A stretch of DNA of 64,000 bases, from positions 124,001-188,000 of the forward strand of contig NZ_JACWUN010000004.1 in NCBI RefSeq assembly GCF_014773365.1, in the 5' to 3' direction. Positions 1 to 64,000 of the stretch are shown here, piece by piece (position 1 is the stretch's first letter; each line of letters opens with the position of its first letter). Origin of the DNA: Pelovirga terrestris (GTDB taxonomy: Bacteria > Desulfobacterota > Desulfuromonadia > Desulfuromonadales > Geopsychrobacteraceae). Position numbers and translations under genes: made by a program. The notes beneath the pieces are model-generated. The model had not been told where the DNA came from, did not search any database, and worked only from the letters and a program-made list of their open reading frames with translations.

Positions 1-544
1 GGTGGATCAAAGCTCTGATCCAGGGGTCGAGGGATTCCCGTGGCTCAACAGCATACACCTTGATCCGGCGCAAGCTGCGATTCTTATCGGCTTGCAATAC
101 CCGCTGGACGATAGCCAAATCATCCGGGAGACAGTAATCCATTGCTTGCTGCAACAGGGTCAAATCATCCAGATGCTGCTGCGCTCGTTGCGACAAGGAG
201 GAGATCGATCGCTGTGAGAATAAACTTTCGGGAGCAGAGCTGCGAATCAGAATATCGAGTTCACGGGAGATGATCGCTCTGGTCTGTTCAGGAGCAACGG
301 CATAGCTGCCGGACCAGAAGACATCAGTAAGCCGGGGAAGAGTTTCAGTCAGAACCGGTTGCCACTGTGGCTCAGCAGGAGGTATCAGATACGCATCAGC
401 CGCTGCCTGCAACAGTTCAAGCCAGGTCCCCACCTGCAGATTGAAACCAATCCCCGCCTCAGCGATGCGCCGGCGATAAGCGCGTGCTTCGGCACGATCC
501 CGGCACAGGATAAAAATTCTGCAATCTGGAAGTAAAGTACCCAT
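1..544 (-). CDS. Possible AddB-like PD-(D/E)XK nuclease subunit, N-terminal part only
   Basis: An open reading frame without a stop runs from an ATG at 544 down to the window edge (181 codons), so only the N-terminus is present. It begins MGTLLPDCRIFILCRDRAEA and continues with helical, Arg/Gln/Leu-rich sequence containing LQVGTWLELLQAA. This layout, an opening beta strand of the type 'IFILCRDRAEA' followed by a 'GTWLELLQ' helix, resembles the helicase-like N-terminus of AddB-type exonuclease subunits, but no catalytic motif lies in the visible part. An AAGG sits about 9 bases before the ATG. The coding status is well supported by the unbroken frame and codon use; the family is a guess from general resemblance. 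Confidence 0.5.
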   Translation of the reverse strand, partial: MGTLLPDCRIFILCRDRAEARAYRRRIAEAGIGFNLQVGTWLELLQAAADAYLIPPAEPQWQPVLTETLPRLTDVFWSGSYAVAPEQTRAIISRELDILIRSSAPESLFSQRSISSLSQRAQQHLDDLTLLQQAMDYCLPDDLAIVQRVLQADKNRSLRRIKVYAVEPRESLDPWIRALIH

Positions 545-604
545 ACCAAGCCTTGTTAATAGAAGTCAGCCACATGGAGCAGGATGCACCAGACGCTTCA
601 AGCG

Positions 605-1099
605 CTATATCTCTGAAATGCCTCTTTCCTTCATTTCATCGATTGTCAGCAACTCTTCCGATTCCACAGATCCTGCGTTGACGAAAAGATGGAGATAGTG
701 AGTGAAATAATTTCTGTGCAGTCCCGAAGGGTAGCCAATGACTTTTCCAGCAGGACACACCAGTGAACCTGTGTACCAACCTGCAAACACCGGGCTTTGG
801 TCATCAGGAAATAAAATATTTAACAGGCAATCTGGTCTTGATATCTTTCTGTCGGGATACTTTTGCGCCACATATTCTCTGGCTATCTCCAGGTTTATTT
901 CTTTGGTGACAATGTCCATCAAATAAAGGCGCCCCTCAACAATTTCCCACGATGCTATGTAGCCTCGATAACAACCAGTATGCATATGGCGCAGGCGCAA
1001 TTTCCGGTAGTTTTTATTCAAAAAACTAGAGAGGGGCTCATTATGGAGTTGATGTTCTGTTCCTTGATACAAGAGTTTTTCACTGAGCTGCCTGGTCAT
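605..1099 (-). CDS. Hypothetical protein, 164 aa, behind a riboswitch
   Basis: I do not recognise a named family. The protein is soluble, without signal peptide or membrane segment. A central part reads like a small beta-rich domain: WEIVEGRLYLMDI, then LNILFPDDQSPVFAGWYTGS, then a PAGKVIGYPSGLHRNYFTHY stretch; the 'WYTGSL..P.GK' pattern recurs in uncharacterised bacterial proteins of similar size. The start is favoured by CGGAG five bases before the ATG at 1099. About 165 bases upstream on the same strand lie a terminator hairpin and a GEMM-type riboswitch, so expression is probably controlled by a cyclic dinucleotide. The product could therefore be an effector of surface or motility behaviour, but nothing in the protein itself shows this. 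Confidence 0.75.
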   Translation of the reverse strand: MTRQLSEKLLYQGTEHQLHNEPLSSFLNKNYRKLRLRHMHTGCYRGYIASWEIVEGRLYLMDIVTKEINLEIAREYVAQKYPDRKISRPDCLLNILFPDDQSPVFAGWYTGSLVCPAGKVIGYPSGLHRNYFTHYLHLFVNAGSVESEELLTIDEMKERGISEI

Positions 1100-1265
1100 A
1101 AGAACTCCGAAACCACATTAGGGTGATTGTTGTTGCCAACGAATGATTGGAGTAAGACTAGCTCTTGCACACGACAAATGGTGTCGCTTACAAAGTCCTT
1201 GCCGATACAGGAAAAAATTGCCCGTAAAATCTCAGTAAAGAGCCTGGCGTCCCTAGCAACAAAAA

Positions 1266-1310
1266 CCCGCCATTTCGGAGAGACCGAACAACATGGCGGG
1301 ATATATTTTT
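1266..1310 (-). terminator. Hairpin terminator between riboswitch and the 605-1099 gene
   Basis: CCCGCCAT (1266-1273) pairs with ATGGCGGG (1293-1300), and inside it TTCGG pairs with CCGAA. On the minus strand the stem is followed by TTTTTGTT, and on the plus strand by a long T run, so it could work in both directions. Its place, between the aptamer at 1328-1402 and the gene at 605-1099, fits a riboswitch expression platform. An alternative pairing with the aptamer was not resolved by eye. Confidence 0.7.
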
Positions 1311-1327
1311 TTTCTCAATTTTTATAA

Positions 1328-1402
1328 TCATAACAACCCCACTGACCCTTTAGGTCTGGTAGCTTTGCGTCGCCAGATTACTCTGGTTTTGCCTTTTTAT
1401 GA
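1328..1402 (-). ncRNA. Cyclic-di-GMP-I (GEMM) riboswitch
   Basis: Read on the minus strand, TCATAA (1402-1397) pairs with TTATGA (1333-1328) as P1. Then come GGCAAAACC, the hairpin CCAGA-GTAA-TCTGG with a GNRA loop, the signature GACGCAAAGC, and a second hairpin with CTAC/GTGG and GACC-TAAA-GGGTC pairing, which carries the CCTAA receptor motif. These are the core elements of GEMM-I aptamers in the right order. The base just before GCAAA is G, which in the family goes with c-di-GMP rather than the cGAMP variant, though that assignment by eye is tentative. It leads into a terminator and then the hypothetical gene at 605-1099. Confidence 0.85.
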
Positions 1403-1672
1403 TTTTTGCTGAACTGCTGCGCTGCGTGCTTGACGCTATTCTACATACGATTTCTGACAAATATCTGAATGGGAAAACATGATGACCATTTTTTTAACTT
1501 TTTTTTCGGAAGAGGGTGACGGAAGTTAGTCAGGTCGATTGTCCGATAAGTTATCTTACAGCATTTTTGCTGATCAAGGTTCTCAATTTTGAAATGTCCT
1601 GCAAACCCTGACTTGTTGGACATTCATGTTGCCCCTGCTGCGCAATTATCACTTATGTGCAATAACAGCTGC
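1403..1672. other. Non-coding stretch upstream of riboswitch and TA promoter
   Basis: No convincing gene on either strand. It should hold the promoter for the minus-strand riboswitch transcript, but no good -35/-10 pair could be picked out. The short reading frames here have no ribosome site and look random. Confidence 0.5.
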
Positions 1673-1717
1673 TTGACTATGACAAATCAATGTATTAACA
1701 TTGTGGCTACATAGTCA
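1673..1717 (+). promoter_or_regulatory. Promoter with nested palindromic operator of the AbrB-like/Doc module
   Basis: A -35 box TTGACT (1673-1678) and -10 box TAACAT (1696-1701) are 17 bases apart. Over them lies a symmetric double palindrome: TGACTATG, six bases, CAATGT, four bases, ACATTG, six bases, CATAGTCA (1674-1717). Equal spacers on both sides suggest two dimers, or one larger assembly, of the antitoxin binding its own promoter. A strong Shine-Dalgarno GGGAGGTG follows at 1728-1735. Confidence 0.75.
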
Positions 1718-1742
1718 TTACTAGACAGGGAGGTGCGGACTC

Positions 1743-1970
1743 ATGATCAAAACGTTGACCAAGCATGGAAACAGTATGGCACTGGTGATTGAAAAGCCTG
1801 TTTTGGAATTGTTAGGGGTCAATGCGGAAACACCCTTCGATATTTCCACCGATGGACAGGTTCTCATTCTTGCGCCAGTCAGGGATATCAACCGTCAAGA
1901 TTCATTCAGGGCAGCTTTAGATAAAGTCAATGCCCGGTATCCAAAAGCGCTGAAGAAATTGTCGGAGTAG
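1743..1970 (+). CDS. AbrB/MazE-family antitoxin
   Basis: A 75-residue protein opening MIKTLTKHGNSMALVIEKPV, the swapped-hairpin DNA-binding fold of AbrB/MazE/PhdR-type antitoxins (the pattern K.GNS..L.IPK..L..L). The C-terminal part (FRAALDKVNARYPKALKKLS) is the usual toxin-binding tail. It is four bases upstream of the Doc toxin gene, and the pair shares a promoter with a nested palindromic operator, as expected of autoregulated modules. Role: neutralises the downstream toxin and represses the operon. The pairing of an AbrB-fold antitoxin with Doc instead of the classic Phd is known in many bacteria. Confidence 0.85.
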   Translation: MIKTLTKHGNSMALVIEKPVLELLGVNAETPFDISTDGQVLILAPVRDINRQDSFRAALDKVNARYPKALKKLSE

Positions 1971-1974
1971 GGCA

Positions 1975-2364
1975 TTGGACCCAAATTTTCTTACATTGCC
2001 GGAAGTTTTGGAGATTCACCAAAACCAGACAAATCTATATGGAGGTGATCCGGGGATCAGAGATATGGGTTTGCTAAAATCCGCTATCGGGATGTCTTCC
2101 GCTACGTATGGTGGAGAATTCCTGCATACCGATATCTTTGAAATGGCGGCGGCATATCTATTTCACCTCGTCAAAAATCACCCATTTGTAGATGGCAACA
2201 AACGTGTCGGAGCTGTATCCGCTCTCGTTTTTCTCGTCCTGAACGGTTTTGAACTTGATGCACCTGAAGACGACTTTGCCGATCTTGTCTTGGGTGTTGC
2301 ACAAGGAAAAATCGACAAGGCTCAGGTGGCTGTCTTTTTGAAGCCATACTCAAAGGAAATTTGA
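1975..2364 (+). CDS. doc: Death-on-curing (Doc/Fic family) toxin
   Basis: A 129-residue protein of normal Doc length. The Fic-fold motif is intact as HPFVDGNKRVG (residues about 67-77), the Doc version of HxFx(D/A)(G/A)NKR; the N-terminal LPEVLEIHQNQ and the GIRDMGLLKSAIG region are also typical. Doc toxins phosphorylate elongation factor EF-Tu and stop translation. The start is a TTG at 1975, four bases after the antitoxin stop. The reading frame right after its stop codon continues, in the same frame, into a headless antiporter gene, so the module borders directly on decayed DNA. Confidence 0.88.
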   Translation: MDPNFLTLPEVLEIHQNQTNLYGGDPGIRDMGLLKSAIGMSSATYGGEFLHTDIFEMAAAYLFHLVKNHPFVDGNKRVGAVSALVFLVLNGFELDAPEDDFADLVLGVAQGKIDKAQVAVFLKPYSKEI

Positions 2365-3675
2365 ATCACAACTACCTCCCGTGCCAAGACAGACCCACTG
2401 CTGTCCGACAAACGGGAAATCGATTCCCTCCATGGTCGCATTGCCATCGGTTTTCTGATTGTTCAGGATATCGCCGTCATCCTCGCCATGATCGGCCTCA
2501 CTGCTCTGGGGGCCGAACAGGACTCCGGCCACCTGCTTAAAGATGGCCTGATCGTTCTAGGCAAGGGGGTTGCCCTGCTGGCAGGGGTTGCCCTGCTGAT
2601 GCGATTTATTCTGCCGAAGCTGCTGCCAGCCATGGCACGCACCCAGGAACTGCTGGTGCTTTTTTCCATCGCCTGGGCGGTACTCTTTGCCGCCGGTGGC
2701 GACATGCTCGGTTTCAGCAAAGAGGTAGGTGCTTTCCTGGCCGGGGTGTCTCTGGCGTCGACCCATTTTCGCGAGATGATCGCCGTGCGCCTGACCAGCC
2801 TGCGCGACTTTCTGCTGCTGTTTTTCTTTATCGGTCTCGGCGCGCAACTCGACCTGTCGTTACTTGGGGCGCAGATCTTTCCGGCGCTGATTTTTTCCGT
2901 GTTTGTTCTGGTTGGCAACCCGATTATTGTCATGATCATCATGGGGTACAGACCGTCTGCTCACTCTTTGACACATTTTAGTCAGCATCTGGAAATGCTT
3001 GATTTAAACGGAGTTAACTGGCAACCACTGGTGAACAGTGGCAAGCCCTTTGTTGAAATCATTAAAACATCCCGCGACATAGGTGCTGACCTGATTCTGA
3101 TCGGTGCCCACGGCAGTGATTTTTTCGAGGAGCTTTTCGTCGGCACAACGGCAGAGCGTGTCGCACGGAAAAGTGAACTTCCGGTATTGATTGTCAAACA
3201 GCCTCCTTCGACCCCATTGTGCCGGCGCATTCTGGTTCCTACAGACTTTTCCACTGCAGCTACGGAGGCCGCGCTATACGCCCAAGTTATCGCCCCGGAA
3301 GCAAAATTTGATTATGTGCATATTTATTCTTTGTGGGGTGACGGAAAACTAACCCCTACCACTGCCATGGATGAACAGCATCAGCTGATGCACGACAATA
3401 TTCGAGCAAAGGCTGAAAATCAGATGCGGGAATGGCTTGACGCCGGCGTCGGACGCGACCATAACTACCGCTATCATCTTCGCCCGGGCCGCCCTGGAAC
3501 TATCATTCCAAAGCTCGCCGAGGAATTGAACAATGACCTGATCATCATGAGCACCAGAGGACAGTCTTCACTAGCCTACGCTCTTCTCGGCAACGTTACC
3601 GAGCACACCCTAAAACAAAGCAGGTGCGATCTGCTCACCTTACGCCCGACAAATTTTCATTTCGAGTTGATCTGA
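2365..3675 (+). pseudogene. Chimeric remnant: Kef-type antiporter fragment fused to tandem universal stress protein
   Basis: From directly after the Doc stop to about 2946 the frame matches a Kef/CPA2 cation:proton antiporter: LLSDKREIDSLHGRIAIGF, LIVQDIAVILAMIGL, then membrane helices with GFSKEVGAFLAGVSLAS and IGLGAQLDL. The first roughly 110 residues and everything after NPIIVMIIMGY are missing. At that point the frame switches without a stop into a universal stress protein lacking its own start (LILIGAHGSDFFEELFVGTT, PVLIVKQPP), followed by a complete second USP domain (RRILVPTDFS to IIMSTRGQSS). The longest ATG-initiated frame (2488, 395 codons) has only an internal Met and no good ribosome site. 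This looks like deletion scars joining two neighbouring genes; expression of a useful protein is unlikely but not excluded. Confidence 0.75.
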
Positions 3676-3724
3676 GACAAACCCCTCTGGAGAAAGTGTA
3701 TTAATCCGTCTATCATTCTTCGAC

Positions 3725-4066
3725 ATGGTTTGGGTTGCAACCGAACGGTCTCAACATAACCGCCCTCACCCCAATCATCAACGTGATGAAATTCTCTCCG
3801 GGGCGGGCGGCGCGTCCAGCGGATTCACCAACAAGGAAGCATGGCGTGAGAAAAAAAGGGGTGTAAAAATATTTTTCCGCGATCAGATTGTGCCGTTGGT
3901 GCTGGCGGTTCTGACCGGTATTCTCTATACCATCTCGTTGCGCTATTTCGTTTTTCCGGCAAAAGGCATCCTTACCGGAACGGAAGGAATCGCTGCAGCA
4001 ACCGCCTATTTAGGTTGTCCTCCTCGGGTCATTTTTTTATGGTCGTCTGTCCCTACCAGTCAATAG
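3725..4066 (+). pseudogene. YitT-family membrane protein, N-terminal fragment
   Basis: From about 3863 the frame encodes FFRDQIVPLVLAVLTGILY, then RYFVFPAKGILTGTEGIAAA, the first membrane hairpin of YitT/DUF161 proteins, usually about 280 residues long. It breaks off after AAATAYLG near 4019 and ends in unrelated sequence. The 45 residues before FFRDQ do not look like protein of any family. Together with 2365-3675 this suggests several genes were collapsed by deletions between the two toxin-antitoxin modules. Confidence 0.6.
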
Positions 4067-4104
4067 CCGTCCTGTTTGTCGGTACCAACGATTTATCGTG
4101 CGCT

Positions 4105-4138
4105 AGGTACTAAGATCGTATATACTATGTTAGTACCT
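4105..4138 (+). promoter_or_regulatory. Operator palindrome and -10 region of RHH/ParE module
   Basis: AGGTACTAA (4105-4113) and TTAGTACCT (4130-4138) are perfect inverted copies, and the space between them contains a TATACT -10-like box (4121-4126). AAGGGAG at 4143-4149 is the ribosome site. The arrangement fits autorepression by the ribbon-helix-helix antitoxin. Confidence 0.7.
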
Positions 4139-4155
4139 TTGCAAGGGAGCGCATT

Positions 4156-4437
4156 ATGTCAAAAGAAGCTGTTTTCACGATGAAGCTGGAGCCGGAACTG
4201 CGCGCAGAATTCATGGCCGAGGCGGCCGGTGAAGATCGACCAGCATCTCAGGTCATGCGCGAGTTGATGCGCGACTATATCGAACAACGCCGTTTGGCAC
4301 GCGAATATGACGACTATCTCCATCGCAAGGTCGAAGCCGGTCGTGCCTCGATGCGCGACAATCGTGGTCGATCAAATGATGAAGTTGAGGCTGTGTTCGC
4401 TGCCAGGCGTAACCAGGTAGCGGCAGATCAGGCATGA
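4156..4437 (+). CDS. Ribbon-helix-helix antitoxin (RelB/ParD-like)
   Basis: A 93-residue protein opening MSKEAVFTMKLEPELRAEFM, followed by RPASQVMRELMRDYI: a beta strand and two helices of the CopG/RHH DNA-binding fold, then a charged tail that would wrap the toxin. It overlaps the toxin gene by four bases (ATGA at 4434-4437), so translation is coupled. A perfect palindrome lies over its promoter. Role: neutralises the ParE/RelE-type toxin and represses the operon. Confidence 0.85.
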   Translation: MSKEAVFTMKLEPELRAEFMAEAAGEDRPASQVMRELMRDYIEQRRLAREYDDYLHRKVEAGRASMRDNRGRSNDEVEAVFAARRNQVAADQA

Positions 4438-4775
4438 TCGTTGTCTGGACGCCAGAAGCAGAACAAGACCGCGCTGATATTTGGGACTACATCGTGGTCG
4501 ACAACCCCGGAGCGGCTGTCCATATGGATGAGCTTTTTAGCGGTGCTGCTGAGCGACTAACACTAGCCGCGCATCCTAAGATGGGCAAAGCAGGAAGGGT
4601 TCCAGGCACCCGTGAACTGATACCGCATGAAAACTATTGTTTGGTATACGAGATTGACGGACACACGGTGTGGGTGTTGGCTTTGGTGCATACCGCCCGG
4701 CAATGGCCACAAGCGCGGGAACAAAAGCGGGTCGCTAGTCTTTCGGCCTCACTGCTCCATTACGCTGACCCTTGA
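4434..4775 (+). CDS. ParE/RelE-family toxin with unusual C-terminal extension
   Basis: The core is a plasmid-stabilisation type toxin: VVWTPEAEQDRADIWDYI at the start, then RELIPHENYCLVYEIDG and VWVLALVHTARQWP. Members of the family usually end right after HTARQWP (about 95-100 residues); here another 20 residues follow (QAREQKRVASLSASLLHYAD), of low-complexity character. The extension may be read-through into non-homologous DNA after a deletion, and could weaken or alter activity. ParE members poison gyrase, RelE members cut mRNA on ribosomes; the sequence does not decide between them. Confidence 0.82.
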   Translation: MIVVWTPEAEQDRADIWDYIVVDNPGAAVHMDELFSGAAERLTLAAHPKMGKAGRVPGTRELIPHENYCLVYEIDGHTVWVLALVHTARQWPQAREQKRVASLSASLLHYADP

Positions 4776-4882
4776 CAATAAGTTTCGGATTCTTTCCTGT
4801 CAAAGCATGGAAACATCGGTCCAACCGAGCAAGGTATGTTGAATTTTAAGCTAAGGGTGTGATTCAACGCGCTAGAGGGTAT

Positions 4883-4907
4883 AAAAAGGGCGCAATAAAT
4901 TGCGCCC
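4883..4907 (-). terminator. Rho-independent terminator of the chemoreceptor gene
   Basis: GGGCGCAA (4888-4895), loop TAAA, TTGCGCCC (4900-4907), followed on the minus strand by TTTTTA. It lies just after the stop codon at 4919. Confidence 0.85.
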
Positions 4908-4918
4908 CAACAGATCGT

Positions 4919-6709
4919 CTATTTCAACAAAGTCTTTGGATCAAAACCGATTCTCACCGCTCCCCAATGTTTGCTGTTGATCTGCACTGGGAGGGACAGG
5001 TCGCTCAGAATTTCCCCGGTGTCGCGCATATAGGTCTGGAGTAGAAAGTTTTCACTGTTACGGGCGCTGCGTAAGCCAGTTTTATCGTTAAATAATCGCT
5101 TGTCGCGGCTATTTAAGGTGTCCACATCGGGGTCCCCGCTCAGCGGCCTGGTGTACTGGCTGTTATGGGTAGGGGCATAACCGTTGGTGTCAACACAGAT
5201 GGCATAGATGCCGGAGGCAACCTGTTTCAATACCTGGTCGCACAGGGGTTGCAGGCGCTGGGCAAAGATTTGGTCGTAGCTGGTGCGATATTTGGTCGGT
5301 TGGGTGCCGGGAAGCTGCTGGTAGGAGGTATCGAATACATTGCTGCCGGATTTCACCAGGGTCGTGATTTGTTCGGCGGCTTGATCACGGAATTGCCGCC
5401 CGGCGCTTAGAATCTGTTCAAAAGGTCCTTCGCCGGTAATAAAGCGGGATACCAGCTCCTGCAAATCTTCGCTGGTTTTTTGCAAATCGGTAGCGACTTC
5501 TTCTGATGAATCGGTTTTTTCCGCAACGATCATGCTTAATTCATTGATGTTCTCGACCTGCTCATGGGTCTGCATGGTGGCCGCCGAGATCTCTTCAACC
5601 GAAGCGGTGATATGGGTCAGCAGGTTGTGGTTTGCTTCAAAGTCCCTGATCATCCCTTCGTAGCTGTCATAGGCGGTTTGTGAAGCGTTCATGGTGTTGC
5701 CGGCAGCCTCATTAATTGCTTTGGACTCACTTAGGGCGCGGTCAATACTGGCCAACATATCAGTGATTTGACCGGCAATCTGTTCACTGGCCTGGTTGGC
5801 CTGTTCGGCCAGTTTTTTTACCTCACTGGCAACTACAGAAAAGCCCTTGCCCGCCTGGCCGGCGCGGGCCGCTTCTACCGCTGCATTAAGGGAGAGCAAC
5901 CCGGTCTGGAACGATATCCCCTGAATGGTGGAGATGATCTTGCGAATGTCGCGGGATTTGACCCCCATCTCTTTAATCGACAGGTCATGCTGGTGGATCT
6001 GTGCCAACATGGTTCCCATGTTCTGGTTAACCGCCTTCAGTTCGTTCATCGATTGGCGCGCGGAATCGAGATTGTCTGAGGTAGAGGAAGCAATCTTCTG
6101 GGTGCTATCGGAAATCGTATTCAGGGTTTGGGTGGCAACCTGACTGTTACCGAATACCAGGCGCGACAGCTCGCCCTGTTCACAGGCCCTGGTTGATGCC
6201 TCCCGGGCCTGGGTCACCACGGTGGCAGCACCCACCGCCGTATTGATGCCCATCCGTCGCAACGTCAGAACCGTCTGTTTAAGGCGGATTACAAAATCGT
6301 TGTAGTTTTTAGCCAGGTCACGAAATTCATCGTGGGTTTCGACCGTAAGCTGACCCGTAAGATTCATGTCACCGGAAGTCATCGCTGCCAGTTGCTGATT
6401 CAGTTTATGGACCGGGTGCACGATCAGATAGATCATAAATAATAATGAACCGATCATCGCTGCTACCGAGATACCGATAATCACGACCGCTTGCCAGAGA
6501 GTGCGGTCGGCAAGCGCTGCAATCTGATCGGGATTCGTCATGCCGGTACTGCCCGCCAGTTCGCGCAGTCCGTTGATATTGAAGAAAAGAATCCCCAGTA
6601 GAAGTAGTTGCAGTATCAGCAACAGTCCGATGTTGCCGGAAAGCTTAAGGGTCAGATTGAAAAAGAAGCGTTTTTCCAGCCAGGCGTAAAGATTACGAAA
6701 AAAACTCAT
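4919..6709 (-). CDS. Methyl-accepting chemotaxis protein with extra C-terminal Cache-like domain
   Basis: 596 residues. Two membrane helices (about 24-43 and 72-96) enclose only about 28 periplasmic residues, too few for a sensor domain. A HAMP linker follows (about 97-148), then the signalling hairpin with the conserved tip [20 protein letters not shown] (about 270-290). Past the hairpin comes a further 170-residue cytoplasmic part with [19 protein letters not shown] and, at the end, [11 protein letters not shown], both typical of Cache/PAS-like ligand-binding folds. Ligand sensing is therefore probably cytoplasmic, at the C-terminus. The gene stands alone with its own terminator. Ligand unknown. 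Confidence 0.9.
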
Positions 6710-7029
6710 GGAGAAACCTCATTTATGTATGGTTCGAGGCGTAAAGGCCATCGGCTTATTGATCCTTTTCAGGATCATTCTGTGCTACCTTTAGAGACTG
6801 TTTTTCAATAATTCATGGTTTATCAGGACGTGCATCGAAAAAATAGAACGAAGTTATGTTTTCTCTTCGGATGCCCAGATTCTTACAGAAACAGAAGAAA
6901 GTCAACATAAAAATAAATACTTACTCATTGTCCCAGGACAATAATAAAGGGTTAATTTGTTCTTTAGCAGGGAACTCGTGGGTCACAATGTGGCAAACGA
7001 CAAACACCAACAGTTGAGGATATTCGCCT
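6710..7029. other. Divergent intergenic region between chemoreceptor and FMN-reductase operon
   Basis: AT-rich, no gene. It holds a small hairpin TGATCC/GGATCA near 6760-6776 and an operator-like palindrome at 6927-6942 (listed separately). Promoters for both flanking genes must lie here but none is clear by eye. Confidence 0.5.
6927..6942. promoter_or_regulatory. Operator-like palindrome upstream of the FMN reductase
   Basis: ATTGTCC-CA-GGACAAT, two perfect 7-base arms, about 90 bases before the start at 7030. The size suits a homodimeric repressor. Which regulator binds is unknown. Confidence 0.5.
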
Positions 7030-7581
7030 ATGGAAGCGATCAACGTATTAGGGATCAGTGGCAGCCTGCGCAAAGCCTCGACCAACCGGGGACTACTGCG
7101 CTGGGCTCAGAATTGCGCCCCGGAGGGAATGCAGATAGAAACAGCGGATCTGAGTGAAATCCCTTTTTTTAATGCCGATCATCAGCACGATCAAGCTGAA
7201 GCGGTGTTGACCTTGATGCACCAGGCTGAAGGGGCCGATGCTCTGTTGCTGGCCTGTCCGGAATACAATTATTCCCTGGCCCCGGCGCTTAAAAATGCTC
7301 TCGACTGGTTGTCGCGGGCTCCGGACAATCATCTGTTGGCGGGCAAGCCAGTGGCGATCATGAGTTCAGGTGGTGGCCAGGGGGGTGCCAGGGCCCAGTA
7401 TCACCTGCGCCAGGTTTGCGTTTACCTCAATCTGCATCCCCTTAACAAGCCGGAAATCTTCTGCCATGCTTTCGGGAGCAGCTTTGACCCGCAGGGGAAT
7501 CTGGTTGATGACAAGATACAGAAGCAGATACGCGAGCTGCTCGCGGCGCTTGCTGATTGGCACGGCAGGATCAGGCGTTGA
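7030..7581 (+). CDS. NAD(P)H-dependent FMN reductase (flavodoxin-like)
   Basis: 183 residues with the FMN-phosphate loop GISGSLRKASTNRG at 9-22 and the family motif PEYNYSLAPALKNALDWLSR, followed by a Gly-rich loop SSGGGQGGARAQ. These mark the NADPH-dependent FMN reductase/ChrR-like quinone and chromate reductase family. It is cytoplasmic and would transfer two electrons from NAD(P)H to quinones, azo compounds or metal oxyanions. Its stop overlaps the next start (TGATG), linking it with the ApbE gene, which covalently attaches FMN to other proteins; both handle FMN. True substrate unknown. Confidence 0.85.
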   Translation: MEAINVLGISGSLRKASTNRGLLRWAQNCAPEGMQIETADLSEIPFFNADHQHDQAEAVLTLMHQAEGADALLLACPEYNYSLAPALKNALDWLSRAPDNHLLAGKPVAIMSSGGGQGGARAQYHLRQVCVYLNLHPLNKPEIFCHAFGSSFDPQGNLVDDKIQKQIRELLAALADWHGRIRR

Positions 7582-8612
7582 TGAGGGCTATTTTGCGTTT
7601 GTTGTTGATTGCTTGTGTTGTTTTGCTGTCAGTAACAGGCTGTCAGCAGCAGCCGGCAACGGACCCCTATTTGCAGTTGTCAGGGCAGACCATGGGCACG
7701 ACCTGGTCCGTTGCATTGCGTTCTACCAACACCTCAGATTTAGCCGGGATCAAGGCTGGATTGCATCAGCGCCTTGACGGCCTCAACGCGCTGATGTCGA
7801 CGTATGATTCTTCATCAGAGATTTCCCGTTTTAATCAGGACTCCGGCAACGACTGGTTTCCAGTCAGTGAAGATACCGCTCGGGTGGTTGCGTTGGCGCT
7901 GGAGATCAGCCGCCTGACGGATGGGGCCTTTGATGTCAGTGTTGGGCCCCTGGTTGAACTCTGGGGCTTCGGTGCACGACCGCGGCAATCTTCACCCCCT
8001 ACCTCTGAACAGATAGCGGCGGTTCTCGCTGCCGTCGGTTACGAAAATCTGGAGCTGCGCCGCGATCCTGCGGCGATCCGTAAAAAAATTCCGCAGCTGC
8101 GGATCGATTTCGCAGCTATAGCCAAAGGATACGCCGTTGATCTGCTGGCCCACTACCTTGACCAGCAGCAGATCGAACATTACCTGGTAGAAATTGGTGG
8201 TGAGCTGAAAATGAGGGGGGTGCGCAACGATGGCAGTCCCTGGCGCGTTGCCATTGAGCAGCCGTTGGACAGCAGCCGCAAGGTAGCAGCAATTTTTCCC
8301 TTGACCGATATCGCATTGGCAACCTCAGGGAATTATCGAAATTATTACGAGGAAAACGGCCGCCGCTATGTTCATACCATCGATCCGGTCAGCGGCAAGC
8401 CAATCCAACATCAACTTGCCTCAGCAACGGTTCTTGACCCTCTTGCTGCCCGGGCGGATGCTCTGGCGACGGCATTGATGGTGATGGGAGAGCATCGCGG
8501 CAGGCAGTTCTGCGAAGAACACCAGATTGCCGCGTACTTTATTATTCACCACAACACGGAGATGACCAGCTATTCCAGCCCGGCTTTGCAAGGGTTGCTG
8601 GAGCAGAGATAA
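7581..8612 (+). CDS. apbE: FAD:protein FMN transferase (ApbE), lipoprotein
   Basis: The start at 7581 (TGATG overlap) gives a clean lipoprotein signal: MRAILRLLLIACVVLLSVTGC with the lipidated Cys at residue 21. A longer frame from 7557 would bury this. The mature part shows TMGTTW, LMSTYDSSSEISRFN, the substrate-binding IDFAAIAKGYAVD, and near the end DALATALMVMGE with the metal-binding Asp. ApbE moves FMN from FAD to a Ser/Thr of periplasmic flavoproteins such as RnfG/NqrC or fumarate-reductase-like proteins. No target gene is adjacent in the window. Length (343 aa) is normal. Confidence 0.92.
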   Translation: MRAILRLLLIACVVLLSVTGCQQQPATDPYLQLSGQTMGTTWSVALRSTNTSDLAGIKAGLHQRLDGLNALMSTYDSSSEISRFNQDSGNDWFPVSEDTARVVALALEISRLTDGAFDVSVGPLVELWGFGARPRQSSPPTSEQIAAVLAAVGYENLELRRDPAAIRKKIPQLRIDFAAIAKGYAVDLLAHYLDQQQIEHYLVEIGGELKMRGVRNDGSPWRVAIEQPLDSSRKVAAIFPLTDIALATSGNYRNYYEENGRRYVHTIDPVSGKPIQHQLASATVLDPLAARADALATALMVMGEHRGRQFCEEHQIAAYFIIHHNTEMTSYSSPALQGLLEQR

Positions 8613-8617
8613 GCGCC

Positions 8618-9109
8618 ATGAGACTTGAGACCATCTATTTTGCCGGTGGCTGTTTGTGGGGCGTTCAGGCCTTTGTTAAAACCCTGCCAGGGGTAATCCT
8701 GACCGAGGCCGGGCGGGCCAATGGCAGGACCAATTCCCTTGATGGTGAGTACGATGGTTACGCCGAGTGCGTGAAAACCCTCTTTGACGCTGATCGCACG
8801 ACGCTGGAGCACCTGTTGAGATGTTTTTTTGAAATTATTGATCCCTATAGTGTCAACCGACAGGGAGAAGATGTGGGGTTGAAATACCGAACAGGGATCT
8901 ACAGTAGGGCTCCGCAACACTTAGAAATAGCTCGGCGGTTTATTGATACCAGAGCCGATGCGGAAAACATTGTTGTTGAAGTGCTTCCCCTTGCTCACTA
9001 TGTAAAAAGTGCAGAGGAGCATCAGGATCGTCTGGCGCGATGCCCTTCTGATTACTGTCACATCCCGCTGGAAATGTTGAATAAATATAAACATCGAAGG
9101 GAACAGTAG
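8618..9109 (+). CDS. msrA: Peptide-methionine (S)-S-oxide reductase
   Basis: 163 residues, opening MRLETIYFAGGCLWGVQAF; GGCLWG is the active-site motif (usual GGCFWG) with nucleophile Cys12. The mid-part has the typical GLKYRTGIY and, near the end, HYVKSAEEHQD. It repairs oxidised methionine in proteins using thioredoxin. The conserved Phe of the motif is Leu here. It follows apbE by five bases, making a three-gene redox run with the FMN reductase. Confidence 0.9.
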   Translation: MRLETIYFAGGCLWGVQAFVKTLPGVILTEAGRANGRTNSLDGEYDGYAECVKTLFDADRTTLEHLLRCFFEIIDPYSVNRQGEDVGLKYRTGIYSRAPQHLEIARRFIDTRADAENIVVEVLPLAHYVKSAEEHQDRLARCPSDYCHIPLEMLNKYKHRREQ

Positions 9110-9178
9110 TTCAGAGGTTATGTTAACCCGAAAGCGGCAGGAAATCTGAGCGCTATCTGCGGTCCCAGGTCTGCTCCC

Positions 9179-9640
9179 TTATAGCCGTTGATAAACCCAT
9201 GCGGGTTGGCCGTCCGCCAGGGTTAATTGGAGGCGATGGTAGCGTTCTCCCAGCCGTTCATAGCGATCGAGACGTCGCAGCCCTTGTGGGGTTACGCTAA
9301 AGACCACTCCTTTGGTTTTCGCCGATCCAACTTCAGTAATATCAAGTCCCAGTTTGCGGTAACCGGGCAGATGTGCCGGGGTTGAGTCCGTCAGTTCGCG
9401 GGTAATGAGCAGGCGCACCAGCGGATTACGCAGGGTACCGTAGGCAAAAACTCGCTGTTCACCGGCGTCTATTTCAACAACAGTGGAGTTGGGCGGAGAA
9501 TAATTGAACGGGCTGACGAAGGTCCACCACCCCCAGGTGCCGATGGCCAGGAGCAGGAGCAGGAGTATCATGCCAAGGCGCGTCAGCAATCTGCGCCGGC
9601 TCGATGAGCGAGGAGCGGTTCTACTTAGGGGGCCAGCCAT
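9179..9640 (-). CDS. Membrane-anchored gamma-glutamylcyclotransferase-like protein (GGCT/AIG2 fold)
   Basis: 153 residues: a basic N-terminus, one membrane helix (about 22-41), then an extracytoplasmic GGCT-like domain with the hallmark VFAYGTLR at 64-71 and the family ending of the type GLRRLDRYERLGERYHRLQL, with the acidic Tyr-Glu in RYERLGERY. Family members cyclise gamma-glutamyl groups or resolve gamma-glutamyl-amine bonds. Its start overlaps the end of the amidoligase gene by 16 bases, so the two are translationally linked; amidoligase/GGCT pairs have been described as building and breaking such bonds. The membrane anchor is unusual for the family. Confidence 0.8.
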   Translation of the reverse strand: MAGPLSRTAPRSSSRRRLLTRLGMILLLLLLAIGTWGWWTFVSPFNYSPPNSTVVEIDAGEQRVFAYGTLRNPLVRLLITRELTDSTPAHLPGYRKLGLDITEVGSAKTKGVVFSVTPQGLRRLDRYERLGERYHRLQLTLADGQPAWVYQRL

Positions 9641-10620
9641 TTATTTTCCAATTCGCTGCGCCAATCGCCGAACCAGCGCCGTAATGGATTGCGTTGTAAC
9701 TGTTGAAAGCGTTCACAGCAGGCAGTGAGTCGCTGTGTATCCGCTGCTAATTCTTCTATTCTGACCCAGTCGTTCCAGGAAAGATGAAGGCCCCAGTCAG
9801 CTTTATGGATATCGCAATTGGGCAGGCGATAGTGAAAGGTCGGCCGTGGTTTGATCAGCTCATCAGCGGTGACATGACGCACCCGTTGTTCATCAAGATG
9901 GAGAAACAGGGGAAGCATGTCCAGAGCGCGATTGCGGGTCGGATTATGATGCAGGTAGTCGTCGATCAGGGTGTCCATGTCAGGCTGGTACATAGGATCG
10001 ACCACTTTGAGAATGTATTGGTTGGGAAAAGGGTCAACGTAGCTGGTGATGCGGCGGGTGAGGTCAACGGCAACCCGCTCGACAATCCAGTCGTAACAGC
10101 AGAGAAAGGCTTTGAAAATCGCTCCGATGATCGCTGGATCAGCGGCAGGTATCTCCGGGTTTAACTGCATGCCGAAGGCATTAACAATATGATCGGAGGT
10201 GCCCTTGGCTCCTGTCGCGCGCAGTTCAGCAATGAGATCTTCTACCTGCGGTAGCCGGTCAAAGGGCAGCGGTGGGGAAACAATTTCCATCGGTACAATG
10301 CTCTCGGCGGCCCAGGCAATGGCCTCTTCAACCGATTTTTCAAGGCCTCCTTCCAGGGTGCTGGAATCGCGGGTTTCACGCCCCATTTTTTTGAGCAGAT
10401 TAAAATCAAGTTCAACCACCCAGTCGCCGGCAGCGTCACCACGCAGGATGCGAGCATAGCGGCCATCAGTTTCGATCTCCAGGTGTAAAAAGTCGGCGAC
10501 CGTTGTCGCCAACTGCTCGAGGGTGAGACCACTCATCTCCAGCTCGATGCCCACCCGGCGCGGTTTGCCCTCAGGATTTTTATGCCATGGGGGCATTCTT
10601 AGAACCTGTGGATACTCCAT
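9625..10620 (-). CDS. Amidoligase-family enzyme (glutamine-synthetase-like ligase)
   Basis: 331 residues from the ATG at 10620, preceded by GGAG nine bases away; a TTG at 10644 in frame is the alternative. The N-terminal RRVGIELEMSGL and VELDF segments are the metal/ATP-binding strands of the putative amidoligase family (COOH-NH2 ligase fold), and the late FHYRLPNCDI region fits as well. Known family context: condensation of a carboxylate with an amine on small peptides or polyamines. It is paired with a membrane GGCT-like protein and preceded by a small ferredoxin. Substrate unknown. Confidence 0.78.
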   Translation of the reverse strand: MEYPQVLRMPPWHKNPEGKPRRVGIELEMSGLTLEQLATTVADFLHLEIETDGRYARILRGDAAGDWVVELDFNLLKKMGRETRDSSTLEGGLEKSVEEAIAWAAESIVPMEIVSPPLPFDRLPQVEDLIAELRATGAKGTSDHIVNAFGMQLNPEIPAADPAIIGAIFKAFLCCYDWIVERVAVDLTRRITSYVDPFPNQYILKVVDPMYQPDMDTLIDDYLHHNPTRNRALDMLPLFLHLDEQRVRHVTADELIKPRPTFHYRLPNCDIHKADWGLHLSWNDWVRIEELAADTQRLTACCERFQQLQRNPLRRWFGDWRSELENKWLAP

Positions 10621-10650
10621 TTTTGGCTTCTCCAGCGATGACAAGCTTTG

Positions 10651-10851
10651 TTACTTCAGAGTGAGATTGATGGCATTCAAGGGGCACTGATCGATGCAGC
10701 CCCCGCAATTGCAGCAGAGACAGGGGTCTACAACAGCTCGTTTTTTACCCCGTCCCCGGGGCTGGTCGGTAAGCAGGGTCAGGGCAGCAAAAGGGCACGC
10801 GCTAACGCACGCACCGCAGCCGCTGCAGCGCTCACTGATGATAACGGCCAT
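10651..10851 (-). CDS. Two-cluster [4Fe-4S] ferredoxin
   Basis: 66 residues from the ATG at 10851, chosen because AGGAG sits eight bases before it; an upstream Met at 10890 lacks a site. Two cluster motifs are seen: CSGCGACVSACP and CCNCGGCIDQCP, each CxxCxxCxxxCP. A basic linker (RGRGKKR) separates them. It would carry electrons in the cytoplasm. It lies 112 bases downstream of an acyl-CoA dehydrogenase and just ahead of the amidoligase; which one it serves, if either, is open. Confidence 0.85.
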   Translation of the reverse strand: MAVIISERCSGCGACVSACPFAALTLLTDQPRGRGKKRAVVDPCLCCNCGGCIDQCPLNAINLTLK

Positions 10852-10963
10852 GGCAAGGGCTCCTGTTACGGCACTCCTTCTGCGAGACATTATGCAGAAA
10901 AGCCGGCCAAAGGAAAAGGGGGAGGTCGGGGAGATTGCAGGGGCAATGTCCCTCTGAGAACCC

Positions 10964-12109
10964 TTAGCGCATCAGCGCTGAACCGATGACCAGGCGGTGG
11001 ATTTCATTGGTGCCTTCGTAGATCTGGGTGATTTTGGCGTCGCGCATCATCCGTTCTAGCGGAAAGTCCCGGGTATAGCCGTAGCCACCAAGCACCTGAA
11101 CCGCTTCGGTCGTGACGCGCATGGCGACATCGGCGGCAAACATCTTGGCCATCGCTGCCTGTTGCCCATAGGCCAGGCCACTGCCGGCGCGCCAGGCGGC
11201 TTGATAGACCAGTAGCCGCGCCGCTTCAATCTCCGTTGCCATGTCAGCAAGCTTGAATAAAACCCCCTGAAAATGATGGATGGCCTGATCGAATTGCTTG
11301 CGCTCTTTGGCGTAGCTGGTCGCTGCTTCGAAGGCTCCCTGGGCAATGCCCAATGCCTGGGCGGCGATGCCGATTCGCCCGCCGTCGAGGGTCTTCATCG
11401 CAATCTTGAACCCTTGTCCTTCTTCGCCCAGCAGGTTGCCGGTCGGAATCCGGCAGCTGTCAAATACCAGTTCCATGGTGGGGGAAGAACAAATCCCCAT
11501 TTTTCTTTCTTTTTTGCCGAAGGAAAACCCGGGGGTATTTTTCTCGACGATAAAGGCGCTGATTCCCCGATGTTTCTCGGCGGTTTTATCGCTGCGCGCC
11601 AGAACAATGTAGGTCTCGGCGTCACCACCATTGGTAATGAAGTTCTTGCTGCCGTTCAGTACCCAGGTATCGCCGTCTTTGACAGCGGTGGTTTTGGTGC
11701 CTCCGGCATCAGAGCCGGCACCGCTCTCGGTCAGACCAAAAGCACCGAGGGTGCGCCCTTCGGCCAGGGGTTTGAGAAAGCACTGTTTCTGCTCTTCGGT
11801 GCCGAACAGAAAGAGGGGATTGGCGCCGAGGGAAAGGTGCGCTGACAAGGTGACGCCGGTTGACGCGCAGACCCGCGACAGTTCCTCCACCGCAATGGCG
11901 TAGCTGATGTAGTCGGCACCAGCCCCACCATACTCTTCCGGAAAAATAATCCCGGTCAAACCAAGCTCGGCCAATCGATTAAACATCAACGCCCGATCAA
12001 AGCGCTCCTGTTCATCCCGCTCAGCGGCAGAAGGAGCCAGTTCCGCTTCGGAGAAGTCCCGTACCATCTGGCGCATCAATTTATGTTCGTCGGTCAGCTC
12101 AAAGATCAT
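10964..12109 (-). CDS. Short/medium-chain acyl-CoA dehydrogenase
   Basis: 381 residues, the normal length of butyryl-CoA-type enzymes. Signature 1 [17 protein letters not shown] and the C-terminal signature [20 protein letters not shown] plus [11 protein letters not shown], containing the catalytic Glu, are intact. FAD-dependent; it oxidises acyl-CoA to trans-2-enoyl-CoA and passes electrons to electron-transfer flavoprotein. AGGAGA precedes the ATG by six bases. It follows an enoyl-CoA hydratase gene in the same direction, so the two can carry out consecutive beta-oxidation steps. Confidence 0.92.
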
Positions 12110-12140
12110 GGTCGTCTCCTGTCGTTATTCGCATGGATAT

Positions 12141-12920
12141 TTATGAGAATTGCGAAAAATCCGCCTTACGCCTCTGGAGAAAGGCGCTGATGGCTTCCTG
12201 TGCTTCCGGTTTGGCGAGCTGCTGCAGAAACAGCGCTCCTTCTTTGCGCATGACGTTGGCAATCGGTTCCTGCTGCTGCTCCTTGAGCAAGGATTTAGTC
12301 AGTCGCACAGCCTCTGGAGGCTGGGCTGCCAGCCGTGTTGCTTTGGCGAGAACCTGATCTTCCAGGGTCGCAGAGTCGAAGAGCTGATTGATCAAGCCGT
12401 ATTCCAGGGCTGTTGCTGCATCGACCATTTCACCCAGCAGCAACATGTCTGCCGCCCGCTGCGGGCCGATCCGGCGTGGCAGCAGATAGCTGGAAGCCGC
12501 CTCCGGGCACAGGCCCAGGTTGACGAAGGGTAATTGAAAGCGCGCCGTCTCGTCGGCGTAAACCAGATCACAATGCAGCAGCATGGTGGTGCCGATGCCG
12601 ACCGCTGGACCACTGACCATGGCCAGCAAGGGTTTGGTTGTCTGGCTGATCGTCCGCAGGAAACGAAACACCGGACTGTTTTCCCCCTGCGGCGGGTGTT
12701 TAGCAAAATCAGACAGGTCATTGCCGCTGGTGAAGCAACTGGCCGTGCCGTGCAGCAGAATGACCCGTACCTGTCGATCCTGTTCGGTGGCCTCCAGCGC
12801 AGTACTCATGGCGTCATACATTGCCATAGTCAGGGCGTTACGTTTCTCCGGGCGCGCAATCCCGATCCGCAGAATTTTATCACTGACTTCGGTGGTGATA
12901 AGAGAACTGTCGTTTGTCAT
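12141..12920 (-). CDS. Enoyl-CoA hydratase/isomerase family protein
   Basis: 259 residues of crotonase fold. The CoA-binding RPEKRNALTMAMYDAM and the oxyanion-hole region LHGTASCFTSGNDLSDF are clear, as is the second oxyanion segment SGPAVGIGTTMLLHCDLVYA. In the latter region the catalytic Glu positions of true hydratases (E144/E164 in the rat enzyme) are not obvious: the sequence has PEAASSYLLPRRIG, with one Glu. It may therefore be an isomerase or a hydratase with altered specificity. The gene sits between the MBL-fold hydrolase and the acyl-CoA dehydrogenase genes in one direction. Confidence 0.85.
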   Translation of the reverse strand: MTNDSSLITTEVSDKILRIGIARPEKRNALTMAMYDAMSTALEATEQDRQVRVILLHGTASCFTSGNDLSDFAKHPPQGENSPVFRFLRTISQTTKPLLAMVSGPAVGIGTTMLLHCDLVYADETARFQLPFVNLGLCPEAASSYLLPRRIGPQRAADMLLLGEMVDAATALEYGLINQLFDSATLEDQVLAKATRLAAQPPEAVRLTKSLLKEQQQEPIANVMRKEGALFLQQLAKPEAQEAISAFLQRRKADFSQFS

Positions 12921-13026
12921 GGGTCATCCGTTCCGATAAAAATTCAAGTAAGCTTCTGATTTGAAAGGCAGCTACGTGATACTGCGGCCGCCACCGACAA
13001 CCAGGACCTGCTGCGGTTTTTTAACG

Positions 13027-13983
13027 TCAGGGTGCCAGTGCCGCGTGGTAGAGATCCGAAACCGTCGAAAACAGACCGATGGTCTCCAGTGCCCGGCGCA
13101 GCGCATCGGGTTGAGCAAGAAAGTCACGGATAAAAACCAGCTCCGAGGCTTTCAGGTAAACGGCGAATGGTGGACATGGTTTGCCGGCAAGGAGTTCCTG
13201 AGCGACTTCGGCGACGGAACGCGCCGGGTCGATCTGCTTGACCTTCGCGCCGCGCTCCAGCAGTTTGGTAACGTAAAAAATGATATTGGTATCGACACTT
13301 TCGATGGAATAACGATGGCCAGGCAGAATGGTCTTGTCGCGCAGTCCGGCCAGTTTAAGCAAGGTGGCACAATAGGCGTCGTAATTGCGGAAACGTTCAC
13401 CGCTGAGCAGATCGACATCGAGCAGTGGTGACTGAAATATTCCGCGCAGCAGCACATCACCGGTGACGGCCCAGGTGGCGCCGGCCAGAACCAGATCGCT
13501 CTGGGAATGCCCCGGACAGGAGGTCACCTCAATGCCAAGATGGGGGGGCAGGTCGTCCTCAATGATGCGGTAGCGGGTCGGCAGAGTGGGAAATACCGAA
13601 CCGTCTTCCATGCTGGCCGCAAAACGGCTGAGGAATTCGTTGCTGAAGCCAAAAAACTGCAGCAGCTCGTACATTAATTGCAGTCGTTGTTCGTGCCGCT
13701 CGATTTTCAGGCTGTCACGAAACGGCAGATAGATGGTTGCATCGGTCTTCTGCTCCAGCCAGTGGGCCAGCCCGTAATGATCAATATGACAGTGGCTGAT
13801 AATGACATGGCGCAGGTGCTTCAGATCGAGGTGCCGCTGCAGATAGTTCCGGGCTTCCGGTGTTGGCGGCCCGGTATCAAACAGCACCGGATCATCTCCG
13901 ATGGTTGCTGTATAACAATGAACCGGGCCAACCAGATAGGGGGTTTTCAGGGTATGCTGTTGCGGCACCATCTGCTGACTCAA
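13027..13983 (-). CDS. MBL-fold metallo-hydrolase
   Basis: 318 residues with the metal-binding motif SHCHIDHYGLAHWL (HxHxDH), then PGHSQSDL with the third His, TGDVLL, and PGHRYSIES near the end: the full set of a two-metal beta-lactamase-fold hydrolase. Its ATG overlaps the stop of the upstream fadE gene (ATGA at 13980-13983), so it belongs to the beta-oxidation operon. A thioesterase or other acyl-CoA hydrolysing role fits the context, but substrate cannot be read from sequence. Confidence 0.85.
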   Translation of the reverse strand: MSQQMVPQQHTLKTPYLVGPVHCYTATIGDDPVLFDTGPPTPEARNYLQRHLDLKHLRHVIISHCHIDHYGLAHWLEQKTDATIYLPFRDSLKIERHEQRLQLMYELLQFFGFSNEFLSRFAASMEDGSVFPTLPTRYRIIEDDLPPHLGIEVTSCPGHSQSDLVLAGATWAVTGDVLLRGIFQSPLLDVDLLSGERFRNYDAYCATLLKLAGLRDKTILPGHRYSIESVDTNIIFYVTKLLERGAKVKQIDPARSVAEVAQELLAGKPCPPFAVYLKASELVFIRDFLAQPDALRRALETIGLFSTVSDLYHAALAP

Positions 13984-15761
13984 AACAGATATTTTTCAGC
14001 GTCAATAGCGGCCTTTGCAAGAGTCCGTTTGGCACTGAGCAGGCCACCGGCATCGTATTTGGTAAAACGCCGCACGCCGGACAGGATCATGGTCAGGGTG
14101 TCCCCCTCTTCGACAAAATAGGCCGCTTTACGGGCGGCGCTGGCCGCCTCCTCAGTGGCATTGAAGGTGAAAACTTTAACCGCTGCAGCCAGCTGTTCCC
14201 GGCGTGCTTGACTTAAGCCCGCGCTGATCTTTTCGGCACGCAGAACGGCACTTTCGATGGCAAAAATCTGAATGATGATATCCGCGGCCGCGATCAGGAT
14301 TTCCTGTTCATCGGAAATTTTTTCCATAAATTTCTGAACGGCGGCACCTGCTAAAATAAGGAATAAAGTCTTCAGATTCTGGATGGTGACTTTTTCTGTG
14401 GCGAAGGGAATGCTGGTGTCGATCTCTTCGAAGGAGGGTGTCATCAGTGCTTCGAAGGCTTTCATTGCTTCACTCTGCAGGGGCAATTCCCCTTTCATGG
14501 AGCGGCGCAGAATCATCCCGGTAATCAGCAGACGATTGATCTCGTTGGTGCCTTCAAAAATCCGGTTGATCCGCTCATCGCGGTAGTAGCGCTCGGCTGG
14601 ATACTCGCTGCAGAAACCGTAACCGCCATGGATCTGCACCACTTCATCGACAGTTTTAGCCAGAACATCGCTGCAGAACACCTTCGAAATACCACACTCG
14701 GCGGCGTATTCTTCGATGGCTTTCTGATACTGTTCGTAATAATCGGGAATCCCTTTTTCGATGGTGGCCAGCTTGTCGTCAAGCAATCCGGCCAGACGGT
14801 AAACCAGTGACTCGGAGGCATAGATGGCTGCACTGAGATCGGCAATCTTCTCCTGAATAGCACCAAAGGCGGAAATCGGCCGGCCGAACTGCTTGCGTTC
14901 GTTGGCATAGCGGAGTCCTTCTCCAAGGGCCATTTTGGCCGCACCAGTCACACAGGCGCCGAGCTTGAAGCGGCCGACATTCAGGACGTTGAAGGCAATT
15001 TTATGGCCTTTGCCGATGTCACCCAGGACGTTCTCCACCGGCACCCGGCAGTTGTCGAGAATGATCTGGGTGGTTGAGCTGCCCTTGATCCCCATTTTTT
15101 TCTCTTCATTGCCGACGATCAGACCGGGGAAGCTTTTTTCCACCAGAAAAGCGGTAAAATGCTCTTTGTCGATTTTTGCAAAGACGGTGAACAGTTCGGC
15201 AAACCCCCCATTGGTGATGTATTGCTTGGTGCCGTTGAGCAGGTAATGGCTGCCGTCTGCGCTTAAGGTGGCGCTGGTCTGGGCGCTCAAGGCATCGCTG
15301 CCGGACCCGGGTTCGGTCAGGCAATAGGCAGAACACCATTCTCCGCTGATGATCTTTTCCAGGTATTTCTCTTTTTGCTGGGCCGTACCGTAATAGATTA
15401 ACGGCAGAGTGCCGATGCCGGTGTGGGCAGCAAAAGCGACGGAGAAGGAACCGCTGGTGGAGATCTTTTCACCGACCAGCATACTTGACGCTTTGTCCAG
15501 TTCCAGGCCGCCATCCTCCTCGGCGGCATCCATCATCAGCAGACCGAGTTCACCACACTTGCGCATGCCCGCGACAACATGGGAAAAATCCTGATTTTCA
15601 ATCTCTTCATGGTGAGGCAGAATTTCCTCGGTGACAAACTTCTCCGTCGTTTCCGCGAAAGCGCGTTGCTCGTCACTAAAATCCTCCGGGGTAAAAACAT
15701 CCTGGCATATTGTCTCCTCAATGAGAAAATCTCCGCCCTTCCTGATCTTTCCAGCCATCAT
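13980..15761 (-). CDS. fadE: Acyl-CoA dehydrogenase, long FadE type
   Basis: 593 residues, with the usual opening of this subtype MMAGKIRKGGDFLIEE. The flavin motif AYCLTEPGSGSDALSAQTSA and the C-terminal signature GGYGFCSEYPAERYYRDERI with FEGTNEINRLL are present, followed by an extra helical domain of about 170 residues, as in the B. subtilis FadE and related 590-residue enzymes. It performs the first beta-oxidation step on medium or long acyl-CoA. GAGG precedes the ATG. It forms a fadN-fadA-fadE run with the next two genes upstream. Confidence 0.92.
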   Translation of the reverse strand: MMAGKIRKGGDFLIEETICQDVFTPEDFSDEQRAFAETTEKFVTEEILPHHEEIENQDFSHVVAGMRKCGELGLLMMDAAEEDGGLELDKASSMLVGEKISTSGSFSVAFAAHTGIGTLPLIYYGTAQQKEKYLEKIISGEWCSAYCLTEPGSGSDALSAQTSATLSADGSHYLLNGTKQYITNGGFAELFTVFAKIDKEHFTAFLVEKSFPGLIVGNEEKKMGIKGSSTTQIILDNCRVPVENVLGDIGKGHKIAFNVLNVGRFKLGACVTGAAKMALGEGLRYANERKQFGRPISAFGAIQEKIADLSAAIYASESLVYRLAGLLDDKLATIEKGIPDYYEQYQKAIEEYAAECGISKVFCSDVLAKTVDEVVQIHGGYGFCSEYPAERYYRDERINRIFEGTNEINRLLITGMILRRSMKGELPLQSEAMKAFEALMTPSFEEIDTSIPFATEKVTIQNLKTLFLILAGAAVQKFMEKISDEQEILIAAADIIIQIFAIESAVLRAEKISAGLSQARREQLAAAVKVFTFNATEEAASAARKAAYFVEEGDTLTMILSGVRRFTKYDAGGLLSAKRTLAKAAIDAEKYLF

Positions 15762-15849
15762 AAGTACCTCGCAAATATAATTATAAAGTGATGTTGATTA
15801 ACCTTAAGTTTCCGGAGGTTCCGGCCGGACGCAAACTTAGCAGCAGAAT

Positions 15850-17022
15850 CTAGATTTTCTCGAAGATTCCTGCCGCCCCCATGCCGCCCCCGATGCACAT
15901 GGAGACCATGCCATAATGGCTGTCGCGGCGTTGCATCTCATGCAGCAAGGTGGCGGTCAGTTTGGCGCCGGTGCAACCTAAGGGGTGTCCCAGAGCGATG
16001 GCGCCGCCATTGACGTTGATCAGCGCCGGATTCAGATCGAGTTCCTGGATGACGGCCAGGGACTGGGCGGCGAAGGCCTCGTTGAGTTCGATCAGACCAA
16101 TGTCGCTGTGTTTCAGCCCGGCCATCTTGAGTGCGGCCGGGATCGCCTCGACCGGACCGATCCCCATGATCTCCGGGGGGACCCCTTTGACCGCAAAGCT
16201 GACAAAGCGTGCCAGTGGCTTGGCGCTGATACTGTGAAGGAATTCTTCCGACACAACCAGCACCGCCGCCGCGCCATCGGTCATCTGTGAGCTGTTTCCG
16301 GCAGTGACCGTGCCATTCAGTTTGAAGGCGGGGGTCAGTTTGGCAAGGCCCTCAAGGCTGGTGTCGGCGCGCACACCATCATCAATGCTGATCAGTTTTC
16401 GATGTTTCTGGAGGTTGTTGTTGATAATAAGGGTTTCTTCCACTTCGACCGGGATGATTTCATCCTTGAATCGGTCGGCAGCAATTGCTGCAGCCGCTTT
16501 CTGGTGGCTGCCGACGGCAAAAAGATCCTGTTGCTCACGGTTGATGGCATATTTGTCGGCCACCAGTTCGGCGGTGATCCCCATGGAGGCGTAGCTTTCC
16601 GGCCAGGTGGCAGCCAGTCCGGGGTTGGCACTGTATTTATTGCCCCCCATCGGAACTACGGTCATCGATTCGGCGCCGCCGGCAACAATGCAGTCAGCAA
16701 AACCGGCGATAATCCGTTCGGCCGCAGTGGCGATGGTCTGCAGTCCGGAGGAACAGAAGCGGTTGATGGTCTGGGCCGGCACCTGGTAGGGGAGACCGGC
16801 TTTCAACGCTGCGATGCGGGCAAAGTTCATCCCCTGTTCCGCTTCCGGGAAGGCGCAACCGATCAGGACATCGTCAATGCTCATGGGGTCGATCCCGGTG
16901 TGTTCGATCAGCCCCTTGATGGCGGCGGCGGCCAGATCGTCCGGGCGCATATCCTTGAAACCACCCTTTTTCGCCCGGCAGCCTGGAGTCCGGTAGGCAG
17001 CGAGTATATATGCTGTTTTCAT
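15850..17022 (-). CDS. fadA: Acetyl-CoA acyltransferase (thiolase)
   Basis: 390 residues. The acyl-accepting cysteine lies in INRFCSSGLQTIATAAERI, the mid-motif NEAFAAQSLAV and GGAIALGHPLGCTGAK are intact, and the C-terminal catalytic Cys is in MVSMCIGGGMGAAGIF. It cleaves 3-ketoacyl-CoA with CoA to acetyl-CoA and a shortened acyl-CoA. GGAGG precedes the start by nine bases. It lies between fadN and fadE as in Gram-positive fadNAE operons. Confidence 0.95.
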   Translation of the reverse strand: MKTAYILAAYRTPGCRAKKGGFKDMRPDDLAAAAIKGLIEHTGIDPMSIDDVLIGCAFPEAEQGMNFARIAALKAGLPYQVPAQTINRFCSSGLQTIATAAERIIAGFADCIVAGGAESMTVVPMGGNKYSANPGLAATWPESYASMGITAELVADKYAINREQQDLFAVGSHQKAAAAIAADRFKDEIIPVEVEETLIINNNLQKHRKLISIDDGVRADTSLEGLAKLTPAFKLNGTVTAGNSSQMTDGAAAVLVVSEEFLHSISAKPLARFVSFAVKGVPPEIMGIGPVEAIPAALKMAGLKHSDIGLIELNEAFAAQSLAVIQELDLNPALINVNGGAIALGHPLGCTGAKLTATLLHEMQRRDSHYGMVSMCIGGGMGAAGIFEKI

Positions 17023-17087
17023 GATGATTTTCCTCCATATAGATCCGTAAGGGCGTGGTGTATCGTGCCCCTGCCAGCGGGTTCTGA

Positions 17088-19475
17088 TTAATTACGCAGC
17101 GGCTTCCCTTTTTTCAGCATGTGCTGTATCCGCTCGGCGGTTTTCTTGTTGCCGCAGAGTTTGAGGAACGCCTGACGTTCCAGTTGCAGCAGGTAGTCCT
17201 CGGAAATCAAGGTGCCGGCGGCAACATCACCGCCACAGATGACATCTGCGATGATGCCGCCGATCTCTTTTTCGTAGGGGGTGACATAGCCTCCCTGTTC
17301 CATATTCCAGAGGCTGGTTTTGATGCTGGCCGCGATATTGCGCCCCGGTGCCGGAATATTTTCCAGCGACTTCTGTGGCCGGTAGTTAACGGCCAGGCCG
17401 AGCACCTTCTGTTTGGCATCAGTAATCAGGCGGTCGATATCCATGCTGATGCTGTCACCCCGGCGCATGTAGTTCAGTCCATACATTTCAGCCGCGCCCA
17501 TTGATACGGTGGCCATGCCGATCTGCTTGAAGTGCTTGAAGATAAAGGGGGTCGGGTCAATCTCGTAGGCTTGCGCCAGCTCAACCGCACGCAGGCACAT
17601 TTCCTTGGTCCCGCCCCCCGCCGGGATCAGACCAACGCCGATCTCCACTAGTCCCATGTAGGTTTCCGCATAGGCATTGATGGCATCGGCGTGGAGGCTG
17701 AATTCACAACCGCCGCCGAGGGTCATACCGAAAGGTGCGGCGACCACCGGCACCTCGGAATATTTGACCGCCATGGTGGCCTTCTGGAAGGCGCGAATCA
17801 TCATGTCGATGTCCTCATAGGCGCCTTCCGCCATCGCCACGGCCAGCAGCATCAGGTTGGCGCCGACAGAAAAGTTGGCCCCCTGATTGCCGATGACCAG
17901 CCCGATACCCTCTGTTTCTGCGCGCTTGATCGCTTTGTGGGTCATCGCCAGGATATCGCCGCTGATGGCGTTCATCTTGGAGTGAAATTCAAACCCGAAG
18001 ACCCCGTCGCCCAGGTCGAGCAACGAGCAATTGGCATTTTTCTCAACCACACCACTGCTTTTTTTCAGAATCTGCAGGTTGATCTCGCCCGGTTTTAAGG
18101 GGACGGGGCGATATTCTCCGCTGGTCAGATCAAAATACTCTTTCTGCCCTGCGTCGTTGAACCGGTAAAAGGAGGCAACGTTCTTCAACACTGCGGGCAC
18201 CGCCATGCCTTCCTGCTCAGCCCGCTTGACAAACGCGGCAACGCCAATGGCGTCAAGCATTTCAAAGGGGCCGATCTCCCAGTTGAAGCCCCATTTCATG
18301 GCGTTATCGATGTTGAGTACGTCGTCAGCAATTTCCGGAATCCGGTTGACCGTGTAGATCAGGGTGTCGCGCAGGGTCTTCCAGGCGTATTCGGCCGCCT
18401 TGTCCTGTCCGGTCACCACCATCTTGATCTTCTGCGCCGGATCATCGACCATGTTGACCGCTGTAATCGAAGCAAATTTCGGTTTCTGCGCCGGCTTGAA
18501 TTCACCACTGGTGTAGTCGTAGTAGAGGATCTGACGCTGTCCTTCGACCTGCTGTTTTTTGTAGAATCCCGCCTTGCTCTTGTTGCCGAGCAGGCCCTTG
18601 TCGATCATCTGCTGCATGAACTCAGGGACAACGAAGGTGTCCCGCTGTTCGTCGTCTTTGAGCAGTTCGTAGGAGTTTTTACAGATGTGCGCCAGGGTGT
18701 CGATGCCGACCAGGTCAACGGTCCGAAAAGCAGCGGACTTAGGGCGCGCTGTAGCCGGTCCGGCAATGGCATCAACCTCTTCGACGGTCATCCCCATGGC
18801 CAACATGTGCTCGATTCCTTTGAAGATGGCGTACACACCGATCCGGTTGGCAATAAAGTTGGGTGTGTCTTTGGCGTAGACGATCCCTTTACCGAGGCGG
18901 CGGCTGATGAAGTCTGCCATGCCGGCCACGACCGCGGGGTCGGTTTCCCGGCAGGGGACAATTTCCAGCAGGCGCATGTAACGGGGCGGGTTGAAAAAAT
19001 GGGTAATCAGAAAGTTTTTACGGACCTCGGGGGGCAACACCTGCGCCATCTCGTTGATCGACAAGCCGCTGGTGTTGGAGGAGAGGATCGCTCCCGGTGC
19101 CAGATGCGGGATCAGTTTTTCGAACAACTGTTTTTTGATCGGCAGATGCTCGATGACAACCTCAATCACCCAATCGCAATGGTTGAGCTGTGACAGATCA
19201 TCCTCCAGATTACCAATGCTGATCCGGTCGGCGTAGGTCGACAGGTAGAAGGGGGCCGGTTTCATTTTCGTTAATCCCGCCAGGCCGTCACGGGTGATCC
19301 GGTTGCGCACCTGTGGACTTTCCAGAGTCAGGCCCTGGGCCTGTTCATCAGCATTCGGTTCTTTGGGAATGATGTCAAGGAGCAGCACATCGAGTCCGGC
19401 GTTGGCCAGATGCGCAGCAATGGTGGCTCCCATGACTCCGGCGCCTAACACGGCGACGCGTTTGATCTGTCTCAT
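17088..19475 (-). CDS. fadN: 3-hydroxyacyl-CoA dehydrogenase/enoyl-CoA hydratase, FadN type
   Basis: 795 residues in the order dehydrogenase first, hydratase last: VAVLGAGVMGATIAAHLANA (NAD-binding, residues 8-27), ILSSNTSGLSINEMA and THFFNPPRYMRLLEIVP of the hydroxyacyl-CoA dehydrogenase, then a C-terminal crotonase domain with NFSVGANLMLL and GMTLGGGCEFSLHADAI. E. coli FadB has the reverse order; this order and length match B. subtilis FadN. It hydrates enoyl-CoA and oxidises the 3-hydroxyacyl-CoA with NAD. Its ATG overlaps the fadD stop by four bases, and it is followed by fadA and fadE. Confidence 0.93.
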   Translation of the reverse strand: MRQIKRVAVLGAGVMGATIAAHLANAGLDVLLLDIIPKEPNADEQAQGLTLESPQVRNRITRDGLAGLTKMKPAPFYLSTYADRISIGNLEDDLSQLNHCDWVIEVVIEHLPIKKQLFEKLIPHLAPGAILSSNTSGLSINEMAQVLPPEVRKNFLITHFFNPPRYMRLLEIVPCRETDPAVVAGMADFISRRLGKGIVYAKDTPNFIANRIGVYAIFKGIEHMLAMGMTVEEVDAIAGPATARPKSAAFRTVDLVGIDTLAHICKNSYELLKDDEQRDTFVVPEFMQQMIDKGLLGNKSKAGFYKKQQVEGQRQILYYDYTSGEFKPAQKPKFASITAVNMVDDPAQKIKMVVTGQDKAAEYAWKTLRDTLIYTVNRIPEIADDVLNIDNAMKWGFNWEIGPFEMLDAIGVAAFVKRAEQEGMAVPAVLKNVASFYRFNDAGQKEYFDLTSGEYRPVPLKPGEINLQILKKSSGVVEKNANCSLLDLGDGVFGFEFHSKMNAISGDILAMTHKAIKRAETEGIGLVIGNQGANFSVGANLMLLAVAMAEGAYEDIDMMIRAFQKATMAVKYSEVPVVAAPFGMTLGGGCEFSLHADAINAYAETYMGLVEIGVGLIPAGGGTKEMCLRAVELAQAYEIDPTPFIFKHFKQIGMATVSMGAAEMYGLNYMRRGDSISMDIDRLITDAKQKVLGLAVNYRPQKSLENIPAPGRNIAASIKTSLWNMEQGGYVTPYEKEIGGIIADVICGGDVAAGTLISEDYLLQLERQAFLKLCGNKKTAERIQHMLKKGKPLRN

Positions 19476-21307
19476 TTTTCACCTCCGTTGGTCAGATAGA
19501 GTTGGTCTATCTGATCTTTGTGTATGGCGTAGATTTCCTTACGTTTCTGTTTCATGGTCGGGGTCAGCTCGCCGCCTTCAATGGAAAACTCCCGCGGTAG
19601 CAGGGCAAATTTTTTAATCGTTTGATAGGAGGGTTGGGACTGGTTGAACAGCTCAACCCGCTCCTTGAACAGTTCCAGAACCCGTCGGTTGGTGACCAGT
19701 TCGTCAACGGCCAGATAGTCAAGTTTCTCCCGCTGTGCCAGTTCGATCAGCCGCTCCAGGCTCGGTGTCAGCAGTGCCACCAGATAAGGCTTGGCGTCGC
19801 CGTAAACAAAAGCCTGGGAAATATATTTATCCAACTTCAGGGCATTTTCCAGCGGCTGAGGAGGGATGTTCTTGCCGGCAGCGGTTATGATGATCTCTTT
19901 TTTTCGGTCGACGATGGTGACGAACCCCTGTTCATCAATGGTGGCAATATCACCACTTTTAAACCAGCCGTCATCCATGGCTGCAGCCGTCGTCTTGTCA
20001 TCTTTATAGTAGCCCTGCATCACCTGTGGCCCCTTGATCAGCAGCTCGCCATCCTCAGCCAGTTTCAGCTGTGTCCCTTCCAACGGGATTCCGACCGAAC
20101 CGAAGCGCAGATGCCGGCGATTATTCAGGGTGACCGCCGGACTGGTTTCGGTCAACCCGTAGCCCTCAAAGACCGGCAGGCCGATAACCCACATAAATTC
20201 ATTAACGGTTTTGTCCAGAGGTGCGCCGCCGCAGATGAACGAGCGCAGGTTCCCGCCGAATTTTGCGCGGATTTTGCTGAACACCAGTTTGTCATAGATC
20301 CGGTACTTCAGCCCCAGCAGCCCCACCGGCTGATTGTCAAGGTAGCGTCTGCGTACATATTCGCGCCCGATGTCAACGGCGCGGTGGAATAACTGTCGTT
20401 TTAGAGATGAACTCTGATGGACGCTTTCGTAGATCCGTGAATGAATCTTTTCAAATAAGCGCGGCACGCTGACGATGAAGGTTGGTTTGATTTCAATGAT
20501 ATTTTCAAGGACGGTGTTGACGCTCTCGGCAAAGGCGATGTGGCTACCGAGCAGCAAGGCGCTGTGGTAGCCGGCTGTACGCTCAAGAACATGACTTAAG
20601 GGGAGGAAACTGAGAAAGATATCGTCCGGGTTGATTCCACCAAGATGCTCATGACCGATGGTGGCATTGATGAGCAAATTATACTGACTCAGCATCACCC
20701 CTTTGGGTTCGCCGGTGGTGCCCGACGTGTAGATTACTGTGGCCAGATGATCGGGAGCAATCGATTCTATATTTTTTTCGATCTGTGCTTTCTCGTCAGA
20801 GGTCAGGGGGTGGGAAACTTCGGAAAGTTGATTGAGGGTATAGACCGGCAGTTTGAGATCACCGAGAAAACGTTCGAAAGAAACAACCAGTTCGACCTGG
20901 GGCAGTTGATCGCGGACACCCAGCAGCTTTTCGTACTGCTGGCGTCCTGAGACAAAGACGATTTTTGCGGCGCAGTGGTTAATGATGTAAGCAGCTTGGG
21001 CGCCGGTATTGGTGGCGTAGATCGGCACGCTGGCGCCCCCGGCGGTTTGAATACCGAAATCGGCGATGGCCCAACCAATGCGATTTTCGGAGAAAATTAC
21101 GACATTGTCGCCCAACTGCATCCCGGCTTTGCGCAGTCCGCGAGCTGTCATCAGCACCCTGAGGTAGAATTGCTGGTAGTTCAGCGTGATATAGCTGCCG
21201 CTACGTTTATAGCTGAGGGCCGGTCGGTCGGCGTGTTGCTCAGCGGTTCGGCGCAACATCTGCGGCAACGATTGATAGGGACAGTTCGGATGTGGTGTGC
21301 TGGGCAT
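19472..21307 (-). CDS. fadD: Long-chain fatty acid-CoA ligase
   Basis: 611 residues with the AMP-binding P-loop VIYTSGTTGEPKGVMLSQYN, the motif YGLTETSPAVTLN, and DGWFKSGDIATIDEQGFVTI followed by DRKKEIIITAAGKNIPPQPL, all standard for AMP-forming acyl-CoA synthetases. It activates fatty acids at the inner face of the membrane. First gene of the beta-oxidation transcript: a good promoter lies upstream and the stop overlaps fadN. GGAGAAG precedes the ATG. Its length and the long linker fit long-chain rather than short-chain substrates. Confidence 0.94.
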   Translation of the reverse strand: MPSTPHPNCPYQSLPQMLRRTAEQHADRPALSYKRSGSYITLNYQQFYLRVLMTARGLRKAGMQLGDNVVIFSENRIGWAIADFGIQTAGGASVPIYATNTGAQAAYIINHCAAKIVFVSGRQQYEKLLGVRDQLPQVELVVSFERFLGDLKLPVYTLNQLSEVSHPLTSDEKAQIEKNIESIAPDHLATVIYTSGTTGEPKGVMLSQYNLLINATIGHEHLGGINPDDIFLSFLPLSHVLERTAGYHSALLLGSHIAFAESVNTVLENIIEIKPTFIVSVPRLFEKIHSRIYESVHQSSSLKRQLFHRAVDIGREYVRRRYLDNQPVGLLGLKYRIYDKLVFSKIRAKFGGNLRSFICGGAPLDKTVNEFMWVIGLPVFEGYGLTETSPAVTLNNRRHLRFGSVGIPLEGTQLKLAEDGELLIKGPQVMQGYYKDDKTTAAAMDDGWFKSGDIATIDEQGFVTIVDRKKEIIITAAGKNIPPQPLENALKLDKYISQAFVYGDAKPYLVALLTPSLERLIELAQREKLDYLAVDELVTNRRVLELFKERVELFNQSQPSYQTIKKFALLPREFSIEGGELTPTMKQKRKEIYAIHKDQIDQLYLTNGGEK

Positions 21308-21373
21308 GATCTGAGCTTCTCCCTGGCGCTGTACCGCTGCGCAGATACCAATCAGTTAGTGTCGTATGACTCA

Positions 21374-21402
21374 GTTATATCTAACCTTAACGTTCACGTC
21401 AA
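21374..21402 (-). promoter_or_regulatory. Promoter of the fadD-fadN-fadA-fadE operon
   Basis: On the minus strand TTGACG (21402-21397), 17 bases, TATAAC (21379-21374): five of six matches in each box. It is about 65 bases before the fadD start. No clear operator palindrome was seen. Confidence 0.7.
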
Positions 21403-21430
21403 ATTAAAAATAAAACGATTTTCTATCGTT
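21401..21430 (-). terminator. Weak terminator after the RND gene
   Basis: On the minus strand AACGAT (21430-21425), short loop, ATCGTT (21419-21414), then TTATTTTTAATTT. The stem has only six pairs. It separates the RND operon from fadD and overlaps the fadD -35 region. Confidence 0.5.
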
Positions 21431-21456
21431 ATCTATTAGTCGTTGTGGTCCTGTCG

Positions 21457-23793
21457 TCAGGGTTGCGGTTGTTCGGGTTTGTTTTTGGGTAGCAGCAAGC
21501 AGGCTAGTGCCGGCAGCAGTAGAATCGCGCCAAGCATATTGACCAGGAACATGAAGGTCAAAAGAATGCCCATGTCAGCCTGAAATTTAAGAGGCGAAAA
21601 GATCCAGGTGGCGACGCCGATAGCGAGAGTGGCACCAGTAAATACAACACCGTTTCCGGTCACTGCCAGGGTGTGCAGATACGCCTGTTGCAGGGGCATT
21701 CCCTTGCTTAAGTTGCTGCGCAGTCGACTGAAAATGTAGATACCGTAATCCACGCCGACGCCGACCCCTAAGGCCACCACCGGCAAGGTAGAAACCTTCA
21801 GGCCGATTTCGAGGAGACTCATCAGGGCGTAAGCGAGCAGTGAGACCAGCCCGAGGGGCAGGACAATACAGAGAACCGCTCTGATCGAGCGGAACTGGAT
21901 ATAGCAAAGGAGGATGACGGCACCAAAGACATAGAGCAGAATGGGAAACTGGGCAGCTGAGACCTCTTCATTGGTCGCTGCCATGACGCCGACATTGCCG
22001 GTGGCCAGACGAAATGAGATGTTTTCGTAAGGGTGCTGGTTGCGGTAGCTTTTAACCTCTGCGACGATCCGGTCAATGGTTTCGGCCTTATGGTCTTCAG
22101 TGAAGATCATGATCGGCATCACGCTGCAATCAGAGTTAAGCAGGCGGCTGCTGGTCGGCACATAACCCACCGCCTGCACCATGCTCGACTGATTGCGGGG
22201 CAGCACCCGCCATTTCAGGCTGCCTTCGTTCCAGCCGGAATAGATGGTTTTGGCGATTCCCGGCAGCCCGACCACCGACTGCACTCCGGGAACATTGTTC
22301 ATGTGCCAGGCAAAACGGTCGACGGCGGACATAATGTCATAGTCGATGCAGCCGTCCGCCTCGGTTTCGACAATCACCGACAGCAGATCAACGCCGATGG
22401 AAAAATGGGTGGTGATAACGTCACTGTCCATATTATAGCGCGAATCGGTACGCAGCTCAGGCACCCCGCGATGCATATCTCCGATCTTGACATCAGCGCC
22501 CTTCCAGGCTCCGAAAGCGAAAAGAACCAGCGCTACGCCAATGATGATGCGCGCCGGGCGCGGTTCAGCGGCTTGCTCAAAAAATCGCCATACCGGCTTG
22601 AGAACCTGGACCTGCTGATTGACCCGGCGGTGATAGCGATTACCGGTTCGGACATAGGAAAGCAGGATCGGCAGCAGGACCAGATTGGTCAGAATAATGG
22701 CAGCAACGCCCAGGCTGGCGGTGACTGCCATCTCCTGGATCACCTGGATTTCGATCAGACGGATAGTGATAAAGCCGATGGTGTCGCTGGCCAGGGCAAC
22801 AAAACCGGGCAGCAGCAGTTGTCGAAAGCTGGCTTTGGCGGCATCGATCCGCTGGGCTCCGGCCCGAACTTCGGCGGTGTTGGCGGTAATCATCTGCACC
22901 GCATGGCTGACCCCGATGGCAAAAATCAGGAATGGGACCAGCAGCCCCATCGGGTCGATACCGTAGCCGAGAACCGGCAGCATGCCAAGTTGCCAGATCA
23001 CTGCGGTTAGGGAGCAGGCCAGAGGAATCAGGGTGAGGATCACTGAACGGGTATAGAGAAACACCAGAACCGTGGTGATGATAAAGGCGATCAGAAAAAA
23101 CAGGACGACCCGTTGAGCGCCATCAGCAATATCGCCGACTACTTTGGCAAAGCCGATGATGTGGACATCGATCCGGTCGCTCTGGTATGTCTCGCGGATC
23201 TTCTCTTCGAGCAGGGCAGAGGCGTGGATAAAGTCAAGCCGTTCGCCGCTGCCGGGATCAATTTCCAGCAGTTCAGCGCTGATCATGGCGCCGCTGAAAT
23301 CATTGGCGACCAGGCGACCGACGATGCCGGCTTTCAGAATGTTTTCTCGAACCCGTTCCAACCCTTCCGCTGTCGGGGTAAAGTCAGCAGGAACCACATT
23401 GCCACCGGCAATGCCGTCTTCAACCACTTCGGTATAGCGGACGTTGGGGGTAAACAGGGAGCTGACCTGGGAACGGTCGACGCCGGGAATGAAAAAAACG
23501 TCATCAGTAGCCTGCTCAAGGGTTTCAAAAAAGTCGGCGGTAAAGATATCCCCTTCTTTAGCCATCAGGGCGATCATGACCCGGTTGGCACCGCCAAATT
23601 CCTGACCATGCTCAATGTAGGTCTGCATGTACTCATGTTCAAGGGGGAGCAGTTTGGCAAATCCGGCATCAATGCGTAGTTGGCTTAAGGATATCCCCAT
23701 CAGGATGGTCATAATGAGGAAGAAGCCCAGGAGCAGAGGGCGATTGCCGAAAATCAAACCTTCCAGCAGGTTGGTGATCCGATCGCGTTTCAT
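21457..23793 (-). CDS. RND/MMPL-family hydrophobic-substrate transporter
   Basis: 778 residues with the RND half-repeat plan: a first membrane helix (about 18-36), a large loop, helices around 225-380 with IDPMGLLVPFLIFAIGVSHA, and a second set near the C-terminus with VALGVGVGVDYGIYIFSRLR. This is the sterol-sensing/MMPL type (HpnN-like), not the drug-efflux HAE1 type, which is about 1000 residues. Such proteins move lipids or hydrophobic molecules across the inner membrane or to outer-membrane partners. It ends an operon with DUF1302, DUF1329 and YCF48-like genes. Substrate unknown; adjacency to fad genes suggests fatty acids or hydrocarbons. Confidence 0.88.
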   Translation of the reverse strand: MKRDRITNLLEGLIFGNRPLLLGFFLIMTILMGISLSQLRIDAGFAKLLPLEHEYMQTYIEHGQEFGGANRVMIALMAKEGDIFTADFFETLEQATDDVFFIPGVDRSQVSSLFTPNVRYTEVVEDGIAGGNVVPADFTPTAEGLERVRENILKAGIVGRLVANDFSGAMISAELLEIDPGSGERLDFIHASALLEEKIRETYQSDRIDVHIIGFAKVVGDIADGAQRVVLFFLIAFIITTVLVFLYTRSVILTLIPLACSLTAVIWQLGMLPVLGYGIDPMGLLVPFLIFAIGVSHAVQMITANTAEVRAGAQRIDAAKASFRQLLLPGFVALASDTIGFITIRLIEIQVIQEMAVTASLGVAAIILTNLVLLPILLSYVRTGNRYHRRVNQQVQVLKPVWRFFEQAAEPRPARIIIGVALVLFAFGAWKGADVKIGDMHRGVPELRTDSRYNMDSDVITTHFSIGVDLLSVIVETEADGCIDYDIMSAVDRFAWHMNNVPGVQSVVGLPGIAKTIYSGWNEGSLKWRVLPRNQSSMVQAVGYVPTSSRLLNSDCSVMPIMIFTEDHKAETIDRIVAEVKSYRNQHPYENISFRLATGNVGVMAATNEEVSAAQFPILLYVFGAVILLCYIQFRSIRAVLCIVLPLGLVSLLAYALMSLLEIGLKVSTLPVVALGVGVGVDYGIYIFSRLRSNLSKGMPLQQAYLHTLAVTGNGVVFTGATLAIGVATWIFSPLKFQADMGILLTFMFLVNMLGAILLLPALACLLLPKNKPEQPQP

Positions 23794-23817
23794 GATTTTC
23801 TCTCGTCGTAGCGACAG

Positions 23818-24777
23818 TTAGCGGAGCAGGGATTGTGGCAGCAGGGTCACACCAAAGTCGCCAACAGCAAGAACCCCGCCATCAGCTGTTTCCAGCAGTT
23901 TGCTGAATCCTTTGCGATCCGGATCCTGACGTACACTGTAGCTTTGCCCATGATCCTTACTGACCAGCAGCGTTCCGCTTAATCCTGCAATCAGTGAGGT
24001 GCCGTCCTTAAGCTGCAGCCCGGTGGTCAGACCCGCTTCGGTGTCGGTCGGCAGCTGCCGCCAGTTTTCGCCAAGGTTGTCAGAACGGAACAGATGGCCG
24101 CGCAGACCAAACAGCAGGAGGCTGGTATCCTTTAAAGGAAGGATGCCGAAAAATGAACCTGAATAGTCCGGGGTCAGTTCAATAAAGGTTTCACCCTGAT
24201 CGTCAGAGCGATAGACGATGCCTGCTTCAGCTGCGATGAAAAGATGGTCCCCCACAGCGGCTATAGCATTAAGATGAAAATCATCCTCGCTGATCCAGCG
24301 TTGCTCCCAGGTCCTCCCACCATCATCAGTCTCAAGAAAAGTGCCGTAGGCGCCCAGGGCAAAGCCTCTGTTGATGTCGAGAAAAAACACCGACAGCAGT
24401 GGTGGTTGTTCATCGATGTCCTGATGTACCAGGTGCCAGTTCTGGCCACCATCAGTGGTTTTCAAAATAGTCAGGTCGTGACCGACTGCCCAGCCATGCT
24501 GTGGATCAATGAAGGTGATTGCGGTCAGGGTGGCTTGAGTCGGGACGATTATTTGCTGCCAGCTCTTGCCAAGGTCGGTACTGCGTAACAGGTGGCCGCG
24601 CTCACCAACAACGATCAGATCCTCACCCGCTCTTGCCGCACCCAGCAGCAGGGCTTCCGGTGCCAGGCGGGCAGCGACGGAATTATTGTCGGCACCGGCA
24701 GTGATCGGCACCATGATAAGGATCAGCAGACAAGTCAGGGCGACAATGTGATGTGATGTTTTGCTGCGGGGACACAT
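23818..24777 (-). CDS. Periplasmic YCF48/BNR-repeat beta-propeller protein
   Basis: Start at 24777 chosen because it gives a signal peptide (MCPRSKTSHHIVALTCLLIL, cut near ITAGA-D) with AGGT before it; the upstream in-frame Met at 24837 does not. About 319 residues. Repeated units of the kind STDLGKSWQQI, TTDGGQNWHLV, TDDGGRTWEQR, SDDQGETFIEL, SDNLGENWRQL and SKDHGQSYSVR are Asp-box/YCF48 propeller blades. Homologues sit beside RND transporters with DUF1302 and DUF1329 genes. Probably a periplasmic assembly or adaptor factor of that system; the mechanism is unknown. Confidence 0.82.
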   Translation of the reverse strand: MCPRSKTSHHIVALTCLLILIMVPITAGADNNSVAARLAPEALLLGAARAGEDLIVVGERGHLLRSTDLGKSWQQIIVPTQATLTAITFIDPQHGWAVGHDLTILKTTDGGQNWHLVHQDIDEQPPLLSVFFLDINRGFALGAYGTFLETDDGGRTWEQRWISEDDFHLNAIAAVGDHLFIAAEAGIVYRSDDQGETFIELTPDYSGSFFGILPLKDTSLLLFGLRGHLFRSDNLGENWRQLPTDTEAGLTTGLQLKDGTSLIAGLSGTLLVSKDHGQSYSVRQDPDRKGFSKLLETADGGVLAVGDFGVTLLPQSLLR

Positions 24778-24837
24778 AAGATACCTGCTATGTCGAGGAC
24801 GATGGGAGATTACATGAATTGCCCGAAGGTGGGCCAT

Positions 24838-24903
24838 AGGGGCGGGGTCGCCCCGCCCTGGTGTTGCCGTGACAGGGGCGACGCTCGCGTCGCCCCTGTC
24901 ACG
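24838..24903. repeat. Twin GC-rich hairpins between DUF1329 and YCF48 genes
   Basis: First hairpin: GGGCGGGG (24840-24847) and CCCCGCCC (24851-24858). Second: a perfect 16-base-pair stem, left arm CGTGACAGGGGCGACG (24868-24883), loop CTCG, right arm 24888-24903. No T run follows on either strand, so it is not an ordinary terminator. It looks like a REP-type or mobile palindromic element, or an mRNA-processing/stability site within the operon. Confidence 0.7.
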
Positions 24904-24910
24904 CTAATGA

Positions 24911-26272
24911 TCAACGCCGTCCGGCGCGGCGCAAGGCCCCCTGAGAAAAGTCCTGCTCGCTCAAGGTCACGTCAAAGTTATAGGTCGTCGACTCATTGTC
25001 CATGCCGATGGCGAGGTAGCGCCCCGACTGCAGATCATAGTGAGCTTCCACCGTGGTCCAGTAGGTGGGGACATCATAATAGTTGATGCCGTGTCCTTCC
25101 GATACCCGCCAGAGTTGGTCGCGGTTGTCGTAGAGGTCGGCGGCGACAATCTGCCAGGAATCTTCATCAATATAGAAGGTACGTTGTTTATACAGATGAC
25201 GCGACCCTTCACGCAGGGTTGCTTCAATCACCCAGACCCGATGCAGTTCGTAGCGCAGATGTTCCGGGTTCAGGTGCAGCGGGGTCAGCACGTCGGCATA
25301 TTTAAGTTGATTGCTGTGAAGCTTATAGCTGTTGTAGGGAACGTACAGCTCTTTTTTGCCGACAAGTTTCCAGTCGTAGCGGTCGGGGGCGCCGTTGAAC
25401 ATGTCGAACTGGTCGGTGGTGCGCAGGCTGTCGGAGGCGGTGCCGGGGTTGTCGTAGGCGACATTGGGGGCGCGGCGGACGCGACGCTGACCGGGGTTGT
25501 AGACCCAGGCACTGCGTGGTTCGGCCACCTGGTCGAGGGTTTCATGAACCAGCAGCACCTCACCGGCCAGGCGGGCCGGAGCAGTGACCTCCTGGCGGAA
25601 CATGAGGATGCGGTTGTTCATTTTTTCTTCGGTCATCCCTTCCTGGGAATAGACCAGGCTGAACATGTCCTCAAACTGGACCAGGGTGTAGGCACCGCCG
25701 CGGGTCATGGCCGCTTGCGCGATACTGCGGGTGGCAAAGTCCCCACGGTAGCGCAGCATGTGGTTCCACAACACTTCAATGCCGCTGGTGGGAAGCGGGA
25801 AAGGAATGCCGATGACGGTACCCTTGACGCCGTCGCCATTGTTGACCAGCTCGGCGGTCCGGGCAACCTGTTTGGTGGCATCATAGATGCGCTGCGGCAC
25901 CGAAGCGCTACGGCGGGTCGGATACACATTCATCTTGAAGGTATCGTAGTTTTCCAGCAGCGCCTGATGGCCGACAGTCAGCTTGTCGCGATACTGATCA
26001 ATATTGGCGGCGGTGATGGTAAATTGAATCTGGTCGTTGGCAAAGGGGTCAATATGGTGTTGGCCTTTGACATAACCGGCAGGTGGCGTAGTGATTCCCC
26101 CTTCCCAGGCGGGAATGGTACCGTCGGCGTTGCCGGCGCGTTCAGCGCCTAAGGGGGTCAGATCCTGCCCGAGGCGGGCGGCCTGTTCAGCAGTGATGGC
26201 GGCAAGGGAAAGTCCGGCGGTCGCTGTGACCAGCAGCACGGCGGCTATCAAGACGAATGCTTTTTTCAGCAT
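24911..26272 (-). CDS. DUF1329-family periplasmic protein
   Basis: 453 residues with a signal peptide (MLKKAFVLIAAVLLVTATAG, cut near SLAA-I). The conserved beginning LGQDLTPLGAERAGNADGTI and PAWEGGITTPPAGYVKGQHH is the family hallmark, as is the ending region RTFYIDEDSWQIVAADLYDN. The fold is reported to resemble lipid-binding LolB-like proteins. With DUF1302, YCF48 and RND neighbours it probably binds or hands on a hydrophobic substrate in the periplasm. AAGGAG lies ten bases before the ATG. Confidence 0.9.
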   Translation of the reverse strand: MLKKAFVLIAAVLLVTATAGLSLAAITAEQAARLGQDLTPLGAERAGNADGTIPAWEGGITTPPAGYVKGQHHIDPFANDQIQFTITAANIDQYRDKLTVGHQALLENYDTFKMNVYPTRRSASVPQRIYDATKQVARTAELVNNGDGVKGTVIGIPFPLPTSGIEVLWNHMLRYRGDFATRSIAQAAMTRGGAYTLVQFEDMFSLVYSQEGMTEEKMNNRILMFRQEVTAPARLAGEVLLVHETLDQVAEPRSAWVYNPGQRRVRRAPNVAYDNPGTASDSLRTTDQFDMFNGAPDRYDWKLVGKKELYVPYNSYKLHSNQLKYADVLTPLHLNPEHLRYELHRVWVIEATLREGSRHLYKQRTFYIDEDSWQIVAADLYDNRDQLWRVSEGHGINYYDVPTYWTTVEAHYDLQSGRYLAIGMDNESTTYNFDVTLSEQDFSQGALRRAGRR

Positions 26273-26320
26273 GATGGTTGCTCCTTCAAATTAAGTTGTT
26301 TTGACTGGGGTGATCACAGA

Positions 26321-26400
26321 TCCCATGTCAAGGGACGCTTTTCGTCGTCCATGACCGCTTGCTGTCGCCGTCCATGACGACAAACACCCTTGTCATGGGA
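26321..26400. repeat. Long imperfect inverted repeat between DUF1302 and DUF1329 genes
   Basis: TCCCATGTCAAGGG (26321-26334) and CCCTTGTCATGGGA (26387-26400) pair over 13 of 14 bases. Inside is a direct repeat of GTCCATGAC (26347-26355 and 26370-26378) and further partial pairing. No T run follows. It may slow or protect the transcript between the two genes. Confidence 0.6.
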
Positions 26401-26430
26401 CCTGCGATCCCCCGATTACCCTGCTCGTTA

Positions 26431-28386
26431 TCAGAAAAAGTACTTGATCTCAGCGGCCAGAAAGTCACGGTCGTTGATCAGATTGTAGCGCCCGGCGCCA
26501 AAAAAGTCGGTGTAGCTGATATCCGCAGACCACTTGTTCTGGTAGTTGGCACCGAGACCCAGGGTGATGGCTTTACGTCCCTCAACAAAGTTACCGCCAG
26601 GGCCGGGGGTGGTGCCGTTGACATCATGGGCCCAGGCGACTCGGGGCGACAGGGTGACGGCACCGATGGCGTTGTTGAAATCGAGCTTGGCCACCATGCG
26701 GTAGCCCCAGGAGGTGGCGTCGGCGAAGGCGGAGGAGGGTTCGGCGTCTTTCGGTTCTGGATTTGTTGCTGTCGGTCCGTGTGCTCCACCCGGCAGTGCT
26801 TGATCGGGGTTGCCGGAAACCGGGGTGCCGGGGCCATCGAAACGCAATGTGCTCTTGCTCGGCATGCCGTGGACATGGGTGAGGCCCACCTCACCCACCA
26901 GCGTGAACTGGCTGGCGCCGAGGGTTGGACCGAACAACTGGGTTGCGGTCATTTGGATTTGGCTGACGTCGAGGCGCTTGTAGCCATGGATAATGGTGTC
27001 TGTGCCGAACGTTCCAACTTGATTGTTGGCGTATGGTAGTCCAGGGTTGACCGCCTGAAGAGGTGAAAGAGCTGCCAATATCAACTCAATATCATCCATC
27101 TGGAGAGGGACGTCCTGGCGATAGGAATATTCACCCTGAAGGGCTGTACCGGTCGAATTTACTAGGGTGTTGAAACTAATACCGTACAGTTTGATGTCTT
27201 CCGGATACTCAATAAAGTAATTTGCTGTTTTGGCGTATTGGTGAATAGCAAGTGGAAGTGCTGAGCTAAAGGGCACACTATTTCCTACGAGCGTATCCAG
27301 CGTATTACCTGCGTCAACAATTCCTGCAGTGGTGCCGGTTTTAGCGCTGATTACCGGTAGCCGACTATGGTAGTTTATATAATAAAAACCAAACTCTGTA
27401 TCGTTCAATTCCGGTGCAAAAAGACGCATGGCAAGCCCATACTGACCATCGTCTTTTGGTTTGTTGTCACGCATACGGGGGACAGATAAAAAATCGGGTT
27501 CGAATGAGTTTAAGCCCACTGCACCCAGTAATGCTGGTGGAAGGGGTAAGGTTGTTCCAAGATCCGAAATATCCCCCCACCCCAACATAACTTTATTGCC
27601 CCCCTCACCGGCAAAATCATTAGTGCTCCAGTAGCTGCCGGTGGGATCGATCTTGGTTTCTTCCCACTGGTACTGATAGAAACCCTCGAAGCTGATATTT
27701 TGTGTGGGGCTGATGGAGCCGGAAATCATGCCGACGGGAACCAGGCCCTCACGCAGTTCAGCCCCGGCGACCCGCAGTTTACTGACGTCGACGGGGTTGA
27801 TGATGTTGATGCCGTTCTGAATGAAGGTGCTCTCCCCCCAACTTAACACCTGCTGACCGACGCGCAGCTGGGCCGGAGCGCTGGCGATATCGAAATCCCA
27901 GTTGAGGTAGGCGTCCAGCAGGGTGGCGTCCTTGCCGACCATATCCTTGGCGTCACTGCTCAATTCCGTGCGTTGGCGGCTGCCGTCGTTGTTTTCAAAG
28001 TCGTAAAAGGCGGTGCCGCGCACAAACAGGCCGAAATTACGCCAGTTCAGGGCCAGCTCACTGGTGATTTTGGCGGTATGGTTGATCAGGTCACCTTTGT
28101 CGTAGTTGAGGTTGCCGTCATCGAAGTTGACCGAATAGGCATTACCTTTGCCGGAGTTATACTGCCGATTAGCAACACCGATCAGGTCGGAATCGCGATC
28201 CTTCATGCGCCAGGCGGCGCCGTAGGAGAGGGTGGTGTCGAGGTTGCCGCTGACTTCATCGCCGAGGCTGAACTGGAAGGCGGCGGCGGGAGTGGCCATG
28301 CTGATCGGCAGCGCCAGCAGGGCGCAGACCAGTAGGACTTTGATGCGGTGAGCCAGAGGGGACTTGGACGCAGGTCGGCTGTTCAT
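26431..28386 (-). CDS. DUF1302-family outer-membrane-type protein
   Basis: 651 residues with a signal peptide (ALLALPISMATPAAA-F) and a following beta-rich sequence ending in KYFF, an aromatic C-terminus typical of outer-membrane barrels. Family motifs seen: NLDTTLSYGAAWRMKDRD, VGQQVLSWGESTFIQNGINI and VDVSKLRVAGAELREGLVP. DUF1302 proteins are large putative barrels found with DUF1329, YCF48 and RND genes. Likely the outer-membrane element of a hydrophobic-compound transport system. AAGGAGG lies seven bases before the ATG; it is the first gene of its operon. Confidence 0.88.
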   Translation of the reverse strand: MNSRPASKSPLAHRIKVLLVCALLALPISMATPAAAFQFSLGDEVSGNLDTTLSYGAAWRMKDRDSDLIGVANRQYNSGKGNAYSVNFDDGNLNYDKGDLINHTAKITSELALNWRNFGLFVRGTAFYDFENNDGSRQRTELSSDAKDMVGKDATLLDAYLNWDFDIASAPAQLRVGQQVLSWGESTFIQNGINIINPVDVSKLRVAGAELREGLVPVGMISGSISPTQNISFEGFYQYQWEETKIDPTGSYWSTNDFAGEGGNKVMLGWGDISDLGTTLPLPPALLGAVGLNSFEPDFLSVPRMRDNKPKDDGQYGLAMRLFAPELNDTEFGFYYINYHSRLPVISAKTGTTAGIVDAGNTLDTLVGNSVPFSSALPLAIHQYAKTANYFIEYPEDIKLYGISFNTLVNSTGTALQGEYSYRQDVPLQMDDIELILAALSPLQAVNPGLPYANNQVGTFGTDTIIHGYKRLDVSQIQMTATQLFGPTLGASQFTLVGEVGLTHVHGMPSKSTLRFDGPGTPVSGNPDQALPGGAHGPTATNPEPKDAEPSSAFADATSWGYRMVAKLDFNNAIGAVTLSPRVAWAHDVNGTTPGPGGNFVEGRKAITLGLGANYQNKWSADISYTDFFGAGRYNLINDRDFLAAEIKYFF

Positions 28387-28825
28387 TCGGTTCCTCCTTG
28401 AATCGATAGTGCGTGGCAGGGGCGCATGAAAAACCCTTGAGAAGTTCCCATCTCTGACCCCATCCAGCAGATGGTGTCAGGACGAGCACTTTGATCGGGC
28501 TCATATAAATAAAGCCGAATTTTAGCCTTGACGATCTAGCGGTGCAAGGATAAAAACCCGTTACATTCATGGATCAGATTTCTTTTTGCCGGGAGTAAGC
28601 AATCCTCTGGTGAATAAAGGAATAACGTCTGACGTGTGGTGATAAGGCTGGTTCCTCAGGTTGTACTTTCATTTTACGTTAAGGTCAATACAAAAAATAA
28701 CACCGTTCTGTTCTGCTTATGGGGCTTGTCGTTCCCGGAGGGCTTGTCGGTGGAGGATATTTCCCTTGGCGCTCAGATAACTAGCCTCTATAATGCCCTG
28801 TTGAAAGATATAAGCAGCTTGTTCT
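28387..28825. other. Non-coding region upstream of the DUF1302 operon
   Basis: No gene on either strand. On the minus strand an imperfect hairpin CTGAC/GTCAG with ACCATC/GGATGG lies about 100 bases before the DUF1302 gene. No confident promoter found. Confidence 0.5.
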
Positions 28826-29016
28826 ATCGAAATCGAAATCGAAATCGAAATCGAAATCGAAATCGAAATCGGGATCGGGATCGAAATCGATCTTCTCTTC
28901 GCTTTAAACCCTGTACACAGGCAACAAATTCGATGGCCGGACGACAGTGGACAGGGTACTCGTGATCGGGGGCTGTTTTTTTCGATCCCGATGTCGATTT
29001 CGATAGCGATTTCGAC
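28826..29016. repeat. Inverted pair of hexanucleotide-repeat tracts
   Basis: 28828-28887 is ten tandem hexamers: CGAAAT seven times, CGGGAT twice, CGAAAT once. At 28983-29016 five to six degenerate hexamers of the complementary type occur (CGATCC, CGATGT, CGATTT, CGATAG, CGATTT). Between them ACCCTGT and ACAGGGT form a further inverted pair. The whole can fold into one long stem. A reading frame through the first tract gives an Arg-Asn repeat with no other sign of coding. Similar CGAAAT/ATTTCG tracts occur between genes in related genomes, from general knowledge. Confidence 0.75.
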
Positions 29017-29131
29017 AAAAATTTGGACAAAGAATGTTCCCGGTGATAGGTTGCGCCTAGCGTTATCGGAGCCGGTTAGATAACGAAGAAAAATCTTTTT
29101 ACCCTGTCTTTATCGAAGGAGCTAGTTGTTC

Positions 29132-30421
29132 ATGCGCTATCAAAAATCTCAAGAACTTTTCGCCCAGGCCCAAAAAATCATTCCCGGTGGCGTCAACAGC
29201 CCGGTACGGGCATTTAAGTCGGTGGGCACCCAGCCGATTTTTATCGAGCGGGCAGCCGGCAGCAAAATCTATGACGTTGACGGCAACGAATACATCGACT
29301 ATGTCGGTTCCTGGGGCCCGATGATCCTGGGGCATTGCCATCCTAAGGTGGTCGAAGCGATTCAGCAGGCTGCAACCAAAGGAGCTTCCTTCGGCGCGCC
29401 GACAGCGCTGGAGACGGAACTGGCCGAGCTGGTCAATCAGGCCTACCCCAATATTGAAAAGGTCCGGATGGTTTCTTCCGGTACCGAAGCGACCATGAGC
29501 GCTATCCGTCTGGCGCGCGGTTTTACCGGGCGCGACAAGATTCTCAAGTTCGACGGCTGCTACCACGGCCATGCCGATTCCCTGCTGGTCAAGGCCGGTA
29601 GCGGTGCGGCGACCTTTGGCGTGCCGACTTCTCCGGGCGTTCCGGCAGATTTTGCCAAATACACCCTGACCGCTACCTATAACGATCTGGCTGAAGTCCA
29701 GCAGATGGTGGCGGCCAATAAGGAGGAGATCGCTTGCATTATTCTCGAGCCGATTGCCGGCAATATGGGATGTGTTCCTCCCCGTCCCGGCTTCCTTGAA
29801 GGGCTGCGCAAGCTCTGTGATGCTGAAGGCATTCTGCTGATCATGGACGAAGTCATGACCGGTTTCCGCGTCGCTTTTGGTGGTGCGCAGGAGCGTTACG
29901 GTGTGCGCGGTGATCTGGTCTGTCTTGGCAAGATCATCGGTGGCGGTCTGCCGGTCGGCGCGTTCGGCGGTCGGCGTGACATTATGGATGTTCTTTCGCC
30001 GCTGGGTGGGGTATACCAGGCTGGCACCTTGTCGGGGAACCCGCTGGCCATGAGTGCCGGCATCGCCACCCTCAAGCTGTTACAGGCAGAGGGTTTTTAT
30101 CAGCAGATTGAAGAAAAGAGTGCTTATCTTGAAAAGGGATTACAGCAGGTGTGCGCCACTCAGCCGGTAGCAACCCGCTGGCAACGGGTCGGTGGCATGT
30201 TCTGTACCTATTTTACCGACCGGGAGGTTTTCTCCTTTGCCGATGCAGCCACCAGCGACACTGAAGCCTTCGGTCGTTTTTTCCGCAGCATGCTGGATGA
30301 GGGAATCAACCTGGCCCCCTCGCAGTTCGAGGCGGGCTTCATGAGCGTCGCTCATTCGCGTGAAGATCTGGATAAAACCATCGCCGCGGCCGATAAGTCC
30401 TTTGCTTCCCTGAAGGGCTGA
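29132..30421 (+). CDS. hemL: Glutamate-1-semialdehyde 2,1-aminomutase
   Basis: 429 residues from the ATG at 29132 with AAGGAG ten bases before it. [20 protein letters not shown] at the start, [60 protein letters not shown] and the PLP-lysine segment [16 protein letters not shown] are all family hallmarks. It makes 5-aminolevulinate, the precursor of heme and other tetrapyrroles, by the C5 pathway. The demand for heme from the multiheme cytochromes downstream is evident. Separate promoter likely. Confidence 0.97.
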
Positions 30422-30520
30422 GCCGACCTGAGCGAGGGCAGAAAAGCGGTTGACTTGAAAGGGGCACTGTGCTAGTTAAGGGTCGCTTTAGAGGCCACTT
30501 TGCGGCTGGAAAAACCTGAC

Positions 30521-30781
30521 ATGAACGAACAGGAACGCGAACAGAAGCGCCGGTTGTACCGCAGTCTCGGGTTTTTGTCGTCCATCGGGATTTCGATGGT
30601 AGCGGCGACGCTGCTGGGGTTGGCGATTGGTTACTATCTTGATCAATGGCTCGATACGCGCCCGATTTTTACCATTATCATGCTGATGTTCGGTATCGCA
30701 GCCGGTTTCCGTAACGTGTATGTCCTGACCTCATGGGAACTGCGCCGGCAACAGAAAGATCAGGACGAGAATCCCCAATGA
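30521..30781 (+). CDS. atpZ: AtpZ/AtpI-type Fo assembly protein
   Basis: 86 residues from the ATG at 30521 (a TTG at 30500 is the in-frame alternative). A charged N-terminus (NEQEREQKRRLYRSLGFLSS) is followed by two membrane helices with GLAIGYYLDQWLDTRPIFTI, the typical AtpZ hairpin. Linked to magnesium or calcium supply and rotor assembly for F-type ATP synthase. Its stop overlaps the start of the next gene (ATGA at 30778). Confidence 0.85.
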   Translation: MNEQEREQKRRLYRSLGFLSSIGISMVAATLLGLAIGYYLDQWLDTRPIFTIIMLMFGIAAGFRNVYVLTSWELRRQQKDQDENPQ

Positions 30782-31149
30782 CTGATCAGGATGCCGGTCT
30801 GGCGAAAGCCCTGGCACGGCGTAACTGGGTGATCCTGGCGCTGATGGTTGTTGTCAGTCTGTGGTGGCGTTCCGCTCCGATAACCCTTGGCGTTCTTGGT
30901 GGCGGGCTGGTTATCGCCCTCAATTATCACTGGATGGGACGCTCACTGACTAAGCTGCTGGCTGACCCACAACGGGCGCCACGGCGTAAAATCTTCACCG
31001 GGATCAACTATCTGTTGCGTCTGGTGGTGATGGGTCTGGTGATTTACCTGCTACTGGTTCAGGTCAAGGTTCATCCAATTGGCCTGGCTGTCGGTTTATC
31101 GCTGTACGTTGTCAACCTGATGTACAGCACGATCAGGCGCATTTATTAG
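30778..31149 (+). CDS. atpI: ATP synthase subunit I
   Basis: 123 residues from the ATG at 30778, overlapping the atpZ stop. Four membrane helices are visible; the end VVNLMYSTIRRIY is typical of ATP synthase I chains, and LGGGLVIALNYHWMGRSL also fits. AtpI-family proteins assist c-ring assembly. A longer frame from 30733 would read through atpZ and lacks a ribosome site. Confidence 0.85.
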   Translation: MTDQDAGLAKALARRNWVILALMVVVSLWWRSAPITLGVLGGGLVIALNYHWMGRSLTKLLADPQRAPRRKIFTGINYLLRLVVMGLVIYLLLVQVKVHPIGLAVGLSLYVVNLMYSTIRRIY

Positions 31150-31195
31150 TCAGTAATTAGCTGTAATATATGTAACAAAACAGGAGAGAGAGCTT

Positions 31196-31870
31196 ATGGT
31201 TCATCCTTTTATGTTTCTCGAATGGTTCGCCGATCTGATCAGTCTGCATGTCGGCCCGCACGTTCTCTATACCTGGCTGGCAATGGCCATTTTATTGTCC
31301 GGAGCCTGGTTGGCAAGCCGTGCCATCAGTCTGGTGCCGGGCAAAATGCAGAACTTTATGGAAGCGGTGATGACCGGCTTTGACAGCCTGATCGAAAATG
31401 TCATGGGCAAGGACGGCAAGCCGTATTTTCCGTTGATCGCCACCATCGGCATGTTTGTCCTGGTGGGGAACCTGCTCGGTCTGGTGCCTTCCTGCTTTCC
31501 GCCCACCGCCAGCCTCAATACCAATGCTGCCCTGGCGCTGACGGTCTTTTTCATGACCCACTATATCGGTATCAAAAAGCACGGCTTTCATTACATTCAA
31601 CACTTCATGGGGCCGATCATCTGGCTGGCACCACTGATGATTATCATCGAGATCCTCAGCCACCTGGTTCGTCCCATCTCCCTGTCGTTACGTCTGTTTG
31701 GCAACATGTATGGCAAGGAAATCGTGCTGATGATCTTTTTTGCCCTGGTGCCGCTGTTCCTGCCGATCCCGATTATGTTCCTCGGGGTGCTGATCAGTAT
31801 GATTCAGGCGTTTGTTTTTGTCCTTCTGTCGATGATTTATATTGCCGGTTCCCTTGAGGAAGCCCACTAA
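31196..31870 (+). CDS. atpB: ATP synthase Fo subunit a
   Basis: 224 residues, all membrane helices. The essential Arg is in [20 protein letters not shown], the most conserved stretch of subunit a; the end [20 protein letters not shown] is also typical. It forms the stator half-channels for ions next to the c-ring. AGGAGAGAG precedes the ATG. F1 genes and the b subunit are not in the window, so atp genes are split into two loci, as is usual in this group. Confidence 0.96.
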
Positions 31871-31967
31871 ATAAAATTTATCCGTGCGTTCACAGGGGTG
31901 AAAGCACAAGTCCTATACATTTAGGAACAATCAGACATTCATAACCGCACAACAAAGGAGTAGTACC

Positions 31968-32246
31968 ATGGATTTTTTCACCTGGAGCATCATCGCAGCA
32001 GCATTTGGCATGGGTATCGGTTCTATCGGTACCGGTATTGGTATGGGTATCGCGATCAGCAAGGCTTGTGAAGGCGTTGCCCGCAATCCCGGCGCATCCG
32101 GTAAAATTCTGACCAACATGATGGTCGGTCTGGCCCTGATCGAGTCCCTCGCAATTTACGTTTTCGTTATCTGTATTATTGCTCTGTATGCCAACCCCTT
32201 TACCGACACCGTGGTTGAACTGATCCGTGCCGGCATGGGTGCATAA
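31968..32246 (+). CDS. atpE: ATP synthase Fo subunit c
   Basis: 92 residues, two helices joined by the polar loop ARNPGASGK. The ion-binding Glu lies in GLALIESLAIY in helix 2. The Gln that marks sodium-dependent c subunits in helix 1 is replaced by Met (GTGIGMGIAISK), so protons are the likely ion, although Ser after the Glu is kept. AAGGAG precedes the ATG. It is followed by a strong terminator, ending the Fo operon. Confidence 0.95.
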   Translation: MDFFTWSIIAAAFGMGIGSIGTGIGMGIAISKACEGVARNPGASGKILTNMMVGLALIESLAIYVFVICIIALYANPFTDTVVELIRAGMGA

Positions 32247-32272
32247 AAAGCGAAACTATCCACTACTGGATC

Positions 32273-32310
32273 AAAAAAGGCGTGCCCTTCAGGGGGAGCG
32301 CCTTTTTTTT
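32273..32310 (+). terminator. Rho-independent terminator after atpE
   Basis: AAAAAAGGCG (32273-32282) pairs with CGCCTTTTTT (32299-32308), with CCC/GGG inside, then more T. Typical strong terminator 27 bases after the atpE stop. Confidence 0.9.
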
Positions 32311-32595
32311 GTATATTGTATACAAGTCGGCTCGACATGATTCAGAAATTTCCCTAATACTTTCAATGTGCTTGTAGGTTTGCTGCTGGACTTGGTGGGT
32401 TTTTTGTTGTCTTTTTTATGGGTTCAGGATAGCCTCTGCACCGTATGTTAAAAATATACATCCCAGATGTGTATTGCTAAGGATAAAAATGCCACCGGGG
32501 GTCGCAAAAGGATAGTTCCTTTTCCCCTGTTTTTCCTTAGATTCATTATTGATGTCTTGACTTTGGTTTGGGTAATTTTTTCAAGGAGGTTACCG
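32311..32595. other. Intergenic leader upstream of cbcL
   Basis: No gene. It has a 10-base palindrome TTGTATACAA at 32316-32325, T-rich stretches and a strong AAGGAGG site at 32584-32590 for cbcL. The long leader leaves room for a regulator site, but none could be named. The reading frame that starts at 32467 merely extends cbcL upstream and is not needed. Confidence 0.5.
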
Positions 32596-34458
32596 ATGCG
32601 TAAACTTGTATTTTTTCCAGTATTGCTGCTGATCACGTTGTGTAGTTCTCACGTGCTGGCGGAAATCCATGAAACTCACCTGGTGGCTTCACCTGAAAGC
32701 TGTCTGATGTGTCATGAGGATGTTGTTACTGCTGAAGGTTTTGCAGGATCCGTCCATGGCCCCAATGGTTGTGTCGCTTGCCACGTTGATCTGGTTGATG
32801 TTGAAAGGCACATGAGCGGAGATTTGATGCCACAACCGCCCATGTGCGTGCGCTGTCATAAGGTCGAGACAGCGGAGCACTATGCCAGTGTCCATATGCT
32901 GTCAGGAATCGATTGCTCAAGCTGCCATTGGGATATTCACACCCACCAACCGTGGGCGGGTGACAAAAATATCGCTTCGGCCAAGTGTGCTGAATGTCAC
33001 TTTGATACCAATGAGGTATGGCAGGAATCGAGCCACGGTCAGGCAGTCATGGCCGGAAACATGGACTCAGCCGCTTGTCTCGATTGTCACAACCTGCATG
33101 CGATCAACGAAGTTGGGCAGCCGGGGGATCCGGGCCACTGGGAGTTTCACACCGAAGCCTGCATGAAGTGCCACGCAGATCGCCAGATGATGAAGCGCAA
33201 CAACGTCATGACCGTTGCGGTAAGCTCCTATTTAAGCAGTTATCACGGCAAGAATTATCGTCTTGGTTATCCTGATGAGGTCGCCGGTTGTGCCGACTGC
33301 CATACCTCTCATGCCATCTTTCCCAGTAATGATCCGCGTTCCACCCTGTATCCTGAGAATCTGATTGGTACCTGCGGCGCATGCCACTCCAACTCATCAG
33401 CGCAGTTCGTTAAATTTTATTCTCACGGCGATATGACGGATCGCGAAAGCTATCCGATTTTGTGGTGGACTTTTGTCAGCATGACCACCCTGCTGGTATC
33501 CACTTTTGCGGTGTTCTGGGTGCACTCTTTGTTCTGGTTGTTCCGTGGATTTGTTGATAACCGCCAGAAACATCGTGCCATGATAGCGGGTCACCATCAT
33601 GTGATCCCGGATGCCCATAAGATTTATCGGCGATTCACCAAAACCCATATTTTCTTGCATTTGTTGGTTATTATCAGTTTTCTGCTGTTGTCCATGACGG
33701 GGATCCCCCTGAAGTTTGCCGACCAGGAATGGGCCAAGGTGTTGATGGGCCTGCTGGGTGGTGCGCCGATGGCCGCTGACTTACATCGTCTCGGTGCGGT
33801 GATTACCTTTGTCTACTTTGGTGCCGCTCTCTTTATGAGTGCCAAGTTCCTGTTCTACAAACTGGAATATCCGGCTGAATTTTTCCAGCGTCTGTTCGGC
33901 CCCGAATCCCTGTGCCCCAACCTGCGGGATATTCGTGACGTCACGGCGATGGTGCGCTGGTTTCTTTTTCTGGGTCCCAAGCCGACCTTTGAGCGCTGGA
34001 CCTACTGGGAGAAATTCGATTTTATTGCGGTTTTCTGGGGGATGTTTGCCATCGGTGGTTCCGGTTTGATGCTCTGGTTCCCGGAGTTCTTTGCCGCCTT
34101 CCTGCCCGGTTGGTCGCTCAATGTGGCCACTATCATCCATTCAGATGAGGCGTTGCTGGCAACGGGCTTCATCTTTACCGTCCACTTCTTCAACACTCAT
34201 GGACGTCCGGAGAAGTTCCCCATGGACTTCGTTATCTTTAACGGCGAGTTGAGTAAAGAAGAGTTCATCGAGGAACGTGCTGACCAGTGGAAGCGTTATG
34301 AAGAAGCAGGTATTCTCGATCAGTACATTAAAGAAAAACCTAGTGGTATCACTTATGATTTCATCATTAAAACCTTTGGTTTTCTCGCCTTGTTTATTGG
34401 TCTTGGGTTGCTGGTATTGATGATCTATGCCTTCCTCCTGGGTGGCCATACACATTAA
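32596..34458 (+). CDS. cbcL: CbcL-like nonaheme cytochrome c / diheme cytochrome b quinol oxidoreductase
   Basis: 620 residues from the ATG at 32596, seven bases past AAGGAGG, giving a signal peptide (MRKLVFFPVLLLITLCSSHV). Nine CxxCH motifs follow in the periplasmic half: CLMCH, CVACH, CVRCH, CSSCH, CAECH, CLDCH, CMKCH, CADCH, CGACH. From about residue 295 come membrane helices with paired histidines (HKIYRRFTKTHIFLHLLVII, DLHRLGAVITF) of the HydC/FdnI cytochrome b kind. This nine-c-heme plus b-domain layout is that of Geobacter CbcL, an inner-membrane quinol oxidase needed for low-potential metal and electrode reduction. Here an ImcH-like gene follows 570 bases on. Confidence 0.88.
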   Translation: MRKLVFFPVLLLITLCSSHVLAEIHETHLVASPESCLMCHEDVVTAEGFAGSVHGPNGCVACHVDLVDVERHMSGDLMPQPPMCVRCHKVETAEHYASVHMLSGIDCSSCHWDIHTHQPWAGDKNIASAKCAECHFDTNEVWQESSHGQAVMAGNMDSAACLDCHNLHAINEVGQPGDPGHWEFHTEACMKCHADRQMMKRNNVMTVAVSSYLSSYHGKNYRLGYPDEVAGCADCHTSHAIFPSNDPRSTLYPENLIGTCGACHSNSSAQFVKFYSHGDMTDRESYPILWWTFVSMTTLLVSTFAVFWVHSLFWLFRGFVDNRQKHRAMIAGHHHVIPDAHKIYRRFTKTHIFLHLLVIISFLLLSMTGIPLKFADQEWAKVLMGLLGGAPMAADLHRLGAVITFVYFGAALFMSAKFLFYKLEYPAEFFQRLFGPESLCPNLRDIRDVTAMVRWFLFLGPKPTFERWTYWEKFDFIAVFWGMFAIGGSGLMLWFPEFFAAFLPGWSLNVATIIHSDEALLATGFIFTVHFFNTHGRPEKFPMDFVIFNGELSKEEFIEERADQWKRYEEAGILDQYIKEKPSGITYDFIIKTFGFLALFIGLGLLVLMIYAFLLGGHTH

Positions 34459-34481
34459 ATGGCGGGTGTTTTTGGCTGAAT

Positions 34482-34511
34482 ATTCGGGGCTGCCGGCTGG
34501 TGGCCCCGAAT
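34482..34511 (+). terminator. Hairpin downstream of cbcL
   Basis: ATTCGGGGC (34482-34490) pairs perfectly with GCCCCGAAT (34503-34511), followed by TGTTTG, a weak T run. Probably a partial terminator or a 3'-end stabiliser between cbcL and the small gene at 34533. Confidence 0.5.
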
Positions 34512-34532
34512 TGTTTGTAGAGATCATTAACA

Positions 34533-34766
34533 ATGAACAATATGCAGAAAGACTTAATTCTGTCGATTTTCTCTCTCGGTGTTTACATCGTTGGCGGTTT
34601 GACGACCTTTGCCGGCGTCGGGATTGTGATTCTGATGAAGGGGAAGGATCTCTGGGGCTGGGGTGATGCCTACGGCATCGGCTACCTGATGATCTGTGTC
34701 GGTTTGGTAATGACAATCCTGGGGGTGTTGGTGATGCGGGTTGTGAGAAACCGTTTCAAGATCTAG
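34533..34766 (+). CDS. Small two-helix membrane protein
   Basis: 77 residues with two membrane helices (about 8-33 and 49-70) joined by a short loop KGKDLWGWGDAYGIGYLMI. No family recognised. The ribosome site is weak; a second Met at codon 4 could also serve. Its place between two cytochrome genes suggests an accessory of a membrane electron-transfer complex, but nothing in the sequence shows a cofactor. Confidence 0.6.
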   Translation: MNNMQKDLILSIFSLGVYIVGGLTTFAGVGIVILMKGKDLWGWGDAYGIGYLMICVGLVMTILGVLVMRVVRNRFKI

Positions 34767-35030
34767 CATGTGTTAGGCGCCTTGATACCCTGGTCGATAA
34801 AATTAGAAACATTTATTCCTGTGGGCTCATTTCTAAATTTTTCCAGCAGGTTGCAGGTTGTTTCTTATGAATCAGGCCCGTCGTGGGCATTGACAAATAA
34901 CACGCAAAGTGCTAGTGAATCGGCACTTTTTTGATCATATCCTGGTAGAAGAGCAAATTCACTATCTCAACGTGCCGTTCGAGCAGCAAAAGTGTTCGAC
35001 CAATAATGTCCCAACCGCAGGAGGAAAAGG
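34767..35030. other. Intergenic region upstream of the ImcH-like gene
   Basis: No gene seen. A terminator-like hairpin AAAGTGC/GCACTTT with T run lies at 34906-34932 and a GCCC/GGGC hairpin before it (near 34878-34890). Promoter for the next gene is probably between 34932 and 35020. Strong AGGAGG site right before the start at 35031. Confidence 0.5.
34906..34932 (+). terminator. Terminator or attenuator upstream of the ImcH-like gene
   Basis: AAAGTGC (34906-34912), ten-base loop, GCACTTT (34923-34929) and more T. Either ends the cbcL transcript or attenuates the next gene. Confidence 0.6.
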
Positions 35031-36515
35031 ATGGAAGAAAATCAGAAGAATAATGACACGGATGTCACGTCAACCAGCTTGGCAGATATCCCCAAAACTT
35101 TTTTCAAAGGAATTGCAAAAAGTAGAATATCACTGCTAGGCGCAATGGCGGTAACGGTTATCTTTCCGTTTCTGGTCGGCGCGGTTCTTTATGACCTGGC
35201 CTTCGGGATCCCCAATACTTATTTTGCCGGCCTCGTTTATATGGTTCTTGGCCCGGGCTTCATTGGTGGCTTGGTACTGATTATTGTCGGTCTGTTTTTT
35301 TCCAAGGGCAAAGAGGAGGTTCGTCTTTTTACCCTGGCTTATTTCAGAGATAAACTTGCTGACGATTCAGGCTTCGATCGGTTACGCAAGATGATTTTTA
35401 TCGGGGTCTTTTTGACCTGTATTAATATATTTGTCATTGGTGTCCTTGCTTATAGTGGCTATCACTATATGGAATCCAATGCCTTCTGTGGTGAGTTCTG
35501 TCATGTGCCCATGACGCCCGAATATACGGCTTATCAGAATTCAGCTCATTCCCGTGTTGCCTGTGTCGATTGTCACATCGGCAGCGGCGCCAAGTGGGTT
35601 GCTAAATCGAAGATCTCCGGCGCGCGCCAGCTCTATGCTGTGGTTGCCGATACCTTTGCCCGTCCCATCGCAACTCCGGTTCACGGATTGCGTCCGGCCA
35701 GTGGTACCTGTATGCAATGTCATCGTCCGGAGATGTTCCATGGCGACCGACTGCGCATCAAGGACAAGTTTTTGGAGGATGAAGACAATACCCATGTCCA
35801 GACCGTGTTGCTGATGAAGATTGGCAGTGCCGGTGACCAGGCTGCTGAATCCCATGGAATTCACTGGCATGTGGATCCGGGCAACGAAATTACTTATGTG
35901 GCTGCAGATTGGGAACGCAGTATCATACCGGAAGTCATGCAAAGGACAGCAGACAGCGGCGTGCTTGTTTATCGCGACAGCGATGCTGAAGAACAGATCG
36001 CCAATGCGTCTCATCTGCAGGAACGGGTCATGGATTGTATCGATTGTCACAACCGGCCAAGCCATGTGTATCTTGATGTTGATGAAGCTCTTGACAAAAA
36101 GATTATCGCGCGCCAGATTCCCCAGGAGCTTCCCTATGTTAAGCGTCAAGCCAAGGCAGTTGTTACCGAAGAGTATCCATCTCAAGATGCCGCACGAACT
36201 GCCATTGCCAGTGAACTGCGTACCTTTTACCGGAATAACTATCCGGAGATTTACCGCGAGAAACAATATTTAGTTGATCAGGCAATTGCCGGAACACAGG
36301 CCGCCTTTGTCGAAAACGTATTCCCCGAGATGCAGATCCAGTGGAGCACCTATGAGAACTGGTTGAGCCATGATGGTTGTTTCCGTTGCCATAATTATCA
36401 ACATGAGGCTGAAACCGGTGAGCTGATCTCCATGGACTGTGACACATGTCATACCGTGCTGGCCGAAGAGGAGCATAAGCCTGCGATCCTTAAACAACTG
36501 CTTGGAGTCAACTGA
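35031..36515 (+). CDS. ImcH-like NapC/NirT-family multiheme cytochrome c
   Basis: 494 residues. Three membrane helices near the N-terminus (about 34-54, 63-88, 117-142) precede a NapC/NirT-like region ESNAFCGEFCHVPMTPEYTA, where the first heme site is spaced CxxxCH instead of CxxCH. Further heme sites: CVDCH, CMQCH, CIDCH, CFRCH and CDTCH, six in all; SAHSRVACVDCHIG is the NapC hallmark. Size and plan match Geobacter ImcH, the inner-membrane quinol oxidase used with high-potential acceptors (the family is described with seven hemes). It lies downstream of cbcL. A strong AGGAGG precedes the ATG. Confidence 0.82.
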   Translation: MEENQKNNDTDVTSTSLADIPKTFFKGIAKSRISLLGAMAVTVIFPFLVGAVLYDLAFGIPNTYFAGLVYMVLGPGFIGGLVLIIVGLFFSKGKEEVRLFTLAYFRDKLADDSGFDRLRKMIFIGVFLTCINIFVIGVLAYSGYHYMESNAFCGEFCHVPMTPEYTAYQNSAHSRVACVDCHIGSGAKWVAKSKISGARQLYAVVADTFARPIATPVHGLRPASGTCMQCHRPEMFHGDRLRIKDKFLEDEDNTHVQTVLLMKIGSAGDQAAESHGIHWHVDPGNEITYVAADWERSIIPEVMQRTADSGVLVYRDSDAEEQIANASHLQERVMDCIDCHNRPSHVYLDVDEALDKKIIARQIPQELPYVKRQAKAVVTEEYPSQDAARTAIASELRTFYRNNYPEIYREKQYLVDQAIAGTQAAFVENVFPEMQIQWSTYENWLSHDGCFRCHNYQHEAETGELISMDCDTCHTVLAEEEHKPAILKQLLGVN

Positions 36516-36561
36516 ACAGCCGGTTTGAAAAGTCCCTTGAATAGATAAGAAGTCACGCTCC

Positions 36562-36599
36562 AAACAAAAAGCCCCGCAACGCTGCGGGGCTTTTTGTTT
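36562..36599. terminator. Bidirectional terminator
   Basis: AAACAAAAAGCCCCGC pairs with GCGGGGCTTTTTGTTT around the small loop at 36578-36583. Serves both the ImcH-like gene (+) and the DUF2339 gene (-, stop at 36633). Confidence 0.92.
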
Positions 36600-36632
36600 A
36601 GAGTTGCTGACGAATCAGCTAACACCACAGAG

Positions 36633-38417
36633 CTAGACTGGTTCCGTCGCATTGTCCGGCTCTTTGCGGTCTTTCCAGCGGGCAAGAATCAAGGACTGCA
36701 GGGCCGCAGCAATGCCAAAAGCAAGCAGCCCGATAACCAACCAGGGGCCACTGATCTGCAGCATGTCATAGACGAAAACCTTGACCCCACCCATGATCAT
36801 GATGAAGCAAGACAGGTTGCGAAGTTCACGGTTATTACGGTGGGCAGCAACGGACATAAGCAGAATCGCGGCTCCATTAATCAGTAGAGAGACCAGTCCG
36901 GTAAAGGCAACGTTGAGTTCTCCACTATAGTTACGACTCAAAATGAAAAAACCAAACGCCGATGCGGCGATCAGTGCGGTGGTCAGGCCGCAAAGCAGCG
37001 GCAAAGTGGCACTGCGGTCGTGGGTATCGTAGCGTGAAAAGGCGATAGATTCAGGCGGTGGCGGATTCTGGCGGCAATAGCTGTAGTGATGGATAGCCAG
37101 GTAAGAGCTGATCAGCGCAATAATCATAAGGGGTACCGGCGCAGCGGTGAGGCTGGCAACCGCCTCCATGGCGATGATCGCAAGGATATAACCCTGTAAA
37201 ACATAGGACGTAATGCGCATGCCACCACTGCTCCAGATGTTAGAGCAGATGCAGATGGCGAGGGCGAGGAGCGACAAAAACGGCAGAGGTAACAACATCC
37301 CTCCCATCAGCGCCGGCAGGGACAGCCCCGCCAGAATCACCCCCCCGGCGGTAAAGGTATTGGTGCCGGGCGCATTGACGCGCTTGCGCTGGGCCAGCCA
37401 AAACACCAGAGCGAAGTGAAACCCGGCGGCAATGGCAGCGGGCACTCCAAACAACTCTGGACTCTTCAGAGCATAGATTCCGGCGACGTAACACCAGGCG
37501 GCATTGATGGCAGGCAGACTGAAGTCGAATGTGGAGATTTTCTCGTCACCACTGCGTATAATGCCAAACAGGGAAATCAGCACAAACGTGAAACCAATCA
37601 GGGTGACAATGGGAATAAACCAGCCTTCGTTGATATGTTGCTGCGTTGCTGTGCCTCTGAGTACACCACTGATTTTGAGTCCCCAAATCTGGAGCATGAA
37701 ATGGGTGGTAAGCATGAGCAGCCAGCGTAACCAGGAGCAGCGCTTGATGCGGGAAGCAAAAAAACCAAGGATGTTGGACAGCCACAGCATCAGTCCCAGA
37801 TAGGGGAAAATCGGGTTAGGATAATCAATGGCCACCGCAGTCAGGCACATCCCAAGGGTACCGATAATGATGGGTAGAGCGACTTTGTAGTAGCGGCTGA
37901 CCATGGCCAGGGCAATGCCGGTGACGGCCAGCATCAGGTAAACAGCCTCTATCGGCAAGGTAGAGAAGCGGGTGTGGGTTTCCAGCAGGATGCTGAACAT
38001 TAAAAGGGCACCAATGACGGTGAACAGGGGCGCCATGGTATTTTTTTGGTGATAAAAGATAGAGCCGCAGGCAATGAGTGCGGCAGCATAACCCAGGCCC
38101 AGGATGGTGCCCGCCAATTGACCAAACATGCCGCCGTCGGCCAGGGTCCGCAGGCCAAGACCAATGACCAGCAGAAATGAGGCCGCTGAAATATGTTTGA
38201 GCAGCGAACTGCCACTGACTAGCAGCGATCTTTCTTCATTTAGCTTGGGCCGTTCTGCTTGTTTGGCTGGTTTTGTGATAGGGTCCGTAGGGCGTTGGAT
38301 CGGCTTTTCATATGACTGGGTCTGATGTTCCAACCGGTCGACTCGGTCGGTAAGAAGAGTCACCTGGCGGATCAGTTCTTCTACACGTTCATTAAGACTG
38401 GCTTGATTGTGGGCCAT
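36633..38417 (-). CDS. DUF2339 polytopic membrane protein
   Basis: 594 residues. The N-terminal 30 residues form a short coiled coil (LNERVEELIRQVTLLTDRVD), followed by a proline-rich linker (about 36-60) and then some 15 to 18 membrane helices to the end. This layout, with the first helix segment ISAASFLLVIGLGLRTLADG, is that of DUF2339 proteins, whose role is unknown. It stands alone, in convergent orientation to the ImcH-like gene, with a shared terminator. No cofactor-binding motif is seen. Confidence 0.8.
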   Translation of the reverse strand: MAHNQASLNERVEELIRQVTLLTDRVDRLEHQTQSYEKPIQRPTDPITKPAKQAERPKLNEERSLLVSGSSLLKHISAASFLLVIGLGLRTLADGGMFGQLAGTILGLGYAAALIACGSIFYHQKNTMAPLFTVIGALLMFSILLETHTRFSTLPIEAVYLMLAVTGIALAMVSRYYKVALPIIIGTLGMCLTAVAIDYPNPIFPYLGLMLWLSNILGFFASRIKRCSWLRWLLMLTTHFMLQIWGLKISGVLRGTATQQHINEGWFIPIVTLIGFTFVLISLFGIIRSGDEKISTFDFSLPAINAAWCYVAGIYALKSPELFGVPAAIAAGFHFALVFWLAQRKRVNAPGTNTFTAGGVILAGLSLPALMGGMLLPLPFLSLLALAICICSNIWSSGGMRITSYVLQGYILAIIAMEAVASLTAAPVPLMIIALISSYLAIHHYSYCRQNPPPPESIAFSRYDTHDRSATLPLLCGLTTALIAASAFGFFILSRNYSGELNVAFTGLVSLLINGAAILLMSVAAHRNNRELRNLSCFIMIMGGVKVFVYDMLQISGPWLVIGLLAFGIAAALQSLILARWKDRKEPDNATEPV

Positions 38418-38929
38418 AACTGAATCCTTGCATCAATATGGAGGTACTTACCGAACGGAGGCACTTTTTGTAACTATTCAGCACGATCCTTGCCACAGGA
38501 CCCCCGACCCGGTGCTGAACAGATACGATTTTTTCGCTAATATTTGCGTCAATCCGCGTTGTTGCAGATGTGGTGCTCTGTGCTGATTTTCTGTTCAACC
38601 TATTGAAATTTATTGCTCATCGCACGTTTTCCAACGGCTGTAGGCGCTTCCGGATAATATTGAAATGGGACCAGATACGTAAAAATAGAACATTGTTATT
38701 TATAGATGAATTTTTTGCCGATATCCATAATTATTTTTAATTGAAAAAGCTTCTCAAAAAGAAAAAGAAATAGGAAAAAACGAGTGTCGTTTTGATAGTG
38801 CAAAACAAGAGTATTTAACCGAATTTATGAGGACAATGTTTTTAAAAAAAAGAAAATCTTGACAAAAAAAAGCAAGGAGTTAATATTGCAAAATGCTGTT
38901 TTATCTTGTCGTAGATCAGGAGGATTGTT
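38418..38929. other. Divergent AT-rich intergenic region
   Basis: About 510 bases without a gene, very AT-rich from 38640 on, between the DUF2339 gene and the tetraheme cytochrome operon. It holds the promoter listed at 38859-38886. The A-tracts around 38760-38860 could bend DNA. Confidence 0.6.
38859..38886 (+). promoter_or_regulatory. Promoter of the CbcSTU-like operon
   Basis: TTGACA at 38859-38864 (perfect -35), 16 bases, TAATAT at 38881-38886. The start codon at 38930 and AGGAGG at 38919-38923 follow at the right distance. Confidence 0.65.
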
Positions 38930-39400
38930 GTGAAAAACCATATCTGGAGGCCACTTTACGTTGTGGCGGCCATTGTTGTTCTGATTCTCGTGTTTCGGAT
39001 ATTTTACGTGCCGGAAGATTTTGGGATTCAGGAGCGTGGGTACACTTTCGGTTTTCATCGATTGGGCAATGAGCAGGAATGGAAGGAATTTCCGGCCAAA
39101 TACCGCGATAGCAGTTACTGCCAGGATTGCCATTATGATGTGACCGAGGTTTTTACGGTGTCTCAGCATGCGATGATTCAGTGCGAGAGTTGTCATGGCG
39201 CCGCCTTTGATCACCCTGAAAATCCTGAGAAACTGCCTATAGATCGTTCCCGCGAACTGTGTCTGCGTTGTCACAGCCAACTCTATACGCCTTCAAGCGG
39301 ACGTAGCAATATTCCTGGTATCAACCCGTCAGAGCACAATGTCGGAATTGAATGCAGTGCCTGTCATAACCCCCACAATCCCAGCCTCGAGGAGATGTGA
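38930..39400 (+). CDS. Membrane-anchored tetraheme cytochrome c (CbcS-like)
   Basis: 156 residues from a GTG at 38930, seven bases past AGGAGG. One N-terminal membrane helix (about 7-23) acts as an anchor; then four CxxCH sites: CQDCH, CESCH, CLRCH and CSACH, the last in a typical ECSACHNPHNP. It would sit on the periplasmic side and pass electrons from the membrane complex encoded by the next two genes. The order cytochrome c, Fe-S protein, NrfD-like protein matches the Cbc4 (CbcSTU) cluster of Geobacter. Confidence 0.85.
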   Translation: MKNHIWRPLYVVAAIVVLILVFRIFYVPEDFGIQERGYTFGFHRLGNEQEWKEFPAKYRDSSYCQDCHYDVTEVFTVSQHAMIQCESCHGAAFDHPENPEKLPIDRSRELCLRCHSQLYTPSSGRSNIPGINPSEHNVGIECSACHNPHNPSLEEM

Positions 39401-40176
39401 TGATGAAGAGGCGTGACTTTATCAAACAGACCGCAGTGTTCGTCACCGGAGCAGCCCTGTCGTCATCGGCGCTAGTGATGCTCGATCCAAAAGAGCTGCT
39501 GGCTCAACGCCCGGAATTGCGCTGGGGTTTTCTCGTTGATACGCACAAATGTGTCGGCTGCGGGTTCTGTGTCAAAGCCTGCAAAATAGAAAACGATATT
39601 CCAATTGAAGCCAATGTGACCCGAACCTGGGTCGAACGTTATGTGCTCAAAAAAAATGGCGAGGTACTGGCCGATTCCCCAAAAGCGGCGCTGAACGGGT
39701 TTACCAGTGAACTGATCGATCAGAATGCTTCAGGTTTAAAAGAGGTTGACGCAGATGAAATCGCTCAGGCGTTTTTTGTTCCTAAACTCTGCAATCAGTG
39801 CGAAACCCCAGCCTGTGTTCAGGTTTGCCCGGTCGGAGCAACCTATCAGACTGCTGACGGGATTGTTTTAATTGATCGAAAATGGTGTATCGGTTGTGGC
39901 TACTGTGTCATGGGATGTCCTTACGGCGTTCGCTTTTTTCATCCTGTGGAGCATGTTGCGGACAAATGCAACTTCTGTTATCACCGAATCTCCCAGGGTG
40001 GTAACACTGCCTGCGCTCAGGCATGCCCCTTCGGTGCGCGCAAAATAGGCAATCTGCGTGATCCCAACGATCCGGTAGCAAAGACTGTGTTACGTGATCG
40101 GGTTGGGGTGCTGCGCGATGAATATGGAACCAAGCCACAGGTGTTTTACCTCGGGCTGAGCAAGGAGGTACACTAG
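39400..40176 (+). CDS. Periplasmic four-cluster Fe-S protein (CbcT/NrfC-like)
   Basis: About 258 residues from the ATG at 39400 (GTG 39397 and ATG 39403 are the neighbours; GGAG at 39391). MMKRRDFIKQTAVFVTGAAL is a Tat signal with RRDFIK. Four cysteine clusters follow: CVGCGFCVKACK, CNQCETPACVQVCP, CIGCGYCVMGCP and CNFCYHRI...CAQACP, as in NrfC/PsrB/DmsB proteins. It links the cytochrome c to the NrfD-like quinone-reactive subunit. Its start overlaps the upstream stop (TGA at 39398-39400). Confidence 0.9.
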   Translation: MMKRRDFIKQTAVFVTGAALSSSALVMLDPKELLAQRPELRWGFLVDTHKCVGCGFCVKACKIENDIPIEANVTRTWVERYVLKKNGEVLADSPKAALNGFTSELIDQNASGLKEVDADEIAQAFFVPKLCNQCETPACVQVCPVGATYQTADGIVLIDRKWCIGCGYCVMGCPYGVRFFHPVEHVADKCNFCYHRISQGGNTACAQACPFGARKIGNLRDPNDPVAKTVLRDRVGVLRDEYGTKPQVFYLGLSKEVH

Positions 40177-40178
40177 TC

Positions 40179-41486
40179 ATGGTTGAGCAGATAGCGGCGA
40201 TGGTTGTCCATGGCGAAGCCTGGACCGTAAAAGATCTTTTTGTTCTGCCCAATGAGTATGTTTACTGGTCGATCCAAATTGTCATGTATCCCTACATGAC
40301 CGGTCTGGTTGCCGGCGCCTTTGTTCTGTCTTCGCTGTATCATGTTTTCGGGGTAGAGAAACTGAAGCAGATTGCCCGTTTTGCGCTGGTTTTTTCTTTC
40401 GCATTGTTACCGGTTGCCATGCTGCCGTTGTTGTTGCATCTGACCCAGCCGTTACGGGGTATCCATGTACTGATGACGCCACATTTTACCTCGGCCATTT
40501 CTGCCTTCGGCATTGTTTTCATGACCTATGCCTGTATTGTCGCCGCCGAGATCTGGTTTGTCTATCGCACGTTCATCGTAGCTTCGGTTGTTCGCCTTTC
40601 AGCAAAAGACAATCGAACGGTGTATCAACGTCTTTTATTGCAAATCTATCGAGTTATTTCACTCGGTGCGATGGATGTCTCCAAGGAAGCGGTTGAATCC
40701 GATCACAAGGCAGTCAAGTTTCTTGCCGGACTGGGAATCCCGGTCGCGTGCTTTCTGCACGGTTATGCCGGTTTTATCTTCGGTTCGGTCAAGGCCAACG
40801 CTCTCTGGATGACGCCGCTGATGCCGGTGATTTTCATCTTCTCCGCCGTGGTTTCGGGGATAGCTCTTTGTATCGTGAGCTATTACGTTTTTATGGAAAT
40901 ACGGAAACGGGCGGCCAAAGGCGGATGGAACTTCTTTTTGCCTGAAACCATTGGTCATGACCGCGCTGAATTTAGCTATGAGGAACTGAACAGCATGCAG
41001 GATCATGAAGTTAAAATGACTTCTAAATACCTGCTTATTTTTATGACGCTGGCACTGACTCTTGAAGTGCTTGATATGATCTTCCGCGGATACACCGCGG
41101 TAAAATCCTGGGATGCTTTGCGTCAGGTCATTTACGTCCATGATTTTACACAGATTTTTATTATGCAGGGGCTGCTTGGAAATGTTATTCCTTTCATCCT
41201 GCTGCTCTTGCCGCGCATTACCGTTCGTCGTGCCGTTAGCGCATCTTTGTTGGTCTTGTTAGGGGTGTTCATGATGCGGTGGAATGTCGTGATCGGTGGT
41301 CAGGCGTTTTCACTCACCTTTAATGGGTTCATGCATTATAGTCTGCCGATTATTCCCAACAGTATTGAAACCTTCAAGGAAGGGCTCATGGGGGCACTTT
41401 TGGTGGTTATTTCTCCCTTTGTCATTTTTTATTTTCTTAACATGGTTTTTCCGGCGTTTATGGAGGATAAATCTGCAACCCACTAA
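40179..41486 (+). CDS. NrfD/PsrC-like membrane subunit (CbcU-like)
   Basis: 435 residues, about ten membrane helices of the NrfD/PsrC kind, without heme motifs. It begins with a short cytoplasmic stretch, then NEYVYWSIQIVMYPYMTGLV; the helix LLPRITVRRAVSASLLVLLG and MMRWNVVIGGQ, the Asn/Arg-containing end region, are typical. It would oxidise or reduce membrane quinone and exchange electrons with the preceding Fe-S protein. Two bases separate it from that gene. Confidence 0.88.
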   Translation: MVEQIAAMVVHGEAWTVKDLFVLPNEYVYWSIQIVMYPYMTGLVAGAFVLSSLYHVFGVEKLKQIARFALVFSFALLPVAMLPLLLHLTQPLRGIHVLMTPHFTSAISAFGIVFMTYACIVAAEIWFVYRTFIVASVVRLSAKDNRTVYQRLLLQIYRVISLGAMDVSKEAVESDHKAVKFLAGLGIPVACFLHGYAGFIFGSVKANALWMTPLMPVIFIFSAVVSGIALCIVSYYVFMEIRKRAAKGGWNFFLPETIGHDRAEFSYEELNSMQDHEVKMTSKYLLIFMTLALTLEVLDMIFRGYTAVKSWDALRQVIYVHDFTQIFIMQGLLGNVIPFILLLLPRITVRRAVSASLLVLLGVFMMRWNVVIGGQAFSLTFNGFMHYSLPIIPNSIETFKEGLMGALLVVISPFVIFYFLNMVFPAFMEDKSATH

Positions 41487-41564
41487 AAAGGGAATATGTT
41501 TGCGGTTGATTTTTTAGCGCCAAGAGGCTCAGGGTAAAAGGCATAACTTTTATCCTTGCTAGCA

Positions 41565-41614
41565 ATTCAACATCGCCCGGGGAATACATTTCTCCGGGCG
41601 ATGTTATGTTGAAT
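41565..41614 (+). terminator. Long hairpin after the CbcSTU-like operon
   Basis: ATTCAACATCGCCCGG pairs with the complementary arm ending GTTGAAT, with only small interruptions (41565-41580 and 41594-41614). No clear T run, so it could be Rho-assisted termination or a protective 3' hairpin. Confidence 0.55.
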
Positions 41615-41697
41615 GCCGCAAAAAAGTAGTGCTTAACCGAGGTTTCAGGGTATTGTGAAAATTTGTTTGTCAGTGAACTTTTGCAAAGGAGGAGCAC

Positions 41698-42276
41698 ATG
41701 TCGGAGATTAAGAAGAAGTATTGGTTGGAAGCTTCTCAGGCGGCACTATTGGTTGTTGATGTTCAGGACAAATTGGTAGGGGCCATGGATCAGCAACTTT
41801 ATCAGCAGTTGCTACAGAATGTACCATTGCTGATAGCGGGCTTTAAGGCCCTTGGCTTGCCGATGATCGCTACCGAGCAGTATTCAAAAGGACTCGGGCA
41901 CACGATTGCTGAGTTGCAAAGTGCCACCGAGCAATGCTGTATTGAAAAACTGACCTTTAGCTGTTGTGGTGATGATGGTTTTGCTGACGCCCTGAAGAAA
42001 ACCCAAGCTCGTCAGATTGTCGTGGTCGGGATGGAAACCCATGTCTGTGTGTTGCAGACAGTGATCGACCTGCTTGATCAGGGGTATGGTGTCCACCTGG
42101 TACGCGATGCTGTCAGTTCCCGTTTTGCCGGCGATTATGCCAATGCGATAGCGCTTGCGGCCGCCGCCGGGGCGGTTATAACAACAACAGAAACAGCGCT
42201 TTTTCAGCTGGTTAAGGTGGCTGGTAATGATGATTTCAAGGCCATTTCCAAGCTGGTTCGGCAGCGGACACAGTAA
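41698..42276 (+). CDS. Isochorismatase-family cysteine hydrolase
   Basis: 192 residues. The triad is visible: Asp in LLVVDVQDKLV (about 20), Lys in CCIEKLTFSC (about 84), and Cys in GMETHVCVLQTV (about 118). These are cysteine hydrolases of the nicotinamidase/YcaC kind that cleave amides or related bonds in the cytoplasm. GGAGGAG precedes the ATG. Overlaps the next start by one base. Substrate unknown. Confidence 0.88.
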   Translation: MSEIKKKYWLEASQAALLVVDVQDKLVGAMDQQLYQQLLQNVPLLIAGFKALGLPMIATEQYSKGLGHTIAELQSATEQCCIEKLTFSCCGDDGFADALKKTQARQIVVVGMETHVCVLQTVIDLLDQGYGVHLVRDAVSSRFAGDYANAIALAAAAGAVITTTETALFQLVKVAGNDDFKAISKLVRQRTQ

Positions 42277-42629
42277 TGGAGCTTAGCGACGCAGAACAGC
42301 AGCAGCTTGGCAAAAAACTGCTGCTGTTGAAGGCGGAAATCGAGCAGCTGCTAGGTGATTCCGTCGAGAGTAGCCGCCCGGTTGACCTCGGACTATCGAT
42401 TGGACGACTGTCTCGGGTCGATGCGCTGCAGCAGCAGGCCATGGCGAAGGCCAACCGCGAAGCTCACCAGCGCCGTCTGGTGCTGATTGATGCGGCTCTG
42501 CGAACCCTGAAAAGTGGGCGTTACGGACTGTGCCGCAGCTGTGATGAGCCGATCAGCCTGAAGCGGCTCGAGGCCCGCCCGGAGACCCCTTTCTGTATTG
42601 AATGCCAGACTGAGCGCGAAGGTAACTGA
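42276..42629 (+). CDS. DksA/TraR-family C4 zinc-finger protein
   Basis: 117 residues: a long helical hairpin (1-85), then a zinc finger CRSCDEPISLKRLEARPETP with the second pair FCIEC. DksA-type proteins bind the secondary channel of RNA polymerase and, with ppGpp, alter transcription; the Asp residues at the hairpin tip that are essential in DksA are not clearly kept, so it may be a divergent TraR-like member. Start overlaps the previous stop (TAATG). Likely one transcript with its neighbours. Confidence 0.85.
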   Translation: MELSDAEQQQLGKKLLLLKAEIEQLLGDSVESSRPVDLGLSIGRLSRVDALQQQAMAKANREAHQRRLVLIDAALRTLKSGRYGLCRSCDEPISLKRLEARPETPFCIECQTEREGN

Positions 42630-43067
42630 ATGTCGAACCTGGTATTGATGATATTGATTGCCTGTGGCGGCATTGCTGTTGCGATTCAGCCTTCGATTAA
42701 TGCCAGGCTGGCCCAAAAAACCGGCTTTCTCGAAGCGGCCACTATCTCGTTTGCCGTCGGCACCCTGGCGTTGCTGCTGATTTCACTATTGTCCGGTCAG
42801 GGCAGTTTCCGGCGGATTATTGAGGTCCCCTGGTGGCAGTTAAGCGGCGGTTTATTTGGCGCTTTTTTTGTGACCATGACGATTATCGGGGTGCCGCGCA
42901 TCGGCACCACGGCGGTGCTGGCTCTGACCATAGCCTCGCAACTAATGGCTGGTATGGTGATGGATCACTATGGGGTTTTTGGCATGCGCGGTATCCCGAT
43001 TGACGGCAAACGCATACTAGGGATTGCGCTGCTGTTGATTGGGGTCTTCCTGGTGTGCAAGAGGTAG
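42630..43067 (+). CDS. DMT-superfamily membrane protein (DUF606/YdcZ)
   Basis: 145 residues, five membrane helices. AIQPSINARLAQKTGFLEAA and PRIGTTAVLALTIASQLMAG are the hallmarks of DUF606/YdcZ small transporters. Follows the zinc-finger gene without a gap. Substrate unknown. Confidence 0.85.
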   Translation: MSNLVLMILIACGGIAVAIQPSINARLAQKTGFLEAATISFAVGTLALLLISLLSGQGSFRRIIEVPWWQLSGGLFGAFFVTMTIIGVPRIGTTAVLALTIASQLMAGMVMDHYGVFGMRGIPIDGKRILGIALLLIGVFLVCKR

Positions 43068-43098
43068 ATGGGAAGTGGGAAGTGGGGAAATAGGCAAT

Positions 43099-43443
43099 TT
43101 AGTCGTGCCGGAAGAAGCGTAATGGATCCTGGTTGATGGCGGTCAGCAATTTGTCCAGCTCCAGGGTCGGACCGACGCCCAGATAGAGCTGCCAGTGTGA
43201 ACCGTTCTGGTGGTGCAGGCTCCACTGGTTCAGCTCCGGGTTGAAACGCAGTTGGGCCATAGGCCGTTCGTGGGTTGTTGTCGTCTTGCCTGTTCCCATT
43301 CTGACTTCAAATAGATGAACCTGTAAACCGGCAATACGATAATCCAGTCGGCGCGGATTTATCGGGCGTTGGCCTGCACTTCGGCAAAAATCATCAAGTT
43401 TGCGCAGCGCACTTTTATGTAAAAATTCCGGCAGTTCGCTCAT
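43099..43443 (-). CDS. DUF3024-like small protein
   Basis: 114 residues from the ATG at 43443, seven bases after AAAGGG; upstream in-frame Met codons (43470, 43530) would overlap the UbiD gene. An alternation of strands with WSLHHQNGSHWQLY and the end LLTAINQDPLRFFRHD resembles DUF3024 proteins of unknown function. Cotranscribed behind ubiD. Confidence 0.7.
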   Translation of the reverse strand: MSELPEFLHKSALRKLDDFCRSAGQRPINPRRLDYRIAGLQVHLFEVRMGTGKTTTTHERPMAQLRFNPELNQWSLHHQNGSHWQLYLGVGPTLELDKLLTAINQDPLRFFRHD

Positions 43444-43456
43444 AGTAGACCCTTTG

Positions 43457-45298
43457 TCAAATAATGCCATGAAGTGGTCCCCCCGCAGCTCCAAGTTCGT
43501 CGACCTGCTTTTCGATATCAGGATCATCAATCAAGGGCGGCGCATGGTGGGGTTTGATGCGCGCATCGATTACCACAGAGCCATCACAGCCCCAGTGCTT
43601 GTTGCGATTCCAGGCCGCAATACCGTACAGATCGGTAGCCGGATTGGAGCGGGTAAAGGTCACCCACAGCCAGTTGTTCAGGGTTGCAGCGCAGAAATCA
43701 CTGTCGTTGACAACGACAATCAAAGGAAACCTGTTGATCGGATGATCGCTGCTGTAATAGCTGCACAGACGCAGTAGATCAGGGTCTCCTTCACTGCATG
43801 GCGTATTGCAGGCGGGCCCTTTGATCAGCAGAATGCCGGCACCGGCCAGGCGCGGCGCGCTAAAACCGACCGGCAGATCAATATTTTCGGGAATCCGCGT
43901 GGGTAGATCACGGCGTTTTTCCCCCGTCGCGGCCATCACCACTTTTGACCCCTGATTCAGGCCGTGGCCGCTGTAGTCGAGGGTGTCGATGGTTGTTGCG
44001 GTATGGAAGTGCAGGTCGCGGCGCCAGTCGATGCGCTCGAGCATATGCTGGAGGAAGGCTGGAATGTCGTGAATATCGAGGTTGGGATTGTCATTTTCGG
44101 CGGTTATCAATAAATACTTGGCCAGAGACAGTTGCCCCTGTCCGAGGATGGCGCAGGCCTGGGTCAGCAGTTCCTGGGGGCGATCGGTCTGGTCGAAGGG
44201 GGTGTAACGCTCGCTGCCAATGGCCAGCAGCAACGGATGAACCCCGGCAGCGTCAACCGCATGGACTGCTTTAATGCCGGGAAGCACATCAGGAATCAGC
44301 GCACCGGTCAGTTCATGGATAAAGGCACCAAAACTGGTATCTTCCTGCGGTGGTCGGCCGACGGTGGTGAATGGCCAGATCGCATCAGGACGATGATAGA
44401 CCCGCTCTACCTTCAAGACCGGAAAATCGTGGGCAAGGCTGTAGTAACCCAGGTGGTCACCAAAAGGTCCTTCCGGTTTGAGTTGAGCGGGATCTACTAT
44501 GCCGCAGATGACGAAGTCAGCTTCCGCCGGCATGGGCAGAAACCCTTGCGGTTGGACCATGGTGAGGCGATGACCACCGAGCAGTCCGGCGAAGGAAAGC
44601 TCCGGCATCCCTTCGGGTAATGGCATAACCGCAGCGACCGTCAGACTCGGCGGGCCACCGACAAAGACATTTACCTTGAAGGGGACCCCTTTGTCTATCG
44701 CTTCACGCTGATGAACACCAATACCGCGATGAAGCTGATAGTGAAGACCGGCTTCGCCATCCGCCTCATAGTCATTGCCGGAAATCTGGACTCGATACAT
44801 CCCCAGGTTGGCACGTCGCAGTCCGGGATTGTTGGCACTTTCACTGTAAACCTGGGGCAAGGTGATAAAGGCCCCCCCATCATCCGGCCAGCTTTTGATC
44901 TGGGGCAGGGCGCTCAAGGTAGTTTGCCCGGTGAGAATGGGTCCGTTGCTGACGTTGCGCGGTAGCAGATGGAAGGCTCCACGCGGTGCGTTGAACAGAG
45001 CTGCAGGAGAACGGAGCAGATGTTTTGGATCGAGCTTGAGCTTGACCAGGGTATCGATCCGCCGCAGGGTGTCGCGAAACAAAAAGCGGGTGCGCTCCAG
45101 GGTGCCGAACAGATTGGCAACCGCCGGAAAACGACAGCCGCTCAGGTTGGTGAACAGCAACGCCGGCCCCTGATGCTGGTAGACCCGGCGCTGGATGGAC
45201 CCGGCAAGAAGATCGGGATCAATGGGGCGATTGATGCGGATCAGTTGGCCACTGGATTCCAGGTCATTAACAGCTTGGCGTAAGGTTTTGTATCCCAA
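43457..45298 (-). CDS. ubiD: UbiD-family decarboxylase (long type)
   Basis: 613 residues from the TTG at 45298 with AAGGA eight bases before it, giving the usual LGYKTLRQAVNDLESSGQLI opening; the upstream ATG at 45376 has no site. Prenyl-FMN/metal-binding region features: GMYRVQISGNDYEADGEAGL, HYQLHRGIGVH, EGPFGDHLGYYS, and the active-site ERVYHRPD. About 600-residue UbiD proteins include the decarboxylases of menaquinone (futalosine) and aromatic pathways. The quinone context of this genome makes a menaquinone role plausible, but a phenolic-acid substrate is equally possible. No UbiX partner is in the window. Confidence 0.85.
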   Translation of the reverse strand: MGYKTLRQAVNDLESSGQLIRINRPIDPDLLAGSIQRRVYQHQGPALLFTNLSGCRFPAVANLFGTLERTRFLFRDTLRRIDTLVKLKLDPKHLLRSPAALFNAPRGAFHLLPRNVSNGPILTGQTTLSALPQIKSWPDDGGAFITLPQVYSESANNPGLRRANLGMYRVQISGNDYEADGEAGLHYQLHRGIGVHQREAIDKGVPFKVNVFVGGPPSLTVAAVMPLPEGMPELSFAGLLGGHRLTMVQPQGFLPMPAEADFVICGIVDPAQLKPEGPFGDHLGYYSLAHDFPVLKVERVYHRPDAIWPFTTVGRPPQEDTSFGAFIHELTGALIPDVLPGIKAVHAVDAAGVHPLLLAIGSERYTPFDQTDRPQELLTQACAILGQGQLSLAKYLLITAENDNPNLDIHDIPAFLQHMLERIDWRRDLHFHTATTIDTLDYSGHGLNQGSKVVMAATGEKRRDLPTRIPENIDLPVGFSAPRLAGAGILLIKGPACNTPCSEGDPDLLRLCSYYSSDHPINRFPLIVVVNDSDFCAATLNNWLWVTFTRSNPATDLYGIAAWNRNKHWGCDGSVVIDARIKPHHAPPLIDDPDIEKQVDELGAAGGPLHGII

Positions 45299-45611
45299 AA
45301 GACAATCCTTAAGAGGGGTTGAACGTATCGCTGGATATATACTGCAGATGATGACAAAAGGCAATTCTCTCGGCAACTGAAGCAGTCATGTTCTACGATA
45401 ATTAGGTGGCGTTTTTCGTTGACACATGGGATAAATTATCATAATGTTCCGACATGTCACACACTGTATACTCTTTATAAAGGCTACAGATAGCTCCGGC
45501 AGAACCACTGAAATGTGGCTGTCTGGATGTAGGCGGTTGATGCTTGGCCAATGGTTATAAGTGTCAACCTTGATGAACGAACATTCTATCAACCACGGAA
45601 GGAGTAGTAAA

Positions 45612-45944
45612 ATGAAGAAAATTGTTGTTCTGATCGCCTGTCTTGCTCTGATGGCTCCAGGCATGGCCTTTTCTTTTGATATCAGCGGTTGGGAAAGCGC
45701 CAATAAGGATCGTGGTCAGTGGGCCTGGTTTACCGGACAAGCACAAAAATGTGATCAAACGATTCCTGTCCCAGGCTCAAAAACCCGTGCTGAGTGGGAA
45801 CAAATGTTGACCTCCGGTAGTGGTCTTCCTTGTGACGGTGCCGGCCTGAGTCAGCGCACGATCAAGCATATTTACCTGTTTCTTGACTCCCATGCCTCTG
45901 ATTCAGATGATCCGATGAACCAGAAGCCCGAGTCCTGCGGTTAA
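45612..45944 (+). CDS. Small secreted Cys-containing protein, first gene of the Mo-oxidoreductase operon
   Basis: 110 residues from the ATG at 45612, with GGAAGGAG before it; MKKIVVLIACLALMAPGMAF is a signal peptide (cut near AFS-F). The mature part has three cysteines (KCDQ, LPCDG, ESCG) but no CxxCH; the segment KHIYLFLDSHASDSDDP resembles the last helix of a cytochrome c. It could be a cytochrome-like protein that lost its heme, or a small redox partner. Family not recognised. It is followed by the TorD-like chaperone gene, and no promoter was clear upstream. Confidence 0.7.
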   Translation: MKKIVVLIACLALMAPGMAFSFDISGWESANKDRGQWAWFTGQAQKCDQTIPVPGSKTRAEWEQMLTSGSGLPCDGAGLSQRTIKHIYLFLDSHASDSDDPMNQKPESCG

Positions 45945-45953
45945 TCACTGAAA

Positions 45954-46436
45954 GTGATATCTGAGGATAAAAAAGAGGTTGCAGAGCGGCTAAAGGAATT
46001 GGTTGCTTTGCTGGAATACCCGACGCCCGAGGTCGCAGAGCGCTGTGACCTCGAGCTGGAAGACCTCGAGAGCCGTTATGTTCGTCTGTTTGTCAATGAC
46101 CTGGGTGGGGTAGCCGCTCCGCCTTATGCCGGTTGTTACCTAGTTGGTAGCGATCGGTTGAAGTTCATGTCTGAATTCAGTGGATTTTGTCTCAAGCACG
46201 GCCTTGCGTTGGATCCTGCTCAGCCTCCAGACTATATACCGATGATGGTGGAAGTGCTCGCTATGCTTCTGAGTGGTAATGATAGGCCAGAGATCCCTCA
46301 ACTGTTGATTACGAGCTATTATCAACAGTGGCCCGAAGCCTTTGCCGCTACACTCAAGCAAAGTGACGACATCGGAATATACGTAACCGTTGCTGAAGAG
46401 TTTTGTCGTCTTCTGCAAGAAGTTGCAGAAAAATAG
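45954..46436 (+). CDS. TorD/DmsD-family molybdoenzyme chaperone
   Basis: 160 residues, all helical, from a GTG at 45954. RYVRLFVNDLGGVAAPPYAG is the characteristic TorD motif (F...G...PPYES-like), and the distal YIPMMVEVLAML fits the (D..HIP.EL..) helix. It would bind the Tat signal and help insert the molybdenum cofactor into the enzyme encoded directly downstream. The ribosome site is weak; expression probably coupled with the small upstream gene. Confidence 0.85.
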   Translation: MISEDKKEVAERLKELVALLEYPTPEVAERCDLELEDLESRYVRLFVNDLGGVAAPPYAGCYLVGSDRLKFMSEFSGFCLKHGLALDPAQPPDYIPMMVEVLAMLLSGNDRPEIPQLLITSYYQQWPEAFAATLKQSDDIGIYVTVAEEFCRLLQEVAEK

Positions 46437-46535
46437 ACCACGACCAATTCGCTAGCGTAGCTAAGCGTAATGACGTGATGGCTGAAACAGTAACTTAGAG
46501 TCCATCCGTAAACTAAATAGGCGGAGAAGATTATT

Positions 46536-48740
46536 ATGAGTATCACTCGCAGGAACTTTCTCAAGGGCACGGCTGCCGGGCTTGGATGTCTGGGCATGTC
46601 GTCCATAGCTGGATTTCGCTATGTGAGCAAGGCCCACGCAAAGGAGCTGGCAGAACAGCAGGTCAAATATGTTGCGTCAAGCTGCGCCATTTGTACTAAC
46701 AAATGTGTATTTCGTGGTCAGGTGGTTAATGGCGTGATCAGACGTCTGGAGCCGCATCCGGAGTTTGCTAAAAGTCGTGGCATGATGTGCGCTCGTGGCA
46801 ATGCCGGGGCATGGACCCCTTACGACCCCAATCGCGTTAAATATCCGATGATCCGTACCGGGAAGCGCGGCGAAGGCAAGTGGAAAAAGGCTTCTTGGGA
46901 TGAGGCTTACGCCTACATTGCCGAAAAAACCAACAAAGTGGTTGAGGAAGAAGGCGGCCACCGTTCCTGTATCGGTTTTGCTTCTTCGGAAGGGACCTAT
47001 CACGAGCATTACTGGAACCAGTTCCGCGAAGTGTTTGGCTCACCTAACTCAGTTCGCCATACGACCTTGTGCTTAAGCTCGAATATCCGCGGATTTATGG
47101 CGGTGGTCGGAACTTACCCCAATGCCGATGTCATTAATTCACCCTTTATTATTCTTGCCGGTGCCAATCGGGCGGAGTCGTTTTATACCCCCGACACCAT
47201 GGATATATTCAGTGATCCCACTAAGAAGGTCATCTGCCTCGATCCGCGTTTTACCAAAACGGCAGCCAAGGCAACCAAATGGTATCCGATCAAGCCGGGC
47301 ACCGATATGGCCTTCGCCCTCGCGATGATGAACGTGATTATCGGCGAAGGACTTCACGATAAAGCTTATGTTGATAAATATGCCTATGGTTTTAACCAGT
47401 TGGCGCAGCATGTCAAGCAGTACACCCCCGAATGGGCGGAAAAAGAAACAGATATCCCGGCCCAGGGTATTCGTGACATCGCACGTGAGTTCGCCAGGAC
47501 TCCGGGTGCCGTATTTTATCCGGGACGGCGCTCCTCCTTTCAAGGGGACGATGTGGAGACCCGTCGTGCCATTGCTATGGTCAACGTCATTGTCGGTAGT
47601 TTTGATCGCAAAGGTGGTCTGATTCCGAACGTGACGATTCCTTTGGCCAAATATTTCTACGAGCCGGCCTGGTACTCCAAGACTCGTCCGCGTCTTGAAG
47701 AGGCCGACGTGACCTTCCTCAGTCCGCGTGACGGTTCATGGGTGGCCTGGCGTGACCGCGCCATCAAAGGTGACCCCTATGCCATCCGCGGGTTGTACAT
47801 CTATAAACAAAATGTTGTTGCCTCTGTCCCGGATCGCAATAAGACCATGGAGTTGTTTGACAAGCTGGACATTATCGTCTGTGTCGACACCTTCATGAGT
47901 GATACCGCCTGGTATGCGGATGTGGTGTTGCCTGAAAGCAACTATCTTGAACGACTGGATCCACCCAACACCTATGGTCTTAACTGCGTCGAACTGCCGA
48001 CTGTGACCATTCGTCAGCCGTTAATCCAGCCCATGTACGATACCCGCTCAGGGTTTGATATTGTCGTTGGGTTGGCCAAGTATTTTGAAGATGATGACGG
48101 CGCCACTCTCGATGAATATTTTGAGGGTGATGTTGAGTCCCATACCAGGGACGCTGTTGCAGAGTTTCCCGGCGCATTTGAGACGCTGAAGGAAAAAGCC
48201 TTTTTTTCTGAAGGCAAAGCATCGCCAATTGGTGACTATCTAAACGGTAAAAAGGCCATCAATACGCCGACGAAGAAGCTCGAACTTTACAGTGACGATT
48301 TCGAGAGTCGTGGTCTTGATCCGATGCCGACCTATAAACGGCCGGCAGACATCGGAGCCGACAAGTTCCGCTTTGTTGTCGGTCGCCACGCTATCCATAC
48401 CCAGTCAATGACGGCCAATTTTCCGGAACTCAACTGGCATATGCCGGAAAACACGGTCTGGATCAACAGCGCCAAAGCCAAGACAATGGGAATCAAGTCA
48501 GGGGATATGGTGCAACTGAAAAACCGTACCGGGGGTGAGGTGCAGATCAAGGCACAGGTTACTGAAGGGATTCGTCCCGACTGTGTGTATTATGCCAACG
48601 GTTACGGGAGTCTGTCCAAGGGACAGCCGCTGGTCTATGGCAAGGGCGCATCCCAGTCTCAGATACTGGAATCACACTTTGAACCGATCTCCGGCAACGC
48701 GTTGATGCATGAAACGATTGTAGAAATAAGGAGGGTTTAA
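46536..48740 (+). CDS. Mo-bis-MGD oxidoreductase catalytic subunit (PsrA/PhsA-like)
   Basis: 734 residues. Tat signal MSITRRNFLKGTAAGLGCLG; [4Fe-4S] ligands Cys50, Cys53, Cys57, Cys85 (CxxCxxxCx27C). The position of the molybdenum ligand in RHTTLCLSSN is Cys179, as in polysulfide/thiosulfate reductases and arsenate reductases. Later segments PESNYLERLDPPNTYGLN and GVRPDC-like IRPDCVYYANGYG fit the MGD-binding domains. With the B and C subunits it would reduce polysulfide, thiosulfate, sulfur or a like acceptor in the periplasm. A rhodanese lipoprotein gene downstream supports a sulfur role; arsenate or tetrathionate remain alternatives. Confidence 0.85.
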   Translation: MSITRRNFLKGTAAGLGCLGMSSIAGFRYVSKAHAKELAEQQVKYVASSCAICTNKCVFRGQVVNGVIRRLEPHPEFAKSRGMMCARGNAGAWTPYDPNRVKYPMIRTGKRGEGKWKKASWDEAYAYIAEKTNKVVEEEGGHRSCIGFASSEGTYHEHYWNQFREVFGSPNSVRHTTLCLSSNIRGFMAVVGTYPNADVINSPFIILAGANRAESFYTPDTMDIFSDPTKKVICLDPRFTKTAAKATKWYPIKPGTDMAFALAMMNVIIGEGLHDKAYVDKYAYGFNQLAQHVKQYTPEWAEKETDIPAQGIRDIAREFARTPGAVFYPGRRSSFQGDDVETRRAIAMVNVIVGSFDRKGGLIPNVTIPLAKYFYEPAWYSKTRPRLEEADVTFLSPRDGSWVAWRDRAIKGDPYAIRGLYIYKQNVVASVPDRNKTMELFDKLDIIVCVDTFMSDTAWYADVVLPESNYLERLDPPNTYGLNCVELPTVTIRQPLIQPMYDTRSGFDIVVGLAKYFEDDDGATLDEYFEGDVESHTRDAVAEFPGAFETLKEKAFFSEGKASPIGDYLNGKKAINTPTKKLELYSDDFESRGLDPMPTYKRPADIGADKFRFVVGRHAIHTQSMTANFPELNWHMPENTVWINSAKAKTMGIKSGDMVQLKNRTGGEVQIKAQVTEGIRPDCVYYANGYGSLSKGQPLVYGKGASQSQILESHFEPISGNALMHETIVEIRRV

Positions 48741-48743
48741 TTT

Positions 48744-49313
48744 ATGGCCAACGTGAAAAATAAACATTGGGCGATGGTGATCGACTCAGCAAAATGCATC
48801 GACTGTAAGGCTTGTGATGTTGCTTGTAAGCATGAGAATGGTATCGAAGCCAACGGGAGTCGCGAAGTCTACCGTAACTGGATTACGTCAAAAGGGGTTG
48901 AGGGGACGTACCCGAATCTTAAGCAGCGCTTTGAGCCAAGTCAGTGTCACCATTGTGCTAATACCCCATGTTATAAAGTCTGTCCGACCAGTGCGACCTA
49001 TAAAAATGAGGATGGACTGATCATGATGGACTACAAGCGCTGTATCGTTTGCTCAACCTGTATTGCCGCTTGTCCCTATGATGCTCGTTATGTATCCAAG
49101 CAGAAAAAGGCCATAGATAAGTGCACGTTCTGTGCACATCGTATCTATATCGGCAAATTGCCTGCCTGTGTTGATACCTGTCCGACGAAGGTCAGAGTGT
49201 TTGGCGATTTGAATGATCCCGAGAGCGAAGTTTCAAAGCTTCTGGCAAGTCGACACTATTTTGTGATCAAGCCGGAAGCCGGAACCAAACCAAATCTCTA
49301 CTACCTGACGTGA
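48744..49313 (+). CDS. Four-cluster Fe-S electron-transfer subunit (PsrB-like)
   Basis: 189 residues, no signal of its own, so exported by hitch-hiking with the Tat-borne A subunit. Four cluster motifs: CIDCKACDVACK, CHHCANTPCYKVCP, CIVCSTCIAACP and CTFCAHRI...CVDTCP. It wires the Mo subunit to the membrane subunit. Three bases separate it from the A subunit gene. Length is typical. Confidence 0.9.
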   Translation: MANVKNKHWAMVIDSAKCIDCKACDVACKHENGIEANGSREVYRNWITSKGVEGTYPNLKQRFEPSQCHHCANTPCYKVCPTSATYKNEDGLIMMDYKRCIVCSTCIAACPYDARYVSKQKKAIDKCTFCAHRIYIGKLPACVDTCPTKVRVFGDLNDPESEVSKLLASRHYFVIKPEAGTKPNLYYLT

Positions 49314-49323
49314 GGTGACAGAC

Positions 49324-50499
49324 ATGAGTACACTTATTGGCAGTGCGATACAGAACGCGAAAAGTTCTTTTTCCCCCCGCGGCGCGGCCTGGGCATTGTG
49401 GGCAGGGGTTCTTGTTATTATTGGTCTGGCTGCGTTGGTAAATTATCTTATCAATGGTCATGATGCCTACGGCACGTCGCGTCAGGTACCATGGGGTATT
49501 TTGATCTCGACCTATGTCTTTTTTGTGGTGTCCAGTACCGGGCTGTGTCTGGTCTCATCCTTGGGCCACGTTTTTGGTTTCAAGCAATTTGAGGTGATCG
49601 GTAAGCGCGCCATTGTCATGGCAATTGCCACCATTCTTGCCGGTTTTGCGGTTATTGCAACAGAAATCGGCTATCCTTTCCGCATGCTGATCTATAATTT
49701 TATTTCACCAAATTTTACGGCAGCAATCTGGTGGATGGGGACGCTGTATGGCCTGTATCTGTTGTTTATCCTGCTGGAATTCGGATTTATGATGAAGGTC
49801 AACCACAAATATGCCGGCTATGCCGGGTTGGCGGCCTTTGTCGCAGGGATTGCCGCACACTCTAATCTCGGTGCCGTTTTCGGACTGCTTGACGCGCGGA
49901 AGTGGTGGAGTGGTCCCTTTTTGCCGATCTATTTTATCCTTTCGGCAGCAGTTACCGGCTGTGCCATTGTCCTGCTGCTATTTGCCGTACGTTATATGAA
50001 GGAGAAGATGCCCGATAATGTGCGTGACACCATGTTAACCATCAGCAAGCTTTTTTGTTTCCTTCTCGGCGTGCTTATTTTCTTCGGTATCTGGAAGTTG
50101 TTCTCTTCACTTTATGCCGGAGCTCCAGGAAAATACGAGGCAATGATGGCCCTGATCAATGGACCGCTTTGGATCAGCTACTGGGGTTTCGAAGTGTTTC
50201 TGGGGATGGTGTTACCCTTTGTGTTGATTTTGGCAACTAAAGGTAAACATTTGGGTGTTGCGGTCTTTGCCGCTGCCAGCAGTATGATCGGGATTTTCTT
50301 CATGCGTTATAACCTTGTTGTTGCCGGTCAGCTCAAGCCGATGCGCTACGACCCGGAGGTTGTTAATGCCAGTGGCTTGGTCAGTTATGCACCGTCAATG
50401 ACCGAGATTGGAATTGTTTTGGGAGGCATCGGCCTGTGTCTGCTGATGTATATTGCGGCCAATATGATTTTTAATCTGGACGCTGACAAGCATCATTAA
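49324..50499 (+). CDS. NrfD/PsrC-like quinone-reactive membrane subunit
   Basis: 391 residues from the ATG at 49324, eight bases after GAGG; a GTG at 49315 is the alternative. About nine to ten membrane helices of NrfD/PsrC type, with EIGYPFRMLIYNFISPNFTA and, near the end, FFMRYNLVVAGQLKPM, which includes the conserved Arg-Tyr-Asn. It would exchange electrons with menaquinone and pass them to the Fe-S subunit. Last membrane component of the operon, then the rhodanese lipoprotein gene 140 bases downstream. Confidence 0.87.
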   Translation: MSTLIGSAIQNAKSSFSPRGAAWALWAGVLVIIGLAALVNYLINGHDAYGTSRQVPWGILISTYVFFVVSSTGLCLVSSLGHVFGFKQFEVIGKRAIVMAIATILAGFAVIATEIGYPFRMLIYNFISPNFTAAIWWMGTLYGLYLLFILLEFGFMMKVNHKYAGYAGLAAFVAGIAAHSNLGAVFGLLDARKWWSGPFLPIYFILSAAVTGCAIVLLLFAVRYMKEKMPDNVRDTMLTISKLFCFLLGVLIFFGIWKLFSSLYAGAPGKYEAMMALINGPLWISYWGFEVFLGMVLPFVLILATKGKHLGVAVFAAASSMIGIFFMRYNLVVAGQLKPMRYDPEVVNASGLVSYAPSMTEIGIVLGGIGLCLLMYIAANMIFNLDADKHH

Positions 50500-50639
50500 C
50501 GGCAGGTTACAGCACTAGTCGTTGCCCGCTTTAATGATCACAGGATCTAGGGAACGGATTATCCTAATGCGCTGATTTCATAAAGAAATTAGCTGCATTG
50601 TATGTCATAACCCCGTAACGAGAAAGAAAGGAGTCAAGG

Positions 50640-51824
50640 ATGCGATTTTTGCGAGTCAAATTGCTGCCACTTGTTGCATTGCTGCTGTTTGCCGCGGGTT
50701 GCGCGACAACAGCACCGACAGCGGCGGTAACGCCGTCGGCGCAGGGGCACACCCAACTGGTGGAGCAGGATCCCACAATTGCCATCACCACCAGTGAGGT
50801 TAAGGCCCTGTTCAATGAAGTATACGGCGATGCACCGCTAATCCAGGAAACCCTGGACAAGAACGACAAGTTTGTACTGGTGGATACCCGTCCAATCACC
50901 CGTTTCTCGGCTGATACGGTTCCGGGCTCCATCCATATTCCGACTCCGAAGTTTGAGAGTGACATTCCCAAGTTGTCCAGGGATAAGGCCATTATCTTCT
51001 ATTGTGGAGGATTGGCCTGACCTTTCACCTCTCAAGCGGCGGTCGTCGCTCAAAAAAATGGTTTAACCAACATCAAAGCCTGGTACGAAGGTGAGCCTGG
51101 CTGGACGGCAGCAGGAAATTACACCATTATCCAAACTGGTCCGGTAAAAGCGCTGGTCGATGACAGCACCAAGGGTGGATTTGCTCTGATCGATTCACGT
51201 CCTCATCTGGTCAGCCAGAAAGAGCATATCCCCGGTTCCATCTCTATCCCCTGGGTTCTGTGGGAGCAGAAAAAAGGCCTGTTGCCGGCGGATAAAGATA
51301 CCCTGTTGATCTTCTACTGCGGCGGTCATCACTGTGACTTGAGTCATAAGAGTGCCAATGCCGCATTGGCTATGGGCTATAAAAAAGTTCGTGTTTACGC
51401 CGAAGGTATCCCGGCCTGGAAAAAAGCCGGCCATGGTACCTGGGGTAATGATGCCAGCGGCATCGTCGAAGCACCTAAAGGCCCCTCCCCCACCATTAGT
51501 GCAGAAGATCTGCTCAAAGGCATCGCCGACGGCAGCCTGTTCATCGTCGATGTGCGCAGCGAGCGTGAGTTCAATGCCGGTCATATACCCGGTGCCGTGC
51601 TGATTCCCGATGGCGAATTCTATAACAACATGGAAGGCGTGCTCAAGCAGCTGCCGACCGATAAGAAGGTTGTTTTTGTTTGTGCAACCGGTGCCCGTTC
51701 CGGTGGTGCTTTCTTCGCATTGCAGGAAGAGATCGAAGATGGCAACTACAAAAACGAAAAAGGTGTTGTCTATCTGCCTTACAACGTGGATTGCAAGGCC
51801 GACGGAACCTTTGAAATCAAATAA
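50640..51824 (+). CDS. Selenocysteine-containing triple-rhodanese lipoprotein
   Basis: One 394-residue gene interrupted only by an in-frame TGA at 51018-51020 (codon 127). Residues 1-21 are a lipoprotein signal with lipobox FAAGC. Domain 1 (about 45-160) reads YCGGLA-U-PFTSQAAV, domain 2 (about 165-275) reads YCGGHH-C-DLSHKSAN at the same position, and domain 3 (about 283-394) has FVCATGARSGGAF. The TGA thus stands exactly where domain 2 has Cys232, the frame is kept after it, and homology continues (WYEGEPGW / YAEGIPAW). A SECIS-like hairpin follows the TGA. It would carry sulfane sulfur or polysulfide in the periplasm for the neighbouring Psr-like enzyme. The alternative is a nonsense mutation. 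Confidence 0.85.
51018..51050 (+). promoter_or_regulatory. UGA selenocysteine codon with bacterial SECIS-like hairpin
   Basis: TGA at 51018-51020. After 14 bases the hairpin AGCGGC (51035-51040), loop GGTC (51041-51044), GTCGCT (51045-51050) forms six pairs with one G-U. The loop begins 20 bases after the TGA and is GGUC, the same loop as in the E. coli fdhF SECIS element, where it begins at a like distance. Confidence 0.75.
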
Positions 51825-51855
51825 ATAGAGCCGTATTCAGATAGTGAACAATGAT

Positions 51856-51890
51856 AAAAAGGCAGCTCCCTCTTGTGGGCTGCCTTTTTT
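51856..51890 (+). terminator. Rho-independent terminator after the rhodanese gene
   Basis: AAAAAGGCAGC (51856-51866) pairs with GCTGCCTTTTT (51879-51889). Strong stem with T run, closing the operon. Confidence 0.93.
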
Positions 51891-51968
51891 AATGGCAATA
51901 GGAGAATCAATGAAGCAAGAGTTTCTATTGCAGTTGCATAAGGTTGTGACGACCGTTATAGTCGCACC

Positions 51969-52901
51969 ATGAATGCACTCGAAATAACAGATCTATATAA
52001 AGAGTTCGCCGGCGTGCCTGCGGTCAAGGGGTTAAGTTTTGCCATCCCTGAGGGGGAAATCTTCGGTCTGCTTGGTCCCAACGGTGCCGGTAAGAGTACG
52101 ACCATCAATATGGTTGCCGGTGTGGTCAAGATCGGTCAGGGGCAGGTGCAGGCTTTTGGCTATGACAACCAGAAAGACTATCGCCATACCCGGCGCTTGC
52201 TCGGGGTTGTTCATCAGGAAATTGTCATCGATAACTTTTTCACCATTGAGCAGGCGCTTGAAATTCACTCAGGTTACTACGGGGTCAAGGATGATCCGGC
52301 CTGGCGTAATCTGCTCATTGATCGACTGGGCTTGCGGCCTCATCTGGGCAAGATCATGATCAAGCTCTCCGGTGGCATGAAGCGGCGTTTTATGATTGCC
52401 AAAGCATTGATCCATCGTCCGCGTTTGCTCATATTGGATGAGCCGACCGCCGGGGTCGATGTTGAGCTGCGTCATGGTTTATGGGATTTTGTCAGAGAGA
52501 TGAATAAAAAGGGTACGACGATTTTGCTGACCACCCATTATCTTGAAGAAGCTGAACAGATGTGTGATCGGATCGGTATCATGCATCATGGGGAAATGAT
52601 CGCCCTTGAGCCGACCCATGATCTGGTACGCAAGCTCTCTAATCGACGCCTCAAGTTATGGCTTGAAGAGCCGCTGGCTGGCCTACCGCCAGGGTTGGAA
52701 GAGTATGCCCCTAGCGTTGAACATGGTGGGACAGTGCTGGTGCTGAACCTCCCTGTCGGGGGCAGTGCCGGCATTATGCTTAAACACTTGTGCCGGTCAG
52801 GGCTGAATATCCGCGATTTTGAAACCGATCAGAGCGGACTGGAAGAGGTTTTTATTCAATTAACCGGCATGGGCGGAGGCAAAAATGGTACCACAGCCTG
52901 A
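51969..52901 (+). CDS. ABC transporter ATP-binding protein (ABC-2 type export)
   Basis: 310 residues. Walker A GPNGAGKSTT, signature LSGGMKRRFM, Walker B LLILDEPTAGVD, switch His in TTHYLEEAEQMCDR. A C-terminal extension of about 80 residues follows, as in YadG/NodI-like subunits that pair with ABC-2 permeases. It overlaps the permease gene by 17 bases. Substrate unknown; drug, polysaccharide or lipid export are typical of the family. Confidence 0.9.
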   Translation: MNALEITDLYKEFAGVPAVKGLSFAIPEGEIFGLLGPNGAGKSTTINMVAGVVKIGQGQVQAFGYDNQKDYRHTRRLLGVVHQEIVIDNFFTIEQALEIHSGYYGVKDDPAWRNLLIDRLGLRPHLGKIMIKLSGGMKRRFMIAKALIHRPRLLILDEPTAGVDVELRHGLWDFVREMNKKGTTILLTTHYLEEAEQMCDRIGIMHHGEMIALEPTHDLVRKLSNRRLKLWLEEPLAGLPPGLEEYAPSVEHGGTVLVLNLPVGGSAGIMLKHLCRSGLNIRDFETDQSGLEEVFIQLTGMGGGKNGTTA

Positions 52902-53673
52902 TAATCGTTTTTATGCCTGGCTGCCCTTCGTCACCCTGCTGCGTAAAGAAATTCTACGTTTTCGGCGGGTTTCGACCCAGACCCTGTTGGCGCCAATTGT
53001 TACCGCTTCCTTGTATTTGTTTGTCTTCGGCGCCACCCTGGGTAATCGCTTAACGGTGCTGGAGGGGTTCAGCTATGCCCAATTTGTTATTCCGGGTCTG
53101 ATTATCATGGGGGTGATTAACAACTCCTTTGCCAATACCTCTTCATCCCTGTTTATGTCGCGCTATCTTGGCGGGATTGTCGATCTGCTGGTAACACCGG
53201 TCACGCCACCGCAATTCATCATGGCTTATACCCTGGCGGCGATGCTGCGCGGCCTGTTGGTTGGCTCGGTGGTGTTGCTGATCTCCTTTTTGTTCGCCAC
53301 CCTGCCGTGGGAATACCCATTACTGGCAGCCCTGATGGCGATGATCGCCAGTTTTCTGTTTGCCCAGTTTGGCCTGATCGCGGCAATCTATGCCCATAAT
53401 TTTGATACTCTGTCGGTCTACACCAATTTCATGATTCTGCCCCTGATCTATCTGGGGGGGGTGTTTTATCCTATTTCCATTCTGCCGGCCCCTTGGTCTT
53501 CGCTCTCCTATTTAAATCCTCTGTTTTATCTGATTGATGGTTTTCGACATGCGATCATTGGAGTCGGTGACACCAGCTTTGCCATTGCTTTTGGTGTCAG
53601 TGCGACGATAGCTGCCATCCTTTTTGCCTGGGCCGCGTGGTTGATCGGTAAGGGCTATCGACTGCGTTCATAA
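52885..53673 (+). CDS. ABC-2 type permease
   Basis: 262 residues with six membrane helices. VTLLRKEILRFRRVSTQTLL at the start and SPYTY-like LNPLFYLIDGFRHAIIGVGD at the end are typical of ABC-2/YadH permeases; GGVFYPISILPAPWSSLSYL is the diagnostic loop. Partners with the preceding ATPase. Confidence 0.9.
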   Translation: MVPQPDNRFYAWLPFVTLLRKEILRFRRVSTQTLLAPIVTASLYLFVFGATLGNRLTVLEGFSYAQFVIPGLIIMGVINNSFANTSSSLFMSRYLGGIVDLLVTPVTPPQFIMAYTLAAMLRGLLVGSVVLLISFLFATLPWEYPLLAALMAMIASFLFAQFGLIAAIYAHNFDTLSVYTNFMILPLIYLGGVFYPISILPAPWSSLSYLNPLFYLIDGFRHAIIGVGDTSFAIAFGVSATIAAILFAWAAWLIGKGYRLRS

Positions 53674-53743
53674 TCCTGTCAGGTTTGATTCCAGTGCCGC
53701 GCTACAGCAAAAATCAAATGTACTAAAAACAAGGAAATAGCTG

Positions 53744-54643
53744 ATGAAGGAAGCGAGTGAGCCCATGGCACCGTCGCAAGATATCCTGTGGCGGGTTGTC
53801 AGTGCGGATAAGTGTTTTCGCGGATTGGTAGCGGTCACCACGCAGACGGTGCGTGAAATCTGTGCCAAACAGCAGACCGATCTGACCGCCACGGTTGCCT
53901 TGGGGCGCCTGATCGCCGGTGGTGCGCTGATGGCGGGACTATTGAAGGGGCGTCAACGCTTGTCCCTGGCGGTTGAAGGTAATGGCCCGATTGGACGAAT
54001 GGCGGTTGAAGCTGATGCCCAGGGGCGTTTGCGTGGCACCATCCGCAATCCACTGCCTGGTTTGCCCCCTCGCGCCGACAAATTTGATGTGGCGGGTGCC
54101 ATAGGCCGGGCCGGTTTTTTGACGGTAATTAAAGATCTGGGGCTGAAAAAACCCTATCAAAGCATGGTGCAATTACAGACCAGCGAGATTGGCGAGGATC
54201 TGGCTTGGTACCTGAGCAGTTCGGAGCAGGTTCCGTCCAGCCTGGGCCTTGGGGTTGAATTTAACAGCACTGGTGCGGTTGCCGCCGCCGGGGGTTTTCT
54301 GATTCAAACCCTGCCGCCGGAGCTGCCGGAAAAAATTGATACACTGGTTGGTCGCATTACAGATTTGCCGCCGCTCACCAGTATGCTGCGGGATAAAATG
54401 CACCCGAAAGAGATTCTGGCACGAATCTTCGGAGACGACAGCTTCGCTATCAGTGAAACGATTCCTTTGAGTTTTTTCTGCCCCTGCAGTCGCGAGCAGA
54501 CAGAGCAGATGCTTATTGGCCTTGGCCCGGAGGAATTATTGAGTACGGCACAACAGCAATCAACAACCTGTGTTCGTTGTGAATACTGTTGTGCAGAATA
54601 TCTGTTTAGCGCAGCTGATCTGAAAAGAATGGGGGAGCAATAA
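53744..54643 (+). CDS. hslO: Redox-regulated chaperone Hsp33
   Basis: 299 residues. The C-terminal zinc switch is present as FFCPCSREQ and, 28 residues on, TTCVRCEYC, the CxC...CxxC of Hsp33, and the N-terminal chaperone core has the usual GRLIAGGALMAGLLKGRQRL and DLAWYLSSSEQVPSSLGLGV. Oxidation releases zinc and turns on holdase activity, protecting the cytoplasm against oxidative unfolding. ATG chosen at 53744 preceded by AAGGAAA; a further Met at codon 8 could also serve. Confidence 0.96.
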   Translation: MKEASEPMAPSQDILWRVVSADKCFRGLVAVTTQTVREICAKQQTDLTATVALGRLIAGGALMAGLLKGRQRLSLAVEGNGPIGRMAVEADAQGRLRGTIRNPLPGLPPRADKFDVAGAIGRAGFLTVIKDLGLKKPYQSMVQLQTSEIGEDLAWYLSSSEQVPSSLGLGVEFNSTGAVAAAGGFLIQTLPPELPEKIDTLVGRITDLPPLTSMLRDKMHPKEILARIFGDDSFAISETIPLSFFCPCSREQTEQMLIGLGPEELLSTAQQQSTTCVRCEYCCAEYLFSAADLKRMGEQ

Positions 54644-55015
54644 CCAGAGCAAATTCTGACCAAATCGCTTGTCCGGGCAACAATAAAACATGATTAAATG
54701 TGTCGAGAAATGAAAGTTGTTGAGGAGACGCCGAAATCTGTTCGCTTTAAAACTTATGGATTCCAAGACACCGGCAAGCGACCAGCCATGAGAGTCGTTG
54801 TAAAACACCATAATTTTTGTTAAAAAGCAAAAACTATTGTAATTTCAAGATAAAAAAAGCGGCACAGGTCAGACCAATTGCATACAGTATACTGTATTTT
54901 TTGCTTGACAGGGCCGCATCAACTGTCTTAATTTTCGTCACACTGTGGCGTTAAAACGTGTTTTGACGAAAAACACAACACGTCTTCAATGTCTTCTGAG
55001 GAAGGAGCGTTTCCT
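54644..55015. other. Intergenic region upstream of the nuo operon
   Basis: About 370 bases without a gene. It contains the palindrome and promoter listed below; the remainder is AT-rich with no RNA gene seen. GGAAGGAG stands before nuoA. Confidence 0.6.
54882..54933 (+). promoter_or_regulatory. nuo promoter with upstream 16-base palindrome
   Basis: ATACAGTATACTGTAT (54882-54897) is a perfect palindrome. Eight bases on is TTGACA (54905-54910), a perfect -35 box, with the weaker TTAATT 17 bases after it (54928-54933). The palindrome directly above the -35 box suits a dimeric activator or repressor. Regulator unknown. Confidence 0.6.
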
Positions 55016-55372
55016 ATGTTGGATCTTTATTTGCCGATAATTGTTGTCATCGGCATCGCGTTCGCTTTTGCCATCGGTTCGGTTGTCTTTTCGCGACTCG
55101 TTGGCGTTAAGCGCTACAGCGAACTGAAAATGTCTCCGTATGAGTGTGGTGTTCCGCCGATCGGCAATGCCAATGAGCGCTTTTCCGTCAAGTTCTATCT
55201 GGTTGCCGTAGCGTTCATCGTTTTTGACGTTGAGGTCGCCTTTCTCTACCCCTGGGCCATTATGTTCAAGCAACTGGGCTGGTATGGTGCCATCACTATG
55301 GGGATTTTCATTTTCGTGCTGGTTATCGGTTTTATCTATGACTGGAAAAAAGGAGCTCTGGAATGGGAGTAG
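55016..55372 (+). CDS. nuoA: NADH-quinone oxidoreductase subunit A
   Basis: 118 residues from the ATG at 55016, nine bases after GGAAGGAG; the frame continues upstream without a site. Three membrane helices; [20 protein letters not shown] and [20 protein letters not shown] are NuoA hallmarks. Membrane arm subunit next to the quinone site. Overlaps nuoB by ten bases. Confidence 0.96.
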
Positions 55373-55875
55373 GGCAGCCCACAACATTAGGTAGCGGCTT
55401 CATCACAACGAGCCTTGACAAACTGGTTAACTGGTCACGTGCAAGTTCCATGTGGCCCATGACCTTCGGTCTTGCCTGTTGCGCCATAGAGATGATGGCC
55501 ACCGGTGCCGCGCGTTTTGACCTTGACCGCATGGGTATCCTGTTTCGTGCTTCGCCACGTCAGGCCGATGTGTTGATTGTCGCAGGCACCGTGACCAAGA
55601 AAATGCTCCCGGTCATCAAGACGGTTTATGAGCAGATGCCTGAACCACGCTACGTTATTGCTATGGGGGCCTGTGCATCGTCCGGTGGTATTTTCGATAC
55701 TTACAGCACGGTTCAGGGGATCGACGAGCATATCCCGGTTGATGTTTACATCCCCGGGTGTCCGCCCCGCCCCGAGGGATTGCTCTATGGGTTGATGAAA
55801 CTGCAGGAAAAAATCCGCGCGGAGCGTAATACCTTCGGTGCGGCTATCGGCATTGGTGAAGTAATTCGCAGTTAG
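55363..55875 (+). CDS. nuoB: NADH-quinone oxidoreductase subunit B
   Basis: 170 residues. The N2 cluster ligands are in [27 protein letters not shown] and [20 protein letters not shown], all intact. It holds the terminal Fe-S cluster next to the quinone. Start overlaps nuoA. Confidence 0.97.
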
Positions 55876-55911
55876 GCTTGACGGCCGACTGTTCATGATA
55901 GGAATAAATCG

Positions 55912-56394
55912 ATGAGCGATCTAGCAATTGTAGAAAAACTCAAGGCGAAATTTTCTTCCGAAATCCTTGATGTCGTTGAGTTTCGCGGAGAAACGACGGT
56001 TACCGTCAACAAGGAAAACATTGTCGATATCTGCACCTTTATGCGAGATAGCGGCGGCTACAACCTTCTTTGTGATCTGTGCAGCGTTGACTATCTTGGT
56101 CAGGCTCCTCGTTATATGGTCGTTTACAACCTCTATAACATTACCACCAAGGAACGTATTCGCCTCAAGGCACCGGTTGAAGAGCAGGACGCACAGATTG
56201 CTACGGTGAGTACTGTCTGGGGTACCGCCAACTGGATGGAGCGGGAATGCTGGGATCTGATGGGGATCACTTTTGTTGGTCACCCTGACCCGCGCCGGAT
56301 TCTGATGCCTGCAGACTGGGTCGGTCATCCGCTGCGTAAGGATTATCCTGTTCAGGGTCCGGATCGTGAACCCTATCAGGGACGGCTTTCTTAA
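55912..56394 (+). CDS. nuoC: NADH-quinone oxidoreductase subunit C
   Basis: 160 residues, a 30-kDa-subunit domain: ANWMERECWDLMGITFVGHP, DPRRILMPADWVGHPLRKDY and PVQ at the end are the family signature. It is a separate protein, not fused with NuoD as in E. coli. Peripheral arm. Confidence 0.96.
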   Translation: MSDLAIVEKLKAKFSSEILDVVEFRGETTVTVNKENIVDICTFMRDSGGYNLLCDLCSVDYLGQAPRYMVVYNLYNITTKERIRLKAPVEEQDAQIATVSTVWGTANWMERECWDLMGITFVGHPDPRRILMPADWVGHPLRKDYPVQGPDREPYQGRLS

Positions 56395-56436
56395 TCTGCA
56401 GGTGACAGGCATAACCACAACTGGGCGAGGCATACA

Positions 56437-57621
56437 ATGGCAGTGAAAAGCAACGAACTAATGACCATCAATATGGGACCTCAGCACCCGTCAACCCACG
56501 GGGTGTTGCAGTTGATTCTGGAACTTGATGGTGAAATTGTCCGCAAGGCAACTCCGCACATCGGTTATCTGCACCGCGGTGTTGAGAAGCTCTCCGAGCA
56601 TCGCACCTACCACCAGGTTATTCCGTTGACCGACCGGCTCGATTATCTGGCCCCCATGAGCAACAATCTGGGCTATGTCCTGGCGGTTGAGAAGTTGCTT
56701 GGCATCACGGATCAGATTCCTGAGCGGGCCAAGGTTGTCAGGGTATTGCTGACCGAGTTGACACGGCTTAAAAGCCACCTGGTCTGGCTGGCGACCCACG
56801 CCCTGGATATTGGTGCGATGACCGTCTTCCTCTACTGCTTTCGTGAGCGCGAGGTGATTACCGACCTGTACGAAAAGATTTCCGGCGCCCGGATGACCTC
56901 TAACTACTTCCGGGTAGGAGGTCTCTCTGCTGACCTTCCCGCCGGTGTTGAGCAGGAAATGCGTGAGTATGCGGAAGGGATGCCTGCTCATATTGATGAA
57001 TATGAAGGGCTGCTCACCGGCAACCGGATCTGGCAGAAGCGAACTATCGGCGTCGGCACCATCACCGCCGAGGCAGCCATCGATATCGGGATTACCGGGC
57101 CGGGCCTGCGCGCTTCCGGCGTTGACTGGGATCTGCGTCGTGATAACCCTTACAGTGGCTATGAAGACTATCAATTTGAGGTTCCCGTTCGTCAGGAAGG
57201 AGATACCTTCGCCCGTTACAAGGTGCGCCTCGATGAGATGCGTCAATCCAGTCTGATCATTCTCCAGGCCCTAGATAAGCTCAAGCCGGGCCCAATCCTG
57301 GCCGATTGTCCGAAAGTTGTGCTGCCGCCAAAGCAGGATGTGGTGAATACCATCGAAGGTTTGATTCATCACTTCAAAATCATCACTGAAGGGTTCAAGC
57401 CGGAAGCTGGGGAGGTTTATCAGGGGATCGAAGCGCCGAAGGGCGAGCTGGGCTTCTACCTGGTATCTGATGGCAGTGCCCATCCTTATCGCATGAAGGT
57501 GCGACCACCGTCCTTTATCAATCTTCAGGGATTGCCTCAAATGGTGGAGGGCCGCCTGCTGGCGGATGTTATTGCCGTTATTGGAACCCTTGACATCGTT
57601 CTTGGTGAAATCGACCGTTAA
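56437..57621 (+). CDS. nuoD: NADH-quinone oxidoreductase subunit D
   Basis: 394 residues. MGPQHPSTHGVLQLILELDG, HIGYLHRGVEKLSEHRTYHQ and the C-terminal end ADVIAVIGTLDIVLGEIDR are hallmarks of the 49-kDa subunit, which with NuoB forms the quinone pocket. The conserved His and Tyr of the pocket lie in QHPSTHG and HRTYHQ. Confidence 0.97.
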   Translation: MAVKSNELMTINMGPQHPSTHGVLQLILELDGEIVRKATPHIGYLHRGVEKLSEHRTYHQVIPLTDRLDYLAPMSNNLGYVLAVEKLLGITDQIPERAKVVRVLLTELTRLKSHLVWLATHALDIGAMTVFLYCFREREVITDLYEKISGARMTSNYFRVGGLSADLPAGVEQEMREYAEGMPAHIDEYEGLLTGNRIWQKRTIGVGTITAEAAIDIGITGPGLRASGVDWDLRRDNPYSGYEDYQFEVPVRQEGDTFARYKVRLDEMRQSSLIILQALDKLKPGPILADCPKVVLPPKQDVVNTIEGLIHHFKIITEGFKPEAGEVYQGIEAPKGELGFYLVSDGSAHPYRMKVRPPSFINLQGLPQMVEGRLLADVIAVIGTLDIVLGEIDR

Positions 57622-57648
57622 TCTACCCGCTTGTACTATGAGGATGCT

Positions 57649-58161
57649 ATGACAGAAAACGTGCAGCAAGCTGAGGAACAGGTCGAAGAACTGGAAGAAA
57701 TTGATCTGACCGCAGCAAATGAGGTGATCGACAAGTATATCGATATTCATGGCAATCTGATGCCGGTCTTGCAGGGGATCCAGGAAGCTTATGGTTATAT
57801 CCCGGAAGCAACGGTTCATCTGGCTGCCGAGAGGCTCAATGTCTATGCCAGTCAGATCTACGGAGTATTGACCTTTTATGCCCAGTTTCATCTCAAGCCG
57901 CGGGGTAAGTACATTATTCGTGTCTGCATGGGGACTGCCTGCCACGTTAAGGGGGCCGGTCGTATCGGCGACGCGATTGTTGAGAGGCTGGGAATCAGTC
58001 ACGCGGAAACCACTGAGGATCTGAAATTTACAGCGGAGTATGTCGCCTGTATCGGCGCTTGTGGAATGGCCCCCGTCATTATGGTCAATGATGCGACCTA
58101 CGGAAGCATTACTGTCCAGAAAACTGCCGAAGTTATTGAAAAATACAAGGCAATGGACTGA
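57649..58161 (+). CDS. nuoE: NADH-quinone oxidoreductase subunit E
   Basis: 170 residues from the ATG at 57649, five bases after GAGG. Thioredoxin-like [2Fe-2S] domain with ligands in VCMGTACHVKGAGRI and AEYVACIGACGMAPVIM. An acidic N-terminus (EEQVEELEEIDL) precedes. Holds cluster N1a near NuoF. Confidence 0.95.
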   Translation: MTENVQQAEEQVEELEEIDLTAANEVIDKYIDIHGNLMPVLQGIQEAYGYIPEATVHLAAERLNVYASQIYGVLTFYAQFHLKPRGKYIIRVCMGTACHVKGAGRIGDAIVERLGISHAETTEDLKFTAEYVACIGACGMAPVIMVNDATYGSITVQKTAEVIEKYKAMD

Positions 58162-58201
58162 CTCAAAAAAGACACCGCTTTTGGTATCGAGGAAAGATTC
58201 T

Positions 58202-59983
58202 ATGTCCGAAACTGCTGAAAATCTGAAGGTCCTTATTTGTACAGGAACAGGTGGGCTAGCCTCCGGCGCTGCATCTGTCGTCGCAGCCTTTGAGGCGGAG
58301 TTTGAAAAAAAGGGTGTTGCCGCCAAGATCGGCAGTGCCTGTGATGTCAACTCCACCGGCTGTCGCGGCCTCTGTGCTAATGATGTTCTGGTTGACATCT
58401 GCAAGCCGGGGGAAGAGCCGGTCACCTACGATTTTGTGACCCCTGACCTGGTTCCCCAGATCGTTGACGAACATGTCCTGGGTGGCAACCCGGTCGAAAA
58501 AAAGGTGGCAGGCCCTTATTACCACCAATTCCTCGAAAAGCAGCAACGCATTATCTTCTCCCGCTGCGGCACTATCGACGCTGAAAGTCTTGATGATTTT
58601 CTTGCTCATCGCGGATTTACCGGAATCCAAAAAGCCGTCACCATGAGCCAGGACGAGGTCATTAACGAGGTTAAGAAATCCGGTCTGCGTGGCCGTGGCG
58701 GTGGTGGCTTCCCGACCGGTCTGAAATGGTCCTTTGCCAAAGGATCTCCGGGCGATACCAAGTATCTGATCTGTAATGCGGACGAGGGTGATCCCGGGGC
58801 CTTTATGGACCGTTCAGTGCTTGAAGGCGACCCCTATGGTCTGATCGAGGGTTTGATGATCGGCGCCTATGCTATCGGCTGTAAATTTGCCTATGTCTAT
58901 GTGCGAGCGGAGTATCCCTTGGCGATCAAGCGCTTGCAGCTTGCCATTGATACCTGTTACGAAAAAGGATTTCTTGGTAAGAACTGTATGGGCTTAGGTT
59001 TTGATCTTGATATGCGCATCAAGGCCGGTGCCGGAGCTTTTGTCTGTGGCGAAGAAACGGCGTTGATGGCATCGATCGAGGGACAGCGCGGTATGTCCCG
59101 TCCCCGTCCACCATTTCCAGCGGTGCGCGGCTTGTGGGGCTATCCGACCAACATCAATAATGTTGAGACCTTCGCCAACGTCGCTTACATCTTCTATAAC
59201 GGCGCTGATTGGTTTTCGTCTATCGGTACCGAAGGCACCAAGGGAACCAAGATTTTTGCTTTGACCGGCAAAGTAAAGCACACCGGTCTGGTTGAGGTTC
59301 CGGCTGGAACCACCATGAAAGAGGTTATCTACGACGTTTGTGGCGGTATTCTCAATAATCGTAAATTCAAGGCAGTACAGGCTGGCGGTCCTTCCGGTGG
59401 TTGTCTGCCGGCCGAAGCCCTGGATGCCGAGGTTGATTACGATTCGCTGATCAAAGCCGGTGCCATGATGGGTTCCGGTGGTCTGGTGGTGATGGACGAG
59501 ACCACCTGTATGGTTGATATTGCACGCTTCTTCCTCAATTTCACCCGGGTTGAGTCATGCGGTAAATGTATCCCCTGTCGCATTGGCCTGAAGATTATGC
59601 TTGAAATTCTCGAGCGGATTACCCAGGGCAAAGGACAGGAGGGCGATATCGAAATGCTTGAGGATATGGCCTACGATATCAAGAAGAGCTCGCTCTGTGG
59701 TCTGGGCCAGACCGCTCCGAATCCAGTTTTATCAACCATTCGTTATTTCCGGAACGAGTATGAGACCCATATCAAGGATAAGGAGTGCCCATCTCACAGC
59801 TGTAAGGAACTGTTGCACTTCCGCGTAATCGAAGACAAATGCAAGAAGTGTGGTATTTGCCCCCGCGTATGTCCGGTGGATGCAATTGAGTGGGAAAAGG
59901 GCAAAGTCGCCTATATCAACCTGGATAAATGTACCCGGTGTACCTCCTGTTACGATGCTTGCCGTTTCATGGCGATTGATTGA
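58202..59983 (+). CDS. nuoF: NADH-binding subunit F with extra N-terminal and C-terminal Fe-S domains
   Basis: 593 residues from the ATG at 58202, longer than E. coli NuoF (445). An N-terminal thioredoxin-like [2Fe-2S] domain (LICTGTGGLASGA, CDVNSTGCRGLCANDVLVDI) precedes the FMN/NADH part (GLRGRGGGGFPTGLKW, NADEGDPGAFMDRSVLEGDP, FVCGEETALMASIEGQRGMS), the N3 cluster ESCGKCIPCRIG, then two ferredoxin motifs at the end (CKKCGICPRVCP, CTRCTSCYDACR). This layout occurs in NADH-linked hydrogenases and in deltaproteobacterial complex I. Confidence 0.95.
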   Translation: MSETAENLKVLICTGTGGLASGAASVVAAFEAEFEKKGVAAKIGSACDVNSTGCRGLCANDVLVDICKPGEEPVTYDFVTPDLVPQIVDEHVLGGNPVEKKVAGPYYHQFLEKQQRIIFSRCGTIDAESLDDFLAHRGFTGIQKAVTMSQDEVINEVKKSGLRGRGGGGFPTGLKWSFAKGSPGDTKYLICNADEGDPGAFMDRSVLEGDPYGLIEGLMIGAYAIGCKFAYVYVRAEYPLAIKRLQLAIDTCYEKGFLGKNCMGLGFDLDMRIKAGAGAFVCGEETALMASIEGQRGMSRPRPPFPAVRGLWGYPTNINNVETFANVAYIFYNGADWFSSIGTEGTKGTKIFALTGKVKHTGLVEVPAGTTMKEVIYDVCGGILNNRKFKAVQAGGPSGGCLPAEALDAEVDYDSLIKAGAMMGSGGLVVMDETTCMVDIARFFLNFTRVESCGKCIPCRIGLKIMLEILERITQGKGQEGDIEMLEDMAYDIKKSSLCGLGQTAPNPVLSTIRYFRNEYETHIKDKECPSHSCKELLHFRVIEDKCKKCGICPRVCPVDAIEWEKGKVAYINLDKCTRCTSCYDACRFMAID

Positions 59984-60016
59984 TCGCGTTCACAGCTTGA
60001 AATATAAGAGGTCAAG

Positions 60017-62488
60017 ATGGTTAATCTAACGATTGACGGAAAACAGATCACAACCGCCAAAACGTCGACAATCTACGAGGCGGCCAAAGAGAACGGTATC
60101 TATATACCGGTGCTCTGTTATGCCAAAAAACTTCTTCCTTATGGCGCCTGTCGTATCTGTTTGGTCGAAGTCGAGCAGATGAAGGGGCGGCTGATTCCCT
60201 CCTGTACTACCCCGGTCACCGAGGGAATGGTCGTTACGACCACGTCTGATGAGATTAACAAGGTTCGCAAAACCGTTCTTGAGTTTCTTCTAGTCAATCA
60301 TGTTGTTGATTGCCCGGTGTGCGACAAGGGTGGCGAATGTGATCTGCAGGATCTGACCTACGAATATGAAGTAGTTACCAACCGCTTTCAGGGGGAAAAG
60401 TTTGATCTGCCCACCGATGAGGTCAATCCCCTGATTGAGCGCAACATGAACCGCTGTGTACTGTGCGGTAAATGTGTGCGGGTCTGTGACGAAGTGGTTG
60501 GCTACGGCTCTTACTCTTTCATCAACCGTGGTTTTGAAACCAAGATTGCCACCGCTTTTGATCGCGGCTTGAACTGCGAGTTCTGCGGACAGTGTGTGTC
60601 CATGTGCCCCGTCGGCGCGATTTTGCCGCGCCCCTTCAAATTTAAAGCCCGCCCTTGGCAGCTTAAAGATGTCGATACGGTGTGTGGCTATTGTGGCAAC
60701 GGTTGTACTGTGACGCTGGGCGTCAAGGACAATCAGGTTCAAACCATCCGCTTCAACGAAGATACCGGCGTTAATCATGGCAACCTGTGTGTCCGCGGTC
60801 GTTTTGGTTATTCCTACGTTAATGACGCCACACGCCTCACTAAGCCGTTGATTCGCAAGGGCGGTGAACTGAGAGAGGCGAGTTGGGATGAAGCCCTGGT
60901 CACTATCGCTGAAAAGTTCAAAGCGGCCGGCAAGGACCTCGGTATTATCAGTGGTGCACGCCTGACCAACGAAGAACTGCTGTTGCTCAAACGGATCAGT
61001 TCAGCGCTTGGTACCCATCACCTTGATCACTCCGGGGGCGAGTGCTACCAGGGGCTCACAGCCGGTTTGAATGAGACCATGGGCATCAGCGCTTCAACCG
61101 GCACCTTCCCACAGGTTGAAAAGTGTAACGCCATTCTGGCTATCCGTTCTGATTTTTACGAGACCCATCCGGTATTCGGTATGGTCATAAATCAGGCCAT
61201 TCGCCTGAATGATGCACAATTGTCAGTGATTGCTGACAAACGTGGCAAGTTAAGCAAACTCCCCAATGCCCGCACCCTGATGCATAAGCCGGGCTGCGAA
61301 ATCAATATGATCAATGCCCTGTGCCAGGTCATCATTGCGGAAGGGTTGGCAAAAACAGATGATCTGCAAGGATTGGCTGAACTGACCAAGGCGCTGGCGG
61401 ACTATACTCCTGAAACTGTTGCCAAGATGGTCGGTGCGGACGCCGAAGCGATCAAAAAAACCGCACGCGAACTGGCCGGCGCTAAAAATGCGGCGATCGT
61501 TGTTGCGTATGGCTTGCCCTATACCGCACACAGCAAGGAAATCGCCATTGCAGCTTCAAACCTGGCCCTGCTGACTGGCATAGCTGGACGCGAGGGCTCA
61601 GGATTATACCTGTGTGGTGAAAAGGCTAACAGCCAGGGAGCTATAGATCTGCAGATTACCCCAGGGCCTGCGGGACTGGGTGCACAGCAAATGCTCAACA
61701 GTGCAGCTGAAGGGAGGCTGCCGGTGCTTTATCTGGTTGGTGAAGATCCCGTTGTTACCTACCCTGATCAGGGACTGGTCAAAAAGGCCCTGGAGAAATC
61801 GTTCCTGGTGGTACAGGATCTGTTCCTGACCGATTCAGCCAAATATGCTGATGTCGTCCTGCCGGCTGCTTCCTTTACCGAAAAAGATGGTACCTTTACC
61901 AACGCTGAACGGCGCATTCAACGACTGAGAGCCGGTATAAAATCACCAGGCGAAGCTAAATCTGACTTTGTTGTATTTCAATCCCTGCTCAATAAGTTGC
62001 AAAAAACCGCTCCAGCAGCCCCGGCTGCAGCCTTTGGTGAACTGACTGGAGAGGTTGCCGGCTATGCCGGTATCGTCTATGAACAGATCGGTCCTCAAGG
62101 TGAGGTCTGGGGTGGAGAGACCCTGGCTCCGCTCAAAAAAGTTCTTATCCCGGTTGCCGGCAATGAACCTCTGCAGGCTGAGTATCAATTGCTCGTTGGC
62201 AGCGCGCTGTACCACAGCGGTTCGGTTTCGACGCGCTCAAAGGGTCCCATGTCCGTTTGTCCGGAACCTTACATTGAGCTAGGCCGAGACGACGCAGTAA
62301 CATTGAATGTAAAAACCGGCGACATGATTCAACTCAAAGCTGCCGGCGTGACTATTCAGTCCAAGGCCAAGGTTGATAACCGCTTACCAAAAGGTGTCAT
62401 TTTCGCTCCCTACCACTTTGCTGGTCTGGGTTTGAACAGGATCTACACTGGTCAGTCTGTGATCGCAGTTGAGCCATCAAAGCTCTGA
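60017..62488 (+). CDS. nuoG: NADH-quinone oxidoreductase subunit G
   Basis: 823 residues. N-terminal [2Fe-2S] (CYAKKLLPYGACRICLVEVE), the H-x-x-x-C [4Fe-4S] site (NHVVDCPVCDKGGECDLQDL), a two-cluster ferredoxin region (CVLCGKCVRVCD, CEFCGQCVSMCP), then a molybdopterin-enzyme-like domain beginning CGYCGNGCTVTLGVK that has lost its cofactor role in complex I. Peripheral arm. Confidence 0.95.
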   Translation: MVNLTIDGKQITTAKTSTIYEAAKENGIYIPVLCYAKKLLPYGACRICLVEVEQMKGRLIPSCTTPVTEGMVVTTTSDEINKVRKTVLEFLLVNHVVDCPVCDKGGECDLQDLTYEYEVVTNRFQGEKFDLPTDEVNPLIERNMNRCVLCGKCVRVCDEVVGYGSYSFINRGFETKIATAFDRGLNCEFCGQCVSMCPVGAILPRPFKFKARPWQLKDVDTVCGYCGNGCTVTLGVKDNQVQTIRFNEDTGVNHGNLCVRGRFGYSYVNDATRLTKPLIRKGGELREASWDEALVTIAEKFKAAGKDLGIISGARLTNEELLLLKRISSALGTHHLDHSGGECYQGLTAGLNETMGISASTGTFPQVEKCNAILAIRSDFYETHPVFGMVINQAIRLNDAQLSVIADKRGKLSKLPNARTLMHKPGCEINMINALCQVIIAEGLAKTDDLQGLAELTKALADYTPETVAKMVGADAEAIKKTARELAGAKNAAIVVAYGLPYTAHSKEIAIAASNLALLTGIAGREGSGLYLCGEKANSQGAIDLQITPGPAGLGAQQMLNSAAEGRLPVLYLVGEDPVVTYPDQGLVKKALEKSFLVVQDLFLTDSAKYADVVLPAASFTEKDGTFTNAERRIQRLRAGIKSPGEAKSDFVVFQSLLNKLQKTAPAAPAAAFGELTGEVAGYAGIVYEQIGPQGEVWGGETLAPLKKVLIPVAGNEPLQAEYQLLVGSALYHSGSVSTRSKGPMSVCPEPYIELGRDDAVTLNVKTGDMIQLKAAGVTIQSKAKVDNRLPKGVIFAPYHFAGLGLNRIYTGQSVIAVEPSKL

Positions 62489-62571
62489 ACAGAGAAAATA
62501 CAACATTGTACCGTTGATAGCTTCTATCGACTTAAAATCGGCAGCAATGCCATAGCTGAAGAAGGAAGAGG

Positions 62572-63639
62572 ATGGTCATGACGCCAGAAGTTCTGACACT
62601 CTCGAACACACCGGTTCTATTTACCGTTGCGATGCTGCTTAAAATCGCGGTGGCCTTTGTGGTCATGATTTTAATTGTTGCTTATGCGACCTACGCCGAG
62701 CGTAAAATCATCGGACGTATGCAAACCCGCATGGGACCGACAATGACCGGGCCGAAAGGTTTGCTGCAACCGATTGCCGACGGGTTGAAACTCTTTTTTA
62801 AAGAGGACATGATCCCTTCTCAGGCGCATCCTTTTGCCTTTTCCCTGGCACCGATGATGCTTCTGGCCCCGTCTTTCGTCGCAATTGCTGTTATTCCTTT
62901 CGGCAGCGATCTCCACTTTACCTACGATGGTATCCAGTATGTTGTGCCGATGCAGATCACCGATCTGAACTTTGGTGTGCTGTTTATCCTTGCGATGGCC
63001 GGCTTGGGGGTCTACGGAATCGTTCTGGCAGGTCTGGCATCCAATAGTAAGTATGCCTTGCTGGGCGGCATTCGTTCGACCGCCCAGATGATTTCCTACG
63101 AACTGGCGGCCGGACTTTCCATTGTCGCCGTCTTCATGCTGTCGGAAACCTTGAGCCTGCGCGGCATCGTGCTGGCGCAGCAGGGACCTCTCTGGGGTAT
63201 AGAAGCCCTGAAGTATATTCCCAACTGGTATATTTTTAGCCAGCCACTGGCTTTCGGTCTGTTTCTTGTTGCCTCGATGGCAGAGATCAACCGGACCCCA
63301 TTTGACCTTCCCGAAGCAGAGACTGAGCTGGTTTCCGGGTTCTGTACGGAATATTCGTCGATGAAGTATGCCCTGTTTTTCATGGCCGAGTATGCCAACA
63401 TGATTACTATTTCAGCCATCACCGCAACCCTGTTCCTCGGTGGCTGGAGCGGACCCTTCTATGGTTGGATGAACTTCCTGATCAAGGTCTTTGCGTTCAT
63501 GTTCTTCTTTATCTGGATTCGGGCGACCTTCCCACGTCTGCGTTATGATCAACTGATGCATATGGGTTGGAAAGTTATGCTCCCCCTGGCGCTTGCAAAT
63601 ATCGTAATTACCGGTATTGCAGTACTGCTCTGGCAATAA
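62572..63639 (+). CDS. nuoH: NADH-quinone oxidoreductase subunit H
   Basis: 355 residues from 62572 (a second ATG at 62578 is as likely). Membrane protein with ERKIIGRMQTRMGPTMTGPK, LLQPIADGLKLFFKEDMIPS and MAEINRTPFDLPEAETELVS, the most conserved NuoH segments. Forms the end of the quinone tunnel. Confidence 0.96.
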   Translation: MVMTPEVLTLSNTPVLFTVAMLLKIAVAFVVMILIVAYATYAERKIIGRMQTRMGPTMTGPKGLLQPIADGLKLFFKEDMIPSQAHPFAFSLAPMMLLAPSFVAIAVIPFGSDLHFTYDGIQYVVPMQITDLNFGVLFILAMAGLGVYGIVLAGLASNSKYALLGGIRSTAQMISYELAAGLSIVAVFMLSETLSLRGIVLAQQGPLWGIEALKYIPNWYIFSQPLAFGLFLVASMAEINRTPFDLPEAETELVSGFCTEYSSMKYALFFMAEYANMITISAITATLFLGGWSGPFYGWMNFLIKVFAFMFFFIWIRATFPRLRYDQLMHMGWKVMLPLALANIVITGIAVLLWQ

Positions 63640-63663
63640 CCACAAGTTGCGTAGAGGATAGAT

Positions 63664-64000
63664 ATGTTTAAAGAGTTTGCCAAAGGCCTGAGTATCACGC
63701 TGAAGCATCTGCTGCCCGGGCATTCCACGACCGTGGAATATCCCAAGCAGAGACTGGAGATCGCCCCGCGCTTTCGTGGCCTGCATCGTCTGGTGCCTGC
63801 TCAGGACCGTGAAAAATGTGTCGCCTGTTATCTGTGTCCCACTGTCTGCCCGGCTAAATGCATTACGGTGGAATCGGAAGAGAACGAAAAGGGCGAAAAA
63901 TATCCAAGAGTCTACGAAATCGATCTGCTGCGGTGCATTTTCTGTGGCTACTGCGTAGAGGCTTGTCCGGTTGAAGCTATCGAAATGACGAGCGCTTATG
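63664..64000 (+). CDS. nuoI: NADH-quinone oxidoreductase subunit I, N-terminal part
   Basis: 112 residues visible, cut by the window edge. Two [4Fe-4S] motifs: CVACYLCPTVCPAKC and CIFCGYCVEACPVEA. Peripheral-arm subunit linking N5/N6a/b to N2. Start at 63664. Confidence 0.95.
   Translation, partial: MFKEFAKGLSITLKHLLPGHSTTVEYPKQRLEIAPRFRGLHRLVPAQDREKCVACYLCPTVCPAKCITVESEENEKGEKYPRVYEIDLLRCIFCGYCVEACPVEAIEMTSAY

Follow-up and report, generated by a model that had tools for sequence, protein, structure and literature searches.

The window analysed here, that is, the whole stretch of 64,000 nt of Pelovirga terrestris DNA, carries a gene for a protein with three rhodanese domains, located downstream of a conserved block of genes for a Psr/Phs-like molybdenum enzyme. 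The genes and features of the locus are as follows:

45561..45944, plus strand: Hp127, a small protein of 127 aa, first of the conserved block, with no Pfam match at E 0.01
45954..46436, plus strand: TorD/NarJ-like chaperone for a Mo enzyme
46536..48740, plus strand: Psr/Phs-like molybdopterin catalytic subunit with a weak Tat-signal match
48744..49313, plus strand: 4Fe-4S electron-transfer subunit (PsrB-like)
49315..50499, plus strand: NrfD/PsrC-like membrane subunit
50640..51824, plus strand: triple-rhodanese lipoprotein gene of 394 codons, with TGA taken as selenocysteine (Sec)
50640..50702, plus strand: signal peptide with lipobox-like LLLFAAGC, Cys21 at 50700-50702
50865..51119, plus strand: rhodanese domain 1, about codons 76-160 (limits approximate), loop C122-G-G-L-A-U127
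51018..51020, plus strand: TGA, predicted selenocysteine codon 127
51035..51050, plus strand: putative bSECIS hairpin of 6 bp, stem 51035-51040 with 51045-51050, loop GGUC at 51041-51044
51132..51434, plus strand: rhodanese domain 2, about codons 165-265 (limits approximate), loop C227-G-G-H-H-C232
51489..51728, plus strand: rhodanese domain 3, about codons 284-363 (limits approximate), canonical CX4R loop C348-A-T-G-A-R353
51861..51889, plus strand: probable transcription terminator 3' of the gene, stem GGCAGC/GCTGCC followed by a T run (by-eye reading)

The genes upstream of the rhodanese gene form a PsrABC/PhsABC-type set in which the Mo, FeS and NrfD subunits are all present, which bears out the Mo-dependent sulfur-type reductase that a preliminary description of this DNA had seen beside the rhodanese gene. 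Among solved structures, the Mo subunit of this complex is nearest to 2vpw (E 9e-114), there named thiosulfate reductase. Its best NCBIfam match is PhsA, with a score of 483.1 that falls below the cut-off of 694.

The rhodanese frame is open from 50640 to 51821 and is terminated by TAA at 51822-51824, with the TGA of codon 127 as the only stop inside it. This single in-frame TGA had been noted from the letters alone, together with its alignment to Cys232 of the second domain, and we find both: YCGGLAU of domain 1 is matched by YCGGHHC of domain 2. In domain 3, the TGA lines up with the Arg of the CX4R loop. In other words, Sec would be placed five residues past the sulfur-carrying Cys (CxxxxU), at the Arg position of the rhodanese loop. 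The homology said to continue past the TGA is seen in the match to Pfam Rhodanese (PF00581), which covers three stretches of the protein with 144.1 bits against a gathering score of 22.2. The loop cysteines C122, C227 and C348 are invariant in an alignment of 34 sequences, and so are the columns of residue 127, C232 and R353 when Sec is written as Cys. Likewise, a lipobox had been claimed, and Cys21, which stands in a motif that we take to be lipobox-like, occupies an invariant column in an alignment of 10 sequences. An AlphaFold2 model built from the 34 sequences, again with Sec as Cys, has a mean pLDDT of 90.0 and a pTM of 0.84; in it, residues 122-128 are a loop that connects a strand with a helix. 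The top solved match of the model by Z is BH2092 (3nhv; Z 17.7, 111 residues, 1.8 A), which has YCWGPAC, that is, a Cys at the same C+5 place.

The GGUC-loop hairpin reported earlier is indeed present, its loop lying 20 nt after the TGA. Its energy is -8.0 kcal/mol in the folded stretch and -7.3 kcal/mol as an isolated hairpin, the limit of the published bSECIS model being at most -7.5 kcal/mol (PMC13188914). The loop (4-nt GGUC), stem (6 bp) and spacing (20 nt) are all within the limits of this model. The energy alone is unexceptional, as 24, 32 and 75 of 200 shuffles fold equally well for three stretches. That the hairpin stands above chance follows instead from comparison, since its core is identical in one same-genus genome (G086), is absent in another (G088) and has the same spacing in Desulfurivibrio.

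Both of these same-genus relatives cover the site; a third one, G087, ends at a contig end before the site and lies outside the comparison. A truncated first domain in close relatives had been named beforehand as evidence against Sec. Neither genome has one: the full first domain is present in both, with Sec in G086 (L019/L051) and Cys in G088 (L018/L053). In the window gene, no other stop interrupts the frame. In G086, the TGA is at the same codon and the 14-nt hairpin core is identical to that of the window, with an outer pair that is G-C in G086 and A-U in the window (one compensated pair). In G088, codon 127 is TGT and the hairpin is destroyed. Protein identity to the window is 88% for G088 and 82% for G086, and nucleotide identity over the first 909 nt is 84.5% and 76.7%, respectively. 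The 36 nt after the codon, however, are 39% identical between the window and G088, compared with 81% and 86% in the two flanking stretches of 180 nt each. Between the window and G086, which both have Sec, the same 36 nt are 83% identical, compared with 72% and 70% in the flanks. A Sec/Cys difference does not always accompany an altered region after the codon: in the pair L098/L089 this region is 75% identical versus 84% and 82% in the flanks, and in the pair L097/L085 it is 89% identical versus 76% and 75%. From codon 143 onward, we observed purifying selection, with Ka/Ks of 0.06 against G088 and of 0.14 against G086, where the gene is cut at codon 303. The part downstream of the TGA is therefore not decaying.

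To place the site in the wider family, we scanned named genomes and retained 80 of 139 confirmed matches, which correspond to 79 distinct loci. The peptide patterns of the scan demanded Cys in one of two loops, so that double-Sec proteins were outside its reach. Aligning homologues at codon 127 had been suggested as a check. In addition to Sec in G086 and Cys in G088, this gave a TGA at the C+5 site in 11 of the 79 loci, six in domain 1 (L051, L052, L058, L097, L098 and L124) and five in domain 2 (L055, L061, L068, L113 and L122). The other 68 of the 79 loci lack Sec at the site; selenium is thus not essential to the fold or role of these proteins. In 11 of 11 Sec loci the other domain has Cys at the equivalent place, a regularity partly built into the scan patterns, and a search of 136 genomes of the order gave no two-TGA protein of the family among the matches listed. 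Since Fuchsiella and Natroniella of the Bacillota are among the Sec carriers, the TGA site is found in two phyla. Desulfurivibrio AMeS2 has one copy with Sec in domain 1 and another with Sec in domain 2. G298, from the Desulfurivibrio family, has one TGA copy of each kind as well, both on one contig, and the hairpin is seen again in this genome; in this family, 5 of 27 genomes have a match at E 1e-40. On a quick tree of 86 rows, the three states (D1, D2 and none, by the domain with Sec) require at least eight changes, with gain and loss indistinguishable there. The window, L051 and L053 cluster with Desulfurivibrio D1 genes (SH-aLRT 99), which suggests that the operon was transferred between lineages.

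The survey also makes it possible to look at the hairpin across sites. For the 12 Sec sites (the window and 11 loci), the best hairpin has energies from -7.1 to -13.8 kcal/mol with a median of -9.8, compared with a median of -4.0 for 137 Cys sites (Mann-Whitney p 6e-6, an optimistic value since the rows are related). The -7.5 limit is passed by 10 of the 12 Sec sites and by 31 of the 137 Cys sites; general bSECIS limits divide the two kinds only partly. A stricter rule (loop starting with GG or GU, spacing of 18-23, at most -7.0), which is post hoc as it was picked after the data had been seen, takes in 10 of the 11 locus Sec sites, the window not being counted, and 2 of the 137 Cys sites. One of the latter is L085, the Cys sister of L097. 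In L097 the TGA comes with a SECIS-like hairpin, and L085 carries the same hairpin, which means that hairpin and TGA are not always together. Desulfurivibrio shares the hairpin of the window at the same distance, and four sequences display one compensated pair and one one-sided change. This covariation is weak alone, as the one compensated pair is reached by 138 of 500 shuffles of the four sequences.

A search of the genome for sel genes, which had likewise been called for, located selA, selB and selD in one cluster (C22:6678-11055) and a tRNA-Sec that scores 69.7 bits (gathering score 47) and has the anticodon TCA. The selD gene (G000:C22:10129-11055) holds one in-frame TGA itself, and the SelD of the host is probably a selenoprotein. 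Both selA and tRNA-Sec are over the cut-off in 8 of 9 searched genomes carrying a Sec rhodanese. The same holds for 10 of 11 genomes in which the sites of the retrieved locus are Cys, and the Sec machinery, being common in these genomes as well, is not diagnostic by itself.

These data bear on two readings in which codon 127 does not specify Sec. The TGA might be a real stop, with the result being either a pseudogene or a single-domain protein and a remnant that has its own start. The standard code does break the frame into two ORFs, a split that had been foreseen for gene callers, and L097 has its TGA in a draft, metagenome-assembled genome without visible Sec machinery, a search of which put neither selA nor tRNA-Sec over the cut-off. 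However, the earliest in-frame restart codon past the TGA of the window is TTG 51282, inside domain 2, so that no restart codon is available ahead of this domain and two separate genes are unlikely. The recurrence of the same TGA with a conserved hairpin in another genome, strong purifying selection past the TGA and its occurrence in either domain and in two phyla also argue against a real stop, which we regard as highly improbable. Even less credit can be given to a TGA decoded as another residue, by suppression or recoding, or to a sequencing error. We found no point in support of these; the tRNA-Sec with the TCA anticodon, the selA-selB-selD cluster and the recurrence of the TGA in separate assemblies speak against them. 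A pseudogene, two genes and another residue at the TGA were accordingly rejected in view of the recurring TGA, the hairpin, the selection and the Sec machinery. Judging from sequence, the gene would encode a secreted, lipid-anchored protein with three rhodanese domains and a mass, estimated from its length, of about 42 kDa, and codon 127 is almost certainly read as Sec by means of the SECIS element.

The gene neighbourhood of the window is shared by a part of the family. The whole five-gene block together with the rhodanese gene is found in L052, L053 and L057, while L051 and L058 have four of its genes, the latter on a short contig. In L051 (G086) the rhodanese gene comes after the FeS gene with no NrfD-like gene in between (7407-7971). 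A Mo-subunit match (E 1e-8) is present in the fetched flanks, whose length varies with the contig, of 18 of the 79 loci; the domain-2 Sec copies L055, L061 and L122 have no such match within their fetched flanks. The Natroniella locus runs from a rhodanese through the Mo subunit, the FeS subunit and a TorD-like protein to a triple rhodanese whose Sec is in domain 2. A sulfur transporter (PF04143) and TusA come after the second AMeS2 copy. Overall, Sec rhodanese and Psr-like Mo genes lie together in records under the names Geobacteraceae, Desulfobulbaceae and Halobacteroidaceae.

The notion of a rhodanese in a Psr-like operon as a sulfur donor to PsrA is already in print. According to an earlier suggestion, the neighbouring rhodanese would bind and stabilise sulfur and deliver it to PsrA (PMC5016858), and the AMeS2 Psr operon RS06465-06490, which includes a three-rhodanese lipoprotein, has been reported as upregulated in sulfur disproportionation (PMC12142623). 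The new part is selenium. The rhodaneses of the Desulfurivibrio Psr operon (DaAHT2_0417 of D. alkaliphilus and RS06465 of AMeS2, the latter with three rhodanese domains) have the same operon content as the window protein. L052 (AMeS2) is very likely RS06465, given which genes the operon contains and how many, and L185, which is probably from D. alkaliphilus, is very likely DaAHT2_0417; both have the TGA at the same codon and the same hairpin as the window. The string 'selen' is absent from the main text of PMC5016858 and is confined to the growth medium in the main texts of PMC12142623 and PMC5516251. RS06465 has been described as having three domains and a signal peptide (PMC12142623), so the public record may already be full length. 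In the literature covered, with most subscription journals outside it, we found no paper joining selenocysteine with a Psr-like operon; the nearest printed parallel is a type of sulfide quinone reductase predicted to be a selenoprotein (PMC13188914).

Rhodanese-like selenoproteins as such had been said to be predicted before, and five forms are tabulated in PMC13188914. Form 1 has the motif UxxS (WP_010941598.1; PMC13188914, PMC9312934), whereas the window protein has UxxT (UPFT) and L098 has UxxS (UKLS). Form 1-like relatives (YCSG[ST][ST]U and YCLGxxU) have Sec five residues past the loop Cys, in several cases followed by UxxS, so that our Sec site is, judging by the motif, probably the same as that of form 1; these relatives have one or two domains versus three in the window protein. 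TsoB (NF045694) has UxxxxU in its loop, with spacing equal to CxxxxU of the window (PMC13188914), and its rhodanese part matches the window protein with 96.9 bits, below the cut-off of 805. Unlike the window protein, TsoB is named a DsbD-like fusion, is encoded in an operon for three selenoproteins and has a Sec at each of the two positions. In form 3 (NF041203, CxU; 65.6 against a cut-off of 115, thus below) Sec is two residues after Cys instead of five. ExtH (NF040901) scores 20 against a curated cut-off of 200, and no NCBIfam model is over its cut-off on the window protein. Sud of Wolinella succinogenes, a periplasmic polysulfide-binding rhodanese proposed to feed the Psr Mo enzyme, is a small soluble Cys-only homodimer, from which the window protein is set apart, by description, through its three domains, lipid anchor and Sec. 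Consequently, what is new is probably a triple-domain, lipid-anchored rhodanese that belongs to a Psr-like operon and in which Sec switches from one tandem domain to the other, the C+5 Sec site itself being probably known.

Several other rhodaneses with Sec were encountered. L040 (1066-2445), from another family of the order, encodes a multi-rhodanese protein that has an additional N-terminal region and CGGPTU in rhodanese domain 1. Several genomes of the order have two-domain rhodaneses with YCLGxxU that look secreted (L131-L135, L137-L139, L041 and L042), and their relatives L043-L046 have Cys at that place. YCSG[ST][ST]U rhodaneses from family f25 of the class (L178, L179, L181 and L183) are possibly the known form 1.

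Based on gene context and conserved residues, we consider it probable that codon-127 Sec belongs to a secreted, lipid-anchored triple rhodanese that works, most likely with the Psr/Phs-like Mo complex, in sulfur transfer. The loop Cys of each domain would take up sulfane sulfur from polysulfide, the putative substrate, outside the inner membrane, and the sulfur might then be passed on toward the Mo subunit, as both the context and the printed models of the same operon suggest. In domain 1, Cys122 as the presumed sulfur carrier and Sec127 would share one loop, and because Sec replaces the usual Arg in this loop, Sec127 may well assist Cys122. It would probably act as a fast partner that attacks the persulfide or resolves it to a selenenylsulfide, and the outcome might be quick release or handing on of sulfur. 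In relatives, it is domain 2 that has Sec at this place, or else both domains have Cys there. Of the selenium-based sulfur carrier put forward in the preliminary description, Sec in a rhodanese therefore stands but the carrier role is less secure, since Sec at the Arg place makes a Cys-Sec pair likelier; a partner or resolving residue is a likelier role for Sec than that of sulfur carrier. It is tempting to speculate further that in these tandem rhodaneses the one-loop Cys-Sec pair is a polysulfide-cleaving relay for the Mo reductase, in which the single Sec has repeatedly been placed in domain 1 or domain 2 or has reverted to Cys. We offer this extension tentatively.

Other functions may be envisaged for the operon. 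The Mo enzyme might reduce thiosulfate or some other compound, as its best, although below cut-off, match to PhsA could indicate. Alternatively, it might oxidise sulfide to sulfur with the rhodanese removing the product; elemental-sulfur formation during sulfide oxidation has been put forward as a possible role of the D. alkaliphilus operon (PMC5516251). However, the similar AMeS2 operon, upregulated as mentioned above, was assigned to polysulfide reduction (PMC12142623), and we hold such functions to be unlikely, if still serious candidates. It might also be that the protein does contain Sec but serves in repair or detoxification (of an oxidised loop Cys, selenite or arsenic) and not in sulfur transfer to the reductase. 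Characterised selenoproteins are, as generally known, mostly redox enzymes (PMC9312934). ExtH, the rhodanese of a selenite/tellurite operon, is a relative, distant by its score (20 bits versus 200), and the second AMeS2 paralogue, which adjoins the sulfur transporter and TusA, has no Mo-subunit match in its flanks. Yet these neighbours handle sulfur too, and the window copy and its nearest kin sit in a Psr-like operon. A role in repair or detoxification thus seems rather improbable.

If sulfur transfer to the Mo complex is the correct reading, Sec in either domain points to a selenium-assisted step in the polysulfide respiration of some bacteria. Should the relay hold true as well, sulfur respiration would include a step that depends on selenium, one that goes unmentioned in the examined proteome and transcriptome studies of cultured Desulfurivibrio. 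Since the standard code splits genes of this kind at the TGA, sulfur-cycle surveys may misjudge what they do. Naturally occurring Sec and Cys versions, found both within one genus and in tandem domains of one protein, provide a direct test bed for the question of why Sec is used versus Cys, and named strains of Desulfurivibrio, Natroniella and Fuchsiella are among the Sec carriers.

Elsewhere in the window, a second pair of FeS and NrfD-like genes (TtrB/DsrO-like and NrfD-like) is located at 39397-41486 on the plus strand, and a c-di-GMP-I riboswitch (55.6 bits) is located at 1329-1403 on the minus strand.
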